DNA from: Halorussus salilacus
Lineage (GTDB): Archaea > Halobacteriota > Halobacteria > Halobacteriales > Haladaptataceae
Direction: 5' to 3'
Length of the DNA: 58,754 nt
NCBI RefSeq assembly: GCF_024138125.1
Contig: NZ_CP099996.1
Coordinates: forward strand, 1-58,754
This document shows, one piece after another, positions 1 through 58,754 of the stretch. Within the stretch, counting starts at the first letter, position 1. Each line of letters begins with the position of its first letter. Both the position numbers and the translations under genes were made by a program. The notes under the pieces were generated by a model that saw only the letters and a list, made by a program, of their open reading frames with translations, had not been told where the DNA came from and ran no database searches.

Positions 1-135
1 GTGCACACAGTTCCGACTCGTGTTCCGCTGGCAACGTAATCGTGGTTGCCGAGCCGTCCGTCGAGTCGGGGACGTCGTCAGATCGGCTCAAGCCACGTTT
101 CCCTCCGTCCATGGACGCCCCCTTTCGTTGCAATG

Positions 136-147
136 AAATATATATTT
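136..147 (+). promoter_or_regulatory. TATA-like promoter element
   Basis: An AT-only run (AAATATATATTT) stands in an otherwise GC-rich stretch. It lies about 25 bases before an in-frame ATG at 166 and about 115 bases before the ATG at 259, so it probably drives the methyltransferase gene that follows. Confidence 0.5.
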
Positions 148-258
148 GGATTTATTATAGATGGGATGGTGCTTCCGTCCCGGTCGCATGGCTCGTGGTA
201 TAGATCCATTCGCCCGGAGAGCGGAGACCTTTTGTGGCCCGGAACTGCTGTGTCATGC

Positions 259-1413
259 ATGACGGACCCGCAGTGGCCGGACGGTTTCGAGTTCCAATTC
301 GAGATCGGACGGGGGGACGAGACCGAGTCGCTCTCGTTTCTAACACGCGACGGTGTCGTCTCGAAGACAGAGCCTCGTCAAACGGAGCGAGCACTGGTGG
401 ACGTCGTTGATGTCGCAGACCGGTCCTTCGTCGTGCCCGACGCGAACTACGGGCTCGTCGGGGTCGCTTTGGCCCTGTCCGGTGGGGCCGACCATGTGAC
501 GATGACCGAGACGAGCGCTCGCGCCGCGAACTGCTGTCGGATAAACGCCGAGCGAAACGGACTATCGAATGCGACGGTCGAACTCGTCCCTTGGGAACCG
601 GACGACCATCGGCGCTACGACGTGCTGGTGTTCGCGCCGAAGCGATACGCCCCGACGGTGGTCAACTGCAAACGACTGCTCCGAACACTCACGGTGGTCA
701 GTCCGGAGGGAGCGTGCTACGTGGCGATACCGGATTCGGTGAACGCCGACCCGTACGTCGACACCCTCGAGGAGTGCTGTACCGACGTGCGTCGGGTCGA
801 AACGCAACGGGAGTGCACGGTCTACCGGGCCGTTCGACCAGCGGAGTTCGACCCAAGCGACCCGGTCGAGGAACACGAGTTCCGTGCGACTGTCGGGGAG
901 TACACATGTCGGTTCCTCACACAGCCGGGCCTGTTCTCGTGGCAGGACCTCGACGCTGGCACGGAACTGCTCCTCGAGACCCTCTCGGTCCCGGATGGCG
1001 CTCGCGTCCTCGACCTCGCGTGCGGTTACGGTGCGGTGGGTTCGTTCGTCGGGGCGCGGACCGACTGCGAGCTGTTCGCGAGCGACGACGACGTGCTGGC
1101 GAGCGCGTTCGCGCGGGAGAACTACCTCCGAAACGGCGTGTCCCCCGTCACGGTCGAAACGGCCGACTGCCTGGACGGCTTCGCCGACCAGACGTTCGAC
1201 GTCGTCGTCTCGAACCCGCCCACTCACGCCGGGAAGGGCGTCACGATGAAACTTTTCGACGGCGTCCGGAACGTTCTGGACCCGGAGGGAGAGTTTTGGC
1301 TGGTCTACAACGACGTCATGTCCTACGAACGGACGCTTCGAGAGGAGTTCGGGTTCGACGTGACTATCGTCGCATCCAGAGAGTCCTTCAGCGTTGCTCG
1401 CGGGACACCGTGA
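259..1413 (+). CDS. RsmC-like class I methyltransferase with duplicated fold
   Basis: Predicted SAM-dependent methyltransferase of 384 residues. The C-terminal half has a complete motif I (LDLACGYGAVG, near residue 251) and a SNPPTHAGKG motif near 318. The latter is the Asn-Pro-Pro type used by enzymes that methylate exocyclic amino groups of guanine or adenine, as in RsmC/RlmG. The N-terminal half (FVVPDANYGLVG, then a TETSARAANC segment) looks like a decayed copy of the same fold, which is the RsmC layout. The substrate may be rRNA, but this is not shown. I chose the ATG at 259 because conserved-looking sequence begins there. A leaderless start at 166 fits the TATA position and would add 31 residues. 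It stands alone, transcribed away from the TA pair. Confidence 0.7.
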   Translation: MTDPQWPDGFEFQFEIGRGDETESLSFLTRDGVVSKTEPRQTERALVDVVDVADRSFVVPDANYGLVGVALALSGGADHVTMTETSARAANCCRINAERNGLSNATVELVPWEPDDHRRYDVLVFAPKRYAPTVVNCKRLLRTLTVVSPEGACYVAIPDSVNADPYVDTLEECCTDVRRVETQRECTVYRAVRPAEFDPSDPVEEHEFRATVGEYTCRFLTQPGLFSWQDLDAGTELLLETLSVPDGARVLDLACGYGAVGSFVGARTDCELFASDDDVLASAFARENYLRNGVSPVTVETADCLDGFADQTFDVVVSNPPTHAGKGVTMKLFDGVRNVLDPEGEFWLVYNDVMSYERTLREEFGFDVTIVASRESFSVARGTP

Positions 1414-1472
1414 CTGGTATTGTGTATCCAGAGGTGTAGAGCGATCACTGGGACCAATTTGGGAGTGAGTAT

Positions 1473-1568
1473 TACTCCTCAACGGAGGTACGCGAGAACG
1501 CCTGCTGGGCGCTGGGCTACGCACGCACTGACGTAGCGACAGACCGACTGAAGAACGTCAGACATCGG
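1473..1568 (+). pseudogene. HEAT-repeat-like fragment without a start
   Basis: One forward frame reads VRENACWALGYARTDVATDR from about 1488. This resembles a single HEAT (PBS-lyase type) repeat, with the usual VRxxAxxALG pattern. No start codon or further repeats accompany it and the frame degenerates downstream. It is most simply a leftover of a HEAT-repeat gene, but the match is short and may be chance. Confidence 0.3.
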
Positions 1569-1651
1569 ATTCCGAAGCGTTCGTCCGAGAGAGAGAGAGT
1601 CGCGTGCGTTTTTCATCATGATTCGCACCGATTCGATCTGAATGCCGGACG

Positions 1652-2008
1652 TTATTGATCTGTGAGGTGGAGGAGCATCATCTCGTTTGGAACGATTCGA
1701 AGCGGATTCAATGACTGGATTTCGAAAGCATCCCCGGTTTCGAGCGCTACAGTCTCCTCCTCTAGCTCACTCCTGTCAATCGTGCTCTGAAGGAATTCCA
1801 GCGATGGATCGAGTGCTTCCATAGAGTGACGGATGGTGTGATGGTGTTCAGCTACGTCGATCTCGACCGTGTCTTCCCCTTTGATCGATGGCGAACTGAC
1901 GCCAGCGCTCACAGCGACCACCTTGCGCGTTGCGTCGCGCACGCGTACATTGGTACAGCCGTGCGCTTGAGCGTTGGGACTCCCTTTTCTGCCGACACCG
2001 TGTTTCAA
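1652..2008 (-). CDS. Hypothetical acidic protein
   Basis: A 118-codon frame that I do not recognise. Its C-terminal two thirds (from about IKGEDTVEIDVAEHHHTIRH) is acidic and looks like haloarchaeal coding sequence. The N-terminal 30 residues are rich in Arg and Lys and may not be translated, so an internal ATG could be the real start. It is transcribed in the same direction as, and lies downstream of, the vapBC pair, separated by about 55 bases. Base composition is lower in GC than in the metabolic genes further right, which is in keeping with an accessory block. Confidence 0.4.
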   Translation of the reverse strand: MKHGVGRKGSPNAQAHGCTNVRVRDATRKVVAVSAGVSSPSIKGEDTVEIDVAEHHHTIRHSMEALDPSLEFLQSTIDRSELEEETVALETGDAFEIQSLNPLRIVPNEMMLLHLTDQ

Positions 2009-2063
2009 CTGGCCTAATTAGATACTGCCGCAAAGATCTACTAAACAGTAGGAATACTCAATT

Positions 2064-2540
2064 TCACTCGGGGAAGACAGTCAACGACGGAAAGTACGTG
2101 TCATAGAATGCATCGTCAAAGCTGATGAGTGCATCTGCATCAGCTACCGCGTGACCACCGATGACGAAATCCGCGGCAATGTGCTGGCGTGGCGCGAGTT
2201 CGCAACCACACTCCTCACATCGGACGGTTTGCTTCGTGCCACAGGACAGACATTGCAGCCCATCTGGTCGTCGGTCAGTATACTGTTGGAATTGTTCACC
2301 TGCTCGGAAGAGCGCGGCTGGAGACGGGTCTTCGAGCTGAATGCTGAAGTCCTCGAGAAACTGATCCAGCTCGGACGTCGTCTCGAAGTCACCATCCGCC
2401 GCAAGTTCTGCGTAGACGATGGATGGAATGACGACTTTGCCGTCCTGATAGGCGCTTCGGAGTGCATCCTCACTTGCGTCAGCATAGCCATCCTCATACA
2501 ACAACGCAAGAAGTGCATTCGTATCAACCGACGTAATCAA
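2064..2540 (-). CDS. vapC: VapC-type PIN-domain toxin with zinc-ribbon insertion
   Basis: Predicted RNase toxin of 158 residues. PIN-domain acidic residues are visible: D6 in SVDTNALLALL, E45 in SIVYAELA, and the C-terminal aspartates in AADFVIGGHA and DADALISFDD. Between them lies a small zinc ribbon, CLSCGTKQTVRCEECGC, with four Cys in CxxC pairs that most short VapC toxins lack. The start overlaps the stop of the upstream vapB by 4 bases (ATGA), so the two are probably translationally coupled. By family knowledge PIN toxins cleave RNA such as tRNA or rRNA; the target here is unknown. The gene appears intact. Confidence 0.85.
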   Translation of the reverse strand: MITSVDTNALLALLYEDGYADASEDALRSAYQDGKVVIPSIVYAELAADGDFETTSELDQFLEDFSIQLEDPSPAALFRAGEQFQQYTDRRPDGLQCLSCGTKQTVRCEECGCELAPRQHIAADFVIGGHAVADADALISFDDAFYDTYFPSLTVFPE

Positions 2541-2821
2541 GCCTCAGCCCTCGAGTCTCCGTCGTCATCGTCGTCGTTCACATCTCGTGGATACTCGCCG
2601 CGGAGTCGGCGCATTCGCTCAGGCATCGACGCTTCGCTCTCGGCACTTCCCCGGTATTTTTCAAACGGGTTCTCACCGTCTGCTGTCGTCGGCTCTTGTT
2701 TCTGAATCGTATAGCCAGCGTCGGTTTTCTCGAAGGCGAGTTCGTCGCCCGGTTCAATCCCGAGGGCGTCACGAATCTCCTTCGGAATCGTGACCTGACC
2801 TTTGGTAGTGACCCGAGGCAT
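2537..2821 (-). CDS. vapB: VapB-type AbrB/SpoVT antitoxin
   Basis: Antitoxin of 94 residues. The N-terminal swapped-hairpin AbrB domain is clear (PRVTTKGQVTIPKEIRDALG, then IEPGDELAFE). It is followed by an acidic, probably unstructured tail that would wrap the toxin. I start it at the ATG at 2821, because that Met begins the conserved domain; a longer reading to 2902 would run through the duplicated repeat. It is the first gene of the pair and overlaps vapC by 4 bases. Family members bind their own promoter, and the inverted and tandem repeats just upstream are the likely operator. Confidence 0.85.
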   Translation of the reverse strand: MPRVTTKGQVTIPKEIRDALGIEPGDELAFEKTDAGYTIQKQEPTTADGENPFEKYRGSAESEASMPERMRRLRGEYPRDVNDDDDDGDSRAEA

Positions 2822-2831
2822 CTCAAGTAGA

Positions 2832-2864
2832 ATTACGGAGTAATACGTAATCAGTATTACGGAG
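2832..2864 (-). promoter_or_regulatory. Candidate vapBC operator with inverted repeat
   Basis: GTAATAC (2840-2846) and GTATTAC (2854-2860) form a perfect 7-bp inverted repeat with a 7-base spacer. ATTACGGAG also occurs twice in direct orientation (2832-2840 and 2856-2864). The site ends about 10 bases from the vapB start codon, where an autoregulating AbrB-type antitoxin would be expected to bind. Confidence 0.55.
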
Positions 2865-2922
2865 GTCAATATTCTCGTACACTTGACTGTTACGGGGGTC
2901 AATATTCTCGTACACTTGACTG
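2857..2922. repeat. Two-copy 33-bp tandem repeat upstream of vapB
   Basis: The unit at 2857-2889 is repeated immediately at 2890-2922 with one difference (A to G at the eighth base). The core of each unit is TCAATATTCTCGTACACTTG. The array abuts the inverted repeat near the vapB start, so it duplicates part of the upstream promoter or operator region. Confidence 0.85.
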
Positions 2923-3240
2923 CACGCTATTGAACGGACCATGTAGCGATGCAACTCACCAGAGAATAGACTATCAGCGAACACAAACGAGTTTTTTACC
3001 CCTGAGGGGTGCGGGCACTCGACTTCTCGGTGCCTCACGACCACAATGACGACACCACTTGCAAGACTCAAGACGACGAGTAGAGTCAGGAAACGTGCCC
3101 AGTAGGAAGCCTTCGAGTTCGAACTCCAAAACGGTGATGTGCGTGTGCGAAATGAGAGAGATAGACAGTGAGCGGTTCAGACCGCCCTTCCGTGATTCAC
3201 TGGAATTCGTTCTCGATATATTCTCGTCCGAATGTTGGTC
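2923..3240. other. Intergenic stretch without a recognisable gene
   Basis: Between the vapBC repeat and the 3' end of the frameshifted regulator I see no convincing coding frame, RNA or repeat. Confidence 0.5.
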
Positions 3241-4181
3241 TCATTGCGGTAGGTTCACCTCGTAGTCAGCCGCCAGCTTCTGGAACCCGTCCCACTCCGG
3301 AAGACGGTCGTCGTCGACCTCTCTGTACGTCTCAAGGTAACGGAGCAAGGCGTCGATTTCGTCTTCGAGGTCATACTTCACCGACTGCTCTCGGAGATCC
3401 TCCTCGTCGACGTCGACGTGGCTGAGCAGGAGGAGACAGTACGAACGGTGACGGCTACCGTCGTCGATCCAGAGGGTGTGACAGCAGAGCTCCGTCGGCG
3501 AGACTGCGTCGAGTCCCTCGGAGTAGAAGTAGTATCGACGGCCGGTGAGCAGGAACTGGAGGTCGAAGGCCGCGAATCGAGCGAGGCCGGTTTCGTGGAA
3601 CGCTTCCACGTCGATCTCCGTCTCGGTCTGGGCAAGGAATTCGTCGTAGTCCTCCCAGAGAATAGTACCCTTCGGTGCGACTGCTTCGAGGCGGTGGCGA
3701 TGCAGATGGTGTGCGAGTTCACGGACGAACTCGTGGAGGCGGTCGAAGTCGGCGTTGAACTCGTAGTGGCCGTCGACGGTCCCGACGAGCCCCCGGTCGC
3801 GAAACCGCTTGAGGACCCGGTTGACCGTGTTGCGGTAGTTGTCGCTCCGGTCGGCAATCTCGGAGACAGTTCGCGGCTGGTCGAGGTAGTACAGCACCTC
3901 GAGCGTCTTGCCGGTCAGTAGCTCGGGGAAGTCGATGTGGGAGTGCTGGCGAACGAGGTCCTGGTAGAGTTCGACGGCACGAGCATCCGATGGGACTACT
4001 CGTTTTCGTCGCCCGTCGCGTTCCGTGTAGACGAGTCCCTTCTCGACGAGATCAGCGACGGCACGGGAGAGGTAGCTCTCGCTGTGGTCGAACTTTTCGC
4101 CAGTTCGGAGATCGTGTCGCCACGGTCGACCGTGGCGAGGACCTCGAGTTCGATACGTCGGAGCACGGTGTAACATAGCAC
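3241..4181 (-). pseudogene. Winged-helix transcriptional regulator, frameshifted near its start
   Basis: A two-HTH regulator of about 310 residues. The first module is split: LRRIELEVLATVDRGDTISE lies in one frame (about 4166 down to 4099) and FDHSESYLSRAVADLVEKGL continues in another. The break is at the run of four T at 4094-4097 (AAAA in the gene). Adding one base would restore SELAK-KFDHSESYLSRAV, a normal recognition helix. A second winged helix (TVSEIADRSDNYRNTVNRVL) follows, then an effector-like domain. An ATG at 4176 opens the downstream frame but would give an Arg-rich nonsense N-terminus (HRAPTYRTRGPRHG). Either the gene is a recent pseudogene, the base is a sequencing error, or the frame is shifted programmatically. 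Confidence 0.7.
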
Positions 4182-4190
4182 AAAACTTAC

Positions 4191-4198
4191 TTATAAAG
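4191..4198 (-). promoter_or_regulatory. TATA box of the frameshifted regulator
   Basis: TTATAAAG (CTTTATAA on the minus strand) is about 25-30 bases from a possible leaderless GTG start at 4166 in the frame that encodes the native first helix. Confidence 0.5.
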
Positions 4199-4249
4199 AA
4201 GTTTCGAGTAGTGTTACAGCCAGCAGGCGCGGGAATCTAGTCCATCGTC

Positions 4250-4290
4250 TTAACCAACAAAACTATGGATGAAGAGTCCGTGTTGGTTAA
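4250..4290. promoter_or_regulatory. 10-bp perfect inverted repeat between divergent genes
   Basis: TTAACCAACA (4250-4259) and TGTTGGTTAA (4281-4290) are exact reverse complements with 21 bases between them. They lie between the leftward regulator and the rightward gene at 4305, ending 15 bases before that ATG. This is the geometry of a protein-binding operator; the regulator may be the binder. Confidence 0.65.
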
Positions 4291-4304
4291 CACGGGAAGA
4301 GTCG

Positions 4305-4637
4305 ATGTCCTACGAACCACCGTCCCCACCGGCAAACCTCCCCATGGAGGTCGTCGACGCCCTCAACGAATTCACATCGGAGCGTCTTCGGGACGTTGCT
4401 CGCTACGCCGAGGCGTTGGCCGAACACAAGGAGCGAGAAGCTCGTCTCGAGGAAGTGGAAGAGGAGGCGAACGACGCCGACGTTGAGGAGCGACCCGATG
4501 ATCTTCCGGACGACGTGCCAGCGAAGGCAACGATTACGATTAAGGAAATCAATGATAACCGCTACTACTACTGGCAGTGGCGGGAAAGTGAGAAGGTAAC
4601 CTCAAAATATAAAGGTCCAGTCGATCAAGACAGATAA
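4305..4637 (+). CDS. Small haloarchaeal protein with YYYW-type C-terminal domain
   Basis: A 110-residue acidic protein. An N-terminal helix with many Glu (RLRDVARYAEALAEHKERE) probably forms a short coiled coil. It leads into a compact C-terminal motif, EINDNRYYYWQWRESEKVTS. That motif resembles the small DUF6788-type domain of haloarchaeal proteins, which has no known biochemistry. I start it at the ATG at 4305 because earlier codons overlap the inverted repeat. It is divergent from the frameshifted regulator and may be its target. It is the last gene before the origin repeats. Confidence 0.6.
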   Translation: MSYEPPSPPANLPMEVVDALNEFTSERLRDVARYAEALAEHKEREARLEEVEEEANDADVEERPDDLPDDVPAKATITIKEINDNRYYYWQWRESEKVTSKYKGPVDQDR

Positions 4638-4760
4638 CCACGGATATTCATTCGTGATGACGGTTGCTAATGGTCGGCGAAAGTTTCAGCGCCACTAGAA
4701 TCGTAGCAGACAATACTTCCAGAGAGTGAAAGTGGACGAGCTCGACTCGGAGAGGGAAGA

Positions 4761-4850
4761 CCCCCACCCCACGTTTCCGACGTATCGGAGGACAGGTGAA
4801 AGATACTCGGTGTGGACTGGTAAACCCACACCCCCCACGTTTCCGTCGTT
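4761..4850 (-). repeat. ORB-like origin repeats, left arm (two copies)
   Basis: CCCCACGTTTCCGACGT at 4767-4783 and CCCCCCACGTTTCCGTCG at 4831-4848 share the core CCCCACGTTTCCG. This resembles haloarchaeal origin recognition boxes bound by Orc1/Cdc6. Both point the same way, opposite to the copies right of the AT-rich stretch. A degenerate reverse copy (ACAACGGAAGGGGGG) lies near 4859-4874. Confidence 0.8.
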
Positions 4851-4892
4851 TCTTCGTAACAACGGAAGGGGGGACACGGACAGCCCTCGAAT

Positions 4893-5010
4893 CAGTTTAT
4901 TGTATATTTAGATCTCTATGTGATAAATCATGCTCAGGGACTAAAGTATATAGATTAAAGTAGGTAGGGTGAGAATAGACCACTAAGTTTACTTCGTTTC
5001 TAGATGGAAC
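4893..5010. other. AT-rich stretch, candidate duplex-unwinding element
   Basis: Runs such as TTTATTGTATATTTAGATC and AAGTATATAGATTAAAGTAG make this the most AT-rich part of the region. It lies between inversely oriented ORB copies (left 4767 and 4831, right 5155), which is the standard layout of an archaeal origin. Confidence 0.65.
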
Positions 5011-5154
5011 GACACTTGCTTCGTTTCATCGGCTGAAATAAAGGCTTTCGGGATCGTACATCCACCTACGGTTTTCTGGCGTTAGGTATCTTTCGTAAGG
5101 AATTTTCCACCCTGAACCATAGTTTCGACTGGCGGCCCCCCTCTTTCAGGAGTT

Positions 5155-5331
5155 ACGACGGAAACGTGGGGTGTGTGGGTGGGAAACTCCGTCAACACTA
5201 TCCCGCCGCCGTCATTCAAATTCCCGACTTACGTCGGAAACCCGGTGCTATTGTTGGGAAAATAATTATCGAACTTCACGCGTCGATGGTCGCAATATCG
5301 GCAAAAGAACGTCGGAAGCATGGGGTGGTTC
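5155..5331 (+). repeat. ORB-like origin repeats, right arm
   Basis: ACGACGGAAACGTGGGGTG (5155-5173) is the reverse complement of the left-arm core. Two weaker copies follow: ACGTCGGAAACCCGGTG (5231-5247) and AACGTCGGAAGCATGGGG (5309-5325). All lie between the AT-rich stretch and the orc promoter, so binding there could both start replication and repress orc. Confidence 0.75.
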
Positions 5332-5340
5332 AACCCACTA

Positions 5341-5350
5341 GTTTTATACG
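5341..5350 (+). promoter_or_regulatory. TATA box of orc1/cdc6
   Basis: GTTTTATACG is centred about 32 bases before the ATG at 5378, right for a leaderless or near-leaderless transcript. A degenerate ORB copy ends about 16 bases upstream of it. Confidence 0.65.
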
Positions 5351-5377
5351 GCCACCGGTCACATCATCACCTATTCA

Positions 5378-6610
5378 ATGACGTTCGATCCTTCATCCAA
5401 CTCTGTTGATGACCCGCTCTTTGACTCCGGGCATCACATTTTCGCAAACAAAGACCTCCTAAAAATCGGTCACGTTCCAGAAGCCGACCGGATCGTCGGT
5501 CGAGACGACGAAATTGCAAAATTGGCGAAACGACTCAACGGCGCCGTCCACGGCTATTCTCCAGAAAACGTCATGATCTATGGCAAAACTGGGACGGGAA
5601 AGTCGCTCGTCTCAAGACACGTCTCCCAACGCGCCCAAAACGCAGCCGATGACGGTATCGACATCGGGACGGCATACCTCGACTGTGCAGAAGACAATAC
5701 AGAAACCCAAGCCATCTCGTCGCTTGCCGCTAAACTGAACGACGAGTCCGTCACTGGCACCACCGTCCCACACACTGGCCTCAGCACGTCAAAATACTAT
5801 AAACTCCTCTGGGAAACCCTTGATGCACAGTTTGACTCTGTCATTATCATCCTCGACGAGATCGACCTGATGAACGACGATAGCGTTCTAATGAAACTCT
5901 CCCGGGCCGAGGAAGCCGGGAAAATCGACTGTAGCGTCGGCATCATCGCGATTAGCAACAAAATCCAGTACGTCGATAATCTGAACGAACGAGTGAAAAG
6001 TAGCTTTCAGCATAAGGAATTATTCTTCAAGCCATATGATGCGAACCAACTCCGTGAAATAATGCTCAACCGGGACGACGCCTTTCACGACGGCGTTCTG
6101 TCTGATGACGTGATTCCACTGTCTGCCGCCTTTGCAGCCCAAGAACATGGCGATGCTCGAAAGGCGATCGACATCCTTCGCCACGCCGGTGAGGTTGCCT
6201 ACGAAGACGGTGCCGAACAGGTGACAGAACAGCACGTTCGGCAAGCCCAGCAACACGCTGAAAAAGACCGATTCCGAGAACTCGTGAGTGGAGCGCCTAC
6301 ACAGGCAAAGGCGGCATTGCTTGCATTGACCGAACTCAGCGTCAATTCCAATGACGAAGCATTCCTCACGAGCCGTGTGTATGACCAATACGAACGAATT
6401 TGCAACCACCTCGACATGGACATCCTCTCCGTTCGCCGTTTTCGAGACATCTTGAAGGAGCAGGCGTTCCTTGGTGTCGTCGAAATCGAGAAAATCAACA
6501 AAGGAAGTGCAGGCGGCATTCACCTTCAGAACCGACTTATCGAAGATCCGCAAGTTGTTCGCGAGACAATCCTAGAGGACAGCCGACTTCAAAACTGGAC
6601 CCGCGAGTGA
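5378..6610 (+). CDS. orc1: Orc1/Cdc6 replication initiator
   Basis: Origin-binding AAA+ ATPase of 410 residues, the usual length. Walker A is GKTGTGKS (residues 69-76) and Walker B is IIILDEID (156-163). A sensor-like AISNKIQYVDNLNERVKSSF stretch follows near 190-210. The C-terminal 110 residues (from about AKAALLALTELSVNSNDEAF) form the winged helix that contacts ORB DNA. ORB repeats flank the gene on both sides, so it is the initiator of this origin. Codon use is less GC-biased than in the catabolic genes (many AAA, ATT, GAA codons), which suggests a plasmid-type history. The gene looks intact. Confidence 0.93.
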   Translation: MTFDPSSNSVDDPLFDSGHHIFANKDLLKIGHVPEADRIVGRDDEIAKLAKRLNGAVHGYSPENVMIYGKTGTGKSLVSRHVSQRAQNAADDGIDIGTAYLDCAEDNTETQAISSLAAKLNDESVTGTTVPHTGLSTSKYYKLLWETLDAQFDSVIIILDEIDLMNDDSVLMKLSRAEEAGKIDCSVGIIAISNKIQYVDNLNERVKSSFQHKELFFKPYDANQLREIMLNRDDAFHDGVLSDDVIPLSAAFAAQEHGDARKAIDILRHAGEVAYEDGAEQVTEQHVRQAQQHAEKDRFRELVSGAPTQAKAALLALTELSVNSNDEAFLTSRVYDQYERICNHLDMDILSVRRFRDILKEQAFLGVVEIEKINKGSAGGIHLQNRLIEDPQVVRETILEDSRLQNWTRE

Positions 6611-6740
6611 ACTGGCTCGAAGCCAAGTGACTTGAGAGACCAAAGACCTCTTGTCATCACTGAAAACACGGTCTTCCGGCGACCCCGGGGCACTCGGTCT
6701 GTTCTGCCTGTCGACTACTTTGTTCCGTCGACAGTTCACG

Positions 6741-6967
6741 AACGACGGAAATCTGGGGTGGGGTGTACGGAATCGACGGATACGACGGAAACGGAGGGGA
6801 CCGAATGCTACGTCGGAAACGTGGGGTTCGATAGAGACGACGGAAACGTGGGGGGTAGAAGCAACGTCGGAAACGTTGGAAACGTAGGGGGCCGAACACT
6901 ACGTCGGAAACGTGGGGCTCGACGGAGACGACAGAGACAATGGAAACGACGGAAACGTAGGGGGTAC
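6741..6967 (+). repeat. ORB-like repeat cluster behind orc1 (about seven copies)
   Basis: Copies of ACGWCGGAAACGTGGGG in one orientation lie at about 6742 (variant ACGGAAATCTGGGG), 6782 (ACGGAAACGGAGGGG), 6810, 6837, 6864 (with an extra GTTGGAAAC), 6901 and 6946. Spacing is irregular. With the copies before orc1 they bracket the initiator gene, giving a bipartite origin. Reading frames across this stretch are products of the repeats. The first part (about 6675-6710, CCCCGGGGCACTCGG) resembles the mobile-element relic at 18796-18830. Confidence 0.8.
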
Positions 6968-7222
6968 CGTTGCACAACCTGCACTCAAAACAATATGGGA
7001 AGGAAGATGTACGACCCATTGGATGCTACTCGGTCACGACGTCAAGAACCCACCAGACGGCCCAACCAACGGAGCTTTCGAGGGAGTAACTGGTAGTTCC
7101 ACGGGTCGCTGGACAACACACTCGAAGAGACATTGAGTCATAACGCAAGTACGTGGACTTCGCGACCTGTAAAATAGCTCCATAGATTTTAGCCTCACCA
7201 CGCTGTATTGGGGATGGGACTC

Positions 7223-7951
7223 ATGCTTGAGAACAAAGTCGCAATTGTCACCGGCGGCTCGACGGGAATCGGCAAAGCAACTGCTACCAAGTATCTCGAG
7301 TATGGTGCCGAAGTAGTGATTGCAAACCGCTCGGCTGATGCGGGTCAAGAAGTTGCTGAGGAACTCGACTGTGACTTCACCCAGTGTGACGTCGCAGAGT
7401 ACGAACAGCTCGAAGCGCTCGTCGAAGCCACCGTCGAGAAGTACGGACAACTGGACGTGATGGTAAACAACGCGGGAATCGGTAGAGTCGGGGCAGTCGA
7501 GGATATGTCACTTGATGACTGGCACGACGTAATGCGGATTAATTTAAACGGCGTCATGCACGGAACGCGAGCGGCAATGCCCTATCTGAAGGAATCCGAA
7601 GGAAGAATCATCAACGTCGCGTCGATCTATGGTCTCGTCGCTGGTCCGGGAGCGACTGCCTATTCGACGGCCAAGGGCGGTATCGTCAACTTCACACGGT
7701 CGGTCGCGGTCGATTACGCCAAACAGAACGTTCGAGTCAATAGCATCTGTCCGGGATTCGTCGAGACGCCAATGACCGAGCCGAACTTTGGGGACGAAGA
7801 GTTCTATGAGTACGTTCACGGACAGACCCCGATGGGGCGGGTCGCCCAACCAGATGAGATCGCCGGTCTCGCGATGTTTCTCGCCTCTGATGAGGCTTCG
7901 TACATTACGGGAGCGAATATTCCCGTCGATGGTGGGTGGACGGCACAGTGA
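7223..7951 (+). CDS. Short-chain dehydrogenase/reductase (classical SDR)
   Basis: NAD(P)-dependent oxidoreductase of 242 residues starting at the ATG at 7223, which places MLENKVAIVTGGSTGIG at the N-terminus. The nucleotide motif TGGSTGIG, the NNAGIG structural motif, the catalytic Ser in NVASIYG and the YSTAKGG catalytic Tyr/Lys pair are all present. The PGFVETPM and VDGG C-terminal signatures are typical of FabG-like members. The substrate cannot be told from sequence. It sits alone between the origin repeats and the relic orc, and is followed 15 bases later by a strong hairpin. Confidence 0.85.
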   Translation: MLENKVAIVTGGSTGIGKATATKYLEYGAEVVIANRSADAGQEVAEELDCDFTQCDVAEYEQLEALVEATVEKYGQLDVMVNNAGIGRVGAVEDMSLDDWHDVMRINLNGVMHGTRAAMPYLKESEGRIINVASIYGLVAGPGATAYSTAKGGIVNFTRSVAVDYAKQNVRVNSICPGFVETPMTEPNFGDEEFYEYVHGQTPMGRVAQPDEIAGLAMFLASDEASYITGANIPVDGGWTAQ

Positions 7952-7965
7952 ATTTACTTAGCTCT

Positions 7966-8005
7966 TTGACATTCTCCTCCGCCTGAAGGCGGAGGAAGAT
8001 GTCAA
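7966..8005. other. Two-part hairpin, probable IS200/IS605-type end relic
   Basis: TCCTCCGCC (7975-7983) pairs with GGCGGAGGA (7988-7996) around a TGAA loop, and the outer TTGACAT (7966-7972) pairs with ATGTCAA (7999-8005). Haloarchaeal IS200/IS605 and solo tnpB elements often end in a GACAT...CCGCCCTGAAGGGCGG hairpin. It starts 15 bases after a stop codon, so it may also act as a terminator. Confidence 0.5.
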
Positions 8006-8098
8006 TTTCAAACGCCTCTTCGTCGCGGTCGACCGTCCGTCTCAGGTTGTCGGTGACGAGCCAACCGACGTCTCCATCCAACAGGGTCGGTCCCATTC

Positions 8099-8284
8099 GG
8101 AGCCGAGGCCGAAGGCGTCACGGTCGGCCACGCGTACGTCAACTGTGCACAGGATACGCCCCAGTTCACGGCTGTCCAGACCACCGCTACCGAAGTGAAC
8201 ACGCAAGCGACCGGGGTTTCCATCCCGGAAAAAGGCATCTCGATGTCCAATTACTACAAACGACTCTGGAAGAGTCTTCTTTGA
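8099..8284 (+). pseudogene. Relic of a second orc1/cdc6 gene
   Basis: This frame has no start codon and ends at TGA 8282-8284. It reads GVTVGHAYVNCAQDTPQF and then GISMSNYYKRLWKSLL. It aligns with residues about 95-150 of the intact Orc1 in this window (GIDIGTAYLDCAEDN and GLSTSKYYKLLWETL). Only the stretch between Walker A and Walker B survives. Residue differences are many, so it is not a recent copy of the neighbouring gene but a fragment of a diverged paralogue, perhaps the initiator of a former replicon linked to the parA unit downstream. Confidence 0.75.
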
Positions 8285-8433
8285 ACGTGACCGTACTACG
8301 CGGTCGGGTGTCGCCGTATTTGCGGTAGCCGGGCGGATTCGTCCCGGGGTCTTTCTGTCGCAGGTCGAACCACGATTGGAAACGGACGGTCTAACTACGT
8401 ATTCTATCTGAACGGCATCGCTAGCTATCGTAT

Positions 8434-8641
8434 CGATTTGGCCTACCTATCTGGTCCACCTATCTGGTCCACCTATCTGGTCCACCTATTTGGCCCATCT
8501 ATCTGGCCTAACTACATAGTCTGATTATATAGGTTGTCTATCTAGCCTAACTGCATAGCCTAACTATATGGCCTAACTAAGTAGGCTATCTGATATGGCT
8601 ACTTAGGCCGCCTAACTATCCAGCATAAACCGTTTGTCTGA
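8434..8641. repeat. 13-bp iteron array upstream of parA (about 16 units)
   Basis: Starting at 8434 the sequence breaks into consecutive 13-base units with consensus CTATCTGGCCTAA. The units at 8447, 8460 and 8473 are identical (CTATCTGGTCCAC). The array continues through 8499 (CTATCTGGCCTAA), 8538 (CTATCTAGCCTAA), 8551 (CTGCATAGCCTAA) and 8564 (CTATATGGCCTAA), decaying to ACCGTTTGTCTGA at 8629. The phase holds without a gap to the parA TATA box. This is the form of a plasmid iteron or a centromere for a ParA system. Confidence 0.85.
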
Positions 8642-8645
8642 CTAG

Positions 8646-8654
8646 GTTTTATAA
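8646..8654 (+). promoter_or_regulatory. TATA box of parA
   Basis: GTTTTATAA occupies the last 13-base register of the iteron array and is about 28 bases before the ATG at 8678. Protein bound to the iterons would therefore also cover the promoter. Confidence 0.6.
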
Positions 8655-8677
8655 CGGTGCCTTCTGATTAGCCTCGT

Positions 8678-9508
8678 ATGCTAACGTACACGACGTACAG
8701 CGAGGCTGGCGGTGTCGGGAAGACCACGCTATCGGCCAATCTCGCGCGCGCTCACAGCGACCACGGCCACCGGGTCCTCGTCGTCGACCTCGATCCGCAG
8801 GACGGCTGTCTCTCGTATCTCCTCGGTGTCGACGAAAACCGTAGCGACGAGGACGCCGACACCATCGTCCACCACATGATCGACCGCGGGGACGATTTCG
8901 ATGGCCTGATTCGCACGACCGAGGGGATCGACGTCGTGCCGAGCCACAACATGCTCGAACGCCTCGGAGATCTCTTGGAGAAGGCCGCCTCGATTGCTGA
9001 ACAGACCGGCGAGTCCTTCTCGAAGTACGGCCGTCTCCGACACGTCCTCGCGGCGAACGATATCCCCGAGAAGTACGACGTCCTGATCGTCGACCCGCCC
9101 GCGACGAGCGGTCCGCACCTCTACAACGCCATCGACGCGACGCGGAGTCTGGTCGTCCCGGTCGAACCGAGCGGGAAAGGCGGCGAGTCCATCACCGGAC
9201 TGGAATCCGTCGTCGCGGGCATCGAATCGAACCTCGACATCGACGTCGGCGTGCTGGCGACCGTCGTGAACCGCTTCGAGGGAACGAACGACCAGGAGGC
9301 GGTCCTCGACGAGGTCGCCGACATGCCCTATTCCAATCCCGTCACGCTCCGGAAGCGGGCGAGTCTCTTCGAAGGCTGTTGGACGAAGCAGTGTAGCGCG
9401 TTCGAATACGTCGACGAGCATCGCGACCGAGAGCGTGACCACGAACGAGAGACGCTCGACAAGCTTGACGACCTCGCGGCGTATCTGGAGGAGCGTGGTG
9501 GGCTATGA
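8678..9508 (+). CDS. parA: ParA/Soj-type partition ATPase
   Basis: P-loop ATPase of 276 residues. The Walker A region reads SEAGGVGKTT (about residues 8-17), followed by VLVVDLDPQ (Walker A') and VLIVDPPAT (Walker B). ParA family proteins normally carry KGGxGKT; here the first signature Lys is Ala. The rest of the fold is present, and the C-terminal 40 residues are highly charged. ParA ATPases segregate DNA with a centromere-binding partner. The iterons directly upstream and the overlapping downstream gene complete a partition cassette. The annotation as partition, rather than another MinD/ParA role, rests on this context. Confidence 0.85.
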   Translation: MLTYTTYSEAGGVGKTTLSANLARAHSDHGHRVLVVDLDPQDGCLSYLLGVDENRSDEDADTIVHHMIDRGDDFDGLIRTTEGIDVVPSHNMLERLGDLLEKAASIAEQTGESFSKYGRLRHVLAANDIPEKYDVLIVDPPATSGPHLYNAIDATRSLVVPVEPSGKGGESITGLESVVAGIESNLDIDVGVLATVVNRFEGTNDQEAVLDEVADMPYSNPVTLRKRASLFEGCWTKQCSAFEYVDEHRDRERDHERETLDKLDDLAAYLEERGGL

Positions 9509-9954
9509 AGGACGGAACCGGGAGCGACCCGTTCGCCGACGACTCGCTCACCGAGGACGGAACGGCCGACGATGACGATGCCACCACGAGCCAGCAGACG
9601 GACGACGGAACTACCTCCGGAGATACGGAGACGGACGACGAAACTACCACCGGAGATACGGAGACGGACGACGGCTCCGAACCCGAAGAACAGGACGGCG
9701 ATACCAAGGTCGACGCTGGCGAACTCCCGTGGGCAGTCCGGCGCAACAGCGTGAAGAGCGACCGCGAGATGGTCCAGTTCTACCTTCGAGAGTTCGTCCA
9801 GGAACGCGAATCCGAGTTCCAGCGCGCGGTCGAGAACGAAACCGGCTACGACACGTACCTGACGGACGTCCGTGAGGCGGCCTATCTGGTCGCGATGAAC
9901 CACCCCGAGGAGGTCGCTGGCCTACTCGACGAGTGGGGTTGTGAATACCTCTGA
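9505..9954 (+). CDS. Putative ParA partner, acidic tail plus small C-terminal domain
   Basis: A 149-residue protein whose start overlaps the parA stop by 4 bases (ATGA). Residues 1-75 are disordered and extremely acidic, with a 33-bp DNA duplication encoding two TTxGDTETDD units (9609-9641 and 9642-9674). Residues 76-149 form a compact region (LPWAVRRNSVKSDREMVQFY, then TDVREAAYLVAMNHPEEVAG) that I do not recognise. By position it should be the centromere-binding or adaptor protein of the ParA system. No classic ParB or ribbon-helix-helix motif is evident, so that role is inferred only from the operon. Confidence 0.65.
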   Translation: MKDGTGSDPFADDSLTEDGTADDDDATTSQQTDDGTTSGDTETDDETTTGDTETDDGSEPEEQDGDTKVDAGELPWAVRRNSVKSDREMVQFYLREFVQERESEFQRAVENETGYDTYLTDVREAAYLVAMNHPEEVAGLLDEWGCEYL

Positions 9955-10014
9955 GAACGACGCTCCGAACCTCTCCTACCGAACGTTTAAGCGTCAGGGA
10001 TAGTACGTTCCGTC

Positions 10015-11352
10015 ATGGCTTCTCCGGAGACGCGGCTCGGCGCGTTCGTTACGGACCTCGAGTTCGACCGGTTGTCCGATGGCGAGGTCGAGACGGTCCG
10101 ACGCGCGTTCGTCGATACGACCGGCGTTGCTCTCGCAGGTGCGATGGAGGGCGCGGGCGAAGCAACGTACCGACAAGCCGGTATCGATCCGAAGGACGCT
10201 ACTCCCGGTGAACTGCTCGGAATCGACGCCGACGAACCGCCTTCGGAAGTAGCGCTCCGATTGGGGACCGCGAGCCACGCGCTCGACTACGACGACCTAT
10301 CTTGGAGGATGGACGGCCACCCGAGCGTGACCCTGATTCCGGCGCTCTTCGCGCTCGCCGAGGAGGCCGACGCGACCGGTTCCGAGTTACTGACGGCGTA
10401 CGCGGCCGGGTTCGAGGCCGAGTGTGCGATAGCCGGACCGATCAGTCCGGACCACTACGAGTCGGGCTGGCACGCCACGGCCACGTTCGGGCCATTCGGC
10501 GCCGCCGCGGCCGCGAGCAAACTGCTCGGACTGGACGCAGACCAGATAGGTCGAGCGCTCGGGGTCGCCGCGTCGATGCCCGCCGGACTCAAGCGCAACT
10601 TCGGTTCGATGACGAAGCCGCTCCACGCGGGACTCGCCGCCCGCTCGGGAGTGACCGCCGCGAAGCTGGCTGAGGACGGATTCACTGCCGACCGGACCCC
10701 GGTCAGCGGGGACCGCGGGTTCTGGGACCTCTACGGTCCCGACGACCGCTCGGAGTTCGAACTGCCGAACCGACGAGTACTGGAGACCGACGGCATTCAC
10801 GTCAAAGCGTATCCCTGCTGTTATTTCACCCATACCAGCATCGCCGCGGCTCAGGCCCTGACCGGCGAGAACGAGGTCGACCCCGAGGAAGTCCGTCGCG
10901 TCGACGTTCGTGCATCCCGGGGCGCAGCCGACGCGCTCCACCACGCCGACCCCGAGACCGGCCTCGAAGCGAAGTTCTCGATGGAGTACGCAGTCGCGAG
11001 CGGCGTCGTCCGGGACCGGGTCGGCCTATCGACGTTCGAAGACGGCGCGCTTGACGACCCGCAAATGCAACGGGTCCGTGAGCGCGTCGACTTCTCGGTC
11101 GACTCGTCGCTGCCGTACGATTCGCACGAAGCGGAAGTGACCCTCGTCACCGACGAGGACACGTTCGAGCGGCGTCAATCGGACCCGCCCGGGACTCACC
11201 GTGACCCGCTCACCGACGGGGAGTTGCGTGCGAAGTTCGATGAATGCGCACGACGAGCGATTCCGGCCGAACAGGTACGTGGGTTGTACGAGACGCTGTC
11301 TCGTCTCGAAACCGTTTCGCATCCCGTGGATGCGCTCACCAGCGGCCGATAA
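10015..11352 (+). CDS. MmgE/PrpD family protein
   Basis: A 445-residue member of the MmgE/PrpD family, which includes 2-methylcitrate dehydratase and cis-aconitate (itaconate-forming) decarboxylase. Family landmarks are visible: SHALDYDD with MDGHPSV downstream, ESGWHATATFG, GLKRNFGSMTKPLHAG and the C-terminal-lobe KAYPCCYFTH. The His residues of these motifs line the active site in characterised members. A TATA-like GTTTAAGC lies about 28 bases before the ATG. Acyl-CoA dehydrogenase, MaoC and CoA-transferase genes follow on the same strand, so the substrate is probably a short, possibly methyl-branched, di- or tricarboxylic acid. No PrpC or PrpB is nearby, which argues against the methylcitrate cycle. 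Confidence 0.85.
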   Translation: MASPETRLGAFVTDLEFDRLSDGEVETVRRAFVDTTGVALAGAMEGAGEATYRQAGIDPKDATPGELLGIDADEPPSEVALRLGTASHALDYDDLSWRMDGHPSVTLIPALFALAEEADATGSELLTAYAAGFEAECAIAGPISPDHYESGWHATATFGPFGAAAAASKLLGLDADQIGRALGVAASMPAGLKRNFGSMTKPLHAGLAARSGVTAAKLAEDGFTADRTPVSGDRGFWDLYGPDDRSEFELPNRRVLETDGIHVKAYPCCYFTHTSIAAAQALTGENEVDPEEVRRVDVRASRGAADALHHADPETGLEAKFSMEYAVASGVVRDRVGLSTFEDGALDDPQMQRVRERVDFSVDSSLPYDSHEAEVTLVTDEDTFERRQSDPPGTHRDPLTDGELRAKFDECARRAIPAEQVRGLYETLSRLETVSHPVDALTSGR

Positions 11353-11403
11353 CCGGCTTCCGTATCTTTAATACGATATCCCTGCCAGTTACGGGCATCT
11401 GCT

Positions 11404-12609
11404 ATGGTAACGAGAGACACTGTGGGACTCACGGACCAACAACGTCTGGTTCGTGACTCCATACGCGATATCTGCGACGACTTCGAGGCCGAGTACTGGC
11501 GCTCCCAAGACGCCGACGGGGAGTACCCCCACGAGTTCGTCGATGCGCTCGCCGACCACGGTTGGTTCGGCGCGCTGATTCCCGAGGAATACGACGGTGC
11601 GGGGATGTCCACCGAGGAGGTCGTCGTGATGATGGAAGAGATCGCCGCCAGCGGCGGCGGATTCAGCGGTGCGCAGGCGGTCCACGGAGCCATCTACAAC
11701 TCCGTTCCCATCGTGAAGTACGGGAGCGAATCACTCAAGCGCGACCTCCTCCCGCGAGTCGCCGATGGCGAGGTCTCGATACAGGCGTTCGGCCTCACCG
11801 AACCCAACGCCGGGTCGGAGTCGACCGCTATCGAAACGCGCGCGGAGCGCGACGGTGACGAGTACGTCATCGACGGACAGAAAATCTGGATCTCGCGAGT
11901 CGATGCGAGCGACTACATCGTGCTGATGGCCAGGACGACGCCCCGCGAGGAAGTCGAGAAGCGGACTCGCGGATTGACGATGTTCCTCGTCGACCTAGAA
12001 GAGGCTTACGAACAGGGCGGACTCCAGATAGAGCAGATCGACAAGACCGCGAGCAACTTCGTCCACTCATACGAGATGTGGTTCGAGGACCTCCGCGTCC
12101 CGGCCGACGCGGTCATCGGAGAGAAGGGCGAGGGCTTCTACCAGATGCTCGACGGCCTGAACGAGGAGCGACTCGTCATCGCCGCCGAGTGCGTCGGGCT
12201 CGGCGAACTCGCTGTCGAAGCAGGTGTCGATTACGCCGACCAGCGAGAGGTGTTCGGCCGACGAATCGGAAAGAACCAGGCGATTCAGCACCCGCTGGCG
12301 GAGGCGTACGCACGCGTTCAGGCAGCGAAGCAGATGGTGTACAGCGCCGCGAGAGCGCTCGCGAGCGGCGACGAAGACGCGAAGGCGCTCGGTGCGCGCG
12401 CCAACATGGCGAAGTTCCTCGCGGCCGACGCGGCGTTCGAGGCCGCCGATGCCGCGGTCCAGACCCACGGAGGGTTCGGGGTCGCCCGCGAGTACGACGT
12501 CGAGCGCTACCTCCGGGAAGCCAGATTGACGCGGCTGGTACCGATAACCCAAGAGCTCGTGCTCAACTACATCGGCGAGAACGTCCTCGGTCTCCCGAGG
12601 TCGTACTGA
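11404..12609 (+). CDS. Acyl-CoA dehydrogenase
   Basis: FAD flavoenzyme of 401 residues, standard length. The FAD/substrate motif FGLTEPNAGSE, the KIWISRVDASDY strand and the QTHGGFGVAREYDVERYLR helix are all present. The EGT catalytic Glu of the short-chain type is absent near the C-terminus (LTRLVPITQELVLNYI). Instead DGLNEERLVIA places Glu at 254-255, the helix-G position used by isovaleryl-CoA dehydrogenase. The protein ends in VLGLPRSY. It should introduce a double bond into a short branched acyl-CoA, passing electrons to ETF. It is the second gene of the operon, 51 bases after mmgE/prpD and 28 before maoC. Confidence 0.9.
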   Translation: MVTRDTVGLTDQQRLVRDSIRDICDDFEAEYWRSQDADGEYPHEFVDALADHGWFGALIPEEYDGAGMSTEEVVVMMEEIAASGGGFSGAQAVHGAIYNSVPIVKYGSESLKRDLLPRVADGEVSIQAFGLTEPNAGSESTAIETRAERDGDEYVIDGQKIWISRVDASDYIVLMARTTPREEVEKRTRGLTMFLVDLEEAYEQGGLQIEQIDKTASNFVHSYEMWFEDLRVPADAVIGEKGEGFYQMLDGLNEERLVIAAECVGLGELAVEAGVDYADQREVFGRRIGKNQAIQHPLAEAYARVQAAKQMVYSAARALASGDEDAKALGARANMAKFLAADAAFEAADAAVQTHGGFGVAREYDVERYLREARLTRLVPITQELVLNYIGENVLGLPRSY

Positions 12610-12637
12610 TGACACGATACCCGCCAATTCAACAACT

Positions 12638-13204
12638 ATGACCGACGACCACAGCGACGACACCGACCGCCGACTCGTGGAGGGCTGGCAAGGCCGCTAC
12701 TTCGAGGACTTCGAGGTCGGCGACGTGTACAAACACCCCTACGGACGGACCGTGACCGAGACCGACAACGTGTGGTTCACCAACCTCACGATGAACCTCA
12801 ATCCGATGCACTTCAACGAGGCGTACGCCGCCGACACCGAGTTCGGCGAGCGCCTCGTCGACGGCACCTTCGTCATCGCGCTGGCGGTCGGGATGAGCGT
12901 CATCGACGTCTCGGCGAACGCCACCGCCAACCTCGGCTACGACGACATCCGCCACCACGCGCCGGTCTACCACGGCGACACCATCTTCGCCGAGAGCGAG
13001 GTGCTGAAAAAGCGCGAGAGCGACTACCGGGACCACGTCGGCATCGTGACCACCGAACTCCGGGCGTACAATCAGGACGACGACCTCGTCCTCTCGCTCG
13101 AACGCACTCCGATGGTGCTCAAACGCGAGTACGCACAGCCCTCGGCGGCCCGGCCGACGGGGTGGCCCGAGGGAATCGGGACCCAGCCCGAGGACCTCGG
13201 ATAA
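12638..13204 (+). CDS. MaoC-family enoyl-CoA hydratase (mesaconyl/itaconyl-CoA hydratase-like)
   Basis: Hot-dog hydratase of 188 residues. RYFEDFEVGDVYKHPYGRTV followed by ETDNVWFTNLTMN is typical of the mesaconyl-CoA hydratase branch of MaoC proteins rather than of (R)-3-hydroxyacyl hydratases. The catalytic-loop motif is NLNPMHFNEAYA: the His is kept, but the Asp of the common DxNPxH motif is Asn. It would hydrate a branched enoyl-CoA formed by the neighbouring dehydrogenase. Its stop overlaps the next start by one base (TAATG). Haloarchaea have a related enzyme in the methylaspartate cycle, but this copy's neighbours differ from that pathway. Confidence 0.85.
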   Translation: MTDDHSDDTDRRLVEGWQGRYFEDFEVGDVYKHPYGRTVTETDNVWFTNLTMNLNPMHFNEAYAADTEFGERLVDGTFVIALAVGMSVIDVSANATANLGYDDIRHHAPVYHGDTIFAESEVLKKRESDYRDHVGIVTTELRAYNQDDDLVLSLERTPMVLKREYAQPSAARPTGWPEGIGTQPEDLG

Positions 13205-14664
13205 TGCCGTCGGACGACGAACGCATCGCCGACGGACTGCCAGTCGAATCGGCCGACACCGCGGCCGACCGCGTCCCCGCCGACGGGACGGTGCTCGTCA
13301 GCGGCTTTGGCAGTGTCGGCTACCCGAAGGAGGTACCGCTCGCGCTCGCGCGGACCGACCGCGACCTCTCGCTCACCGTGGTCAGCGGCGGGAGCGTCGG
13401 CCGGGAGATCGATGTCGAGCTCGTCGAATCGGACGCTATCGCTCGGCGGTTCCCCTATCAGGCGCGCTCGCCGATACGCACGGCTGTCAACGACGGTCGA
13501 ATCGCGTTCCACGACAGGAACATCTCGACGCTGGGCGACGAGGTCCAGTACGGTGGTCTCGGTCCCGGCAACGTCGCCATAGTCGAAGCGGTCGCGGTCG
13601 GCGAGGACTGGCTGGTGCCTTCGACCTCCATCGGCCACACGCCCGCTTTCGTCGAGAGCGCGTCAGAACTCATCGTGGAGGTCAACGCGGCCCAACCCCG
13701 GGAGATCGGCCGCTTCCACGACGTGTATCGACCGGGTCGCCCGCCGAATCGGGAGGCAATCCCGCTCGACGCGCCGGGCGACCGCATCGGCGGCCAAGCG
13801 GTTCGGTTCGACCCCGAGAAGCTCGTCGCGGTCGTCGAGACCGACCGGCGCGACCAGCCCTACGAGTTCCGAGAGCCGACCGCCGACGACCGCGGAGTCG
13901 CCGACAACCTCCGGGGGTTCCTCGAAGCCGAGGTCGAGCGGTCGCCCCTGTTCGAAGAATCGGTTCGCCTCCAGTTCGGCGTCGGGAGCCTCGGAAACGC
14001 GCTGATGGCCGCGTTGGGCGACGCCGACTTCGGCGACCGCGACCTCGTCTACTTCGGCGAGGTCATTCAGGACGGCCTACTCGACCTGCTCGACGACGGG
14101 CGACTCCGGAGTGCGAGCGCGACGTCGCTGGCGCTCTCGGAGGACGGACAGGACCGCCTGTTCGACGACGTCGAACGCTACGCCGAGGACGCCGTTCTGC
14201 GACCGGCCGACGTCTCGAACAGACCGGCGCTCGTCGACCGCTTCGGCGTCGTCGCGGTCAACAGCGCGCTGGAAGTGGACGTGTACGGTCACGTCAACTC
14301 GACCCACGTCAACGGCTCGCGTGTCGTAAACGGCGTCGGCGGTAGCGGTGACTTCAACCGCCACTCGCCGCTGGCGGTCACCGCGCTCCCTTCGACCGCG
14401 AACGGGGGCAACCTCACGCGTGTCGTCCCGATGGTTCCCCACGTCGATCACACCGAACACGACGTCGACGCCATCGTCACGGAGCAAGGCGTCGCCGATC
14501 TCCGCGGGAAGTCGCCCCGCGAGCGCGCTAGAGAAATCGTTGACCACTGTGCGCATCCCACGTATCGCGAACGCCTCCGGGAGTATCTCGACGACGCGGT
14601 TGCCGGAGGGGGACACGTCCCCCACGACCTCGATAGCGCGCTCTCGATGCATCGAGAGCGCTGA
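13204..14664 (+). CDS. Acetyl-CoA hydrolase/transferase family CoA-transferase
   Basis: CoA-transferase of 486 residues. I start it at the ATG at 13204, which shares its A with the maoC stop, rather than at earlier in-frame codons inside maoC. GFGSVGYPKEVPLAL near the start, FGVGSLGNALMAAL in the middle and the GEVIQDGLLDLL segment (with a candidate catalytic Glu) match the family of 4-hydroxybutyrate and succinyl-CoA:acetate transferases. VTEQGVADLRGKSPRERA near the C-terminus is also a signature. It would activate the free acid to its CoA thioester for the MaoC and dehydrogenase steps. Fourth gene of the operon. Confidence 0.88.
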   Translation: MPSDDERIADGLPVESADTAADRVPADGTVLVSGFGSVGYPKEVPLALARTDRDLSLTVVSGGSVGREIDVELVESDAIARRFPYQARSPIRTAVNDGRIAFHDRNISTLGDEVQYGGLGPGNVAIVEAVAVGEDWLVPSTSIGHTPAFVESASELIVEVNAAQPREIGRFHDVYRPGRPPNREAIPLDAPGDRIGGQAVRFDPEKLVAVVETDRRDQPYEFREPTADDRGVADNLRGFLEAEVERSPLFEESVRLQFGVGSLGNALMAALGDADFGDRDLVYFGEVIQDGLLDLLDDGRLRSASATSLALSEDGQDRLFDDVERYAEDAVLRPADVSNRPALVDRFGVVAVNSALEVDVYGHVNSTHVNGSRVVNGVGGSGDFNRHSPLAVTALPSTANGGNLTRVVPMVPHVDHTEHDVDAIVTEQGVADLRGKSPRERAREIVDHCAHPTYRERLREYLDDAVAGGGHVPHDLDSALSMHRER

Positions 14665-14764
14665 GTCGGCCGACGCGTCCCGGCGAAGGAGCCGCGTCCG
14701 AGAACGGCCCGTTCGCTCGCCGAGTCAGTAACGGCTATGTGGGTCGTGTCACAACTACCTCAGT

Positions 14765-15499
14765 ATGACTGATTCTGGCACAGCAGCGATAGTCACGGGC
14801 GCGGCGAGCGGCATCGGCCGCGCCCTCGTGAACCGACTGTCCGACTCGTTCGACGTCGTCGCCTGTCTGGACGTCGCCGAGGCGGTCCACGAGGTTGCAG
14901 ACGGCGCCGACGGTGCTATCGGATACCGGACCGACGTGAGCGATCACGAGGAAGTCCGGAGCGTCGTCGACGCGGTCGAGGAACGGGCCGAGACGACCGC
15001 GGTCGTCAACAACGCTGCAGTCTCGCGGTATCAGTGGATCGGTGACCTCGAACCCGACGAGTGGCAACGGATACTCGACGTCAACCTCACCGGCCAGTAC
15101 AACGTCGTTCACGCCGTAGCGACGCGGATGTACGAGCGCGAGCGCGGTACCATCGTCAACGTTTCGAGCGGTGCGGGGAAGTTCGGGAGCGCGAGCGCGG
15201 GCGTCCACTACTCCGCGTCGAAGGCGGGCGTCTTCGGGCTCACGCGGGGCCTCGCGAAACAACTTGCGCCGCACGTCACCGTCAACTGCGTCGTCCCCGG
15301 GCTCATCGATACGCCGCTAGCGACGGACTCGGACCTCTGGACCGAGGAGGAACTCCGGTCGTACGTCGAGGACCTCCCACTGGAGCGGCTCGGCGACCCG
15401 GACGAGGTCGCCCGCGTCATCGAGTTCCTCTGTAGCGACGGCGCGTCCTACATGACCGGAAGCATCGTCGATGTCGACGGTGGGGCCGCGCTCGTCTGA
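14765..15499 (+). CDS. Short-chain dehydrogenase/reductase (classical SDR)
   Basis: NAD(P)-dependent SDR of 244 residues: TGAASGIG cofactor loop, NNAAVS, catalytic Ser in NVSSGAG and the YSASKAG Tyr/Lys motif. The nucleotide-binding strand is followed by an Asp (ACLDVAE), suggesting a preference for NAD. It lies about 100 bases after the CoA-transferase and may oxidise the hydroxyacyl-CoA made by the MaoC enzyme, though its substrate is not evident. It converges on the M28 peptidase gene with only 4 bases between the two stop codons. This enzyme differs clearly from the SDR at 7223. Confidence 0.85.
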   Translation: MTDSGTAAIVTGAASGIGRALVNRLSDSFDVVACLDVAEAVHEVADGADGAIGYRTDVSDHEEVRSVVDAVEERAETTAVVNNAAVSRYQWIGDLEPDEWQRILDVNLTGQYNVVHAVATRMYERERGTIVNVSSGAGKFGSASAGVHYSASKAGVFGLTRGLAKQLAPHVTVNCVVPGLIDTPLATDSDLWTEEELRSYVEDLPLERLGDPDEVARVIEFLCSDGASYMTGSIVDVDGGAALV

Positions 15500-15503
15500 C
15501 GGC

Positions 15504-17246
15504 TCAGGCGTGTCGGTCGACGAACCGCCGGGCTACTTCGGTCGCTCGTCCGACGCGGTGAGCGAGGCGGTTGCGACCGCGTCGAACCGAGGTTTCGGCG
15601 AACCGGCGCTCGCGGCCGGACAGCTCCGGGAGTTCCTCGGCCACCCGCAGATACGGGAGCCGTTGGTGGGGAAGGGCCGGGTCGTGTCCGTATTCTTCGC
15701 TCTCCATGTACAGTGCCGGAACGAGGAGATTCCCCAACTCCACTTGCAGGTCCTCGGCGTCGGCGGCCAGTTCCGGGTCGGACTCCGCGCGATTATCGAT
15801 CAGCGCGTTCGCGTCAGCGACAGTCGCTTCGAGGTCGTCCAGCGCACCGTGAATCTCGTCGAACTCCCGCTCGGCGGCGGACTCGATGTCCGAGAGGACG
15901 GTTCGAATATCCTCGACGGCCGCCGTGTAGTCGTGGGGAAGGACTGGCGAGTAGCCGAAGCGTGCCGCCAGCGCGACGTATACCCGGGTTTCCTCGACTA
16001 ACACGTCCATGTCGACTTTGTCTCGGGTGTCCTCGGGCGTGTGCCACCACCACCCACCACCGATGGGGCCGCCCTCGTCGGTCGCGGGGTCGAGCCGCGC
16101 CCCCGAGAGGAGCGAACTCAGCCCCGCGCCCCAGAACGACTGGTCGGAGTTGCGCGCGGGCCGTCCAGAACTCCCGAGCCAGCTCTCGTCGTCGTCGCGG
16201 AGCGGGAGGTCGGTCGCCGACTCGATGGCGTCGAGGTGCTCGTCCTCGAGTTCGGCCATGTGCTGGAACCAGATGCTGTCGGCCCCCTTCAGGCCGTTGA
16301 GGTCGACGTGGAGGTAGCAGACGCCGTTCTCGCGGAGGTCGAGCCACTTCTCGTCGGCGTACCACGCGCTACCCGCGTATCGGCCCGTCGAGTGGGCGGG
16401 CCAGAAGCCGAACACCAGTCCGCGGTGGGGGTCTTCGTCTGCCTCGGCGACGACCCGCGCTACCTCCATCGTCGCCGCCATCGCGGTGGCGTTGTCGGTG
16501 ACGCCCTCGTACCACGAGTCGACGTGGTTTCCCATCACCATGTAGCGGTCGCTCCCGGTCCCCTCGATGCGGCCGACGGGACACGGAAGCGTGGTCAGTT
16601 CGGTCGTCACCTGCGTCCGTATCGTCGCTTCGACCGGTCCCTCCTCGGCCTTCTCGCGGAGCCACTCCCCGTCGGAGTCGGTGACCTCGACCACCGGGAG
16701 GTCGGGAATCCGGTCGGCGTCGTCCCGGGACGGCGTCCCCCAGATGGGAGTGACGATCATCTCGTGAAGGTGCTCGCCGCCGAGCGACTCGAAGACCACG
16801 CCCGCGGCACCCGCCGCTTCGAGGTCGAGGATGGGTTCTGGAGTCGGCAGGCCCCGGGTCAACACCAGTTTGTCTGCCACGTCCGCGGCGGCGAGGGCGT
16901 CCTCGGAGAGTTCGGGGACGTGGACGACTTCGCCGTCGACCCCGGACGGCGGCGTGCTCGCGCCGAACGAGGTGGTGATGGCTTGCGAGATATCGCGCTT
17001 TTCCGGCGTCGTGACCGTCATCTCCGCCTCCTCGGGAGTGCTGATGAGCGCCTCGAACTCGAGTATCTCGGCGTCGACGCCGTACTCATCGAGCTTCTCG
17101 ACGACGTACTCGCTCGCTTCCCACTCGTCTTGAGTCCCGGAAACTCTGGCGAGGTCGTCGAAGACATCGAGATGAGCGTCCATCTCGTCGGCGTCGATCC
17201 GCGACTGGAGCGTCGACTCCGCGTCTCGATTGATAGGGTCTAGCAT
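15504..17246 (-). CDS. M28-family peptidase with PA domain, variant active site
   Basis: Protein of 580 residues from the ATG at 17246 (LDPINRDAESTLQSRIDADE). A PA-type insert lies around LVLTRGLPTPEPILDLEAAG, followed by the M28 fold: GNHVDSWYEGVTDNATAMAA supplies the usual His and Asp metal ligands, and WWWHTPEDTRDKVD the C-terminal His. At the position of the canonical Glu-Glu pair the sequence is FWPAHSTGRYAGSAWYAD, so the catalytic Glu and ligand Glu are absent. The paralogue at 25747-27516 shares this. No signal peptide is seen, so it is probably cytoplasmic. The C-terminal 110 residues are helical. It may be an aminopeptidase or amidase of unusual chemistry. Confidence 0.8.
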   Translation of the reverse strand: MLDPINRDAESTLQSRIDADEMDAHLDVFDDLARVSGTQDEWEASEYVVEKLDEYGVDAEILEFEALISTPEEAEMTVTTPEKRDISQAITTSFGASTPPSGVDGEVVHVPELSEDALAAADVADKLVLTRGLPTPEPILDLEAAGAAGVVFESLGGEHLHEMIVTPIWGTPSRDDADRIPDLPVVEVTDSDGEWLREKAEEGPVEATIRTQVTTELTTLPCPVGRIEGTGSDRYMVMGNHVDSWYEGVTDNATAMAATMEVARVVAEADEDPHRGLVFGFWPAHSTGRYAGSAWYADEKWLDLRENGVCYLHVDLNGLKGADSIWFQHMAELEDEHLDAIESATDLPLRDDDESWLGSSGRPARNSDQSFWGAGLSSLLSGARLDPATDEGGPIGGGWWWHTPEDTRDKVDMDVLVEETRVYVALAARFGYSPVLPHDYTAAVEDIRTVLSDIESAAEREFDEIHGALDDLEATVADANALIDNRAESDPELAADAEDLQVELGNLLVPALYMESEEYGHDPALPHQRLPYLRVAEELPELSGRERRFAETSVRRGRNRLAHRVGRATEVARRFVDRHA

Positions 17247-17394
17247 AGGTCCTCGGATGACCACGAAGGTTAAAACGATTTGGATGCCCCCCGTCGTTGC
17301 CCTGTTCTTCGCGGCGTCGAGGCGAACTCCGCGGGCGTCCAGGAAACTTTGATAACCCCGCTCGCCCTCGTCCGAGGTAGTGAGGTAGTTTACC

Positions 17395-18780
17395 GTGGCC
17401 AAAGCTCCCAACGATTACGTTGACGAACGATTCGACGACTTTCTCGACGACCTCCTCGGGCTCCTCGAACAGCCCTCCATCAGCGCGACGGGCGAGGGCG
17501 TCGCCGAATGTACCGACCTCGCCGAGCGACTCTGTCGCGAGTACGGATTCGACAGGACCGAGACGGTCGAAACGGACGGCCAGCCTGCGGTCATCGCGTA
17601 CGCCCGTGCCGACGAGTCGCCCGACGAACGGCCGACGATTCTGCTCTACGGTCACTACGACGTCCAGCCCGTAGACCCCGGCGAGTGGACCTCGCCGCCG
17701 TTCGAGCCGACCATCCGGGACGGACCGGACGGCCGCGAGCGCATCTACGCCCGCGGCGCGGGCGACAACAAGGGCCAGTGGTTCGCCCACCTCTGTGCGG
17801 TCCGGGCACTCCGAGAAACGACTGGGCTCCCCGTGAACGTGACCCTATTGCTAGAAGGCGAGGAGGAGAGCGGGAGCCCCCATCTCGACGGGGTCGTCGA
17901 GGAACACGCCGACGAACTCGACGCCGACCTGACGTACGTGGCCGATGGCCCAATCGACGCCTCGGGGCGGCCCCACGTCCTGATGGGCGCGCGGGGAATG
18001 CTCTACGTCCAGATCGACGCGACCGGGCCGAACCGTGACCTCCACTCGGGCAACTACGGTGGGCCGGTGCCCAACCCAGCGTGGGAACTCAACCGCATCC
18101 TCTCGTCGATGAAGGACGACGACGGGCGGGTCACCATCGAGGGCTTCTACGACGACGTGCGACCCATCACGGACCTCGACCGCGAGGCGCTCGACGCGAT
18201 GCCGTTCGACGCCGACGCGGTCAAGGCCGACCTCGATATCGGCGGATTCGCCGACGGTCCCGGTGACTCGTACCTAGAGAAGCTGCTGTACTATCCGACG
18301 CTCAACATCGCGGGATTCACCAGCGGCTACGGCGGCGAGGGGACCAAGACCATCATCCCGTCGACCGCGAAGCTGAAGATGGACATGCGGCTGGTCGCCG
18401 ACCAGGACCCCGACGATATCTACGAGAAGTTCCGGAGTCACGTCGAGAACCACGCGTCCGGGACCGTCGACATCGAGGTATCGAAGTTCGGGACCATGTC
18501 CCCCCAGCGGACACCGCTCGACCACCCCGTTCGTGAGCCGGTTCTGGACGCGGTCTCGGCCGGGTGGGAGACGGACCCCATCCTCAAACCGACGCTCGGC
18601 GGGTCGCTTCCGACCGCCGCGTTCGCCCGCCACCTGGAGACGCCGGTCGTCGTCGTCCCCTATGCCAACAGCGACGAGAACAATCACTCGCCCGACGAGA
18701 ACCTCGCCCTGGACTGCTTCGCGAACGGCGTTCGGACGACCGCCGCCCTCCTCGACAGACTCGTCGACTACGAGGGGTGA
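17395..18780 (+). CDS. M20-family dipeptidase/carboxypeptidase
   Basis: Metallopeptidase of 461 residues, likely starting at GTG 17395. Zinc ligands and catalytic residues are in place: LYGHYDVQP (H87, D89), GAGDNKGQ (D124), EGEEESGS (catalytic E157, ligand E158), a VADGP Asp and a C-terminal NNHSPDENL His. The dimerisation domain between residues about 190 and 310 is present. Its length and motif order fit PepV/CNDP-like dipeptidases. No signal peptide is seen. It is divergent from the M28 gene (149 bases apart) and followed at once by a hairpin. It would cleave dipeptides imported by the transporter at 28992-35124. Confidence 0.88.
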   Translation: MAKAPNDYVDERFDDFLDDLLGLLEQPSISATGEGVAECTDLAERLCREYGFDRTETVETDGQPAVIAYARADESPDERPTILLYGHYDVQPVDPGEWTSPPFEPTIRDGPDGRERIYARGAGDNKGQWFAHLCAVRALRETTGLPVNVTLLLEGEEESGSPHLDGVVEEHADELDADLTYVADGPIDASGRPHVLMGARGMLYVQIDATGPNRDLHSGNYGGPVPNPAWELNRILSSMKDDDGRVTIEGFYDDVRPITDLDREALDAMPFDADAVKADLDIGGFADGPGDSYLEKLLYYPTLNIAGFTSGYGGEGTKTIIPSTAKLKMDMRLVADQDPDDIYEKFRSHVENHASGTVDIEVSKFGTMSPQRTPLDHPVREPVLDAVSAGWETDPILKPTLGGSLPTAAFARHLETPVVVVPYANSDENNHSPDENLALDCFANGVRTTAALLDRLVDYEG

Positions 18781-18783
18781 ACC

Positions 18784-18806
18784 GCCTCGGGGTCAAGCCC
18801 CGAGGC
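18784..18806. other. Perfect 9-bp hairpin, dispersed repeat copy 1
   Basis: GCCTCGGGG pairs with CCCCGAGGC around TCAAG, starting 3 bases after the M20 stop codon. Nearly the same element, with the same flank TGAMCCGCCTCGGGG, occurs at 42850. Downstream, CACTCGGCCTGCTCGGCTTG also resembles 6690-6710. It is either a relic of an IS200/IS605-type end or a terminator. Confidence 0.55.
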
Positions 18807-19233
18807 ACTCGGCCTGCTCGGCTTGTAGACCGAACGCGGTACCGAGAGCTAGACGGGAAGATGCGAACGTAACGACGGACTCGACTCTTTTCGGTTCACG
18901 CTCCGAATCTACGGCGCTCCGGGCGCGTAGCGCGTCCCGAAGTCCCGATGAAGCGGCCACCCCTCCTTGGGAAGTGCGACCGATTCTTCGGTCGACCGCG
19001 GAGAACGAAATCCGGTTTTGGGAAGCTCGGGATTCCGGGCATACAGTTAACACCTTTAGGGTGTTATTTCGATACGAGCGCAGTTGGTATTACGTGAAAT
19101 CGCAGAAGTCCTCTTGCTTCCGATTGGAGACCCCCGTCGTTCCGTCTCCCGTACGGAACCGCCTCGGCACCGGGATTGTGGGTTATCCGCTTCCCGAACG
19201 GTTAAGTTGCTACTCTCACGTTTCAACGGTGTA
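18807..19233. other. Long leader region with hairpin and shared 13-mer
   Basis: I see no gene here. TAACACC/GGTGTTA (19048-19066) is a 7-bp hairpin. TGGTATTACGTGA (19085-19097) recurs exactly at 21673, upstream of another gene of the cluster. The rest appears to be decayed sequence. Confidence 0.45.
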
Positions 19234-20409
19234 ATGGGAGCTCACAAGCAGTACGACGGTTACGAGTCGTACGACTATCTGACGGCTGGCGAAGACTACC
19301 GAGAGTTCGCGCTTCCCGAGCGCCATTCGGGCTTCGAGCCGTACGAGATACCGCTCACCGACGACGAAGAGGAACGCGCACAGCAGGTCGCGGCGGAGAA
19401 CTACGTAGTGTCGTTCCACGAACACCCGTTCTACTTCCCGGACGACCTCGATGAAGACCTCTGGGACTACATCCGCGAGGGTCGGGCGGTCACCGCTTAC
19501 GAGGCTCTGGCGGACACCGCGCTCGACGGCGTCTTCGACATGCACTTCGACGGACTCGCGAGCATTCACTCCCAGCACGGCTGGAAGTGGGACGACATCG
19601 TCCACGACGTGAGCATGCGCGCCTGCGATATCGCTCACTCGGAGTATGCCATCCGCTGTGACGGAGCCGACGACATCCGACGGGCCTACGACGAGGGGAA
19701 GCTCGCTATCGTGCCTGCACTCGAATCCGCGGCGATGATCGAGAACGAACTCGACCGCATCGAACAGCTCTACGGAATGGGCGTCCGGTCGATGGGAATC
19801 ACCTACACCGCCTCGAATGCCCTCGGAACGGGTGAGGGCGGTATCCACGAACGCGACGGCGGCCTGACCGCGTTCGGTGCGGCGGCCGTCAAGCGAATGA
19901 ACAAGGTCGGGATGGCGATAAGCACCAGTCACTCGAGTCCCCAGACCACCCTGGACGTCTGCGAGGTCAGCGAGAAGCCGGTCTTCGACACCCACGCTCT
20001 CGCGAGGGGCGCAGGCGTGGGCAAACGCGGCGCGTCCGACGAAGAACTCGAGGCCATCGCCGACACCGGCGGCGTCATCGGTATCCTCTCGTCGACGCAC
20101 CTGCCCGACATCGAGACGTACATGGACCACTTCGAGTACATCGTCGACTTGGTCGGTATCGACCACGTCGCGTTCGGTCCGGACGTCCTCTACGGCGACC
20201 ACACGGGCCTACTCGAAGTGCTCGCCGACTTCCACGGCATCGAACTCCCCGAAACCACGCTCCAGAGCCCCTACGTGAAGGGGCTGGAGAACCCGACCGA
20301 AGCGTGGAACAACATCATCCGTTGGCTCGTCAAGAACGAGTACACCGACGAGGAGATCGAGAAGGTGCTCGGCGAGAACGTGCTCCGCGCGCTCGAAGAA
20401 GCGTGGTGA
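19234..20409 (+). CDS. M19-family (renal-type) dipeptidase
   Basis: Membrane-dipeptidase-like enzyme of 391 residues, started at the ATG at 19234 because upstream codons lie in non-conserved leader sequence. Family landmarks are FDMHFDGLAS (first metal His-x-Asp, with H followed by F-D), ALESAAMIENELDRI (bridging Glu), YTASNALGTGEG, ISTSHSSPQT (His) and VAFGPDVLYGDH. M19 enzymes hydrolyse dipeptides, including those with D- or dehydro-residues at the C-side. No signal peptide is present, so it probably acts in the cytoplasm, unlike the mammalian enzyme. It is one of five peptidases in the cluster. Confidence 0.85.
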   Translation: MGAHKQYDGYESYDYLTAGEDYREFALPERHSGFEPYEIPLTDDEEERAQQVAAENYVVSFHEHPFYFPDDLDEDLWDYIREGRAVTAYEALADTALDGVFDMHFDGLASIHSQHGWKWDDIVHDVSMRACDIAHSEYAIRCDGADDIRRAYDEGKLAIVPALESAAMIENELDRIEQLYGMGVRSMGITYTASNALGTGEGGIHERDGGLTAFGAAAVKRMNKVGMAISTSHSSPQTTLDVCEVSEKPVFDTHALARGAGVGKRGASDEELEAIADTGGVIGILSSTHLPDIETYMDHFEYIVDLVGIDHVAFGPDVLYGDHTGLLEVLADFHGIELPETTLQSPYVKGLENPTEAWNNIIRWLVKNEYTDEEIEKVLGENVLRALEEAW

Positions 20410-20489
20410 GCGTCCCCGGCCGGTAGGTGGCGACCGTCCCCGGTTGGTAGCGGGTCTCAGGTGCGGCTCACTACGCCACCAGACCGCTT

Positions 20490-21449
20490 TTATCGGAACT
20501 CGGGCATCACGCGGTCGGCGAACAGTTCGATACCGGTGGACTCCGGGAAGTCGACGAACTCCAGAACGACCTCGTCCACCCCGAGCTCCTCGTAGGCCCG
20601 CAACTCCTCGGCGACCTGTTCGGGCGTTCCGATGAGGTTGTTGAACGACGACAGCGGATCGTCTTCGTCCGGGTCGCGGAACCGGGGAACTTCGTCGAGG
20701 ATTGCGTCGACTTCCTCCTCGGTTTCGCGGACGATACAGCGGGCGAACCACGACGTATCGATTTCGTCGAAATCGGTTCCGTACGTCTCGCAGTGGGCCG
20801 CGAGGACGTCGAGTTTCTGCTCGATGACCTCCGGCGGTCCCCAGTAGTTCCACTCGTCGGCGTGCTTGGCTACGATGCGGAGGGTGAACTCCTCGCCACC
20901 GCCGCCGACCATGACCGGCGGATGGGGGTCCTGCGTCGGATGCGGTCTACTGACTGCGTCCCGAAGCTCGTAGTAATCGCCCTCGTAGGTCACACTGTCT
21001 TCGGTCCACAGCCGCTTCGTCAACTCGATGGTCTCCTCCATCGCTCGTAATCGGTCGGGCGCGTCGGGCCAGTCGTACCCGAACGCGAGGGCCTCGTCCT
21101 CCTTCCAGCCAGCACCCATCCCGAGTTTGAATCGTCCGTCGCTGACGTTGTCGATGGTGGCGGCCGCTTTCGCGAGTAGCGGTCCGTGCCGGAGCTCGTT
21201 GTTGATGGTCTTCGGGAACAGCGTCACCGTCTCGGTTTCCCGAGCGAGGGCGGTGAGCGTACTCAGACACTCCGTCGTCGCTCCGTCGCCGGTCATCAGG
21301 TGGTCCGGGACCGCGACCCCGTCGAAGCCGACCGATTCGGCGAGTCGTGCGTAGCCGCGTTGCTTTTTCCAATCGATTGAATCGCAGAACGCGAGCATCG
21401 AGTACTCGGACGCTCCCGCGCTGGTCGGAACGTTTACTCCAAAACGCAT
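20490..21449 (-). CDS. LLM-class (luciferase-like) F420-dependent oxidoreductase
   Basis: TIM-barrel oxidoreductase of 319 residues. The N-terminus MRFGVNVPTSAGA, the ESVGFDGVAVPDHLM motif, LFPKTINNELRHGPLLAKAA and RFKLGMGAGWKEDEALAFG are diagnostic of the bacterial luciferase/F420 family. Haloarchaea make F420, so F420 is the likelier cofactor than FMN. The C-terminal half has LIGTPEQVAEELRAYEELGV, the usual closing helix motif. The gene is convergent with the M19 dipeptidase, and its substrate is unknown. An intact start ATG at 21447-21449 gives the conserved N-terminus. Confidence 0.88.
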   Translation of the reverse strand: MRFGVNVPTSAGASEYSMLAFCDSIDWKKQRGYARLAESVGFDGVAVPDHLMTGDGATTECLSTLTALARETETVTLFPKTINNELRHGPLLAKAAATIDNVSDGRFKLGMGAGWKEDEALAFGYDWPDAPDRLRAMEETIELTKRLWTEDSVTYEGDYYELRDAVSRPHPTQDPHPPVMVGGGGEEFTLRIVAKHADEWNYWGPPEVIEQKLDVLAAHCETYGTDFDEIDTSWFARCIVRETEEEVDAILDEVPRFRDPDEDDPLSSFNNLIGTPEQVAEELRAYEELGVDEVVLEFVDFPESTGIELFADRVMPEFR

Positions 21450-21740
21450 ATCATCGCGTTCGAGCGGAGGTCTTTAGAACGTTTGGGAGCCCGGACGCCG
21501 CGCGAGCGGTTGACCAGTCGAGTTCCGACCGCCCGCAGTTCAAATCCCAGACCATTGGCGGCGGTCTCGTGTTGTGACCCCTACCATTTCACCGGGCGTC
21601 CGAGCCGAGACTGATAAATCCCGGACATGAGCGGTAGGAAGTATAGCACTTACCGCAAATTTTATACCTTGCTGGTATTACGTGACACTGTAGCGTACGA
21701 CAGCGACTCGATTGGCAAACGCCCACATATAGCAACACGA

Positions 21741-22454
21741 ATGATTAGACAGAAGCTCAACAGCCGGACGTTCGTAGTGGTCCTTCTCGTTGTCGGACTA
21801 CTACTGGGTCCGACGACGGCTATGGCACAGGAAGAATCCCCTTCGGTCACCCTCGCCGAATCGACAATCGAGGTCGACGCAGGGGAGACCAGCACGGTAA
21901 CCGCCGAGTACCAGTTCGACGTCGAGTCGGCCGGTACCGGTGACGAGGCGCTCTCTTCGATAGGCGGCACGATGTGGAAGCTCTCCGACAGGGAGGTTGG
22001 CGACATCACCGCGACCATCGACGGCGAGAGCGTCGACCCGACCGTCTCGGAGGAGTCGGGTCACCACGACGTTTCGGTCCCCGTCGAGGGGGTCTCCGAC
22101 GGTGACACGGTGACCGTGACGCTGGAGTACGACGTCTCCGGACCGACCGGTGAACTCCAGACGCCGCTCTGGGTGCCGGAGTACTCGACGCCCGGGCAGG
22201 CGAACGTGGTCGACATCACGGCGACGCTCCCCGAGGGAACGACTCTGTCGGATGACTCGTTCCCGACCGCCGAGACGGTCGACGGGAACACGGTCGAGTT
22301 CGACCTGCTCCACGTCCCCGGGTTCGTCAAGATGGGCTACGGTCAGACCGCCGCGGGCGGTCTCACTACGGACACGCTCTACTCGCTGGTGGGCGTCGTG
22401 TTGATCGTCGGCTTCATCGTTGGCGGACTGGCAATTGACCGGAAAACAGCATAA
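21741..22454 (+). CDS. Secreted, C-terminally anchored beta-rich protein
   Basis: A 237-residue protein that I do not recognise. Starting at ATG 21741 it has a Sec signal (SRTFVVVLLVVGLLLGPTTA, then MAQEE). A Thr/Glu/Asp-rich beta-strand ectodomain of about 170 residues follows, like Ig-type or CARDB-like modules. A single C-terminal membrane helix (LYSLVGVVLIVGFIVGGLA) ends in a short cytoplasmic DRKTA. It lies 14 bases upstream of the 48-residue membrane protein and the symporter, so it may be a surface substrate-capture partner. A TATA-like TTTTATACC (21660-21668) and the shared TGGTATTACGTGA (21673) are upstream. Confidence 0.7.
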   Translation: MIRQKLNSRTFVVVLLVVGLLLGPTTAMAQEESPSVTLAESTIEVDAGETSTVTAEYQFDVESAGTGDEALSSIGGTMWKLSDREVGDITATIDGESVDPTVSEESGHHDVSVPVEGVSDGDTVTVTLEYDVSGPTGELQTPLWVPEYSTPGQANVVDITATLPEGTTLSDDSFPTAETVDGNTVEFDLLHVPGFVKMGYGQTAAGGLTTDTLYSLVGVVLIVGFIVGGLAIDRKTA

Positions 22455-22468
22455 TTGGAGGCAGAAAA

Positions 22469-22615
22469 ATGGCATCACTACTAGGCATGCTCGCACCGTT
22501 CATCATCACCGGAATACTGTTCGTCGTCGCCGCCCTGCTCTGGGCGCGCCACAAGGGACAGGTCGCCGAGAAGGAGGTCGGCTCCCAATCCCTGGAGCGG
22601 GGAGGTGAGGCCTAA
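22469..22615 (+). CDS. 48-residue single-helix membrane protein, symporter partner
   Basis: Small protein that is easily overlooked: it begins MASLLGMLAPFIITGILFVV. One transmembrane helix spans residues about 8-26, followed by a charged cytoplasmic tail (RHKGQVAEKEVGSQSLERGG). Its stop codon overlaps the symporter ATG by one base (TAATG), so translation is coupled. Several bacterial SSS-family transporters have a similarly short membrane subunit encoded immediately upstream, for example MctS with MctP. By analogy this is probably an accessory subunit; the function is inferred. Confidence 0.75.
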   Translation: MASLLGMLAPFIITGILFVVAALLWARHKGQVAEKEVGSQSLERGGEA

Positions 22616-24093
22616 TGGCCGTCATCGGAACCGTCGGCTGGGTCTTTCTCGCAACGATTGCGGCGTACTTCGTCGTCATCTTCGGTATCGGGATATACGG
22701 CTATCTCACGACCAACGACGAGGAGGACTTCCTCGTAGCCAACCGGGAGATCGGTCCTGCGGTCGGTTCGGCGACGCTCTCGGCGACACAGATGAGCGCC
22801 GGGACGTTCGTCGGAACGCTGGGGGTCCACTACCTCACGGGCGTGAGTTTCGTCTACATCTGGGTCGGGCTCTGGCTGGGCTGGCTGGTCTCGCTCGTGT
22901 TCGTCGCCCCACAGATGCGGCGGTTCGGCGAGATCACCGTCCCCGACTTCATCGCGGTCCGCTACGGCGACGACGGCAACGGCGGAGACACCATGCGCGC
23001 CTTCTCGGCCATACTGATCGTGGTCGCGTACACCGTGTACATCAGCGCACAGTACACCGGTGCCGGACTGATCTTCCAGTCCATCTTCGGCGTCTCGAAC
23101 GTGGTCGGGATGGCCATCATGGTCGCGATCATCATCGCGTACACCGCCTTCGGTGGCATGCGCGCGAGCGCGCTCTCGGACTTCGTCCAGATCATCATCA
23201 TGGCGGTCGGCGCGATCATCGCCGTTCCGCTGCTTCTCGGTAACATCGGGGGAGTCGGTCGGCTCGAGCTCATGCTCACATCGCTCAATCCCGACCTCCT
23301 CGGCTGGGGGATGACGCCCCTCGAGGTCGGTACCATCGCGGCCGCCTTCGGGTTCGGGATGCTCGGTGCGCCGTACGAGATCGTCCGCATCTACTCGATG
23401 CGCGACGAACAGACCGTTCGGTACGCCATCGGCACTACGCTCATCTTCCAGATAATCATCGGTGCTGGCGTCGCGATGGTCGGCATGAGCATGCGGGTTC
23501 TCTACCCCGAACTCACGACGCCCGACCTCGCGAGCGTCATCATGAGCATCGACGTGCTCGGCCCCATCTTGGGTGCGCTCGTCATCGGAGCCATCCTCTC
23601 GGCGATGCTGAGTACCGTCGACTCCATCATGATCGTCTCCGCCGGTGCTATCGCACACGACATCTACGCGGAACTCCTCAGGCCCGAGGCGACCGAGAAA
23701 CAGAAGCTCTGGGTCAATCGGCTGTCCGTAATCGCTGTCGGCATCATCCCGTTCTTCCTCGCGCTGTACGGTGAGGTACTCGGCGGACTGGTGCAGTTCA
23801 TCGTCCTACTCCAAGCGGCGATTATCGGAGCGACCTTCTCGATGCCGCTCCTGCTCGGGCTTCACTGGAAACAGGCGAACACACCGGGGACGTTCGTCGG
23901 CATGATACTTGGATTCGTCACCGTCCTCGCGTGGCACTTCGGTATCGAAAATGGCGCTGTTACGGGAGTCTACGCGCAGATCGACCCGGTCATTCCGGGA
24001 GTCCTCATGTGTCTCGTCGGGATGATCGGGGGATCGTACCTCACGTCGTCGGCGTCCAAGGAGTCGCTCAGCCCCTTCTTCGACGTTAGATAA
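22615..24093 (+). CDS. Sodium:solute symporter (SSS family, PanF-like)
   Basis: Integral membrane transporter of 492 residues with about 13 helices. SSS hallmarks include DFLVANREIGPAVGSATLSATQ (helix 1 to 2), FVGTLGVHYLTG, a helix-5 GGMRASALSDFVQ motif (typical of the SSS signature) and SAMLSTVDSIMIVSAG, which carries the conserved sodium-site Ser/Asp region. It resembles pantothenate/proline-type members; the actual substrate may be a carboxylate used by the catabolic operon. It is third in a compact unit after the anchored secreted protein and the 48-residue protein. It ends 155 bases before the convergent OYE gene. Confidence 0.9.
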   Translation: MAVIGTVGWVFLATIAAYFVVIFGIGIYGYLTTNDEEDFLVANREIGPAVGSATLSATQMSAGTFVGTLGVHYLTGVSFVYIWVGLWLGWLVSLVFVAPQMRRFGEITVPDFIAVRYGDDGNGGDTMRAFSAILIVVAYTVYISAQYTGAGLIFQSIFGVSNVVGMAIMVAIIIAYTAFGGMRASALSDFVQIIIMAVGAIIAVPLLLGNIGGVGRLELMLTSLNPDLLGWGMTPLEVGTIAAAFGFGMLGAPYEIVRIYSMRDEQTVRYAIGTTLIFQIIIGAGVAMVGMSMRVLYPELTTPDLASVIMSIDVLGPILGALVIGAILSAMLSTVDSIMIVSAGAIAHDIYAELLRPEATEKQKLWVNRLSVIAVGIIPFFLALYGEVLGGLVQFIVLLQAAIIGATFSMPLLLGLHWKQANTPGTFVGMILGFVTVLAWHFGIENGAVTGVYAQIDPVIPGVLMCLVGMIGGSYLTSSASKESLSPFFDVR

Positions 24094-24247
24094 CCCCGAT
24101 CTCTTCTCGATTATTTCGACCTGTTCCGAGCGATAGCGCTCCGAACTACACGGCCGACGACCGGACTATCCGACCGCCCCGGCCGGATAACGACCGGAAA
24201 AATCGGTCGACAGCGGCGTTTCGACGGATTACCGCGGAATATCCCGT

Positions 24248-25336
24248 TCAAATCGCGTAATCGTACTGGTCCGGCCATCGCGTCTCCTCGTCGCGGCCGA
24301 GTTCTTCGGCGGCGTGATTCGCGAAGTAGGGGTCGCGGAGATGTTGGCGGCCGACGACGACAAGGTCTGCGCGCTCGTTGCGAATCAGCGCGTCAGCCTG
24401 CGCGGCTCCCGTGATGCTCCCGACGGACCCGACGGGGACTTCGCTCTCCTCGCGAATCACCTCCGCGAACGGGACCTGATAGCCGGGGCCCGTGTCGGGA
24501 AGGTCCTGAAGCGGCGTCAGCGCGCCCGCGCTCACGTCTATCAGATCGACACCGACTGCCGCGAGTTCGCGACACAGCTTCACCGACTGCTCGACGGTCC
24601 ACGAGTCGCCGTCGAGCCAGTCCGTCGCGGAGATGCGCACGAACAGCGGCTTGTCGTCCGGCCACACCTCGCGAACGGCTTCGGCCACCTCGACCGGGAG
24701 CCGAATCCGGTTCTCGAAGCTCCCGCCGTACGCGTCGGTCCGACGGTTCGTGTGTGGCGAGAGGAACTGGTGTAGCAGGTACCCGTGGGCGGCGTGCAGT
24801 TCGGCCACTTCGAACCCGGCGCTCAGCGCGTGCTCTGCGCCCGCGACGAATTCGTCGACGATACCCTGAACGTCGTCCTCGCTCAGAACGTCCGCCTCCG
24901 GCGGCTCGTCGTCGTAGGGCCACGGAACGTCGCTCGGCATCGGCGTCGGCCACCCGCCCTCGCTCGGCCGGAGCGGTTTGCCGCCGTCCCACGGGCGGGT
25001 CTTGCTGCCCTTCCGTCCGGCGTGCTGGAGCTGGATGCCGGGGACCGAGCCCTGAGACTTGATGAACTCGGTGGTCGGGCGCAACGCGTCGGCGTGCTCC
25101 TCGCTCCAGATTCCGAGGTCGTCGGGCGTGATCCGACCGCGCGGCGAGACCGCCGTCGCTTCGGTCATCACGAGTCCCGCGCCGCCGACCGCGCGACTCC
25201 CGAGGTGGACCATGTGCCAGTCGGTCGCGAGGCCGTCACGGCTCTCACACGAGTACATGCACATCGGCGACACCATCACGCGATTCGGTACGGTCGTCTC
25301 TCTGAAGGTTATCGGACTGAACAGGTCCTGTCCCAT
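24248..25336 (-). CDS. Old Yellow Enzyme family NADH:flavin oxidoreductase (YqjM type)
   Basis: FMN TIM-barrel ene-reductase of 362 residues. The N-terminal VMVSPMCMYSCESRDGLATD carries the Cys that tunes FMN in YqjM-type enzymes. The barrel has IQLQHAGRKGSK, then the strong AELHAAHGYLLHQFLSPHTN signature with the substrate-binding His pair, then AYGGSFENRIR and the phosphate-binding VGSVGSITGA plus VVVGRQHLRDP. Members reduce activated C=C bonds using NAD(P)H. In this neighbourhood it may reduce an unsaturated acid or a dehydro-amino acid derivative; no closer assignment is possible. Confidence 0.92.
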   Translation of the reverse strand: MGQDLFSPITFRETTVPNRVMVSPMCMYSCESRDGLATDWHMVHLGSRAVGGAGLVMTEATAVSPRGRITPDDLGIWSEEHADALRPTTEFIKSQGSVPGIQLQHAGRKGSKTRPWDGGKPLRPSEGGWPTPMPSDVPWPYDDEPPEADVLSEDDVQGIVDEFVAGAEHALSAGFEVAELHAAHGYLLHQFLSPHTNRRTDAYGGSFENRIRLPVEVAEAVREVWPDDKPLFVRISATDWLDGDSWTVEQSVKLCRELAAVGVDLIDVSAGALTPLQDLPDTGPGYQVPFAEVIREESEVPVGSVGSITGAAQADALIRNERADLVVVGRQHLRDPYFANHAAEELGRDEETRWPDQYDYAI

Positions 25337-25746
25337 ACGCGTGTCTGGGAGCCGTCTCGCGAAAGTGTTCTGGTTTCGTTCAGTTCCACCGCTTCACCCG
25401 CGCTTGTACGTCTCGACTGGGCTTCGGGAGAGAGACGACGGTAAGGACGCCCGTCTGCGGAGTCGACCGCGGTGATTTCTATCCGACGGGCGTTGCCCCT
25501 TGGATGACAGGTACCGGTCGCGCGATCCGCTCGATGGCACAAGTGAGTGGCTGTCGACTGTCCCCGCTCGTGTTAACGGGGGCCGGACTGTACGGCCCGG
25601 TAGCGTTCGAGCGAGTCGCCGAACCGGGGGTTGCAGTCGGACGGGGCACCATCCGACCGCGAGGCCCGCCGCGCGGACTCGAACCGCGCCGAACCGCACC
25701 TGCAGACGGGTAGCGTACTGCCAACGTTCCCACGGGGAATTCGTCG
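25337..25746. other. Intergenic stretch without a recognisable gene
   Basis: This lies between the OYE start and the M28 stop. Frames here lack haloarchaeal protein character. On the minus strand, bases 25666-25689 form a 5-bp stem with a TTCGAGT loop, like a tRNA T-arm, but no cloverleaf accompanies it. Confidence 0.45.
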
Positions 25747-27516
25747 CTATGCGACGAGTTCCCGCGCTCGACGGAGTTCGCCGATGACCGCGTTCGACTC
25801 GCGCTTCAACTGCACCTGCAGGAACTTCGCGTCGTCGCCTTCGAGCGCGTCGAACTTCTGGGCCGGAGCGAGCCGGGGCACCGGCTGGCGTCCGACCGCC
25901 GGGTCCTGCTCGAATTGGCCGTCCCGAACGAGGTTGAGCCGCGTCAGAATCCGTGACAGGCGCTTGATGGCGTCGTTCGCTTCGGCAGGTGAGGTCGCGC
26001 CTGACCCGACATCGGCATAGAACGATTCGAGTTCGGTTTCGAGAGAGTCGAGCTCGTCGAGAACGGGACCGAAGTCGAAGTGTTCCCCTGCGGCCTCGTC
26101 GTACTCGGCGACGGTCTCGCGGATGCTGGCGACGTTCCGAGCGTGGTCGAACGGCAGAACGTCGGCGTTGAGGACGCGGAGCAGACTCACCGCGTACAGC
26201 CGGATATCCCGGACCAGTTCGTCCTTCCCGGCCTTGTCGAGCGTGTCGGTCGAGACGTGCCACGCGTCCGAGTTTCCACCGCAACCGCCGACCTCGTGGT
26301 AGCCACGCTCCTCGCGCACGTCCGTCGGGATGTTCGACGAGAGCATGAAGAAGCCGGTGATTCCGAGATTGTCGAACGAGTAGTCGCCCGCCCGGAACGG
26401 GAAGTGCTCCTCGTAGGGCGCTCCCGTCACGTCCTCGATGGCGTCTGCGACGAGGGGATGGGCCTCGGGCGTCCAGCACGACATGTCGGTGTACTCGGTC
26501 GCGTCTTTCGCCCCCGGGCTATCCATGTTCACTTGCGCGACGCACCGCTCGTTGAGTTCCTGAGCGAACTCATCGGCGTACCACGTCGAGCCAGCGTAGC
26601 GCCCGGTCGAGTGAGCAGGCCACCACGCGATGCGGAGGTCGCGGTCGAGTTGGTCGCTGTGCTCGTCGAAGATTCGAGCGAGTTCGAGCAGTCCGGCGTC
26701 GCCGGTCGCGTTGTCCGTGATTCCGACGTACCACGAGTCGTAGTGGCCGTGTAGGAGGACGAAATCGTCGTTCTCGGGCGAAGACCCGCCCTCGATTCGC
26801 GCTTCGATGACCGGGCACTCGAACCAGTCGGTCGTCAGGTCGGTCTCCATCTCGAGTTTCAGCCCGTCGTCGGACTCCGCCCACTCGCGGAGCGTCTCGC
26901 CGTCCGGTTTGCTCACGTTCACGATGGGCACGTCGGGAATCTCGTCCTTCTCGTCGAGCCTCGGGGCCCCGCCCCAGATGGGCGTGGCGATACCGTTGTG
27001 CGGTTCGCTGTCGTGCTGGTGGATGGCGACGACGCCGATGGCACCCCGGTCTTCGAGGATACTGGTGGCGCGAATCGAGAGGCTACCTGCCGTCGTCAGC
27101 GCGATCTTCCCGTCGAGGTCGACGTCCTCGAAGTCGTTCTCCTCGGCGGAGCCCTCCGACAGGAGGTCGTCGCTCACCGACCCGACGTACACCACATCGC
27201 CACTGACCGTGGTCGAGGCGGCGAACGAGACGGTCTTGACGGGACCGGGTTCGAACTCCCTGTCCGGCGTTCGGATGGTCGCGTCGTGCGGTTGGCTGAT
27301 GTACAGCTCCGGGTCGTACCGCTCGTAGCTGACGCCGAACGATTCCAACCGGTTCGCGATGTACTCTGCGGCCTCCTCCTCCTCCTCGGTCCCCGACAGT
27401 CGTTCGAGACCGGAGAACTTCTCGAGGAGCGCCCACGGTTCGTCGATGGAGACGGCGTCCACTACCGAGCCTTCGAGGCTACTAAGCGCCTCACTATCGG
27501 CTACTGACTGGCTCAT
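25747..27516 (-). CDS. M28-family peptidase with PA domain, variant active site (paralogue)
   Basis: Protein of 589 residues, a paralogue of the peptidase at 15504-17246. In order it has a PA-type insert (IALTTAGSLSIRATSILEDR), the metal-site strand LHGHYDSWYVGITDNATGDA, the variant motif WWPAHSTGRYAGSTWYADEF where other M28 enzymes have Glu-Glu, NMDSPGAKDATEYTDMSCW and GGNSDAWHVSTDTLDKAGKD with the C-terminal His. No signal peptide is seen. The helical C-terminal 130 residues are poorly conserved between the two copies. Two copies flanking one catabolic cluster suggest complementary substrate ranges. Confidence 0.82.
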   Translation of the reverse strand: MSQSVADSEALSSLEGSVVDAVSIDEPWALLEKFSGLERLSGTEEEEEAAEYIANRLESFGVSYERYDPELYISQPHDATIRTPDREFEPGPVKTVSFAASTTVSGDVVYVGSVSDDLLSEGSAEENDFEDVDLDGKIALTTAGSLSIRATSILEDRGAIGVVAIHQHDSEPHNGIATPIWGGAPRLDEKDEIPDVPIVNVSKPDGETLREWAESDDGLKLEMETDLTTDWFECPVIEARIEGGSSPENDDFVLLHGHYDSWYVGITDNATGDAGLLELARIFDEHSDQLDRDLRIAWWPAHSTGRYAGSTWYADEFAQELNERCVAQVNMDSPGAKDATEYTDMSCWTPEAHPLVADAIEDVTGAPYEEHFPFRAGDYSFDNLGITGFFMLSSNIPTDVREERGYHEVGGCGGNSDAWHVSTDTLDKAGKDELVRDIRLYAVSLLRVLNADVLPFDHARNVASIRETVAEYDEAAGEHFDFGPVLDELDSLETELESFYADVGSGATSPAEANDAIKRLSRILTRLNLVRDGQFEQDPAVGRQPVPRLAPAQKFDALEGDDAKFLQVQLKRESNAVIGELRRARELVA

Positions 27517-27570
27517 ACAGGTGCTACTGTCTCACCGATTGGCAAAAACGTTTGCCTCGCGGTAGCATGT

Positions 27571-27603
27571 GGTACGTATATTACCCTCGTCTCCCATGGT
27601 AAT
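27571..27603 (+). promoter_or_regulatory. Promoter with short inverted repeats, zinc-type MDR gene
   Basis: GTATATTA (27576-27583) is a TATA-like element 24 bases before the ATG at 27607, which points to a leaderless transcript. ATTACC (27580-27585) and GGTAAT (27598-27603) form a 6-bp inverted repeat over the expected start of transcription, a possible operator. Confidence 0.45.
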
Positions 27604-27606
27604 CGT

Positions 27607-28641
27607 ATGCGAGCAGCGCATATTACCCAGTACGGATCACCAGACGAAGCGTTGGAAATTGCGACCGTCGACACTCCCGAACCCGGCCCCGAGGAGGTCC
27701 GGATTCAGGTCGAAGCGTGCGCGCTCAACCGACTCGATGTCTTTGCGCGGCTCGGCCATCCCGAAGACGAGGGCGACTTCCCGAGACGGACCGGTTGCGA
27801 CATCTCCGGCGTCGTCGATTCGGTCGGGCCGGACGTAACCGGGGTCGAGGAAGGCGAGTCGGTGATCGTCTACCCCGGAGTCACATGCGGAGAGTGCGAG
27901 TTCTGCCTCAACGGCGAGCACACGATGTGTCCCGAGTACCGTATCATCGGCGAGGACCTGCCCGGCGGGCTCGCCGAGTACCTTACCGTTCCAGCGTGGA
28001 ACGTCGAACCGAAGCCCGACGAGCTGGACTTCGTGTCCGCCGCGGCCTGGCCGATCACGTTCACGACCGCCTGGCGGATGCTGGTCACCACCGGGGGTCT
28101 CCGGCCAGCGGAGTCGGCGCTCGTACTCGGGGCAAGCGGCGGCGTCGGGAACGCCGCGCTCCAGATCGCCGAACGAATCGGTGCGACGGCGTACGCGACC
28201 ACGTCCAGCGACGAGAAAGCCGCCCGACTCGAAGAGTGGGCCGACGCCGTTATCGATTACACCGAAGCGCCCTTCGACGAAGCGGTCCGCGACCTCACAG
28301 ACGGACGCGGCGTGGACCTCGTGGCCGACCACGTCGGTCAGGAAACGTGGCAGACGAGCATCGACGCCCTAGCGATGGGCGGGCGGATGGTCATCTGCGG
28401 CGCGACCAGCGGTCCCGACCCTGACATCGATATCCGGTCGGTCTACCAGCGCCACCGCCAGATCCTCGGCGCGCCGATGGGGAACCGGCAGGATTTCCGG
28501 GACGCCCTCAAGTGGGTCGCTCGCGGGGAGGTCGAGCCTGTCATCGACCGGGTTCTCCCGCTCGATGACATCGCCGACGGCCATCGCCTCATCGAGGACC
28601 GGGAGGTCTTCGGCAAGGTCGTCGTCCGTCCCAACGAGTAG
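27607..28641 (+). CDS. MDR-family zinc-type alcohol dehydrogenase/quinone reductase-like protein
   Basis: Medium-chain dehydrogenase/reductase of 344 residues. The structural-zinc lobe is intact (CGECEFCLNGEHTMC, four Cys) and the Rossmann GASGGVGNAALQIAE motif is clear. The catalytic-zinc positions look altered: the usual GHE motif reads RTGCDISGVV, more like zinc-free quinone reductases. It is therefore a hybrid, either an alcohol dehydrogenase with an unusual site or an enoyl/quinone reductase that keeps the structural zinc. It is divergent from the second M28 gene. NADP(H) or NAD(H) preference is not assigned. Confidence 0.85.
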   Translation: MRAAHITQYGSPDEALEIATVDTPEPGPEEVRIQVEACALNRLDVFARLGHPEDEGDFPRRTGCDISGVVDSVGPDVTGVEEGESVIVYPGVTCGECEFCLNGEHTMCPEYRIIGEDLPGGLAEYLTVPAWNVEPKPDELDFVSAAAWPITFTTAWRMLVTTGGLRPAESALVLGASGGVGNAALQIAERIGATAYATTSSDEKAARLEEWADAVIDYTEAPFDEAVRDLTDGRGVDLVADHVGQETWQTSIDALAMGGRMVICGATSGPDPDIDIRSVYQRHRQILGAPMGNRQDFRDALKWVARGEVEPVIDRVLPLDDIADGHRLIEDREVFGKVVVRPNE

Positions 28642-28724
28642 CTCATCGACCGGATGCTGACGTGGGGTCCTCGCGGACTGCTCCCTCGCAAAAGCTTATG
28701 CCTTCGGGGTGAAAGGGTAGTCAC

Positions 28725-28952
28725 ATGAGCGTCTCGAATTCCGACCGTTCGATTACCGATACAGGGCAAGCGGGATTCCTCCTCGCGCTCACGGTCTGTT
28801 CGGTGTTGTTCGCGCTTGGCTTCTCCGTAATGATATTTGGACTGACGACCCCGTACCTCGTGACGACCGCGGACGTGGTCGGCGTCACCGCGACCGGGAT
28901 CGCGATGATCCTTCTCGGCAGTATGGGTTTCTACCGGCTTCTCAGCCCGTGA
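28725..28952 (+). CDS. Small membrane protein with two predicted helices
   Basis: A 75-residue hypothetical protein with helices at about residues 17-40 (FLLALTVCSVLFALGFSVMI) and 50-70 (VVGVTATGIAMILLGSMGFY). The N-terminus is short and polar. A TATA-like AAAGCTTATG lies about 35 bases before the start, so it probably has its own promoter. It converges on the ATPase gene of the peptide transporter with 39 bases between stops. I do not recognise the family. Confidence 0.65.
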   Translation: MSVSNSDRSITDTGQAGFLLALTVCSVLFALGFSVMIFGLTTPYLVTTADVVGVTATGIAMILLGSMGFYRLLSP

Positions 28953-28991
28953 AGCGGATGTTCTCACTCGCACTATAGAAGGGAGTGACGT

Positions 28992-31313
28992 TCACTCCTC
29001 CGAGTAGAGGTGGCACGCGACGTAGATACCGTCCACCTCGTGGTACTCCGGAACGTCGGTCTCGCACGGCGTCTCGAACGCGTCTTCGAGAAGAGCAAGC
29101 GCCTCGTCCGTTTCGCCGGTCGCGACGGCTTCGAGCGCCTCGTCGATGACGGCTTCAGCGTTCGGGTCGCGAAACTCCTCGAAGTACTCGGCTTTCAGCT
29201 GTTCTACGACCTCACCGTCGGCTCGTTCCCCAACTGCGTTCAGGCGTAGCCTGTCCGCCGCTAGGTCCTGTCTGAGGTCCATCACCGACCGGAACTGGCC
29301 CGGTTCGAACTCGAACTCCGCTGGCGGGATGACCTCGGGACATCTCGTATGGAACCGGCATCCCGTGGGCGGGTCGCGTGGTGAGGGCGTCTCGCCCGCG
29401 ATGCTCGCTCCTTTGCGGTCGACCGTCGGGTCGGGAACCGGTACGGAGTCGACCAGTGCCTTCGTATAGGGGTGTTTCGGGTCGTCCACGAGGTCGGCAG
29501 TCCGACCGAGTTCGACGAATTCACCGAGATACATCACGCCCGTCCGGTCGCAGACGTTCCGGACGAGGCTGATGTCGTGGCTGATGATACCGAACGTGAG
29601 GTCTCGCTCGACTCCGAGCCGTTCGAGAAGGTTGAGCACGTTGGCCCTGATACTCACGTCGAGCATCGACACCGGCTCGTCGGCGACGATGAACTCCGGG
29701 TCGACGACGAGCGCCCGTGCGATGGCGACCCGCTGGCGCTCGCCGCCCGACAGCTGGTCGGGGAACCGCCGGAGATACTCCTCGGCTGGCGACAGGCCGA
29801 CGTCTTCGAGGACCCTCTCAGCGTAGTCGACCTGCTCGGAGTACGAGTCCACCTCACCGAGTATGGACAGGGGTTCGAGCAGCGTCTGCTGGACGGTGAG
29901 TCGTGGATTCAGGCTCTCGAAGGGGTCCTGGAAGATGACCTGCGCGTCGCGACGGAACGCGTGTTCGTCGCCGCGGTCGATGGCCGTCAGGTCGGTGCCG
30001 TCGAACCGTATCGACCCGTCTGTCGGCTCGATGAGTTTGAGGAGAAGCCGCCCGAGCGTCGACTTACCACTGCCCGACTCACCGACGATACCGAAGAACT
30101 CGCCCCGGTTGACGGTGAAGTCCACGTCGTCGACGGCCCTCACCGGTTCGGGTTCGCGTCCGAGGAGGGTGTCGACTAAACTCCTGTCGTTGTCGAAGTA
30201 CTTCCGAAGCCCCTCGACCTCGACGAGCGGTTCGTCGGTCGGGGTGCGAGCGTCGGCGAGACTCTCCGCACCGCCCCACTTCGCGGGGTCGGTCGCCTCT
30301 TCGCGGATGCGCTCGATGTCGTCGACGTAGTGGCACTTCGAGACGTGACCGGTACCTCCCGGTGCCTCCTGAAGGTCCGGTTCCACCTCGGCGCACTCCT
30401 CGGTCGCGAACGGGCACCGGTCGCGGAACACGCATCCCGACGGTTGGTTCGTCGGGTCGGGAGCCGTTCCCGGGATGGAGACGAGTTCCTTGTCGGCGTC
30501 GTCGACGCTCGGGAACGAGTTCTTGAGCCCGAGCGTGTAGGGGTTCGCGGAGTCGACGAACACGTCTTCGACGCGTCCCCGTTCCATGACCTCTCCGGCG
30601 TACATCACCGCGATGTCGTCGCATATCTCGGCCATCACGCCGATGTCGTGACTGATGACCAGCACAGAGAGGTCGAACTCCTCCTGAATCGATGCGAGTT
30701 CGTCGAGGATCTCGTCCTGAACGACCACGTCGAGGGCAGTCGTCGGCTCGTCGGCCACCAGTAGGTCGGGGTCACAGGAGATGGCCATCGCGATGACGGC
30801 CCGCTGGAGCATCCCGCCCGAGAACTCGTGTGGGTAGTCGTTCATCCGTGACGGGTCGAGACCGACTCGGTCGAACAGGTCCTCGGCGTGGGCCCGCGCC
30901 GCCTCGCGCGAGCGGTCCGTGTGGAGGCAGATCACGTCGACGATCTGGGAGCCGACAGTCTCGACGGGGTTGAGCGCGTTCATCACGTTCTGCGGGATCA
31001 TGGCGACCTCTGACCACCGGACGGCACGGAGTTCGGCGTCCGACAGCGTCGTCAGGTCGCGTCCGTTGAGTTCGACTTGCCCGCCGGTGACTTCGCCGTT
31101 GTCGTCGAGTAGCCCGATGAGCGCTCGCATCGCGGTCGTCTTCCCACAGCCGGACTCGCCGACGATGCCGAACGTCTTCCCGCGCTCGACGGTGAAGCTC
31201 GCGTCCCTGACCGCCGGGACGTCGGGCTCATCACCCATTCTGTACGTTACTGATAAGTCCTCCACTTCCAGGACCGTCTCGGTCGCTTCGACGGACGACG
31301 GAATCGTACTCAT
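28992..31313 (-). CDS. Fused double ATP-binding protein of a di/oligopeptide ABC transporter
   Basis: A 773-residue protein combining DppD/OppD and DppF/OppF in one chain. The first ATPase has GESGCGKTT (about residue 56), [15 protein letters not shown] and the OppD-type Cys motif [15 protein letters not shown], which in relatives binds an iron-sulfur cluster or metal. The second has [25 protein letters not shown] and a second Cys motif, [12 protein letters not shown] further 95 residues of acidic, helical sequence end the protein. It is last in the leftward operon, 4 bases from the upstream permease. It powers import through the permeases at 31317 and 32261. Confidence 0.93.
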
Positions 31314-31316
31314 GCG

Positions 31317-32261
31317 TTATCGACCTCCGGGGTTCATGACGTCTTCGAGGCTGTATCCGATGAAGTAGAACGACGCGGCCAATAGCGCGATCATCACACC
31401 CGGCGGGATGAGCCACCACGGTGCGGTGTACACGTAGCCCTCGACCTGTATCCACTGGAGCATCGTCCCCCACGAGATGTCCGTGAAGTCCGCGAGCCCG
31501 AGGAACGCGAGACTCGCCTGAATAAGGATGGCGAACGCCGCGTCCTGGGCGAGGTAGACGAACCCGATGGGGAGGATGTTGGGGACGATGTGGCGGCCCA
31601 TGATGCGGAGGTCGGACGCACCGCTCGCGCGCGCCGCCTCGACGAACGGCCGCTCGGACAGCGACATCACCTGCCCGCGGATGACGATTGCGTTGTTCAA
31701 CCACGATTTGACGACGATGGCGAGGATGATGTTCGTTGTCGTCACGCCGCGAACGAACACGAGCACGATGACCAGCGGGAGGAACGGCAGGCCGTACATC
31801 ACGTCGATGATCCGCTGGATGCCCTCGTCTATCTTGGTGTCGCTGTAGTAGCCGCTCACGATGCCCACAGGGACGCCGACCAGTGACGATAGCAGGCCAG
31901 CGGCGAGTCCGATGTAGAGGGCGGTCCGGCTCCCGTAGATGAGTTGCGTCAGGATACCGTGACCCATGCTATCAGTTCCCAGTGGCGCGAAGAACGGGTC
32001 GCCGAACACTGGCGGGTGTGGGAGCGAACTCGCCTGATCGAACGAGGGGTTGCCGCCATACGCTTGCCAGTCGAGCGAGTGCGGTGCGAGGTACGGGGCG
32101 AACACCGCCGTGAAGCCGATGGCCGCGAGGATGAACAGCCCGACGAGTCCCAGAGGCGACTCGGTGAACTGGTCCCAGGTCCGCCGCAGGCCGATGAGCC
32201 ACGGGGTCATCCGGTCTCGGAAGCGGTCGAGCCGTGAATCAGTCGCGTCACTCGTCGCCAT
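31317..32261 (-). CDS. dppC: Peptide ABC transporter permease, DppC type
   Basis: Permease of 314 residues with six predicted helices. A soluble N-terminal stretch precedes helix 1 (LGLVGLFILAAIGFTAVFAP), as in DppC/OppC. The EAA loop that contacts the ATPase is visible as EAARASGASDLRIMGRHIVP. It overlaps the upstream permease gene by one base and is followed 4 bases later by the fused ATPase, so the three are certainly co-transcribed. Substrate range (di- or oligopeptides, or related amides) cannot be told from the permease. Confidence 0.92.
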   Translation of the reverse strand: MATSDATDSRLDRFRDRMTPWLIGLRRTWDQFTESPLGLVGLFILAAIGFTAVFAPYLAPHSLDWQAYGGNPSFDQASSLPHPPVFGDPFFAPLGTDSMGHGILTQLIYGSRTALYIGLAAGLLSSLVGVPVGIVSGYYSDTKIDEGIQRIIDVMYGLPFLPLVIVLVFVRGVTTTNIILAIVVKSWLNNAIVIRGQVMSLSERPFVEAARASGASDLRIMGRHIVPNILPIGFVYLAQDAAFAILIQASLAFLGLADFTDISWGTMLQWIQVEGYVYTAPWWLIPPGVMIALLAASFYFIGYSLEDVMNPGGR

Positions 32262-33247
32262 CAGTCGGTCCCTCCGAACTCTATCCGCGGGTCGATGTAT
32301 GTGTACACGATGTCAGTGACGAACCGCAACACTACGATGAGCACGCCGAGCGTGTAGAACGCCGCGAGCGCGGTCGGGAGGTCCTTCTCGAAGACGGCAT
32401 CGACGAGTAGTTCGCCGATGCCCGGCCACGAGAACACAGTCTCTACGATGACGCTCCCGTCTATCATGAACGCGATACCGATGATCGCCTGCGTGACGAC
32501 GGGGATGAGCGCGTTTCGCGCGCCGAACTTGGTCATCACCGTCGATTCGGGGTATCCCTGCGCCCGCGCGAAGTCGATGTAGTCGGCGTCGACGACGTCT
32601 TGCATCGTCGTTCGCATGATCAGCATCGGGCCAGCCCAGCCGATGAGCGCGAGCGAGAGTACCGGTAGCGTCAGATGCAGGACGAGTTTGGTGACGGCCT
32701 CGAACCATGTGAACTCGTTGACGTACGGCGGAAGCATCTGACCCGACGGCAACACGTTCAGCTCGTAGGCGAACACGCCGATGAGTATCCATCCGAGCCA
32801 GAAAAACGGGATGCTGTAGAGGGTCAGTCCGGCGACGAATCCGCCGAGTTCGACCTTACTGCCCCGCTTCCACCCGAAGTACGTCCCAAGTATCGTCCCG
32901 ATGCTGTACTGCAAGATGAATGCGGGAACGAACAGGATGAGCGTGGGGAACAGTCGCTCGAGGATGCGCTCGTTCACTGGTTCGAGCGTCGAAACCGACG
33001 TTCCGAAATCGAACACGAGGTAGTTTCGGATGAAATCGACGTACTGTTGCCAGAGCGGTTCGTTCAGTCCAAACTGTCCCTCGAGACGCTGTATCTGCTC
33101 GGACGTCATGCTGGGCCCGACGAGCGAGTCGATTGGACTCCCCGGCATCGCGTGCAGGAGCCCGAACAGCAGGGTCGCCAGCGCGTAAATAGTGACGCAG
33201 CTTATGAGTAGCCGTCGGAGGACGTATCGTCCAGTTAGCCGTGCCAT
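32261..33247 (-). CDS. dppB: Peptide ABC transporter permease, DppB type
   Basis: Permease of 328 residues. The N-terminal helix and RRLLISCVTIYALATLLFGL, then MPGSPIDSL, match DppB/OppB. The EAA-type loop DFARAQGYPESTVMTKFGAR lies before the last helices. It sits between the binding protein (33 bases upstream) and DppC (one-base overlap). Together the two permeases would form the membrane channel of the importer. Confidence 0.92.
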   Translation of the reverse strand: MARLTGRYVLRRLLISCVTIYALATLLFGLLHAMPGSPIDSLVGPSMTSEQIQRLEGQFGLNEPLWQQYVDFIRNYLVFDFGTSVSTLEPVNERILERLFPTLILFVPAFILQYSIGTILGTYFGWKRGSKVELGGFVAGLTLYSIPFFWLGWILIGVFAYELNVLPSGQMLPPYVNEFTWFEAVTKLVLHLTLPVLSLALIGWAGPMLIMRTTMQDVVDADYIDFARAQGYPESTVMTKFGARNALIPVVTQAIIGIAFMIDGSVIVETVFSWPGIGELLVDAVFEKDLPTALAAFYTLGVLIVVLRFVTDIVYTYIDPRIEFGGTD

Positions 33248-33279
33248 GGAGTGTGATGGGGAGATTAGTTACTCGGTTA

Positions 33280-35124
33280 CTACTCCTGCGTGCTCACGTT
33301 GAGGTACGACCAGGGGTTCTGGGAGATACCGCCCGGCATCTTCACCCAACCGTCGTACGTGTTCGTCGTCGCGTGAAGCCGGTTGGGGTACTCGGTGATG
33401 AGCGCAGGTGCGTCCTGGTAGATGGTCGCGAGCGCTTCCCGAGTCGCGGCCTGTTGTTCTTCCGGATCGTACGTGCTCTGAACCTCGGTGATGAGGTCGT
33501 CTGCCCCCGTGTATCCCATCGGGTTGAGGTGAACGTCCTCGGTCTCGCTCTCGAGGTCGGCTCGCGAGCTGTGGAGCCAGAATCCGAGGTACATGTGCGG
33601 TTTGGGCATGTAGATCCACTGGGACTCCCACATGTCGAAGTCCTCGTTACCCTGAACGCGAGACGTCTGGCTGTTCTCCGCGACCGGTTCCTGTTCGGCC
33701 GGTATCCCGACCTCGTTGAGGTTCTCGACGAACCGGGCACACGCCCTCGCGACGACAGGAGAGGCGCTGGGCGGGGTGAGCATCATCTTGAGCGGTCCCT
33801 GTCCGGACTCGCCGTCGTTGTCCGTGTGGGCCTCGGTCAGGAGTTCGCCGTCGACGCGAATCTCCTTGTCGCCGGTCACCTCTGAGGACTCGACGGAGTC
33901 GAACGTGTAGTCGTGCTCGCCGTCTGCGTTCTCCAGGAACGACCGGACGCGTTCGACGTCGAGTTTGCCGTCTTCGGTCTGATGGGGGCCGTGTTCGAAC
34001 GGGGTCTCGAAGTCGTCGGGCCGCCACGGGTCGTACACGTTCGCGGCGGCGTAGTCGCCCGGCGTCGACAGTCCCTTCCGGAGGTTGTTGACCAGATAAT
34101 CGTACGGGTAGACGAAGCCGAGACTCTGACGGAAGGCCCTGTCGTCGAACGGGACCCGACGCATGTTGAGCGCGATGTAGTTGTACCCGCGGCTCGGGGC
34201 GTCCCAGACCGTCACGTCGTCGCTGTCCTGGAGCTGGAACGCCCGGTTCGGAGTAATCGAGTCGTAGGTGAGGTCGGCTTCTCCGTTCTTCAGGCTGTTG
34301 ATGAGCGCGGTCGTCTCACCGAACACGCGGAACCGGAGTCCGTCGACGTACGGCCCCTCGTGTATCTCGTCGGGGAGCGCGTCGGGGCGGGCCGACAGCT
34401 CGTACCAGTTGCCTTCGCTGGCGTCTTCCCACTCGAACCCGCCCGCACCCACGATGCTGTCGGGGGCGTACTCGGTGTAGTCGTCGACTTCGCTCCAGAC
34501 ATGTTCGGGGAGTATCGGCACCGCGAACGCGCCGGTATCCGGGGTGAATACTGCGGCGACTTCGTCCTGAAGCGTGAACTCGATCTCGTGGGTGTCAGTC
34601 GCGGTGATTTCCTCGAAGTTGCCCACGTTCGCCTCGAACCGGTGGCCCTCGTTCTCCATCAGGTACTCGAAGGTGAACGCGACGTCGTCTGCCGTGAAGT
34701 CCTCGCCGTCGGTCCACGTCATGCCCTCGCGTATCGTCGCGCTTCCGGTGAGCGAGTCGGGGTCGAACTCCCAATCGCTGAACGCGAATCCGACCGTCTC
34801 GTTGGGGTCGTCCGGGTCCCTGACTGTCGGATAGACGTACAACTGGTCCATGATCGCCCATGCCGAGGAGTCCGAGATGGTGAGGGGATTGAACCCGCGT
34901 GGCTCGTTGCCGATTCCGACGACGGGCATTCCGTCACGCGAGGCCTCCCCCGAGTCGTCCTCTGTATCGGTCGACGAGGATTCGGTCGTTGAGGATTCGG
35001 TCGTCGTGTCCTGTTCGTCTCCACCCGATTCGCTACTGGTGCAACCCGCGAGTCCGACGAGACCGCCAGCGCCGAGGTACTTGAGCAGGTCGCGCCGCTC
35101 TGAGTGGGGGCTATCAATACGCAT
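33280..35124 (-). CDS. Tat-exported lipoprotein, family 5 substrate-binding protein
   Basis: Peptide-type extracellular binding protein of 614 residues. The N-terminus carries a twin-arginine signal, SERRDLLKYLGAGGLVGLAG, followed by the lipobox Cys (LAGC, residue 28). It is thus exported folded and lipid-anchored outside the cell, the normal route in haloarchaea. A Ser/Thr/Glu/Asp linker follows, then the SBP_bac_5 fold (ATIREGMTWTDGEDFTADDV is the family signature). On the minus strand a TATA-like element (AACTTATATACC, about 35158-35169) lies upstream. It would deliver peptides to the DppB/DppC permeases. Confidence 0.92.
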   Translation of the reverse strand: MRIDSPHSERRDLLKYLGAGGLVGLAGCTSSESGGDEQDTTTESSTTESSSTDTEDDSGEASRDGMPVVGIGNEPRGFNPLTISDSSAWAIMDQLYVYPTVRDPDDPNETVGFAFSDWEFDPDSLTGSATIREGMTWTDGEDFTADDVAFTFEYLMENEGHRFEANVGNFEEITATDTHEIEFTLQDEVAAVFTPDTGAFAVPILPEHVWSEVDDYTEYAPDSIVGAGGFEWEDASEGNWYELSARPDALPDEIHEGPYVDGLRFRVFGETTALINSLKNGEADLTYDSITPNRAFQLQDSDDVTVWDAPSRGYNYIALNMRRVPFDDRAFRQSLGFVYPYDYLVNNLRKGLSTPGDYAAANVYDPWRPDDFETPFEHGPHQTEDGKLDVERVRSFLENADGEHDYTFDSVESSEVTGDKEIRVDGELLTEAHTDNDGESGQGPLKMMLTPPSASPVVARACARFVENLNEVGIPAEQEPVAENSQTSRVQGNEDFDMWESQWIYMPKPHMYLGFWLHSSRADLESETEDVHLNPMGYTGADDLITEVQSTYDPEEQQAATREALATIYQDAPALITEYPNRLHATTNTYDGWVKMPGGISQNPWSYLNVSTQE

Positions 35125-35194
35125 AGTGCTTGTTACCGATTCTCAATTTAGTGAGTGGGTATATAAGTTTTGGCCAACCAGAAAACGATTCGGA

Positions 35195-37027
35195 TTACCC
35201 GAGATGACGGTCGAACCAGTCTGCGGTTCTACGGACAGCATCCCGTCGGTTTTCCGCGTCGCGGAACCCGTGTCCTTCACTCTCGTAGATGGTCGCCTCG
35301 AACGGGACGGGTCCACCCTCGAAGAAATCGATCAGTTCCTCGGCCTGATTGATTGGGACTCGCTCGTCGTCGGCACCGTGAAGGACGGCGAGCGGTGCCG
35401 TCACCTCGTCGAGTCGCCAGTGGCTCGACGCACCGTGATATCGCTCCTCGACCTGCTCGGGGCTCCCCCCGAGGTCACGCTCGGTGAGCAGTCGACCGAC
35501 GCGGTCGACCGCCTCGTAGTCGGTGAACTGATTGACGACGCCGTACCACTCGACGGCGGCGTCCCAGACGTCCGGATACTGCGAAATCGACTGTAGCGTC
35601 ATGAATCCGCCCCACGACCCGCCGTAGATACCGACTTCGTCGGTGGTGTACGGAAGGTCGCGCGCGAACCGCGCCGCCTCGCGGGCGTCCTTCACTTCGC
35701 CGCCTTCCCAGTCGCCCATCGAGAGTTCCTGGAAGGAACGACCGTACCCGCCGCTCCCACGGAAGTCGATTCCGACGACGACGAACCCGCGGGCGGCGAG
35801 ATACTGCTCCATGGGATGCCAGCCATTCCCGAACTGGAAGTGTGCCCCCCCGTGGACCTGAACGAGCGTCGGCGCGGGATTGGTTTCGTCCACCTCGTCC
35901 GGCTTGTAGACGTAGGCGTTGATGTACATCCCGTCGAAGGACTCGTAGGTCACGTTCTCCGGAACGACGACCCCGTCCGGCGTATCGGGCGCACGGAGTC
36001 TCTCGGGGTCCCCGCCCGCGGTCGACAGCCGCCTGATGTGCGACGGCTCGTCCTGCTCGGCGTACACGAACCCGAGGGTGTCGCCGCTCGGCGAGAGCCG
36101 AACCGGTCCGGCCCCGAAGACGCCGTCGTGGACCGTCAGTCGAGTCGGTACGCCCTCGGCGTCGCTGTCGTTGTGGAGGAGTATCGCTTCGAGCTGTTGG
36201 GTTCCGCGTTCTCGCACCGGATAGTACAGCTTCCCGCCGTCGGGCGCCCAGAGGGGCTGTTGCACGTTGTACCTGTGGGATGCCTCGACGGGATAGACGC
36301 GCCGAGTCCCCGTCCGGAGGTCGACGACGTGAATGTCCTCGGAGTGGCGATACCACGGTTCGGCCACTCGCTTGGTGAAGAACGCGACGCGTTCGCCGTC
36401 CGGACCCCACGAGGGGACGCTCGTCACCGAGAGCCCGGTGGTGAGTTGCTCGTCCTTCCCGCTCGGGAGGTGGACCACATGGGCCTCGTCGGCCCAGTCG
36501 CGTCCGTGCCACTCGTCGGCGGCGACGTACGCGATGCTGTCCCCGTCCGGGCTCCACGACGGTTCCCACCGCTTGTCGTCGTGGGGGTTCGCACCCTCCG
36601 TGACCCGTTCGAGGCCGGTCCCGTCGGCGTTCACCCGCCACACGTCGTTGGCGTCGCCCCGGCCCGAGATGAACGCGAGTTCGTCGCCGCTCGGCGCCCA
36701 GCGAGGTTCGCTGTCGAACGCGTCGCTGGGCGCTGGCGTCGTCTCCGCCCCGGTTTCGGTGTCGTAGACGTGGACGTCCCCGCCGCGCGTGTACGTGACC
36801 TTCGTCCCGTCGGCGTTCCAGTCGATGCGTCCCCACCGGCCAGAGACGCGGTCGTCGAACGAGACGACTCGCTCGGACGCGCGGATGTCCGAGCGGTACT
36901 CCCAGATGGTGTCGGTCCCCGTTTCGCGCTCGACGTAGGTGAGTCGCTCGCCGCCGTCGACGGTCCGCCAGGAGACGCTGACTGCGTCGGCGACGTTCAT
37001 CACGTCCGGGTCGCTCACTCCCGTCAC
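35195..37027 (-). CDS. S9-family prolyl oligopeptidase (dipeptidyl/acylaminoacyl peptidase type)
   Basis: Serine peptidase of 610 residues. The N-terminal part is a beta-propeller with TolB/WD40-like blades (EPRWAPSGDELAFISGR and PSWSPDGDSIAYVAADE). The C-terminal alpha/beta-hydrolase holds the triad: nucleophile in GGSWGGF, Asp in HGADDERVPI and His in SEGHGF. The propeller admits short peptides only. No signal peptide is present, so it acts inside the cell on imported peptides. Its start overlaps the upstream hydrolase by 4 bases, and the binding-protein gene follows within 70 bases. Confidence 0.9.
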   Translation of the reverse strand: MTGVSDPDVMNVADAVSVSWRTVDGGERLTYVERETGTDTIWEYRSDIRASERVVSFDDRVSGRWGRIDWNADGTKVTYTRGGDVHVYDTETGAETTPAPSDAFDSEPRWAPSGDELAFISGRGDANDVWRVNADGTGLERVTEGANPHDDKRWEPSWSPDGDSIAYVAADEWHGRDWADEAHVVHLPSGKDEQLTTGLSVTSVPSWGPDGERVAFFTKRVAEPWYRHSEDIHVVDLRTGTRRVYPVEASHRYNVQQPLWAPDGGKLYYPVRERGTQQLEAILLHNDSDAEGVPTRLTVHDGVFGAGPVRLSPSGDTLGFVYAEQDEPSHIRRLSTAGGDPERLRAPDTPDGVVVPENVTYESFDGMYINAYVYKPDEVDETNPAPTLVQVHGGAHFQFGNGWHPMEQYLAARGFVVVGIDFRGSGGYGRSFQELSMGDWEGGEVKDAREAARFARDLPYTTDEVGIYGGSWGGFMTLQSISQYPDVWDAAVEWYGVVNQFTDYEAVDRVGRLLTERDLGGSPEQVEERYHGASSHWRLDEVTAPLAVLHGADDERVPINQAEELIDFFEGGPVPFEATIYESEGHGFRDAENRRDAVRRTADWFDRHLG

Positions 37028-37917
37028 GCCGATGCACCTCCGAGGCCGAACCCGATATCGTCGAAGAACTCGCGGACCCGCGCGAGGTATTCTTCCTGCT
37101 GGTCCAGATTCGGCGAGTGACCGCTCTCCTCGAAGACGACGTAGCGCGCGTCGGGCAACAGGTCCGCTATTTCACGACTTGCTTCCGGCGGGGTGATCCA
37201 GTCGTGGCGACCCACCGTCACCAGCGCTGGCACGTCGACCGCCGGGAGGTCGTCCGTGTAGTCCATCTCCGGGTGCTCTTCGGTGAACATTACGTTGTGG
37301 GTCTCGTGGTGGAGGTCGAGCGACTCGACAGCCTCGCGAGCGGCCTCGGCGTCGAACTCGGAGATATCGGGCTCGTAGAGGGGGAGCATCCCCAGCCAGA
37401 TGCGCTCGAACTCCTCGTCCGAACGGACGTCACCGTCCATGACGCGTTCGAACTCCTCCCAAGTGATATCGGGGATGTCGAAGTCCGCTTCCTTCAGGTC
37501 GTCCCACGATTCGCGGGCGTTCTCCCACGCGTTCTGCTCGTACTTTCCGGTCGGTGCAGTATCGCGGAGCACGAACCCGACGAGGTTCTCCGGATACCGA
37601 ATCGCGTACTCCTGCGTGATGAAACCGCCGTACGAGCCGCCGATAAAGACCACCTCACCGAGACCGAGGTGTCGTCGGAGCGCCTCGGCGTCCTTCGCGT
37701 ACTGGGCGTTCGAGTACGGCGGCGTCAGACTCGACTGCCCGCATCCCCGGTGGTCGTAGACGACTACCTTGTAGTCGTCGGCCAAGGAACGGTACGCCTT
37801 CTTTCCCTTCTGGTGGTCGCTGATTCCCGGGCCACCGTGGAGAACCATGATCGCATCGTCGTTCTCTTCGCCCAGTACCTCGTAGTACAACTCCGCGCCG
37901 TTTATGTTGGCATACAT
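37024..37917 (-). CDS. Proline iminopeptidase-type alpha/beta hydrolase
   Basis: Hydrolase of 297 residues. The oxyanion motif HGGPGISDHQ, the nucleophile elbow GGSYGG, the DHRGCGQSS strand, the Asp in VGRHDWITP and the His in EESGHSPNL match the S33 prolyl/tricorn-interacting (F1) aminopeptidase family. The cap domain between residues 130 and 210 is acidic. It is the first gene of the leftward operon, overlapping the S9 peptidase by 4 bases. Together the two enzymes would trim proline-containing peptides. A non-peptide hydrolase role cannot be excluded. Confidence 0.87.
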   Translation of the reverse strand: MYANINGAELYYEVLGEENDDAIMVLHGGPGISDHQKGKKAYRSLADDYKVVVYDHRGCGQSSLTPPYSNAQYAKDAEALRRHLGLGEVVFIGGSYGGFITQEYAIRYPENLVGFVLRDTAPTGKYEQNAWENARESWDDLKEADFDIPDITWEEFERVMDGDVRSDEEFERIWLGMLPLYEPDISEFDAEAAREAVESLDLHHETHNVMFTEEHPEMDYTDDLPAVDVPALVTVGRHDWITPPEASREIADLLPDARYVVFEESGHSPNLDQQEEYLARVREFFDDIGFGLGGASA

Positions 37918-38262
37918 GACTTTCTCGTCCAGCCGTACGTCCGTGTGAGTAAATCACGGACTAAATAGTTCGGGTGGCGGCCAAATGAACACCACAATCG
38001 CTTCGTTCTCCGCTTCTTCGCCGAGTTCCACGAGGTTGGCAGACGACGCGCCGGGCTTCCGTGTCGAGTGGTGTGCTCCCGAGTGCCAGAATGGAGTTTG
38101 GAATTTCCGGGGAAAGTTCCACTGCGACCGCAATTATTAACGCCCTAAGGAAGTTATTTATCGGGCTGGTCCCCTCTCATACAGTAATCCGTTCCGGTGA
38201 TATTGTGACGGATTGGCAAGGCACTGTTTGACATCTCCGGAGTCGAGTGAGAAGACGGAGGA
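37918..38262. other. Intergenic region between peptide operon and shape locus
   Basis: No gene is seen. It should hold the promoter of the leftward peptide operon (minus strand CTATTTAG near 37965). A loose dyad, GGAATTTCCGGGGAAAGTTCC at 38101-38121, could be a binding site. The 3' end of the SMC-related gene begins at 38263. Confidence 0.45.
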
Positions 38263-40110
38263 TTACGCTTGTGAAGTGAGGAATGCCGTCACTTCCGATA
38301 CGGGGAAATCGAGTTCCGCCGCCCGGTCCGGATGGACCGCGACCAGGACGTGTCCGGCGACGTCAGAGATGTATTCGAGGAGCCGCTGTGCCCGAGAGAT
38401 GTCGAACGCGCCGAACGAGTCCAGCGCGAGCATCGGGACCTGCTCGGGCAGATCGTAGGTCAGGTACCCCGCCAGTCCGAGAACCAGCCCGATGAGTTCC
38501 CGCTCGCTCTCGGCGAGGTGTTCGACGCTCTCGCGCTGGACGCTCCCGTCCGTCTCCCGAGCGATTACCAGCTCGAAGTCACCGTCCAGCCAGATTCGTT
38601 GTATGCGTTCGAATCCGAGCAACCCGACCAAGTCGTCCATCGTCTCGTTGAAAGACGTCCGAAGCTCCTGTTCGGCGTTCTCGATCCGCTGGGTGAGCTC
38701 GGTGATCTCCGACCGGAGCGCTTCGACATCGTCGCGGAGGTTCCGGCGCTCTTCGACCCGCTCTGTGAGTTCCTCACGGCGGTCTTCGAGCCGGTCGACC
38801 TCGTTCTGGACCGTCTGGAGCGTCACCCGAACGTCCTCTATCTCGCTGGCGATATCGGATTCGGTGTCGGCTCGCTCGCGCTCGTGTTCCTCGATGTCGG
38901 CGGTAACGTCACGGAGGTCCGACTCGACCTCCCGAAGGCGCTCGCGTTGTACCTCCAAGGACTCCCGGCGCTCCGCGAGCGAATCCTCGATATCCTGGCG
39001 CTGGTCGCGTCGCTCCCTGAGCGACGATTCCGCGTCCCGGGCGGCTTCGATCTCGGACTCCAGCTCTCGAATTCTGGGCCGGTACTCATCGAGCTTCTCG
39101 CGGTCCTCCTCGACGAGTTCGACGAGGTCCTCGAGCGTCTCCTCGAAGTCGCTGTCGGCGGCTTCCTGACCGCACGCCCAACACGAGTACGTATCGCCCA
39201 TCAACGTCCGCTCCCGACCGACGACGCCCGTGAAGTCGCTGTTGAGCATCTCGCGGTTCGCGGTCAGGACCGACTGAAGCACCTCTACTCGGTCTCGTCG
39301 CTCGGCGACGCTCTGTTGCAGTTGCTCTTTTTCGGCCCGTAAGGACTCGACGTCGTGTCCGGCCACCCGTTCTTCAGCCTCGGCGATGCGGTCGTCCACC
39401 TGTTCGAGTTCGTCCTCTAATCGGGAGATCGCGTCCTCGGTCGTCTCGACCCGTCGCCGCTGGGTGTCCCGCTCTCCGACGAGTTTCGCGCGTTTCTCGC
39501 GCAGGCGGTCGAGCTCCTCGTCGGAGTCGGTCGAATCCGAGCGACGCTCTTCGAGCGAGTCGAGTTCGCGTTCGAGTTCCTCGATGCGGTCGCGCTTTGA
39601 CGACAGTTCCTCGCGAACCCGGTCGAACTCCGATTCCACGCCGTCGAGTCGACTCAGTCGGTCCTGCAGGTCGCGCTTCTCACTCATCTTGGCCGACCGC
39701 TCGGCTTCGAGCGATTCGAGGTCGAGCGGGGCCTTTAGCGCTTCCTCGAACGGGCGTCCGTTGCGGACGGCGGCTCTCAGCGGATTGAACTCCAGAAGTG
39801 TAGCGAACGTGACGAGCGCGTCCGAGTCGTCGCCCGGTATCCACGGGTCGCCGGAGATCGAAACGCCTGCACCGTTTCGCTCCGCCGTTCGAACGACGGT
39901 CCGGTCGCCGTACGACAGCGTCACTTCGGCGCACGCCGCACCGCTTCGAATCGGGACATCGTCGCTCCCAAGTGCGAACGAGAGCGCCTTCAGTAGCGAC
40001 GTCTTGTTCGACGCGTTCGGGCCAGCGACGAGGACGACGCCGTCCTCGAACGTCGCTTCCAACGCTTCGATACCACCGATGTTTCGAACCTGAAGGGACA
40101 GTTCCGTCAT
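38263..40110 (-). CDS. sph: Archaea-specific SMC-related ATPase (Sph type)
   Basis: Rad50/SMC-like protein of 615 residues. I start it at the ATG at 40110 (MTELSLQVRN), 4 bases after the rdfA stop; an earlier start at 40137 would overlap rdfA. Walker A is the variant GPNASNKTS. Two long coiled coils (Glu/Arg heptads, about residues 135-310 and 330-500) flank a zinc-hook CWACGQ near 309-312. The C-terminal ATPase half has LALDSFGAFD, where the usual Walker B Glu is Ser. In Haloferax a homologue next to rdfA (called Sph3) is linked with cell shape. This locus has the same pairing. Confidence 0.87.
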   Translation of the reverse strand: MTELSLQVRNIGGIEALEATFEDGVVLVAGPNASNKTSLLKALSFALGSDDVPIRSGAACAEVTLSYGDRTVVRTAERNGAGVSISGDPWIPGDDSDALVTFATLLEFNPLRAAVRNGRPFEEALKAPLDLESLEAERSAKMSEKRDLQDRLSRLDGVESEFDRVREELSSKRDRIEELERELDSLEERRSDSTDSDEELDRLREKRAKLVGERDTQRRRVETTEDAISRLEDELEQVDDRIAEAEERVAGHDVESLRAEKEQLQQSVAERRDRVEVLQSVLTANREMLNSDFTGVVGRERTLMGDTYSCWACGQEAADSDFEETLEDLVELVEEDREKLDEYRPRIRELESEIEAARDAESSLRERRDQRQDIEDSLAERRESLEVQRERLREVESDLRDVTADIEEHERERADTESDIASEIEDVRVTLQTVQNEVDRLEDRREELTERVEERRNLRDDVEALRSEITELTQRIENAEQELRTSFNETMDDLVGLLGFERIQRIWLDGDFELVIARETDGSVQRESVEHLAESERELIGLVLGLAGYLTYDLPEQVPMLALDSFGAFDISRAQRLLEYISDVAGHVLVAVHPDRAAELDFPVSEVTAFLTSQA

Positions 40111-40114
40111 CGTT

Positions 40115-40699
40115 TCACTCCGTACATTGACAGACATACCCCCGTCGGAGGGCCCGCTCTACGGGGACCTGAGTGTGACAGTCCTCGCACTCGACTTCTA
40201 TCGTCGCGTGAACCGTGATGTCTGCACCGACCGCGAGCTCGCCTTTGTTCAGTAAGGAGCGAACTGCCTCAGACGCTTTCTCCTCCGCTCGACTGGCCGT
40301 GATAGCGATGGCGTCCCGCTCCCACTCCCCCTGCGTCTGCTCGGCCTCTAAACCCAGACAGTCGACGAGGTGGGTCCGAACGACCCCATACGAGACGAAA
40401 TCGTCCTGTAACTGTTCTATCGGGACTCCCTCTCGACGCAACACGTTCTCGACTTCGGTCGCCGTCACGCTGTCGTCCTGTAGGCGTTCGTACTTCGACT
40501 GAGCTTCTCCACCTAGGGTCTCCAGTCCCGCGCGGTCCATCTCGTTTCGGAGAAGCGTGACGTTGAGTTCCTCCGCGAGTGCTCGGTACCCCTTTCGATT
40601 TTCGGCGTCAGCGGTCCATTGTTCGACGAGACGGTCCTCGTAGGTATCGAGACCGTATCTATCGAGGACGCGACACACCTTGCAACCGTACTCTGTCAT
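40115..40699 (-). CDS. rdfA: Rod-determining factor RdfA
   Basis: A 194-residue protein beginning MTEYGCKVCRVLDRYGLDTY, the characteristic start of haloarchaeal RdfA proteins. It has an N-terminal CxxC, a central helical region (KYERLQDDSVTATEVENVLR) and a C-terminal zinc-binding CEDCHTQVP...CQC pair. In Haloferax volcanii RdfA is needed for the rod form. It is co-directional with the SMC-related gene, 4 bases apart, so the two are co-expressed. The molecular activity of RdfA is not known. The gene is intact. Confidence 0.85.
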   Translation of the reverse strand: MTEYGCKVCRVLDRYGLDTYEDRLVEQWTADAENRKGYRALAEELNVTLLRNEMDRAGLETLGGEAQSKYERLQDDSVTATEVENVLRREGVPIEQLQDDFVSYGVVRTHLVDCLGLEAEQTQGEWERDAIAITASRAEEKASEAVRSLLNKGELAVGADITVHATIEVECEDCHTQVPVERALRRGYVCQCTE

Positions 40700-40725
40700 A
40701 GATATTCGTTGTACTCGTGTTAAGA

Positions 40726-41241
40726 TTAGTCCTCTGATGTATCTAACGGATTCGAAGAGAAGTAGTAGTCACCCATGCTACTGTCACGTTCGGTCACGAC
40801 GATATGGTCGACCCGCTCGACGGCATCGGACTCTTCGACTTCCGTGACTAGGTCGTCGATCTCTCTGAGCGTCGGTGCCATCCCTACCGCGTACACGTCG
40901 TACGTGCCGATTCCGCGGACCACATGCCAGAACCGCATCTCCCCGAGCATCCGGAACACCTCGTCTTTCGCCCCTTCCTCGTCGACCGCTTCGACGGCGA
41001 TTCGTACGATCTCCCATCTGATGTCCTCGGGGTCGAGGAGGAAGAACACGGTGGTCGTGTCGATGAGCTTCGACACCCGATATCGGATTCCCTCGCTACT
41101 CATCTCGTAACCGGCCTGTTGTACCTTCTCCGCGATTTCCGAGTACGGGGCACGGGGGTCCGACGAGAGTATCTGGAGGATGAGACTGTCGATATCGTCG
41201 ATGTTCTCTGAGTGAGTCACGCATAAGCGTGTGCGTTCCAC
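40726..41241 (-). CDS. Lrp/AsnC-family transcriptional regulator
   Basis: Regulator of 171 residues, probably starting at GTG 41241 or GTG 41220. The N-terminal winged helix has DIDSLILQILSSDPRAPYSE and YEMSSEGIRYRVSKL. The C-terminal RAM-like effector domain runs from about WEIVRIAVEAVDEEGAKDEV to VERVDHIVVTERD. It is 26 bases upstream of rdfA and probably in the same transcript. Its order in front of rdfA and sph suggests that it sets the shape locus's expression. In Haloferax a third gene of that locus influences disk formation; whether this regulator is its counterpart I cannot say. Confidence 0.85.
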   Translation of the reverse strand: MERTRLCVTHSENIDDIDSLILQILSSDPRAPYSEIAEKVQQAGYEMSSEGIRYRVSKLIDTTTVFFLLDPEDIRWEIVRIAVEAVDEEGAKDEVFRMLGEMRFWHVVRGIGTYDVYAVGMAPTLREIDDLVTEVEESDAVERVDHIVVTERDSSMGDYYFSSNPLDTSED

Positions 41242-41256
41242 GCTAAAGAAACCATA

Positions 41257-41313
41257 GGGAAATCACCATGAACGACGGGAAGAGGGCGGATTCGACGAAT
41301 CCCCGGATTTCCC
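41257..41313. promoter_or_regulatory. Palindromic operator candidate upstream of the Lrp gene
   Basis: GGATTCGACGAATCC (41288-41302) is a perfect 15-bp palindrome (7+1+7), just the type of site an Lrp/AsnC dimer binds. Around it, GGGAAATC (41257-41264) and GATTTCCC (41306-41313) form a second, longer-spaced inverted repeat. Both lie 16-72 bases from the regulator start, between it and the divergent racemase. A TATA-like TATTATTATAG (41323-41333) may serve the racemase. Confidence 0.6.
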
Positions 41314-41468
41314 CAAACCCAGTATTATTATAGAGTGCTATTCAATTGCTACGGTGGTGAGTAGCGAATTCGCGGAGTGAGATTACGATTCCGACGGTCA
41401 CAGCGGTCGACGGGACCGCTAGCTGTGCCCGCGAATTCGACCGACGAATCACCGAACACATCGATACA

Positions 41469-42209
41469 ATGACCGACGTTGTCTACCTCGTGCCTGGCAC
41501 GGGACTGGCGAACGAAGAGCGGAATCGCCGCGAACGCATCGCGAACGAACTGACCCCGAATCACGTTAACGTCGACGTCGTGGAAGCACCGGGTCCCGGC
41601 CCGTCGAGCATCGAGAGCGGCGTCGAGGAGGCGTGGTGCGTCGTCGGCGCGATGAAAGGCGCGTACGACATCGAAGCCGACTACGACGCGCTCGTTATCG
41701 GGTGTTTCGGCGACCCGGGACTGCGTCCGCTACGGGAACTCCTCGAAATTCCCGTGGTCGGTCCCGCCGAGTCGACGTTCTACACTGCAGCGCAGGTCTC
41801 CCACTCGTTCGGCTGGCTGACGGTTCTGGACGAACTCGTCCCGATGTCTGCGGAGCAGGCCGAGGAGTACGGGCTGGGCGACCGATGTGTCAGTGTCCGC
41901 TCGGTCGACGCCCCGGTCGAGTCGATAGATCACAAATCCGATGATTTGGTCGAGCGGATGGTCGCGGAAGGGCGGGCCGCGGTCGAGGAGGACGGCGCCG
42001 AGGCGCTGTTCCCGGGCTGTATGAGCCTCTCGTTCGCACAACGCCACGAAGAGATTCGGGAACGACTCGGCGTCCCGTTCCTTGACCCAGCGACCATTGC
42101 GCTGGAACAGGCCGCCAGCTGGGCGCGCCACGGTGTCTCACAGAGCCCGAAGGCGTATCCGGGGCCGAAGTTCGAAAAGCTCGGCGAATTATTGGAAATT
42201 CGAGGCTAA
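41469..42209 (+). CDS. Aspartate/glutamate/hydantoin racemase family protein
   Basis: Racemase-fold protein of 246 residues. The two Cys that serve as acid and base are present: VIGCFGDPG (about residue 78) and FPGCMSLSF (about 184). The C-terminal domain ends in the family pattern FLDPATIALEQAASW. Members racemise Asp, Glu, hydantoins or allantoin without cofactors. No hydantoinase or carbamoylase is nearby, so the substrate is open. It is divergent from the Lrp-like gene and may be regulated through the palindrome between them. A hairpin begins 2 bases after its stop. Confidence 0.85.
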   Translation: MTDVVYLVPGTGLANEERNRRERIANELTPNHVNVDVVEAPGPGPSSIESGVEEAWCVVGAMKGAYDIEADYDALVIGCFGDPGLRPLRELLEIPVVGPAESTFYTAAQVSHSFGWLTVLDELVPMSAEQAEEYGLGDRCVSVRSVDAPVESIDHKSDDLVERMVAEGRAAVEEDGAEALFPGCMSLSFAQRHEEIRERLGVPFLDPATIALEQAASWARHGVSQSPKAYPGPKFEKLGELLEIRG

Positions 42210-42210
42210 A

Positions 42211-42440
42211 CCCCACCCTTCAGGGCGGGGGTACAGCCGATAGCTTCTCGACTAACTACGTTCGAAAGGTACCGCCTTTCCTCCGCTATTCCCCGTTGTC
42301 GTAGCTTGAGAGCGATTCGTGCACTCCAACCGAATCGAGAGTCTCTTGCAGGGCCGTGACGACCGATCCGAGGTCCTGCTGAAGTCGTACTCACGGTACT
42401 TCCCGCCAGCTAGTCCTTCCCGAGAGAGCGTCACAGGTAA
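42211..42440 (-). mobile_element. Probable IS200/IS605-type (solo tnpB) end relic
   Basis: The minus strand begins with CCCCGCCCTGAAGGGTGGGG (complement of 42211-42230), a hairpin with one mismatch and the CTGAAGGG loop common at haloarchaeal IS200/IS605 ends. The next 200 bases have frames reading like decayed transposase tails (RLECTNRSQATTTGNSGGKA), but no open tnpB remains. Confidence 0.45.
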
Positions 42441-42466
42441 GGCGGTATCGCCCTAAATTGGGTTCG

Positions 42467-42835
42467 ATGAGCAAGATTAGTCCGTCGGAACTCGACGCCC
42501 GCCGTTCGGTCGATGACGTGTTCGTCATCGACATTCGTCCGCGCGAGAATTACCAGCGCGAACACGTCGAAGGGAGCGTCAACGTCCCGGTCTACGGCGA
42601 CCTACGACGGGGCGACACCGCATCCCTCGACGAGCATCTGGACCGGATTCCGAACGACCGCGAGGTAGTGACGGTTTGCAAAGCCGGGATAGTCGCGCAG
42701 AAAGCGACGGCCCACCTCGAAGCAAGGGGATACGACGCGACGACACTGACCGGCGGATACACCGGTTGGCGACACTACGACGAGAACACGGTACCGTACC
42801 GTCTGCTGTCCTTCCTGCGGAAACTCGTTCCCTGA
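42467..42835 (+). CDS. Single-domain rhodanese
   Basis: Sulfurtransferase-like protein of 122 residues from the ATG at 42467. FVIDIRPRENYQREHVEGSV is the rhodanese CH2A motif and VVTVCKAGIVAQKATAHLEA carries the catalytic Cys (about residue 70). GGYTGWRHY closes the domain. The C-terminus adds a short extension (VPYRLLSFLRKLVP). Such proteins carry sulfane sulfur for tRNA thiolation, Fe-S assembly or detoxification; which applies is not visible. A hairpin lies 15 bases after the stop. Confidence 0.88.
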   Translation: MSKISPSELDARRSVDDVFVIDIRPRENYQREHVEGSVNVPVYGDLRRGDTASLDEHLDRIPNDREVVTVCKAGIVAQKATAHLEARGYDATTLTGGYTGWRHYDENTVPYRLLSFLRKLVP

Positions 42836-42849
42836 AATGCCGTGACCCG

Positions 42850-42870
42850 CCTCGGGGACAAGCCCCGAGG
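42850..42870. other. 8-bp hairpin, dispersed repeat copy 2
   Basis: CCTCGGGG and CCCCGAGG pair around ACAAG. This matches the copy at 18785-18805 at all but one base and also shares the upstream flank. It starts 15 bases after the rhodanese stop. Confidence 0.55.
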
Positions 42871-43019
42871 TTTCCCGTGGATTAGTCGGACACTCCCACT
42901 CGACCATCGGCCCGATAGCCTCGAACGGTCGGGTGGGTCACGTTCGGGGCGTCCACAACCCCCGATGGCACGAGCCGTGCGGTTCGAGTGGGACGGTAGC
43001 CCAACCCCCTCGGAGGATG

Positions 43020-43421
43020 TCAACCCTCCGCGTGCGGCATCGCGTCGTCCCGCTCGTACTTCGTCTCGAACTCCTGAATGAGCTGACCCATCTTGGCGTA
43101 CCAGTCGTTGAGCATCCGCTGCATGTCGTTCGTGATCTCCGAGGCGTCGGTCGGGGAGTAGACGTGGCGGTAGCCGCCCTGCTCGTAGTTGACCTGCTCC
43201 TTCTGGATGAACCCCGTCTGGAGTAGGCGTTGAACGGCACGGTACGCGGTCGAGCGCTCCTTACCGACCGTGTCCGCTATCTCGTCCACCGTGAGCGGTT
43301 CCGGTGCGCTCACGAGCGCTTGGAAACACTCTTTGTCGAGTTGCTTGAGGCCGTGGAAGCACTCGAGTAGTCCCTCGCACGCCATGTCTTGCTGGAGTTG
43401 TTCGGACATCGAATCTGGCAT
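43020..43421 (-). CDS. Winged-helix (TrmB/MarR-like) transcriptional regulator
   Basis: Regulator of 133 residues. LTVDEIADTVGKERSTAYRA (helix-turn-helix) and VQRLLQTGFIQKEQVNYEQG (helix plus wing) form the DNA-binding domain, preceded by a short MACEGLLECFHGLKQLDKEC helix. The C-terminal 45 residues (ITNDMQRMLNDWYAKMGQLI) are probably a dimerising coiled coil. It lies divergent from the aldehyde dehydrogenase with 435 bases between. Its own promoter has an inverted repeat (43461-43479) beside a TTTTAAC TATA box, so it is probably autoregulated. Confidence 0.8.
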   Translation of the reverse strand: MPDSMSEQLQQDMACEGLLECFHGLKQLDKECFQALVSAPEPLTVDEIADTVGKERSTAYRAVQRLLQTGFIQKEQVNYEQGGYRHVYSPTDASEITNDMQRMLNDWYAKMGQLIQEFETKYERDDAMPHAEG

Positions 43422-43460
43422 CGTTATCGTCTGTACGTAGGTGTTGTACCGTTAAAAGGA

Positions 43461-43479
43461 TTGTGTACAGATTTCACAA
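43461..43479. promoter_or_regulatory. Inverted repeat and TATA box of the winged-helix regulator
   Basis: TTGTG (43461-43465) and CACAA (43475-43479) form an inverted repeat with 9 bases between. They adjoin the minus-strand TATA box TTTTAAC (complement of 43451-43457), about 30 bases before the regulator start. Confidence 0.5.
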
Positions 43480-43856
43480 CATTACACTATAATCGTACCT
43501 GACCGGCACCGATTTGTGAACATGGAACGCGTTCCGAGGGGTCTCCGCTACGCCGAACATCAGGAGGCCGACGAGCAGGGTGCGACTCGGCACCGGAATC
43601 GTAATTGTATAATTCGAACAATAATGCTGTGGCTTCGCTCCGAAAAGGCTCACGGCGTCGCGGGAGGCTACCGTCACGACAGCCGTCCCTCGAATTTCGA
43701 CGCGGTGACCCGTGTGAAGGCCAAGAACATCGTCAGCCCTACCACCGGGCTCCGGGACCGACGGTCCCGGAGCCCGAGGCCGTCACCGAGAGTGAACACT
43801 CGACGCGTTTCTCGCCGTGTCAGAACGTTGATGTCCGTTCGGGCCGACCGTCGGCT
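43480..43856. other. Long intergenic region with a 14-bp perfect hairpin
   Basis: Bases 43746-43759 and 43763-43776 (CGGGCTCCGGGACC and its complement) form a 14-bp perfect stem with a 3-base loop. This is about 80 bases before the aldehyde dehydrogenase start. An ATTGTATAATTCGAACAAT dyad (43604-43622) may be a promoter. No gene is evident. Confidence 0.5.
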
Positions 43857-45431
43857 ATGGCCTCACACTCGGACGCGCTTCCCGGCTCCATCACCACCGG
43901 TCGCCTCTCGCAGCTCGCGGCGACCGTTCCGGCCAACCCCGGCGGCTCCGAATTCACCGTCGAGGCTCCCTACACGGGCAAAGCCATCGGAACGGTTCCG
44001 TCCTGCGCGCCCGCAGACGTTCGAGCGGCGGTCAAGCGCGCCCGCGACGCGCAGGCCGACTGGGCCGACCGCCCCGTCGACGAGCGCGCGGCGGTCCTCC
44101 TGCAATTCCACGACCTCGTCTTCGACCGCCGGGCGGAACTCCTCGACGTGACCCAACTCGAGAGCGGGAAGGCACGAATCGACGCCTTCGAGGAGCTGAT
44201 GGACGTGGCGACCAACGCCCGTCACTACGCCCACCGCGCGGAACAGTATCTCGGCTCCGTGGACCGGAAGGGAGCGCTCCCGTTGCTGACTCGCACGGTC
44301 GAACACCGCCATCCCGTCGGCGTCGTCGGCGTCATCTCCCCGTGGAACTACCCGCTCACGCTCGCGGTCTCGGACGCGATTCCTGCCCTGCTCGCGGGAA
44401 ATTCGGTCGTGCTGAAGCCCGCGAGCGAGACCCCGTTCGCCGCCCTGCTCGTCCGCGAACTGCTTGAGGAGGCTGGCCTCCCCGAGGGCGTCTTCGAAGT
44501 CGTCACCGGCCGGGGGAGCGAGGTCGGGCCAGCGCTCGTCGACGAGGTCGACTACGTCTGTTTCACGGGGAGCACCGAGACCGGCCGCGAGGTCGCGCGA
44601 CGAGCTGGCGAGAATCTCGTGGACTGCTCGCTCGAACTTGGCGGCAAGAACCCGATGGTCGTGCTGGCCGACGCCGACCTCGACGCCGCCGCGGCGGGTG
44701 CGGTCCATGGGTGTTTCACGAACGCCGGTCAGCTCTGCATCTCGTTCGAGCGCCTCTACGTTCAGCGGGAGGTGTACGACGACTTTCTCGACCGGTTCGT
44801 ACGGCGAACGCGCGCTATCGACCTCCGTGCGAGCTACGACTGGAAGGCCGACGTCGGGAGCCTCGTCTCGGCCGACCAATTGGAAACCGTCGAGGCCCAC
44901 GTCGACGACGCCGTCGGGAAGGGCGCAGATCTCCTCGTCGGGGGTCGCGCCCGACCCGACATCGGGCCGTACTTCTACGAGCCGACGGTGCTGTCCGGCG
45001 TCTCCGGCGAGATGGACATCGCCCGTGAGGAGACGTTCGGGCCGGTCGTCTCGGTTCGACCGTTCGACTTCGCGGACGAGGCAGTCGCCCTGGCGAACGA
45101 CTCGGCGTACGGCCTGAACGCGAGCGTCTGGACTGCCGACAGTGACCGCGGTCGAGAGATGGCCAGACGCATCGAGTGCGGCACGGTCAACGTCAACGAC
45201 GCGTACGCCGCGGCGTGGGGCTCGGTGGACGCGCCGATGGGCGGGATGAAGGACTCGGGGCTGGGACGCCGACACGGCCGCGAGGGGTTCCTGAAGTACA
45301 CCGAGTCCCAGACGGTCGCCGAGCAGCGCGCCGGGTCTATTCGGCCGCCCGACTGGCTCCCGAAGGGATGGTACGCGAGGGGGATGTCGTCGGCGCTCCG
45401 TCTGATGGAGCGACTGCCGGGGGTGCGGTGA
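43857..45431 (+). CDS. NAD(P)-dependent aldehyde dehydrogenase
   Basis: Aldehyde dehydrogenase of 524 residues from the ATG at 43857. The cofactor motif FTGSTETGRE, the general-base Glu in LELGGKNPM and the catalytic Cys294 in NAGQLCISFERLYV are all present. PWNYPLTLAVSDAIPALLAG is a general family signature. It resembles succinate-semialdehyde and fatty-aldehyde members. Its stop overlaps the next start by one base (TGATG), so it is translated with the extended SDR that follows. It has an N-terminal extension of about 30 residues compared with shorter members. Confidence 0.9.
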   Translation: MASHSDALPGSITTGRLSQLAATVPANPGGSEFTVEAPYTGKAIGTVPSCAPADVRAAVKRARDAQADWADRPVDERAAVLLQFHDLVFDRRAELLDVTQLESGKARIDAFEELMDVATNARHYAHRAEQYLGSVDRKGALPLLTRTVEHRHPVGVVGVISPWNYPLTLAVSDAIPALLAGNSVVLKPASETPFAALLVRELLEEAGLPEGVFEVVTGRGSEVGPALVDEVDYVCFTGSTETGREVARRAGENLVDCSLELGGKNPMVVLADADLDAAAAGAVHGCFTNAGQLCISFERLYVQREVYDDFLDRFVRRTRAIDLRASYDWKADVGSLVSADQLETVEAHVDDAVGKGADLLVGGRARPDIGPYFYEPTVLSGVSGEMDIAREETFGPVVSVRPFDFADEAVALANDSAYGLNASVWTADSDRGREMARRIECGTVNVNDAYAAAWGSVDAPMGGMKDSGLGRRHGREGFLKYTESQTVAEQRAGSIRPPDWLPKGWYARGMSSALRLMERLPGVR

Positions 45432-46504
45432 TGGCGTCCGTCTTCCTCACGGGGTTCCCGGGGTTCCTCGGCTCCGAACTGGTCGCGCGCCTGCTGGACC
45501 GGACCGCCCTGCCGATTCGGTGTCTCGTCCAAGACCGGTACCGCGACCTCGCGGAATCTCGGGCGGCAGAACTCGCCGACCCCGACCGCGTCGAACTCCA
45601 CACCGGCGACATCACCGAGGACGACCTCGGCCTCGGTAACGACTACGACGACCTCCGGGCCGACGCGGTCGAGGTGTACCACCTCGCGGCCGTCTACGAC
45701 CTCGGCGTCCCTCGCGACGTAGGGATGGCGGTCAACGTCGAGGGGACGCGCAACGTCCTCGACTTCGCCGACGGAATCGGCGACCTCCGAGGATTCCACT
45801 ACGTCAGCACCTGCTACGTGAGCGGTCGCCACGACGGAACGTTCACCCACCGTGATCTGGATGTGGGCCAGTCGTTCAACAATCACTACGAGGAGACCAA
45901 GTTCCTCGCGGAGGTCGAGGTACAGGACCGGATGGACGACGGTCTTCCGGCCACGATATACCGCCCGGCGATCACCGTCGGCGACAGCAAGACCGGCGCG
46001 ACCCAGAAGTACGACGGCCCGTACCACGTCCTCGGACTGCTCGCCCGCCAACCGCGCGTGGCCATCCTGCCGGTCTTCGGCGACCCGGGAGCCTACGAGG
46101 TGAACGTCGTCCCGCGGAACTTCGTGGTGGACGCCATCGACCACCTGAGCGCCCGCGAGGACGCCTGCGGCGAGGTGTACCAGCTCTGCGACCCGAACCC
46201 GCCGACCGTCGCCGAAATGGTCCGAGCGTTCGGCGACGCACTCGACAAGCGGGTGCTCGCAGTCCCCTCATCGCTGGGCGTCTCGCGATTTGCGCTGGAA
46301 TCATCTCCCCGACTTGAACGCGCGCTGGGAGTCGAACCCGCGGCGCTCGACTACTTCGTCCACCCGACGAGCTACACCTGCGAGAACGCAGCCCGAGGCC
46401 TCCACGGAAGTGAGGTCCGTTGTCCGCCGTTCCGAAGCTACGTCGACGAGCTCGTCGAGTTCTACCGGAGCCACCCCGAAATTTCGTCCGACGCGATGGC
46501 CTGA
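45431..46504 (+). CDS. Extended SDR, fatty acyl reductase-like NAD-binding protein
   Basis: Protein of 357 residues starting at the ATG at 45431. MASVFLTGFPGFLGSELVAR gives the TGxxGxxG cofactor loop. HLAAVYDLGVP, FHYVSTCYVSG and the HYEETKFLAE Tyr/Lys pair follow the order of the Male-sterility (NAD_binding_4) reductases. Such domains reduce acyl-CoA or acyl-carrier esters, or act on sterol-type substrates. Coupling to the aldehyde dehydrogenase suggests interconversion of an acyl, aldehyde and alcohol set, although direction and substrate are unknown. Upstream in-frame codons lie inside the dehydrogenase and are not used. Confidence 0.82.
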   Translation: MASVFLTGFPGFLGSELVARLLDRTALPIRCLVQDRYRDLAESRAAELADPDRVELHTGDITEDDLGLGNDYDDLRADAVEVYHLAAVYDLGVPRDVGMAVNVEGTRNVLDFADGIGDLRGFHYVSTCYVSGRHDGTFTHRDLDVGQSFNNHYEETKFLAEVEVQDRMDDGLPATIYRPAITVGDSKTGATQKYDGPYHVLGLLARQPRVAILPVFGDPGAYEVNVVPRNFVVDAIDHLSAREDACGEVYQLCDPNPPTVAEMVRAFGDALDKRVLAVPSSLGVSRFALESSPRLERALGVEPAALDYFVHPTSYTCENAARGLHGSEVRCPPFRSYVDELVEFYRSHPEISSDAMA

Positions 46505-46910
46505 GTCCTGTTCGAACGCTCCGTCACAAGAGCGGGCGGTCGTCGGAATCGACCCGGCGAACTGCGCGCGAAATTGTGTATATCGATATATGGTGTATAA
46601 ATTTGCTTGCTGTAGAAATTCGGTGTTAGGAGACTCCAAACTCTCGAATCCTGCGGACAGGCTGAATACATCGAGTGGTCCAGATTATTCCGGTAATCAC
46701 GACCACTTTGAAGTACCCCGCCGCCGTCGGGTAAGCACGAATGCTACATCTCCCTTACGACGGCGCTTCCCCCGGGGTAGAACCGTCAAGAACAGGGTTC
46801 GAGATTTCTCTGACTCTCCTCAGCCGAGGTCGGGGCGATGGCGAAGAAACGTATTCGAAATAGAGCTAATGACCTCAACCTATATTAAGGCAAAGCACGA
46901 ACGGTGTTGT
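46505..46910. other. AT-rich intergenic stretch before the integrase module
   Basis: No gene is visible. TATATCGATATA (46579-46590) is a palindromic AT run. The drop in GC from here marks the left edge of the accessory module. I could not find a tRNA gene or a clear attachment-site duplication. Confidence 0.45.
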
Positions 46911-47450
46911 ATGTCCGAAGACGAATCGAACACCAAGGGCCTGATGGAACGCCAGACCACGGGTGAAGACCGCGTGAGGATGGTTGTTCGGCAGCTTTCG
47001 GAGCCTCAGACGGCCAACTGGATCGCCTCGGAAGCGGGCTGGTCACACGAACCAACTAAGCGCGTCCTCGATCGGCTCGTCGACGACGGTATCCTCCACC
47101 GTGACGAAAGCGGTACTCACACGACGTATTACCCTGATTATCGCCGTCAAGCGATGCAAGAGGCGATGCGTCTTCGAGACAGCGGTCACACTGTCGAGGA
47201 GCTTACGGACCGGCTCGCCGATATGAAGACGCAGATTCGCGACTGGGAGGACGAATTCGGCGTCGAGTCACCGAACCAGCTTCGCGGAACGCTCGCTGAC
47301 GAGTCCCTTGACAGTGACGAGGAAGATCGGCGCCGTGAAATAGCCCGCGAGTGGGAGCACCTTCAACGGCGTATCCAGATCGTTGGCTTCGCCATCCGCG
47401 AATGGGACTTTCTCGCGCCAACGACTGAATCCGCCGAGGCCAGTAGCTAA
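46911..47450 (+). CDS. Winged-helix protein, first gene of integrase module
   Basis: A 179-residue protein, started at the ATG at 46911. Residues about 20-75 form a winged helix (LSEPQTANWIASEAGWSHEP, then VLDRLVDDGILHRDESGTHT). The rest is a helical, highly charged domain (LTDRLADMKTQIRDWEDEFG). It belongs to a haloarchaeal family (DUF7342-like as I recall) often found beside short hypothetical genes and integrases. It probably controls the module. A TATA-like CCTATATTAAGG lies about 25 bases upstream. The next gene begins 4 bases after its stop. Confidence 0.7.
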   Translation: MSEDESNTKGLMERQTTGEDRVRMVVRQLSEPQTANWIASEAGWSHEPTKRVLDRLVDDGILHRDESGTHTTYYPDYRRQAMQEAMRLRDSGHTVEELTDRLADMKTQIRDWEDEFGVESPNQLRGTLADESLDSDEEDRRREIAREWEHLQRRIQIVGFAIREWDFLAPTTESAEASS

Positions 47451-47453
47451 CGG

Positions 47454-47912
47454 ATGTCGGTCCCGCATCCAGGTGGTGATCCGAATGCGAACCTCTACGC
47501 CCAACTGAAGCGAGACGTCCTCGACCGTGTTCCACAGATCACGGCGGTCGAGTTCGTACCTGACGATATCGAGGCCAAGCAGTTGCGGGCACGTTTCAAT
47601 CCGAACCGTCTGGTTCCCCCAACGGGCCCTGATTCGCCGGAACTGACCGTCAAGTGGTATCGGCAGGACCCTCACGATTGGTTCCGTATCAACTACACCG
47701 ACCCGAACACGGGCTTTTACGCTGGCTGGCACCAAGACGAAGACCATCCCGATTTGGGACAGACGCATTTCCAGTACTCAGTCGCCGATACGGAGGACCG
47801 CTGGGGGATCACATTCGAACACGAGACCCCCTCCCTGATTCTCTGGGAAATCGTCGAAGAGCTCCTTGAGGATGTCCGTCCGACCTACCAGTACGCAAAC
47901 GAGGAACTATGA
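47454..47912 (+). CDS. Hypothetical protein, second gene of integrase module
   Basis: A 152-residue acidic protein that I cannot assign. A short helical N-terminus (LYAQLKRDVLDRVPQITAVE) is followed by an aromatic-rich beta region (VKWYRQDPHDWFRINYTDPN and FYAGWHQDEDH) and a C-terminal helix. It overlaps the integrase start by 4 bases and follows the winged-helix gene by 4 bases, so the three form one transcript. Its conserved place suggests a module-specific role such as DNA binding or integrase control; no motif proves it. Confidence 0.65.
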   Translation: MSVPHPGGDPNANLYAQLKRDVLDRVPQITAVEFVPDDIEAKQLRARFNPNRLVPPTGPDSPELTVKWYRQDPHDWFRINYTDPNTGFYAGWHQDEDHPDLGQTHFQYSVADTEDRWGITFEHETPSLILWEIVEELLEDVRPTYQYANEEL

Positions 47913-49138
47913 AACCCCGAGAACACGCCGATCAGTCACTCGCAAGTTCCTTCGAGCGTTACCTCCAGGACAAGGGGAAAGGCCGTGGTGGCGATGGCGG
48001 GAACTACCGACGCAACGCTGCGCGCGAGCTCGAGCGGTTCGCCGAGTGGGCCGCCAGCGACCGCGGCGACGACGACTGGACCGGGATCGTCCCCGACGAC
48101 GTCGACCGCGACCCCACCTTCGAGGACCTCGACGAACGCGTCTTCCGGGACTACGCCCGGCATCTCGGTGGAGACCGAGGACTCAAACAGAACACTGTCC
48201 AAACCTATTATCGCTATATCTCTGCGTGGTGCGGGTGGTGTGTCAACGAGGGATATCTCGAAGCGCACTACGCGCAGCGGGCGAGTGCGATGGCACCGCT
48301 GCCGGAGGACGACGGCCGCAAGCCCGGTGACCAGCAGGCTTGGACATCCGAACAGCGCCACGCCCTCACCCGGCACGTCGAGGAGCGAGCCCGCGACGCC
48401 GTTGAGGCGTACACGACACTCCCAAAGGATACTGACCCCATCGACAAGCAGCGAGCCCGCTACGCGGCGATGAAAGCGGCTCGTGACCGGGCTCTTGTGT
48501 TCGTCCTCGCGTACACGGCTGTCCGCGTCGGTGAACTCCTCCGGGACCCGAACGACCCGCGCCGTCGCGGCGTCCGCTGGGAGGACCTCTCGCTCGACGA
48601 TGGGAGTATGGACGTCTACCGGAAGAAACAGCAGTGGGACGCCGCCAGTCTCCCCGATCCGGTGATCTCACCGTTGCGGAGCTACCGCAAGCTGATGGAC
48701 CCACCGACAGAGCGCTGGCCGGTGTTTCCGACGTTCGACCAACGGACGCTTGCAGGGCTCACCAAGGATGAGCTAGCCGGCCGAGGGGAACGCTCGGGGG
48801 CAATTACTGAGCGCCGTGAGGAGTACGCTCGCGACCTACTGCTAGCGCTCGATGAGAATATTCGGCCGCCGTCGATCACGACGGACGGCGCACGGTCGAT
48901 TCTCCAACGGCTCTCGGAGGCCGCGGACATCGATATCGACCATCCGAAACACGATTACCTTGCTCCACACGGTGGTCGACGTGGAATGGGAGAGGTCCTT
49001 GTCCGTGCGTTCGGATACACGGTAGCGGCCCGTTATCTCGATAATTCCGAGGAGATGGTGCGGGAGCGGTACTCTCACATCGAGGCTGGCGAACTCGGTG
49101 ATGTGGCGACAGAGGCGCTCTCAGAGATCGATGGGTAG
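47909..49138 (+). CDS. Tyrosine recombinase / integrase
   Basis: XerCD/phage-type integrase of 409 residues. The N-terminal SAM-like DNA-binding domain covers residues about 10-120 (SFERYLQDKGKGR, FRDYARHLGGDRG, TVQTYYRYISAWCGWCV). The catalytic residues are Arg206 (AVRVGELL), Lys in DVYRKKQQW (about 242), His354-x-x-Arg (HGGRRG) and Tyr388 (RERYSHIEA). It would integrate or excise a mobile element or resolve dimers. Its start overlaps the preceding gene by 4 bases. No matching attachment-site pair was found by eye, so the element's extent is unknown; the copper island lies to its right. Confidence 0.9.
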   Translation: MKPREHADQSLASSFERYLQDKGKGRGGDGGNYRRNAARELERFAEWAASDRGDDDWTGIVPDDVDRDPTFEDLDERVFRDYARHLGGDRGLKQNTVQTYYRYISAWCGWCVNEGYLEAHYAQRASAMAPLPEDDGRKPGDQQAWTSEQRHALTRHVEERARDAVEAYTTLPKDTDPIDKQRARYAAMKAARDRALVFVLAYTAVRVGELLRDPNDPRRRGVRWEDLSLDDGSMDVYRKKQQWDAASLPDPVISPLRSYRKLMDPPTERWPVFPTFDQRTLAGLTKDELAGRGERSGAITERREEYARDLLLALDENIRPPSITTDGARSILQRLSEAADIDIDHPKHDYLAPHGGRRGMGEVLVRAFGYTVAARYLDNSEEMVRERYSHIEAGELGDVATEALSEIDG

Positions 49139-49376
49139 CGTAGTTACCGTAACGGACCGTCGTATCGCCCCACCCCGGCGTGGAGGTCGCAATCGAACCG
49201 AGTCCATTCTTGGAGGCCGTCCATGTAGATACTGACCGTACAGCTGTGGAAAGAGGACCTTAGCGTCCCGGTAGAAATCCGAGACAAACAGCCCAATACC
49301 GGTTGCTACAACTGAAAGCACGATGCGTACTGGGACAGTTCAGAATTCGCAATAGGCGTCCAGCGTTGGTGCGTGT

Positions 49377-50273
49377 TCACTCGACGGGGTCTGAATCAGT
49401 TTCCGGTGGGAGACCGGCATCCTGTGGAGTTGGCGGGTCGCGATTCGCGAGGCGGTCCCCGCCGTAGACGACCATTAGAAGGATCGCAATCAGTACGAGT
49501 GGAACTGCCCCGGTAACTTCGGCGAGCAGGTTCAGCCAGGGGTCTGGCACACCGTTCGGGATGAGCGCCTCCTGATCGGCGGGATGGAAGATTCCCATCG
49601 CATTGACACCGGCGTGAAACACCGCGACGGCGAGAACGCTACCGCCGGTGCTGTTGTACATCCACGTCCAGAGAATCGAGCCCGCAAGGATGGAGACCAT
49701 CCAGAGGAGTTGCTGGGAGAGCGGCCAACCGCCGTGGGTGGTCGTCGCATTCAGGAACAGCGGGAGGTGCCAAGCGGCCCACGTGACGCCCACGATGGCA
49801 CTCGAGGTCAGCGCGCTGTAAGAGTCCTGTAGGATGGGGAGCATGAAGCCACGCCAGCCGAGGTCCTCCTGGCCGCCGCCCCAGACGGTCCCCCACGCCA
49901 TCGCGAACAGGTAGATGAAGGGCGACTCGAATTCGGTGAGGTCGATTGGGCCGCCAGCCAGGACGAACAGTAGGACGCCCAGTGAGAGGATAATCAACGG
50001 GAGTCCGAACGCGAGCGCCCACCATTTCGCACCGATTCGCCATTTGAACATCTGGCCGACCCACCTACGGAGGCTCCCACCGGAGGCCCAGATGACGACT
50101 GCGGCACCTATTGGCGGACCGAACCCGCCGAAGCCGATCAGGATCGAGTGGGTCCAGGAGGCTTCCATGCCCGAATACGCGAGCGCACCCTGGATAGTCC
50201 ATGTGAAGGCATACGCGATTGCGACGAAGCTCAGGAGGCGATGTTGATCAATCCATGTGCGGATACTGGACAT
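49377..50273 (-). CDS. CPBP-family intramembrane metalloprotease-like protein
   Basis: Polytopic membrane protein of 298 residues, started at the ATG at 50273. About eight helices are predicted. The CPBP/Abi motifs are present: QEDLGWRGFMLP (EExxxR with the second Glu as Asp), WAAWHLPLF (the metal-binding His) and the C-terminal FHAGVNAMG. Relatives process membrane-bound substrates or give resistance to bacteriocin-like proteins. The changed Glu may reduce activity. It is a single gene running towards the integrase, with no evident operon partner. Confidence 0.8.
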   Translation of the reverse strand: MSSIRTWIDQHRLLSFVAIAYAFTWTIQGALAYSGMEASWTHSILIGFGGFGPPIGAAVVIWASGGSLRRWVGQMFKWRIGAKWWALAFGLPLIILSLGVLLFVLAGGPIDLTEFESPFIYLFAMAWGTVWGGGQEDLGWRGFMLPILQDSYSALTSSAIVGVTWAAWHLPLFLNATTTHGGWPLSQQLLWMVSILAGSILWTWMYNSTGGSVLAVAVFHAGVNAMGIFHPADQEALIPNGVPDPWLNLLAEVTGAVPLVLIAILLMVVYGGDRLANRDPPTPQDAGLPPETDSDPVE

Positions 50274-50394
50274 GCCTCTGATTATGACATACATCGTAAT
50301 TAACGGTACTCCCAGGTGCCGAGTTTTCGGCACTACACTCTTCACGACTCCTCTCGAACCCTATCGTATGCCCGACAACGTTCGTTACAAACCC

Positions 50395-51036
50395 CTAGGT
50401 CCCGATTCGAGTCACCCGCCGATATCCTTCGTACAGGGCTGGTAATCCGAGAGGAAGTGCGAGGAATCCAAACCCGAGAAGGGCATACTGGTCTGTATCC
50501 CGGTGTCGCATGACGAGGATGGTCGTGACGATGCCGAATAGCGCAATGACGTATGCGGTGTTGGTCCAGAGTACGTCGTAGGTCGAACAGTACAGCCAGC
50601 AAACGAACGTGTAGGCCGGGGCGTTCCAGGTCGGTGGATAGAGGTTCGGCCAGAAGAACCGGCAGTACGTGGTCCAGCCCAGCATCGCAATAGTCGGCAA
50701 CCCAACGAGCCACACCGCAGTCCCACGATTCAAATCTCCGTATCGTCGGTATCCCGCGAGGAAGAGAGCGGGAAAGCAGAAGACCCACAGCCAGATGCCG
50801 ATGGTGTAGGTCACCGGCCAGTGCTGGATTCGGGGCTGTGCAACTGGAAGCCGTACTGACTCGGGAAGCGTCGCCCACGGAAACGAGGGGTCGGGAACTG
50901 GATTCGTGAGGAACGCGATTAGACAGAGTCCCGTTCCGACAAGGAATCCGTACAATCCCAGCGTCGTGTATCGGTCAAGCCACGCTGGAAGTTGCGGACG
51001 GGTCGACTGTTGACGGTGATCGGAGACGCCGACCAT
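50395..51036 (-). CDS. Hypothetical polytopic membrane protein
   Basis: A 213-residue protein with about five hydrophobic helices (for example LGLYGFLVGTGLCLIAFLTN, IGIWLWVFCFPALFLAGY, TAYVIALFGIVTTILV). The N-terminal 20 residues are polar. I do not recognise a family. It is co-directional with the CPBP gene (121 bases) and follows the SHOCT gene by 23 bases, so it may share a transcript with the latter. Trp and Tyr residues are frequent at helix ends. Confidence 0.65.
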   Translation of the reverse strand: MVGVSDHRQQSTRPQLPAWLDRYTTLGLYGFLVGTGLCLIAFLTNPVPDPSFPWATLPESVRLPVAQPRIQHWPVTYTIGIWLWVFCFPALFLAGYRRYGDLNRGTAVWLVGLPTIAMLGWTTYCRFFWPNLYPPTWNAPAYTFVCWLYCSTYDVLWTNTAYVIALFGIVTTILVMRHRDTDQYALLGFGFLALPLGLPALYEGYRRVTRIGT

Positions 51037-51059
51037 GCTTCAACTTCGTCTGGCCGTGA

Positions 51060-51431
51060 TCAGGTATCTCGTTCGAGTGCTTCGCGTCGCTGTTCGTATT
51101 CCTCGTCAGTCAGCTCCCCGCGCGCGTAGGCGAGCCGAAGCTCTTCGAGTGCTTGGTCTGAGTCACTTGCATCCCCTGTAATCGCGCGATAGATGAGGTA
51201 CCCACCACCGACGAGGGCGGCGAGGAACAGTAATTGCATCACGATGCCGACGATGAATATCCAGCCAGGCATCGTCCCGTCGCCCCACATGTGACCGCCC
51301 CACGTACCACCCATCATCGGACCGAATCCCATCATTCCGAAGCCCATGAAGAACAACGGGAAGATGAATACGGCGCCGATGATTACGAGGAGGAGCGTAA
51401 CAAGTCGCGTATCGTCTGTTTTCGTAGGCAT
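51060..51431 (-). CDS. SHOCT-domain membrane protein (first of two)
   Basis: A 123-residue protein from the ATG at 51431. Two hydrophobic helices (LVTLLLVIIGAVFIFPLFF and IFIVGIVMQLLFLAALVGGG) bracket a Met/Gly-rich segment (GFGMMGFGPMMGGTWGGHMW). A C-terminal SHOCT motif follows (LEELRLAYARGELTDEEYEQ). SHOCT domains mediate oligomerisation. The Met/Gly/His segment could touch copper, in keeping with the neighbouring genes. It is divergent from the YHS permease with about 180 bases between. A similar protein is encoded at 54327. Confidence 0.78.
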   Translation of the reverse strand: MPTKTDDTRLVTLLLVIIGAVFIFPLFFMGFGMMGFGPMMGGTWGGHMWGDGTMPGWIFIVGIVMQLLFLAALVGGGYLIYRAITGDASDSDQALEELRLAYARGELTDEEYEQRREALERDT

Positions 51432-51611
51432 CTTGTATCCCTCCGTGAGTTTGGGCCTCAACTAATACTACGCACTGACTATTCAATGCGGTTGTGCCTT
51501 CGATCTGTGCCTTCTGGCCCTCGCTTTTCTTTTGAATTCTCACTTTTCACGGCTCTGACCCGAACTATCTGAGCGGAAACTGCAATAGGTACTCCCTTCG
51601 AAACGATATCT

Positions 51612-53006
51612 ATGGTGGCGACGATGATTGATGGCATCTTCGAAGCGCTACGTATCGGTGTGGGCTTCCTCTGGACGGCGGCGTGGGCAATCATCATGGG
51701 CCTCACGATCACGAGTCTCGTCCAGGTCTACGTCTCCAAGGAGCGAATGGCACAGGTGCTGGGTGACGGTGATCTGAGCGGACTCACCAAGGCGACTGCG
51801 TTTGGCGCGGCGAGTAGTGGTTGCAGTTTCGGCGCTGTCGCCATCGGAAAGGGGTTGTTCAAGAAGGGCGCCCACGCGGTGAACTTTCTCGCGTTCATGT
51901 TCGCGTCGACGAACCTCATCGTCGAACTCGGTCTGATGATCCTCATCCTGCTTGGCTGGGAGTTCCTCGTTGCGGAGTTACTCGGCGGGCTCATTCTCAT
52001 TGCCGTGATGGCGGTGATCGTCCACTTCACGCTCCCCGAGAATCTCTTCGACGAGGTCCGGGAGACGCTCAACGACCGCGACCGTGGGAGGGGCGTCACC
52101 GAAGATCCGACCTGTGGGATGGAGGGCAAAGACACGTATTCTCTCACGACTGACGGCGGTGAGACGCTCAAATTCTGTTCAGAGGGCTGTATGGAGACGT
52201 ACTTACAGGAAACGTCGAGCCGCGGCGGATGGCGCGACGAACTACTGTCGTGGGGTGGCTGGTACAAGGTCGGGAATCAGTACCGCAAGGAGTGGTCGAT
52301 GATCTGGAAAGACGTCATCGCTGGCTTCCTCATCTCGGGGTTCGTCATCGTCTTCGTCCCCCAGTGGGTGTGGAACACCCTGTTCATTCAGGGCGACGGG
52401 CTGCTCGTGGTTGCCGAGAACGCGATTATGGGTGTCGCCATCGCCGTCGTCAGCTTCGTCGGGAGCATGGGTAATGTCCCGTTCGCCGTCGCCCTCTGGG
52501 GCGGCGGAATCAGCTTCGCGGGTGTCATCGCGTTCGTCTATGCCGACCTCATCACGATTCCCGTGTTGAACGTCTACCGGAAGTACTACGGCTGGAGAAT
52601 CATGCTGTACATCCTGGGCGTCTTCTTCGTGACGATGGCCTTCACGGGCTTCCTCATGGAACTGCTGTTCGACGCGCTGAGTATCGTTCCAGATTTGGCG
52701 GGTGGCGAGACGGCGACCGAGCAGACGTACTTCGAGCTCAACTACACGTTCTACCTCAACATCGTTGCGTTCGCGCTCTCCGGATTTCTGCTGTACGTCT
52801 ATCGACGCGGTCTCGGTGCGCCCGGCCAGTACCGCGATCCCGTTTGTGGCATGCGGGCCGACGACAGCGAGCCATCGGCGACGTACGACGACGAAACGTA
52901 CTACTTCTGCTCGCAGACCTGCAAGGAGACGTTCGAAAAGAACCCAGATGAATTCACGAATCAACATCCGGAGGCGGGAGCGTCTCAAGGTCATGACCAC
53001 CATTGA
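51612..53006 (+). CDS. Permease with two YHS metal-binding domains
   Basis: Membrane permease of 464 residues. The PF03773-type core is split in two. Helices 1-4 hold AFGAASSGCSFGAVAIGKGL, and helices 5-8 follow a loop. That loop carries one Cys-rich module (DPTCGMEGKDT, then FCSEGCMETY). The second module ends the protein (DPVCGMRADDS, YFCSQTCKETF, GHDHH). Both match the YHS/TRASH type that binds copper or other thiophilic metals. The permease is therefore a candidate metal exporter with its own sensors or chaperone sites. It starts the rightward heavy-metal island and ends 131 bases before the membrane-bound regulator. Confidence 0.85.
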   Translation: MVATMIDGIFEALRIGVGFLWTAAWAIIMGLTITSLVQVYVSKERMAQVLGDGDLSGLTKATAFGAASSGCSFGAVAIGKGLFKKGAHAVNFLAFMFASTNLIVELGLMILILLGWEFLVAELLGGLILIAVMAVIVHFTLPENLFDEVRETLNDRDRGRGVTEDPTCGMEGKDTYSLTTDGGETLKFCSEGCMETYLQETSSRGGWRDELLSWGGWYKVGNQYRKEWSMIWKDVIAGFLISGFVIVFVPQWVWNTLFIQGDGLLVVAENAIMGVAIAVVSFVGSMGNVPFAVALWGGGISFAGVIAFVYADLITIPVLNVYRKYYGWRIMLYILGVFFVTMAFTGFLMELLFDALSIVPDLAGGETATEQTYFELNYTFYLNIVAFALSGFLLYVYRRGLGAPGQYRDPVCGMRADDSEPSATYDDETYYFCSQTCKETFEKNPDEFTNQHPEAGASQGHDHH

Positions 53007-53137
53007 ACACCGACTCGAGATATCGAATCCGTGGGGTTGTCAGCCCCGTGATCGCGTTGGCCAATCAAAACTGGTACAGCAATGTCTCACGAACTCACAC
53101 ACATGAGCAAGTGTCTCGGCGGATCGAGGTGGAGAAG

Positions 53138-53731
53138 ATGAACCGACGGCAAGCCGATACAGTAGTCAGTGCCTTGGTCGTTGCCGTCATCATCCTCGGC
53201 GGTGTACTCAGCTGGCAAGCGTACCAGCAACAGCAGGCCTTCGAGCAGATGGGATCGATGATGGGCACGTCGATGGGCGCGGTTCACGGGACGAACCCAC
53301 TCTTGTACGTTCTCGGAACTCTTCTCGTCTCGGCTGTCGTTGGTGGTGGCTATCTCGTGGTTCGGGACGAGCTCACTAGCACAGAGGTAACCGGTCGCTC
53401 ACAGACTGAGATGGCGAATCCAACCACCTCTGAGAACACCGAATCGCAGGAAGGGACCGTTCAATCAGCGGGGAAGGTCAATCCGGAGTCTCAGCCACAG
53501 GCCCGCGTATTGGACCTCTTGCCGGAAGACGAACGCCGTATCCTCGAACCAGTCATCTCCTCGCCCGGCATCACACAGATCGAATTACGAGATCGCTCGG
53601 ACTTCTCGAAGAGCAAGGTCAGTCAGACGGTGAGTGCTCTCGAGAAGCGCGGCCTCCTGTACCGCGAGCGCCAAGGGCGGACGTATCGCATCTATCCGAG
53701 CGACGACTTACAACAGAAACAGGCGAACTAG
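53138..53731 (+). CDS. Membrane-anchored winged-helix regulator
   Basis: Regulator of 197 residues from the ATG at 53138. Two transmembrane helices (residues about 8-26, VVSALVVAVIILGGVLSW, and 53-72) enclose a Met-rich, His-containing loop (FEQMGSMMGTSMGAVH). A polar linker leads to a C-terminal winged helix (LEPVISSPGITQIELRDRSD and SKVSQTVSALEKRGLLYRER). It looks like a one-component sensor: an outside metal-sensing loop joined to an inside DNA-binding domain. Earlier in-frame starts are unlikely because they overlap the permease 3' end. Confidence 0.78.
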   Translation: MNRRQADTVVSALVVAVIILGGVLSWQAYQQQQAFEQMGSMMGTSMGAVHGTNPLLYVLGTLLVSAVVGGGYLVVRDELTSTEVTGRSQTEMANPTTSENTESQEGTVQSAGKVNPESQPQARVLDLLPEDERRILEPVISSPGITQIELRDRSDFSKSKVSQTVSALEKRGLLYRERQGRTYRIYPSDDLQQKQAN

Positions 53732-53951
53732 CAATTCTACTGCAGACCCAGAACTGTTCGGAACCGTGGTCGTGGTCCTGTCCCGAGAGAAGGGTCGAGT
53801 GCCAACCCGGCGAATTCGAGGCGGATGAACGGTTCTATTCCTGAAAAACGGTTAGAGCGCCCTATACACGTTCTCGAACGTTCTCCTGTTCGGATTCACA
53901 CCCACGTCGATAACTCCCGAGCAGTCCTACGAGTAACCGAGGAGAAAGACA

Positions 53952-54272
53952 ATGACCAACTTCAAACTCGGTCGGTGGCTGCTCGTGGCCCTCGCAGTTG
54001 TCGGACTCGCGTTCGCCGCCTCCGTGGTCGGGGCACACGGCAACGAAACGACCGCAGACGACGCGCCCACGGACGATGCCACCGCAGATGAATGGGCCAC
54101 TTGGATGGAGGCGCAGATGACCGAACACATGGGCCCTGGTAGCGTCGAGTGGATGGAGTCGCACATGGGGGTGACCGTCGACGAGATGGCCCAAGACATG
54201 GCTGACGAGGAATACCACGGCGGGGCTGACGACGAGTACCACGGCGGAATGTACGGGCAGGGCCACTGCTGA
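53952..54272 (+). CDS. Secreted Met/His-rich protein, probable copper binding
   Basis: A 106-residue protein. The N-terminal Sec signal (KLGRWLLVALAVVGLAFAAS) is followed by an Asp/Thr-rich linker. A Met-rich helix region follows (WATWMEAQMTEHMGPGSVEW, then MESHMGVTVDEMAQDM) and the tail HGGADDEYHGGMYGQGHC. Met and His clusters of this kind bind copper or silver in secreted chaperones. No known family is recognised. Its place between the membrane regulator and the SHOCT and CopB genes supports a metal role, as inference. Confidence 0.7.
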   Translation: MTNFKLGRWLLVALAVVGLAFAASVVGAHGNETTADDAPTDDATADEWATWMEAQMTEHMGPGSVEWMESHMGVTVDEMAQDMADEEYHGGADDEYHGGMYGQGHC

Positions 54273-54326
54273 CGGCCCTGACCGTTTCGATTGCTTCGAC
54301 CGAACACCGCGACTCACAAACTCAAG

Positions 54327-54686
54327 ATGATGACGCAACTCACCACTCACGTCGGACGCACTGCTCGTCGACTCGTGATATTCGCGGTCCCGTTGCTGGT
54401 TGCGGCGACTGGAACGGCCGTCGCCCACGGCGGCGGGAGCTACGGCGGCGGGATGATGGGCGGAAGCGGCTGGGGCCTCTTCGGCGGAGCGATGGGGCTC
54501 TGGGGACTCCTCTGGATGGGACTTCTCATTGCTGTCCCGCTCTACGTGGTCTATGCGCTCCTCAACCGAGAATCCAGCGGGAACGATGAGCAGTCGTTGT
54601 CGGTTCTCCGCGAGCGATACGCTCGCGGTGAGCTCTCGGACGATGAATTCGAACGGCGGCGAAAACGGCTCGAACAATCGGAGTGA
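54327..54686 (+). CDS. SHOCT-domain membrane protein (second)
   Basis: A 119-residue protein, started at the ATG at 54327. A signal-like helix (LVIFAVPLLVAATGTAVAHG) is followed by a Gly/Met-rich segment (GSYGGGMMGGSGWGLFGG), a second helix (LWGLLWMGLLIAVPLYVVYA) and the SHOCT motif LRERYARGELSDDEFERR. Its layout mirrors the protein at 51060-51431, so the two are paralogues flanking the permease and regulator. The last 44 bases overlap the start of the next gene. Confidence 0.78.
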   Translation: MMTQLTTHVGRTARRLVIFAVPLLVAATGTAVAHGGGSYGGGMMGGSGWGLFGGAMGLWGLLWMGLLIAVPLYVVYALLNRESSGNDEQSLSVLRERYARGELSDDEFERRRKRLEQSE

Positions 54687-54894
54687 TCATCCGCTATGGT
54701 ACCAACGGCATCACACGCAGTTACTCCTGTATATCGCCGCCAGCTTCGCACTGGTCGGGCTTGGCGGTCTCCTCAAGGGTGTACTCTTCGAATTCCTCCG
54801 GGTGTCAATCTTCGAAGCGGGATTCGTCGCAGTACTCGTCACCGCAACCGGAATGCTGTCTCTCTTCTACGCCCTGTATGCCCCGAAACCCTGA
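54643..54894 (+). CDS. Small membrane protein overlapping the SHOCT gene
   Basis: An 83-residue frame starting at ATG 54643 inside the SHOCT 3' end (frame +1). It begins MNSNGGENGSNNRSDHPLWY. Two hydrophobic helices follow (LLLYIAASFALVGLGGLLKG and GFVAVLVTATGMLSLFYALY). The helices are convincingly membrane-like, whereas the overlap part is Asn/Ser-rich and could instead be untranslated with a non-AUG start closer to 54700. Translation is probably coupled to the SHOCT gene. Function is unknown. Confidence 0.55.
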   Translation: MNSNGGENGSNNRSDHPLWYQRHHTQLLLYIAASFALVGLGGLLKGVLFEFLRVSIFEAGFVAVLVTATGMLSLFYALYAPKP

Positions 54895-55051
54895 GTATTC
54901 GAGACACCCATTCGACAAGCGGCTTCTCCACGTCATTTCCGGTTCGAAGCCGGTACTGTTCGGACTATCTTTGTTCTCGATAGTGTAGGACCGCAGTGAG
55001 TATTATCGAAGGGGCAATCCGCTAAAGAGAGGGGACCGTATGTATCCCTGT

Positions 55052-55228
55052 ATGACCACGACCATCACCGTGGACGGAATGTCGTGCGGTCACTGTGAGC
55101 AGACGGGCGAAGAGGCGCTTCAAGAGGTCTCCGGAGTGACTGACGTGATTGCCGACGCTGGTCCTGCTGTACCGTTTCAGGGGCGAAGATTCAGGAAGCT
55201 GGCGGGTCCACCTGTAAAGAGAATATGA
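55052..55228 (+). pseudogene. Truncated heavy-metal-associated (CopZ-like) chaperone
   Basis: The frame starts TTTITVDGMSCGHCEQTGEE, with the GMSCGHC metal site of CopZ/HMA domains, and continues through ALQEVSGVTDV. After residue about 36 the family pattern is lost: the frame turns into DAGPAVPFQGRRFRKLAGPP and stops at 58 residues without the second half of the domain (normal length about 65). It is therefore probably a decayed gene, although the metal-binding loop remains and could in theory still bind copper. It ends 3 bases before the CopB-type ATPase start. Confidence 0.65.
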
Positions 55229-55231
55229 TCC

Positions 55232-57556
55232 ATGGACGACCACAAAGATACAACTGAGAATCCCCCGGCGGGTGAACACCAGCAGGGCGACAGCAGTCAC
55301 CAGCACGACCACGGCGAGCACGATGAAGCGGCGGCCGAGGCTGACGAACAACGGGTAGAACAGGAGCTACTGGAGGAGGAGGCTCACCCTGGTGCGGAGA
55401 GTGAGCTGGCGCCCGACGAGCAGCACGAGCACGCCGGACACGAGGGCGAAGGGCACGGCCACGGTTCCCGCGAGGGCCACGGCGAAGGTCATGGTGGTAT
55501 GCACGAGGGCCACGAGCAGATGTTCCGCAGGCGCTTCTTCGTCTCGACACTCCTGTCGATTCCCGTCCTCCTGTACAGCGAACTGCTACAGGAGTGGCTC
55601 GGGTTCTCCGTCCCAGCGTTCCCGGGGAGCGAATGGATCAACCCCGTCTTCGCGGTCATCGTCTTCGCGTACGGTGGGGTGCCGTTCATCCAGATGGCGG
55701 TCCCGGAGCTCAAAGACCGGTCGCCGGGGATGATGACGCTGATCTCGATGGCAATCACCGTCGCGTTCGTCTACAGCCTCGCGAGCGTGGTCTTCCCGAC
55801 GCAGTCAGCGTTCTTCTGGGAGCTCGTGACGCTGATCGACATAATGTTGCTTGGCCACTGGATCGAGATGCGGTCCGTACGCCGGGCCTCGAGCGCGGTG
55901 GACGAACTGGCGAAGCTGATGCCGGATACCGCCGAGCGCATCACCGAGTCCGGTGACACCGAGGATGTCCCTGTCAGTGAACTCTCCGAGGATGACCTTG
56001 TGCTCGTCCGGCCGGGGGCGAGTGTCCCTGCTGACGGCATCGTCGAGGAGGGTGATTCGGACGTCGAGGAGTCGATGATTACGGGCGAGTCGAAACCGGT
56101 TTCGAAGGAACCTGGCGATGAGGTCATCGGCGGGACGATCAACGGCGACGGTAGCCTCCGCGTGCGCGTCGGTGCGACGGGCGAAGAGACGACGCTCGCG
56201 GGCATCATGCGCCTCGTCGAAGAGGCCCAGCAGAGTAAATCCAAGACACAGGTGTTGGCCGACCGCGCGGCTGGCTGGCTGTTCTACGTCGCGCTCGGGG
56301 CGGCGGTCGTGACAGCAATCGCGTGGACGCTCGCAGTCTCGTTCGACGCGACCGTCATCGAGCGCGTCGTGACGGTGCTCGTCATCGCCTGTCCACACGC
56401 ACTCGGGCTCGCCATCCCCCTCGTGGTCGCAATCAACACGTCGCTCGCCGCTCGGAACGGGATGCTCGTTCGCGACCGCATCGCGATGGAGGACGCGCGG
56501 AATCTGGACGCGATTATCTTCGACAAGACGGGGACGCTCACCGAAGGTGAACACGGCGTCGTCGACATGGCGACCGTCGACGGCGTCGGCGAGGATGACG
56601 CACTCCGTTTGGCGGCCGCTGTTGAGAGCGACTCCGAGCACATGATCGCGCGAGCCATCCGGGAGGCCGCCAACGAGCGAGACCTCAGCGCCCCTGATGC
56701 GACCGATTTCGAGGTGATCAAAGGTCGAGGCGTCCGCGCGACCGTCGACGTCTCCGGCTTCGCCGGAGGCTCGTCGGACGAGTCCGACGGTGGAACCGAG
56801 GTGTACGTCGGCGGGCCGAATCTGTTGACCCAACTCGAGAGCGAGATGCCGGACCATCTCCAGCGCTTCGCTGACGAAGCCGGTCAGAACGCCCAAACGG
56901 TGGTGTATCTCGTTCGTGACGGAGAGTTGGTCGCCGCGTTCGCGATGGCCGACGTAATCCGCGAAGAAAGTTTCCGCGTCGTCGACACTCTCCACGATCT
57001 GGGCATCGAGGTCGCGATGCTGACTGGCGACTCCCGGGACGTCGCTGACGCTGTCGCCGACGAACTGGGCATCGACACGGTGTTCGCGGAGGTCCTTCCC
57101 GAAGATAAGGACGAGAAAGTCCGGGAGCTCCAGGACCAGGGGAAGCTCGTGGGGATGGTCGGCGACGGCGTCAACGACGCACCGGCGCTGACGCGAGCCG
57201 ACGTCGGCATCGCTATTGGGAGCGGCACCGACGTTGCGGTCCAGTCGGCGGACGTCATCCTCGTCCAGAATAACCCGATGGACGTCGTCCGGCTGGTCAA
57301 ACTGAGCAAGGCAAGCTACCGGAAGATGCAAGAGAACATCGTCTGGGCGGCCGGGTACAACGTCTTCGCGATTCCGCTTGCAGCAGGCGTGTTAGCTCCA
57401 ATCGGGATTCTGCTGTCCCCCGCGGTGGGCGCTCTCCTGATGTCGCTGAGTACAGTCATCGTCGCCATCAACGCCCAGCTCCTTCGGCGCGTGGACCTGT
57501 CCATCCCCGAGCTTCAAGGCGAGACACCATCTACGGAGGCACAGCCCGCTGACTGA
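55232..57556 (+). CDS. copB: CopB-type P1B-ATPase, heavy-metal (copper) exporter
   Basis: P-type ATPase of 774 residues. The N-terminal 95 residues are His-rich, with [16 protein letters not shown] repeats replacing an HMA domain. Catalytic motifs are TGES (actuator), Asp431 in DKTGTLT (phosphorylation) and [10 protein letters not shown]. The transmembrane metal site is Cys387-Pro-His (ACPHALGL), the CPH form of the CopB/P1B-3 group that moves Cu(II) or Cu(I). The P1B nucleotide-binding SEHP motif reads [20 protein letters not shown] near the end belongs to the same subgroup. The truncated copZ is directly upstream. Confidence 0.93.
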
Positions 57557-57806
57557 GACCCTTTCTGGCTACTTCAAGAGGAGTTCCGTCGGGTTGACCG
57601 TCGCGCTCGGACAGTCCGGCGGGTGCTACGTAGGAACCGATTCTTTGCTCTCCAGAGACTGGTTTTCCCACTCACACCGTGCCTCTATTTCACTGGTCGA
57701 GGGTAGAGATCAGTTCAGCGGATGTATCCAGCACGATGGTTGGGTTGTGGGTCGGCCTCTGTCGGGTGAGTCGGCTGTCCAGGTACGCCGTGTCGGGGAT
57801 ACCGGT

Positions 57807-58163
57807 CTACGCGATGGACTCGACACGAAACACGTAGTCAGCATAGGCCTTATCGAGGTTCGTCGGACTCTCTTCGGCGGTATGCTCTGTACATAAGAAG
57901 GCTTCTGCCTCAACGGCGCCGTGGCCGGTTTCTTCTTGATACCGTTCGAGGACGACAAACGTCGCGTGCTCAGTACAGCCACGACGATGACACGTCCGAG
58001 GCGAGTCTGGAGGTTCGTTCCCCTCACGTCGAGCTTCCTCCTGCCTGTCGCGCGGTGGTTCGGCTTCGTCGGCACGCTCACGCGACTTTTCGATTTCTCG
58101 CTCTCGCTGGCGATTCTCTGCGTCGTGGGCTTGCTTGTCTCGGCCCTTCTTCGTGTCTGCCAT
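57807..58163 (-). CDS. Hypothetical acidic protein with a zinc-finger-like motif
   Basis: A 118-residue protein, started at the ATG at 58163. Residues 1-55 are a charged, probably coiled or disordered stretch (ENRQREREIEKSRERADEAE). A C-terminal domain has CHRRGCTEHATFVVLERYQE and then FLCTEH, a Cys/His set that could hold zinc. I do not recognise a family. It converges on copB across about 250 bases with no gene, and it is not part of the copper unit. Confidence 0.65.
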   Translation of the reverse strand: MADTKKGRDKQAHDAENRQREREIEKSRERADEAEPPRDRQEEARREGNEPPDSPRTCHRRGCTEHATFVVLERYQEETGHGAVEAEAFLCTEHTAEESPTNLDKAYADYVFRVESIA

Positions 58164-58349
58164 TCTGTGATAGAGGGGAACGAGAGTGATAACGTTGTGG
58201 TCGGTACACGGTATGATACTGCAAGCTCGTTGAGACTCGGGCCAGAACAGCCAGCTCAATCGGAAAGAGAACGGTGGATACGTGCCCTGTATACCCCACT
58301 GCCTCTGGTACCGGTCACCGACTGAGGGTTTCAACAAGACCGACACATA

Positions 58350-58754
58350 TTAGTTGTTTGTGTTTGGTGAAGCGGTGGGGAGGGAGACTACTTCGTCGAG
58401 ATCACGTCCCCACTCCAGCGAACCGGAGTCTGCGTCGACCGATTTCAACCGCCCACGAACGTCGATTGTGAACAGGCGGCCCTCGACCACTCTCGGAGAT
58501 CCGACGAGGGCGTCCGCGCCCGCTGATTGCCATAGAGTGCGCCCGTCGTCTGTCGCCACTACAGTGAGCCCGCCATCGAGCCCAGCGACGTAAATCTCTC
58601 CGTCACGGCTTGCTGGCTTCCACTTGACCTCTCTGGGTAGTTCGTGTCGATACGCGATGCGCCCGTCTTCGTGGAAGCCGAGGACGCTACCGGTGCTATC
58701 GATGTTCGAGGTCCCGACAGAGAGGAGGTTACCATGAACCGTTGGTGCCGTTAG
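58350..58754 (-). CDS. PQQ-type beta-propeller protein, 5' end cut by the window
   Basis: The minus-strand frame is open from the window edge to its stop at 58350. It carries repeated beta-propeller blades (YVAGLDGGLTVVATDDGRTL, then FTIDVRGRLKSVDADSGSLE) ending in STASPNTNN-like sequence. Blades with the GRLxSVDADSGSLxW pattern are typical of PQQ-binding-like or YncE-type propellers, which in haloarchaea are often secreted. The N-terminus, any signal peptide and the operon lie outside the window. An internal ATG at 58559 is not a plausible start. Confidence 0.75.
   Translation of the reverse strand, partial: LTAPTVHGNLLSVGTSNIDSTGSVLGFHEDGRIAYRHELPREVKWKPASRDGEIYVAGLDGGLTVVATDDGRTLWQSAGADALVGSPRVVEGRLFTIDVRGRLKSVDADSGSLEWGRDLDEVVSLPTASPNTNN

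Follow-up and report, generated by a model that had tools for sequence, protein, structure and literature searches.

A conserved 13-bp repeat array upstream of parA as a probable centromere and operator of haloarchaeal plasmids

Type Ib partition systems often use one identical site as both centromere and operator. In the delta-omega system of pSM19035 a small ParA is combined with a small partner; TP228 has a ribbon-helix-helix (RHH) partner with a mobile N-terminal tail, and its centromere lies upstream. Activation of the pSM19035 ParA needs four or more contiguous repeats (PMC9499535). Among archaeal systems, SegAB of the Sulfolobales and some Euryarchaeota has an overlapping gene for the RHH protein SegB and palindromic sites upstream of segA (PMC5120986, PMC12284271), and the DNA-binding protein of the pNOB8 AspA-ParB-ParA system forms a helix as it spreads along DNA (PMC5120986).

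The window analysed in the present study is the entire contig C4 of Halorussus salilacus (58,754 bases), in a genome of four contigs, and the features concerned, all on the forward strand, are the following.

8387..8646, + strand: phase-locked 13-bp array of approximately 20 units, unit T(A/G)GCCTAACTAT(A/C); putative centromere (parS) that would double as operator of parA
8434..8641, + strand: the sixteen units of the original prediction, within the larger array
8647..8654, + strand: TATA box TTTTATAA, centred at approximately -27 from the parA ATG
8678..9508, + strand: parA, 276 aa, ParA/MinD-type ATPase, no N-terminal HTH extension; P-loop SEAGGVGKTT, in which Ala replaces the signature lysine
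9505..9954, + strand: partner gene overlapping parA, encoding a putative centromere-binding protein of 149 aa; no match among Pfam, NCBIfam and PHROGs families
9505..9540, + strand: conserved N-terminal motif of the partner, MKxG(S/T/A)GxDPFAD; putative ParA-contacting peptide
9712..9951, + strand: C-terminal core of the partner, with a basic arm, the extended strand EMVQFYLR and three helices in ribbon-helix-helix-like order; AlphaFold mean pLDDT 92.6

This arrangement resembles pSM19035 ParA/ParB (delta-omega, type Ib RHH) in its small ParA and partner and in a proposed centromere of contiguous short repeats, but the parS unit of pSM19035 is a 7-bp heptad, whereas the haloarchaeal unit has 13 bp in a single orientation and a sequence that changes between clades while the period stays constant; in addition, the haloarchaeal partner belongs to a different family and the haloarchaeal ParA is without the signature lysine. 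With SegAB the locus shares an archaeal ParA homologue, an overlapping small gene and sites upstream of the ATPase gene. However, the SegB sites, 13 bp long and built around the core AGA(g/c)TCT, are scattered over chromosomes and form no phase-locked array, whereas the haloarchaeal unit, T(A/G)GCCTAACTAT(A/C) in the window, is unlike this motif, clade-specific and confined to one tandem array, with no counterpart of the dispersed palindromes. By description, TP228 ParF-ParG-parH is similar in gene order, in its RHH partner with a mobile N-terminal tail and in its upstream centromere, but differs in protein family and unit. The likeness to pNOB8 is that of an archaeal plasmid partition system, although pNOB8 has three genes, an AspA of helix-turn-helix type and a single 23-bp centromeric site.

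Leave-one-out scoring of each in-phase slot gave a sharp array onset at 8387 and 20 in-phase units up to 8646, 19 of which scored positive (the exception starts at 8621), and two weak in-phase units (8647 and 8660) continue past the array across the TATA box toward the start codon. The original prediction had placed sixteen in-phase 13-bp units here, which proved to be real and in register at that place, but their number was too low. It had rightly noted that three units are identical (8447, 8460 and 8473, all CTATCTGGTCCAC) and that the phase is kept up to the TATA box, since one unbroken phase spans approximately 8387-8646; its consensus, CTATCTGGCCTAA, is found exactly at 8499 only, the best-scoring register giving the unit listed above. 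Lag-13 identity over 8387-8646 was 0.599, compared with 0.26 +/- 0.03 (maximum 0.381) in 20,000 Markov shuffles, and the highest identity at any lag from 8 to 39 in 3,000 shuffles was 0.395. TRF likewise reported a period of 13 at the array. The suggestion that successive binding sites would rotate around the helix is arithmetically right: each 13-bp unit adds approximately +86 degrees and four units make approximately five helical turns, which returns nearly the same face every four units.

This array was the sole one of its kind with period 13 in 842 kb of its own 3.6 Mb genome (C2, C3, C4 and fourteen chromosome tiles). The one further period-13 signal, on C2 at approximately 318098-318260 (19598-19760 of the piece L087), was rejected, being a GC-rich 26-bp tandem repeat in an intergenic region flanked by UspA-type genes and without relation to parA, and the ParA/MinD paralogues on C1, C2 and C3 had no array upstream. 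An Rfam search over 7900-8800 returned sub-threshold chance matches only. Upstream of the array lies a strong imperfect hairpin at 7966-8005 (TTGACATTCTCCTCCGCC-TGAA-GGCGGAGGAAGATGTCAA), and degraded reading frames fill the interval between it and the array; the hairpin and these frames have the look of a terminus and remnant of a small insertion element.

ParA relatives (E <= 1e-30) were present in 238 of 392 genomes of the order, and the nearest named relatives of the window's parA are from Halorussus. As the first fifty parA loci inspected had the same 13-bp lag, 80 further loci were fetched, before inspection, as a test set. In these the best upstream period was 13 at 71 loci and 26 at three, and mean autocorrelation between -330 and -40 was 0.374, 0.357, 0.336, 0.319 and 0.309 at lags of 13, 26, 39, 52 and 65 respectively, against a background of approximately 0.25. 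There were no peaks at neighbouring lags; side peaks 4 bp off the main ones arise from internal CTA..CTA structure, and no 13-bp periodicity was found in the test loci either farther upstream or within parA. In a non-redundant set of 177 loci, which includes 80 added named genomes, 142 exceeded the highest value of the controls (other periods or shuffles), and 59 of 73 later-fetched loci, a set that partly overlaps the earlier ones, also carry the array. Phase-locked arrays beside parA, for which the original prediction had proposed a search, lie upstream of most relatives.

Arrays are present on Halobacterium salinarum pNRC200, Haloferax mediterranei pHME132 and Natronomonas pharaonis PL131, and on three IMG/VR contigs. 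Across the family the 13-bp period is fixed and the unit sequence differs clade by clade; the feature of importance is the conserved period rather than the originally proposed consensus. Approximately one-fifth of the loci had no array above the strict threshold, and the haloviral parA genes of phiH, ChaoS9 and phiCh1 (28-32% identity) had none upstream, so the array is not universal among haloarchaeal ParAs. A single fixed phase of the array relative to the start codon was considered and rejected, as the phase varies between clades. At one locus (L223), parA is followed by an unrelated protein instead of the usual partner and the 13-bp array is missing (score -5.6), possibly a natural replacement of partner and array together.

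A small gene lies directly 3' of parA, as in type Ib systems, with an overlap of 4 nt at 114 of 137 loci and of 1 nt at 12. Its product gave no significant match to Pfam, NCBIfam, PHROGs or PDB sequences, and in a 295-genome sample of the phylum all matches to the partner profile fell within the window's own order. In the protein, the N-terminal motif is joined by an acidic, variable linker to a core that has invariant arginines, an Asp, a Glu and a Gly. The linker varies widely in length among relatives, and in the window it contains a 33-bp tandem repeat (9596-9674, 2.4 copies). AlphaFold models of the core (pLDDT 92.6 and 94.7) consist of an extended segment followed by helices at 27-44, 50-62/63 and 65-74, and the hydrophobic/variable alternation in MVQFYLR, RVPLFLQ and RLTFFVH is the pattern of an RHH ribbon. 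Foldseek searches gave weak matches, none at E 0.001, among which ParD, NikA and RHH-like TCP domains were prominent, RHH-like fold being the term that papers use for the latter. Profile-profile comparison with haloarchaeal RHH_1 proteins was negative, scoring below the best permuted control. We consider that the partner probably has an RHH fold.

Clades that differ in the predicted ribbon residues of the partner differ also in the unit, for example: TGTTCATTA in the RVPLFL clades, CTTAGATAAG in the TVQLHLQ clade, ACTGnnCAGT in the VHQLFV clade, TTGnTnCAA in the RLTFFVH clade, TAGCTA in the QRPIFL clade and TAGnCTAnCTA in the MVQFYLR clade, which contains the window's plasmid and its Natrinema/Natrialba relatives. 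Dyad symmetry, expected of a site for a dimer, is significant in half of the units, and no dyad symmetry was seen in units of the RVPLFL clades. Over 134 loci, unit distance correlated with partner distance (r 0.52, or 0.41 with ParA distance removed). At equal ParA divergence (0.30-0.45), unit distance was 0.38 where the strand was identical and 0.64 where it had at least three differences. The effect of the strand alone, after correction for ParA and for the remainder of the partner, was small (partial r 0.108), so that shared ancestry accounts for much of the covariation; none of 500 permutations, which leave phylogeny in, reached this effect. In a sample of multi-parA genomes, none of 45 co-resident parA pairs shared the predicted DNA-facing strand, against an expectation of 3.6 and with as low a count in 76 of 5000 permutations, which fits the prediction of plasmid incompatibility via a common centromere.

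The ParA ATPase domain match begins at residues 7-9 with no N-terminal HTH, and iterated centromere-like repeats lie at the promoter upstream of parA, both as in type Ib systems. Position 10 of ParA, where the type Ib signature (KGGxGKT) has lysine, is Ala in 127 of 134 sequences, Ser in seven and Lys in none. In our best reading the array functions in the manner of a type Ib site, and we hold back from assigning it to type Ib since the signature lysine is missing and the RHH fold of the partner is unproved. TATA-like motifs start at -27 to -31 in most relatives, and as this spacing of approximately 27-30 bp to the start codon recurs family-wide, the parA transcript is probably leaderless; the operon is probably also repressible by array-bound protein.

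Our preferred reading, to which we give a probability of roughly 0.78, is that the array serves the plasmid both as centromere (parS) and as operator of parA, with partner dimers bound next to one another along it. The original prediction had offered a haloarchaeal centromere or an iteron-controlled origin, and for the centromere the comparison gives good support, with the same phase upstream of most parA relatives, an overlapping partner gene and a unit that tracks the partner. We infer binding, ParA stimulation, repression and segregation as follows. Partner dimers, probably RHH, would read the major groove by a two-stranded ribbon, one dimer per 13-bp unit, and with approximately 86 degrees between neighbours they would follow a winding path about the DNA. 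Their N-terminal tails, disordered and carrying MKxGxGxDPFAD, would reach nucleoid-bound ParA-ATP and trigger its ATPase, with the effect that sister plasmids move apart, and occupancy of the units adjoining the TATA box would repress parA. By analogy with pSM19035 and its requirement for at least four contiguous repeats, run length rather than any single unit should matter here also.

The array adjoins the TATA box and its units weaken across the promoter, as might be expected if it were an operator only, i.e. a long site through which the partner would autoregulate the parA operon, with partition through another site or none. We regard this as improbable: repression needs just one to three operators, whereas arrays commonly reach -160 and beyond, the orthogonality of co-resident systems fits plasmid incompatibility, and operator and centromere are often one site in type Ib systems. 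That the main binder is instead ParA itself or a host factor is very unlikely. ParA is always present, but it lacks the N-terminal HTH typical of type Ia and the correlation of unit distance with ParA distance fell to only 0.14 once the partner was removed, compared with the 0.41 retained by the partner when ParA was removed; a host factor would not follow the plasmid-encoded strand type inside one genome.

Phased direct repeats near a replication gene also recall an iteron-type origin or copy-number control array, and an Orc1 gene does lie at 5378-6610, approximately 1.5-2 kb upstream of the array and parA. However, nine ORB-like GGAAACGnnGGGG repeats flank this Orc1 on both sides (4778, 4844 and 5160 within 4778-5160, and 6787-6951), ORB repeats on both flanks being the normal haloarchaeal origin layout (PMC3528665), and these probably constitute the plasmid's replication origin. 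Orc1 lies within 3 kb at only 15 of 67 array loci, Halorussus vallis has none within 6 kb, and the cognate initiator (Rep) gene expected of an iteron origin does not accompany the array. Given the ORB-like repeats at Orc1 and the proximity of Orc1 to so few arrays, we conclude that the array is very probably not the replication origin, and this half of the original prediction is left with a very slight chance. Least probable of all is functionless, neutral tandem-repeat drift: slippage generates tandem repeats and the units do decay, but period, place and gene order are constant over most of the order while the unit sequence changes completely, the array is unique in the 842 kb scanned, and the conserved period speaks strongly against drift.

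In sum, the array is real and widespread, and it is most likely a centromere-operator by which haloarchaeal plasmids are distributed when the cell divides, undescribed in the searchable literature. We found no description of a haloarchaeal parS there, subscription journals being mostly outside its coverage, so that an earlier account is possible; the statement that no 13-bp iteron of the originally proposed consensus has been described agrees with our literature searches. More tentatively, and with somewhat less than an even chance in our estimation, the system may form its own haloarchaea-wide partition class, defined by a ParA without the signature lysine, a new family of binding protein and a fixed 13-bp period with a clade-rewritten sequence. 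The binding-protein family of such a class lies outside every library searched and may be an RHH family extended by a further helix and a basic arm. If this is true, rewriting the sequence clade by clade under a fixed period would enable many replicons to coexist in one cell. For haloarchaeal plasmids, among them those of the laboratory species Halobacterium salinarum and Haloferax mediterranei, the array also provides a concrete candidate site for which genomes can be scanned, and the natural pairs of strand and unit could be used to work out a recognition code and the incompatibility groups of the plasmids.

Follow-up and report, generated by a model that had tools for sequence, protein, structure and literature searches.

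A predicted membrane-bound, MarR-like regulator with a methionine/histidine hairpin and a candidate operator array in haloarchaeal metal islands

The window considered here, the whole stretch of 58,754 nucleotides of Halorussus salilacus DNA that was analyzed, carries an island of metal-related genes in whose midst lies a gene for a small putative membrane-bound regulator. The features needed below are the following, with coordinates of the window:

51060..51461, minus strand: SHOCT protein, encoded divergently from the permease, whose two hydrophobic helices enclose a Met-rich loop
51612..53006, plus strand: ArsP-type permease with a C-terminal YHS domain, directly upstream of the regulator
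53063..53078, plus strand: conserved regulator promoter block, AATCAAAACTGGTACA
53103..53141, plus strand: 12-codon upstream ORF with an ATGA overlap with the regulator start
53138..53731, plus strand: regulator of 197 aa, in which an acidic linker connects a two-helix Met/His hairpin to a MarR-like (DUF7343) winged helix
53216..53296, plus strand: predicted outside loop of the regulator (codons 27-53), with candidate ligands Met38, Met41, Met42, Met46, and His50
53495..53713, plus strand: winged helix of the regulator (codons 120-192), the most conserved part of the family
53828..53885, plus strand: candidate operator in a conserved upstream block, with four ACGnT repeats at 53829, 53848, 53868, and 53878
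53952..54272, plus strand: secreted Met/His-rich protein of 106 aa with a hydrophobic N-terminus, the likely direct target
54291..54686, plus strand: SHOCT protein behind the target, possibly cotranscribed with it
55232..57556, plus strand: copper-type P1B ATPase carrying the motifs CPH and MSLST, with 16 His among its first 100 residues

We take the ATPase to be CopB-like. A small frame with an HMA (CopZ-like) domain at 55040-55228 seems truncated, in that relatives match its first 35 residues only, with a Pfam coverage of 29 of 62 positions.

The regulator frame opens with an ATG at 53138, closes with a stop codon at 53729-53731, and encodes a product in which two helices enclose a Met-rich loop and are joined to a winged helix. 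This arrangement had been proposed by a sequence-only reading of the DNA, and it is confirmed by hydropathy, AlphaFold2 modeling, and Pfam searches. In 19-residue windows, the best hydropathy is found for starts at residues 5-12 and 55-58. The AlphaFold2 model, computed from 46 sequences (the window protein and relatives; mean pLDDT, 71), places helices at residues 3-41 and 54-87 and the winged helix at about 120-192, the latter with 10-residue pLDDT means of 76-92 over residues 121-190. The loop, of which FEQMGSMMGTSMGAVH forms residues 35-50, is poorly modeled in its block 41-50 (mean pLDDT, 56), and the linker, which is about 50 residues long and differs in sequence among relatives, is modeled as disordered, with pLDDT below 50 at residues 82-116. 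The DUF7343, MarR_2, MarR, and HTH_24 models of Pfam all score above their cutoffs (37.5 against 27.6 for DUF7343, 33.5 against 27 for MarR_2, and 25.6 against 24.6 for MarR); across the family, at an E value of 0.001, DUF7343 and MarR_2 are found in 56/56 proteins and MarR in 55. Foldseek likewise returns MarR proteins as the top matches of the model, and VIA-align gives Z scores of 10.5-11.9 across 62-88 residues in the 50 rows displayed. The single-chain model flanks the winged helix by short helices only (120-127 and 189-192), and no MarR-type dimer interface can be clearly made out from it. Pfam detects no TRASH domain in the regulator, and two NCBIfam models, checked for the CopY/TcrY and ArsR/SmtB types of metal repressor, stay below their cutoffs there, namely, CopY_TcrY (15.2 bits against 121.95) and HTH_metalloreg (23.2 against 55).

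That this architecture is not a chance product follows from a second copy elsewhere in the same genome, with 84% identity, and from the presence of the regulator in 61 of the 194 genomes of the class. At an E value of 1e-6, 80 of these genomes match, some through the winged helix alone; the count of 61 two-helix carriers was taken from the match rows and includes a genome with a broken frame (G140) and a few with a stop inside the match, and three with a partial match only (G182, G127, and G187), which have no copy of the array described below, are not among them. Of the 34 plasmid records that match, 28 assign the protein to the MarR family, four leave it unannotated, and two have no gene there. 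On the tree, the window protein clusters with proteins of another family, coded f5, rather than with those of its own, so that the cassette has probably passed from one haloarchaeal family to another, as judged from these sequences. A viral origin was considered and rejected, with no phage match and none confirmed in viral contigs. An integrase-like gene (47909-49138) lies near the island, and two named plasmids also annotate integrases beside theirs; carriage by an integrase as a rule was discarded, the window's integrase being near only 3 of 55 family loci.

The chemistry of the loop can be read from an alignment of 56 distinct haloarchaeal proteins. Seven of the 69 family loci fetched were dropped as partial or doubtful (L061, L068, L071, L072, and L105-L107), and alignment A1 dropped seven more, these being copies with internal stops (L039, L040, L053, and L102-L104) and one identical row. 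M42, G51, P54, Y72, and R76 are invariant; His50 is kept in 51 of the proteins, M38 is Met in 50 and falls in a gap in 6, position 41 holds Met in 51 cases and His in 5, and position 46 is Met in 42, His replacing Met at both 41 and 46. No Cys was counted in any segment of the 56 proteins. On average, the loop has 4.25 Met and 1.3 His in 27 residues and the winged helix 0.04 Met, and the recognition region of the latter is nearly invariant. Exchange of Met and His without Cys fits the chemistry of Cu(I) or Ag(I). Covariation of the loop with the downstream protein was also considered as independent evidence: the seven His-rich loops accompany downstream proteins whose His share is 0.76-1.0, compared with 0.25-0.80 for the 22 others. 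We rejected it, as the tree explains the His loops by only two changes and five Met loops (L044, L055, L062, L063, and L064) have His-rich downstream partners.

The charges around the hairpin bear on which side of the membrane the loop occupies. Lys plus Arg is higher in the inner flanks than in the loop in 52 of the 56 proteins, equal in 1, and lower in 3, and some family loops have several Arg directly after the first helix. By the positive-inside rule, the loop is thus predicted to lie outside the membrane, as the sequence-only reading had it, and not in the cytoplasm. The three proteins that break the rule are what speaks for a loop that faces the cytoplasm or a winged helix that serves protein contacts only; with the other 52 in agreement, two helices that put a cytoplasmic winged helix opposite the loop, and the near invariance of the recognition region, we regard such readings as very improbable.

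The genes around the regulator point in the same direction as its loop. Within about 7 kb per side, contig permitting, at least one metal-island gene is near 51 of the 55 family loci, compared with 3 of 20 control loci; the controls are 20 of 22 weak winged-helix matches (G126 and G087 were left out), and their protein architecture was mostly not seen, 14 of the 20 being impossible to display. Homologues of the 53952 protein and SHOCT2 are each near 36 of the family loci, a copper-type ATPase is near 26, the permease near 24, YHS near 23, plastocyanin near 14, and multicopper oxidase near 9. In each of the four loci without island genes, a Met/His-rich ORF adjoins the regulator. More generally, a Met/His-rich ORF with a hydrophobic N-terminus follows within 600 bp downstream at 30 of 55 family loci and at 0 of 20 controls, and the secreted gene of the 53952 type occurs in 44 genomes, 42 of which also have the regulator. 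The islands of the named plasmids combine multicopper oxidase or plastocyanin with DUF302, SHOCT, HMA, P-type ATPase, and AsnC-family regulator genes, with a TRASH domain confirmed in one of these AsnC-family regulators. An AsnC/TRASH regulator is near 6 of the 55 family loci, where it may serve the ATPase; thus, both kinds of regulator can co-occur.

These neighbors also weigh on what the loop might sense. Met is easily oxidized, and the permease upstream belongs to the ArsP family, for which other toxic ions are possible; hence the loop might respond to Met oxidation, to another soft metal such as mercury, or to membrane stress. We consider this unlikely, as the replacement of Met by His at 41 and 46 suits ligation better than oxidation, and the neighbors include multicopper oxidase, plastocyanin, and copper-type ATPases. 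Cu(I) or Ag(I) is the signal that we favor.

A candidate site of action lies between the regulator and the secreted gene. About 140 bp ahead of the secreted gene at 53952 is strongly conserved among relatives and includes the array, whose repeats are spaced by 19, 20, and 10 bp. Counted from ACGTTCTCGAACGTTCTC, on which one of 50 sequences could not be anchored, ACGnT stands at -39, -20, 0, and +10 in 31, 32, 32, and 34 of 34 regions upstream of 53952 homologues and at the same offsets in 14, 12, 12, and 14 of 15 distant regulator loci. An 18-mer used as a search motif for this element gave best matches that sum to 62 mismatches in 19 distant loci, against 138 for shuffles in 2-base blocks. 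Sixteen of the 19 have it with at most 5 mismatches, L048, L059, and L060 with 7 or 8, and in L065 and L067, two of the sixteen, it is no better than the best of their 60 shuffles; nothing resembling the array was seen in L059 and L060. The conserved block is probably noncoding, judging from its substitutions. A small protein encoded in the leader was rejected, with a synonymous fraction of 0.284 against 0.267 expected in the ATG frame and stops in several homologues; two other frames, one forward and one reverse, have 0.32-0.33 against about 0.24. A structured RNA was rejected as well, there being no consensus fold, and the only Rfam match over 50800-55300 is far below the cutoff and outside the leader.

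The distribution of the array follows that of the regulator. With at most 3 mismatches, the pattern has 60 sites in 55 of the 194 class genomes, and a reversed control pattern has none in the 194; all 55 belong to the 61 regulator genomes, and the remaining 133 have no site (Fisher p = 5e-42, without correction for shared ancestry). Of the 60 sites, 59 share a contig with a regulator copy and 44 lie within 1 kb of one, start to start; the regulator position counted on contig C14 of G049 is a remnant, and a whole copy is also present in that genome. At this threshold, the pattern is absent from 6 of the 61 regulator genomes, among which G033 and G141 (loci L047 and L052) have the 18-mer with 2 mismatches and G090 with 1. 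The 18-mer is exact in 15 genomes, every one with the regulator; at 1 mismatch only, it occurs in 20 genomes, 6 of them without the regulator. On contig C2 of G105 (14854-15689; L053), a regulator copy with an internal stop has an array on each side, in opposite orientations. The linkage of regulator, array, and target amounts to a strong association, not proof of binding, and the co-occurrence of array and regulator may reflect one inherited cassette.

Direct control of the island, which the sequence-only reading had put forward as a possibility, finds a narrower basis in these sites. It gains a candidate array before the secreted gene, and no such array precedes the permease, ATPase, or regulator gene. 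An exact copy of the anchor motif ACGTTCTCGAACGT occurs once in the window, at 53868, and none lies ahead of any of those three genes. Looser copies, with up to 3 mismatches, number 30 in the window against 15.5 expected, the best of these having 2 mismatches and lying off the island promoters. An operator shared by the whole island was therefore rejected for the window.

The regulator and permease promoters have features of their own. AATCAAAACTGGTACA has two exact copies in the genome, each before a regulator copy; ACGTTCTCGAACGT and AACTGGTAC also have exactly two exact genome copies each, always before the same gene. AACTGGTAC is exact at one island promoter only, that of the regulator, its other two island matches having 1 mismatch and lying inside the permease and ATPase genes. 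The conserved promoter block sits 26-40 bp ahead of the ATG of the 12-codon ORF. In 65 of 90 distinct relatives, the ORF begins at exactly -35. This ORF is a possible leaderless start with translational coupling to the regulator, as suggested by its position and overlap. When the permease start and the ATG of the 12-codon ORF are aligned over 22 loci, with one locus lacking that ATG excluded, the number of matching positions between the two promoters is 7.8 of 16 at zero offset and no more than 6.2 elsewhere, and the short element that they share (AACTG) differs from the array.

This agreement in register could mean that the protein governs itself and the permease via AACTG, the array being read by another regulator or representing a core promoter with a leader; physical linkage could then account for the co-occurrence. 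The probability of this alternative appears low to us, as none of the 133 regulator-less genomes has the array and the array persists in distant lineages with a different downstream protein. Furthermore, one array lies off the regulator's contig yet in a regulator genome: contig C17 of G193 has no regulator, and its array is 67 bp ahead of a second copy of the secreted gene, the two together occupying 20483-20945. Array and gene copy together make a possible target in trans, and we continue to regard the array before 53952 as the candidate site of the regulator.

Taken together, these observations lead us to view the protein as probably a transmembrane one-component sensor of extracytoplasmic Cu(I)/Ag(I) that switches a neighboring metal-binding gene. 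We infer the identity of the metal and its binding, the topology, dimerization, DNA binding, and the sign of control, and the proposed course of events is the following. The two helices would hold the loop outside, where Met38, Met or His41, Met42, Met46, and His50 would make up a site for a soft metal, to which both chains of a dimer perhaps contribute. On binding the metal, the hairpin would change its arrangement such that the tethered MarR-like winged helices become paired or oriented; these would act at the array (53828-53885) and thereby set the output of the secreted gene at 53952, as well as that of the SHOCT gene behind it, if one transcript is common to both. The metal might either activate the target or release repression.

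The long, variable, and disordered linker is also compatible with a different course, in which metal or membrane damage leads to proteolysis in the linker and the freed winged helix then acts on the array. This, too, we hold to be improbable: no conserved protease partner is seen, nor was a conserved cleavage motif noticed in the linker, and release by the neighboring CPBP protease was rejected, the gene of the window's CPBP protease being near only 1 of the 55 family loci. A winged helix that stays tethered to its hairpin is the form in which we retain the proposal.

The architecture is also found beyond the haloarchaea. A search of the phylum at an E value of 1e-12 matched 30 of 294 genomes; 13 are outside the order, all of one family (f14) that is probably Archaeoglobaceae, and at 1e-15, 18 of the 55 genomes of that family match. 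DUF7343 is above its cutoff in all five f14 proteins tested, and in the f14 proteins two hydrophobic segments enclose loops of the HH..MMM type, for instance SHHYMMMGPYY. Among the 26 matches, 18 show a Cys-free Met/His loop and 7 a loop that contains Cys, the last one being a fragment; the Cys loops may mark a different metal. Thirteen loci were examined for neighbors: L251 has a His-rich P-type ATPase and DUF411 nearby, L259 and L262 have ATPases with HMA domains, YHS is found near L262, and COX2-like proteins are found near L261 and L262; some, such as L252, have no metal gene nearby. By sequence, the f14 family shares the architecture of the haloarchaeal regulator with a different Met/His loop, and several of its copies lie beside copper-type ATPases. 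Comparison thus lends good support to the original suggestion of a one-component membrane regulator with a metal-reading outside loop, through the conserved Met/His ligand positions, the predicted topology, the neighborhood, and this second family.

A further likeness lies within the island itself. Both SHOCT proteins, at 51060-51461 (minus strand) and 54291-54686 (plus strand), have a Met/Gly-rich loop between two hydrophobic helices. In island SHOCT proteins more widely, two helices surround a Met-rich loop and the second resembles that of the regulator, the 51060 type through GGGYL..R; a profile comparison over 32 columns gives 92% probability and an E value of 5.7e-7, and a single pair of window proteins, SHOCT and regulator, aligns over 19 residues at an E value of 1e-4. 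The stretch is a short one, and likeness of this sort arises readily between membrane helices. The hairpin shared with these SHOCT outputs may be an exchangeable metal-reading module.

The general design has precedents. Transmembrane regulators that unite a DNA-binding domain and a transmembrane region in one chain (TTRs) are an established kind, with 1,384 in archaea according to the portion of a census available to us (PMC10269533). The regulator, with a predicted DNA-binding domain and at least one predicted transmembrane region in one chain, has this architecture as far as sequence and model indicate. It has in common with TTRs, as described in that portion, the one-chain design, which would here likewise act from the membrane, and it adds the Met/His hairpin, the MarR-like winged helix, and the proposed array; the words metal, copper, MarR, and halo- are absent from the main text of the census. 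Similar in design, from what the consulted part of its account gives, is ArnR/ArnR1 of Sulfolobus acidocaldarius, an archaeal membrane-bound one-component regulator that also has two transmembrane segments and has inverted-repeat target boxes, answers starvation, and controls archaellum and pili (PMC6396743). However, ArnR has an N-terminal HTH, then HAMP-like and sensor domains, and C-terminal transmembrane segments, an order that is reversed here.

The archaeal copper regulators described in the excerpts that we draw on are of another type: VNG1179C and CopR are AsnC/TRASH regulators of copper ATPase genes, VNG1179C being described as cytoplasmic (PMC3551603, PMC7830388). They read the metal by a cytoplasmic TRASH domain, whereas the present regulator has no Cys and a loop predicted to lie outside. 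In CusS of the CusRS system, His and Met residues on the periplasmic side, among them a Met triad in a flexible loop, take part in copper sensing according to the sections consulted (PMC10100754), yet CusS is a histidine kinase with a separate response regulator rather than a single chain. The winged helix is what the regulator shares with the MarR family and DUF7343, from which it differs by the membrane hairpin in front. The accessible part of a study of Haloferax alexandrinus reports that silver switches on copA, copZ, an lrp gene, and the genes for a SHOCT protein and a COG0701 permease (PMC10694973), and the word MarR is absent from the main text of that study; the portion seen of a copper survey of Haloferax mediterranei describes no such regulator (PMC9240420). 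DUF7343 was not found in the literature text searched, and no archaeal membrane one-component copper sensor was found in titles and the starts of abstracts, a scope that left out most subscription papers. The kind, TTR, is thus known, and no description of a metal-sensing archaeal variant was found in the literature searched.

We therefore propose, tentatively and at somewhat less than even confidence for the claim as a whole, an undescribed archaeal class in which a Met/His hairpin on a MarR winged helix reads outside Cu(I)/Ag(I) and acts on a four-repeat array before one secreted gene, present in haloarchaea and a second family, with the hairpin maybe an exchangeable module. If this is true, outside-metal sensing in archaea would be directly testable in genetically workable haloarchaea, with a likely DNA site and target at hand. 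At about 27 residues, the hairpin loop would make for a very small metal sensor in the membrane, and the regulator would be a useful system in which to study the switching of a tethered winged helix.
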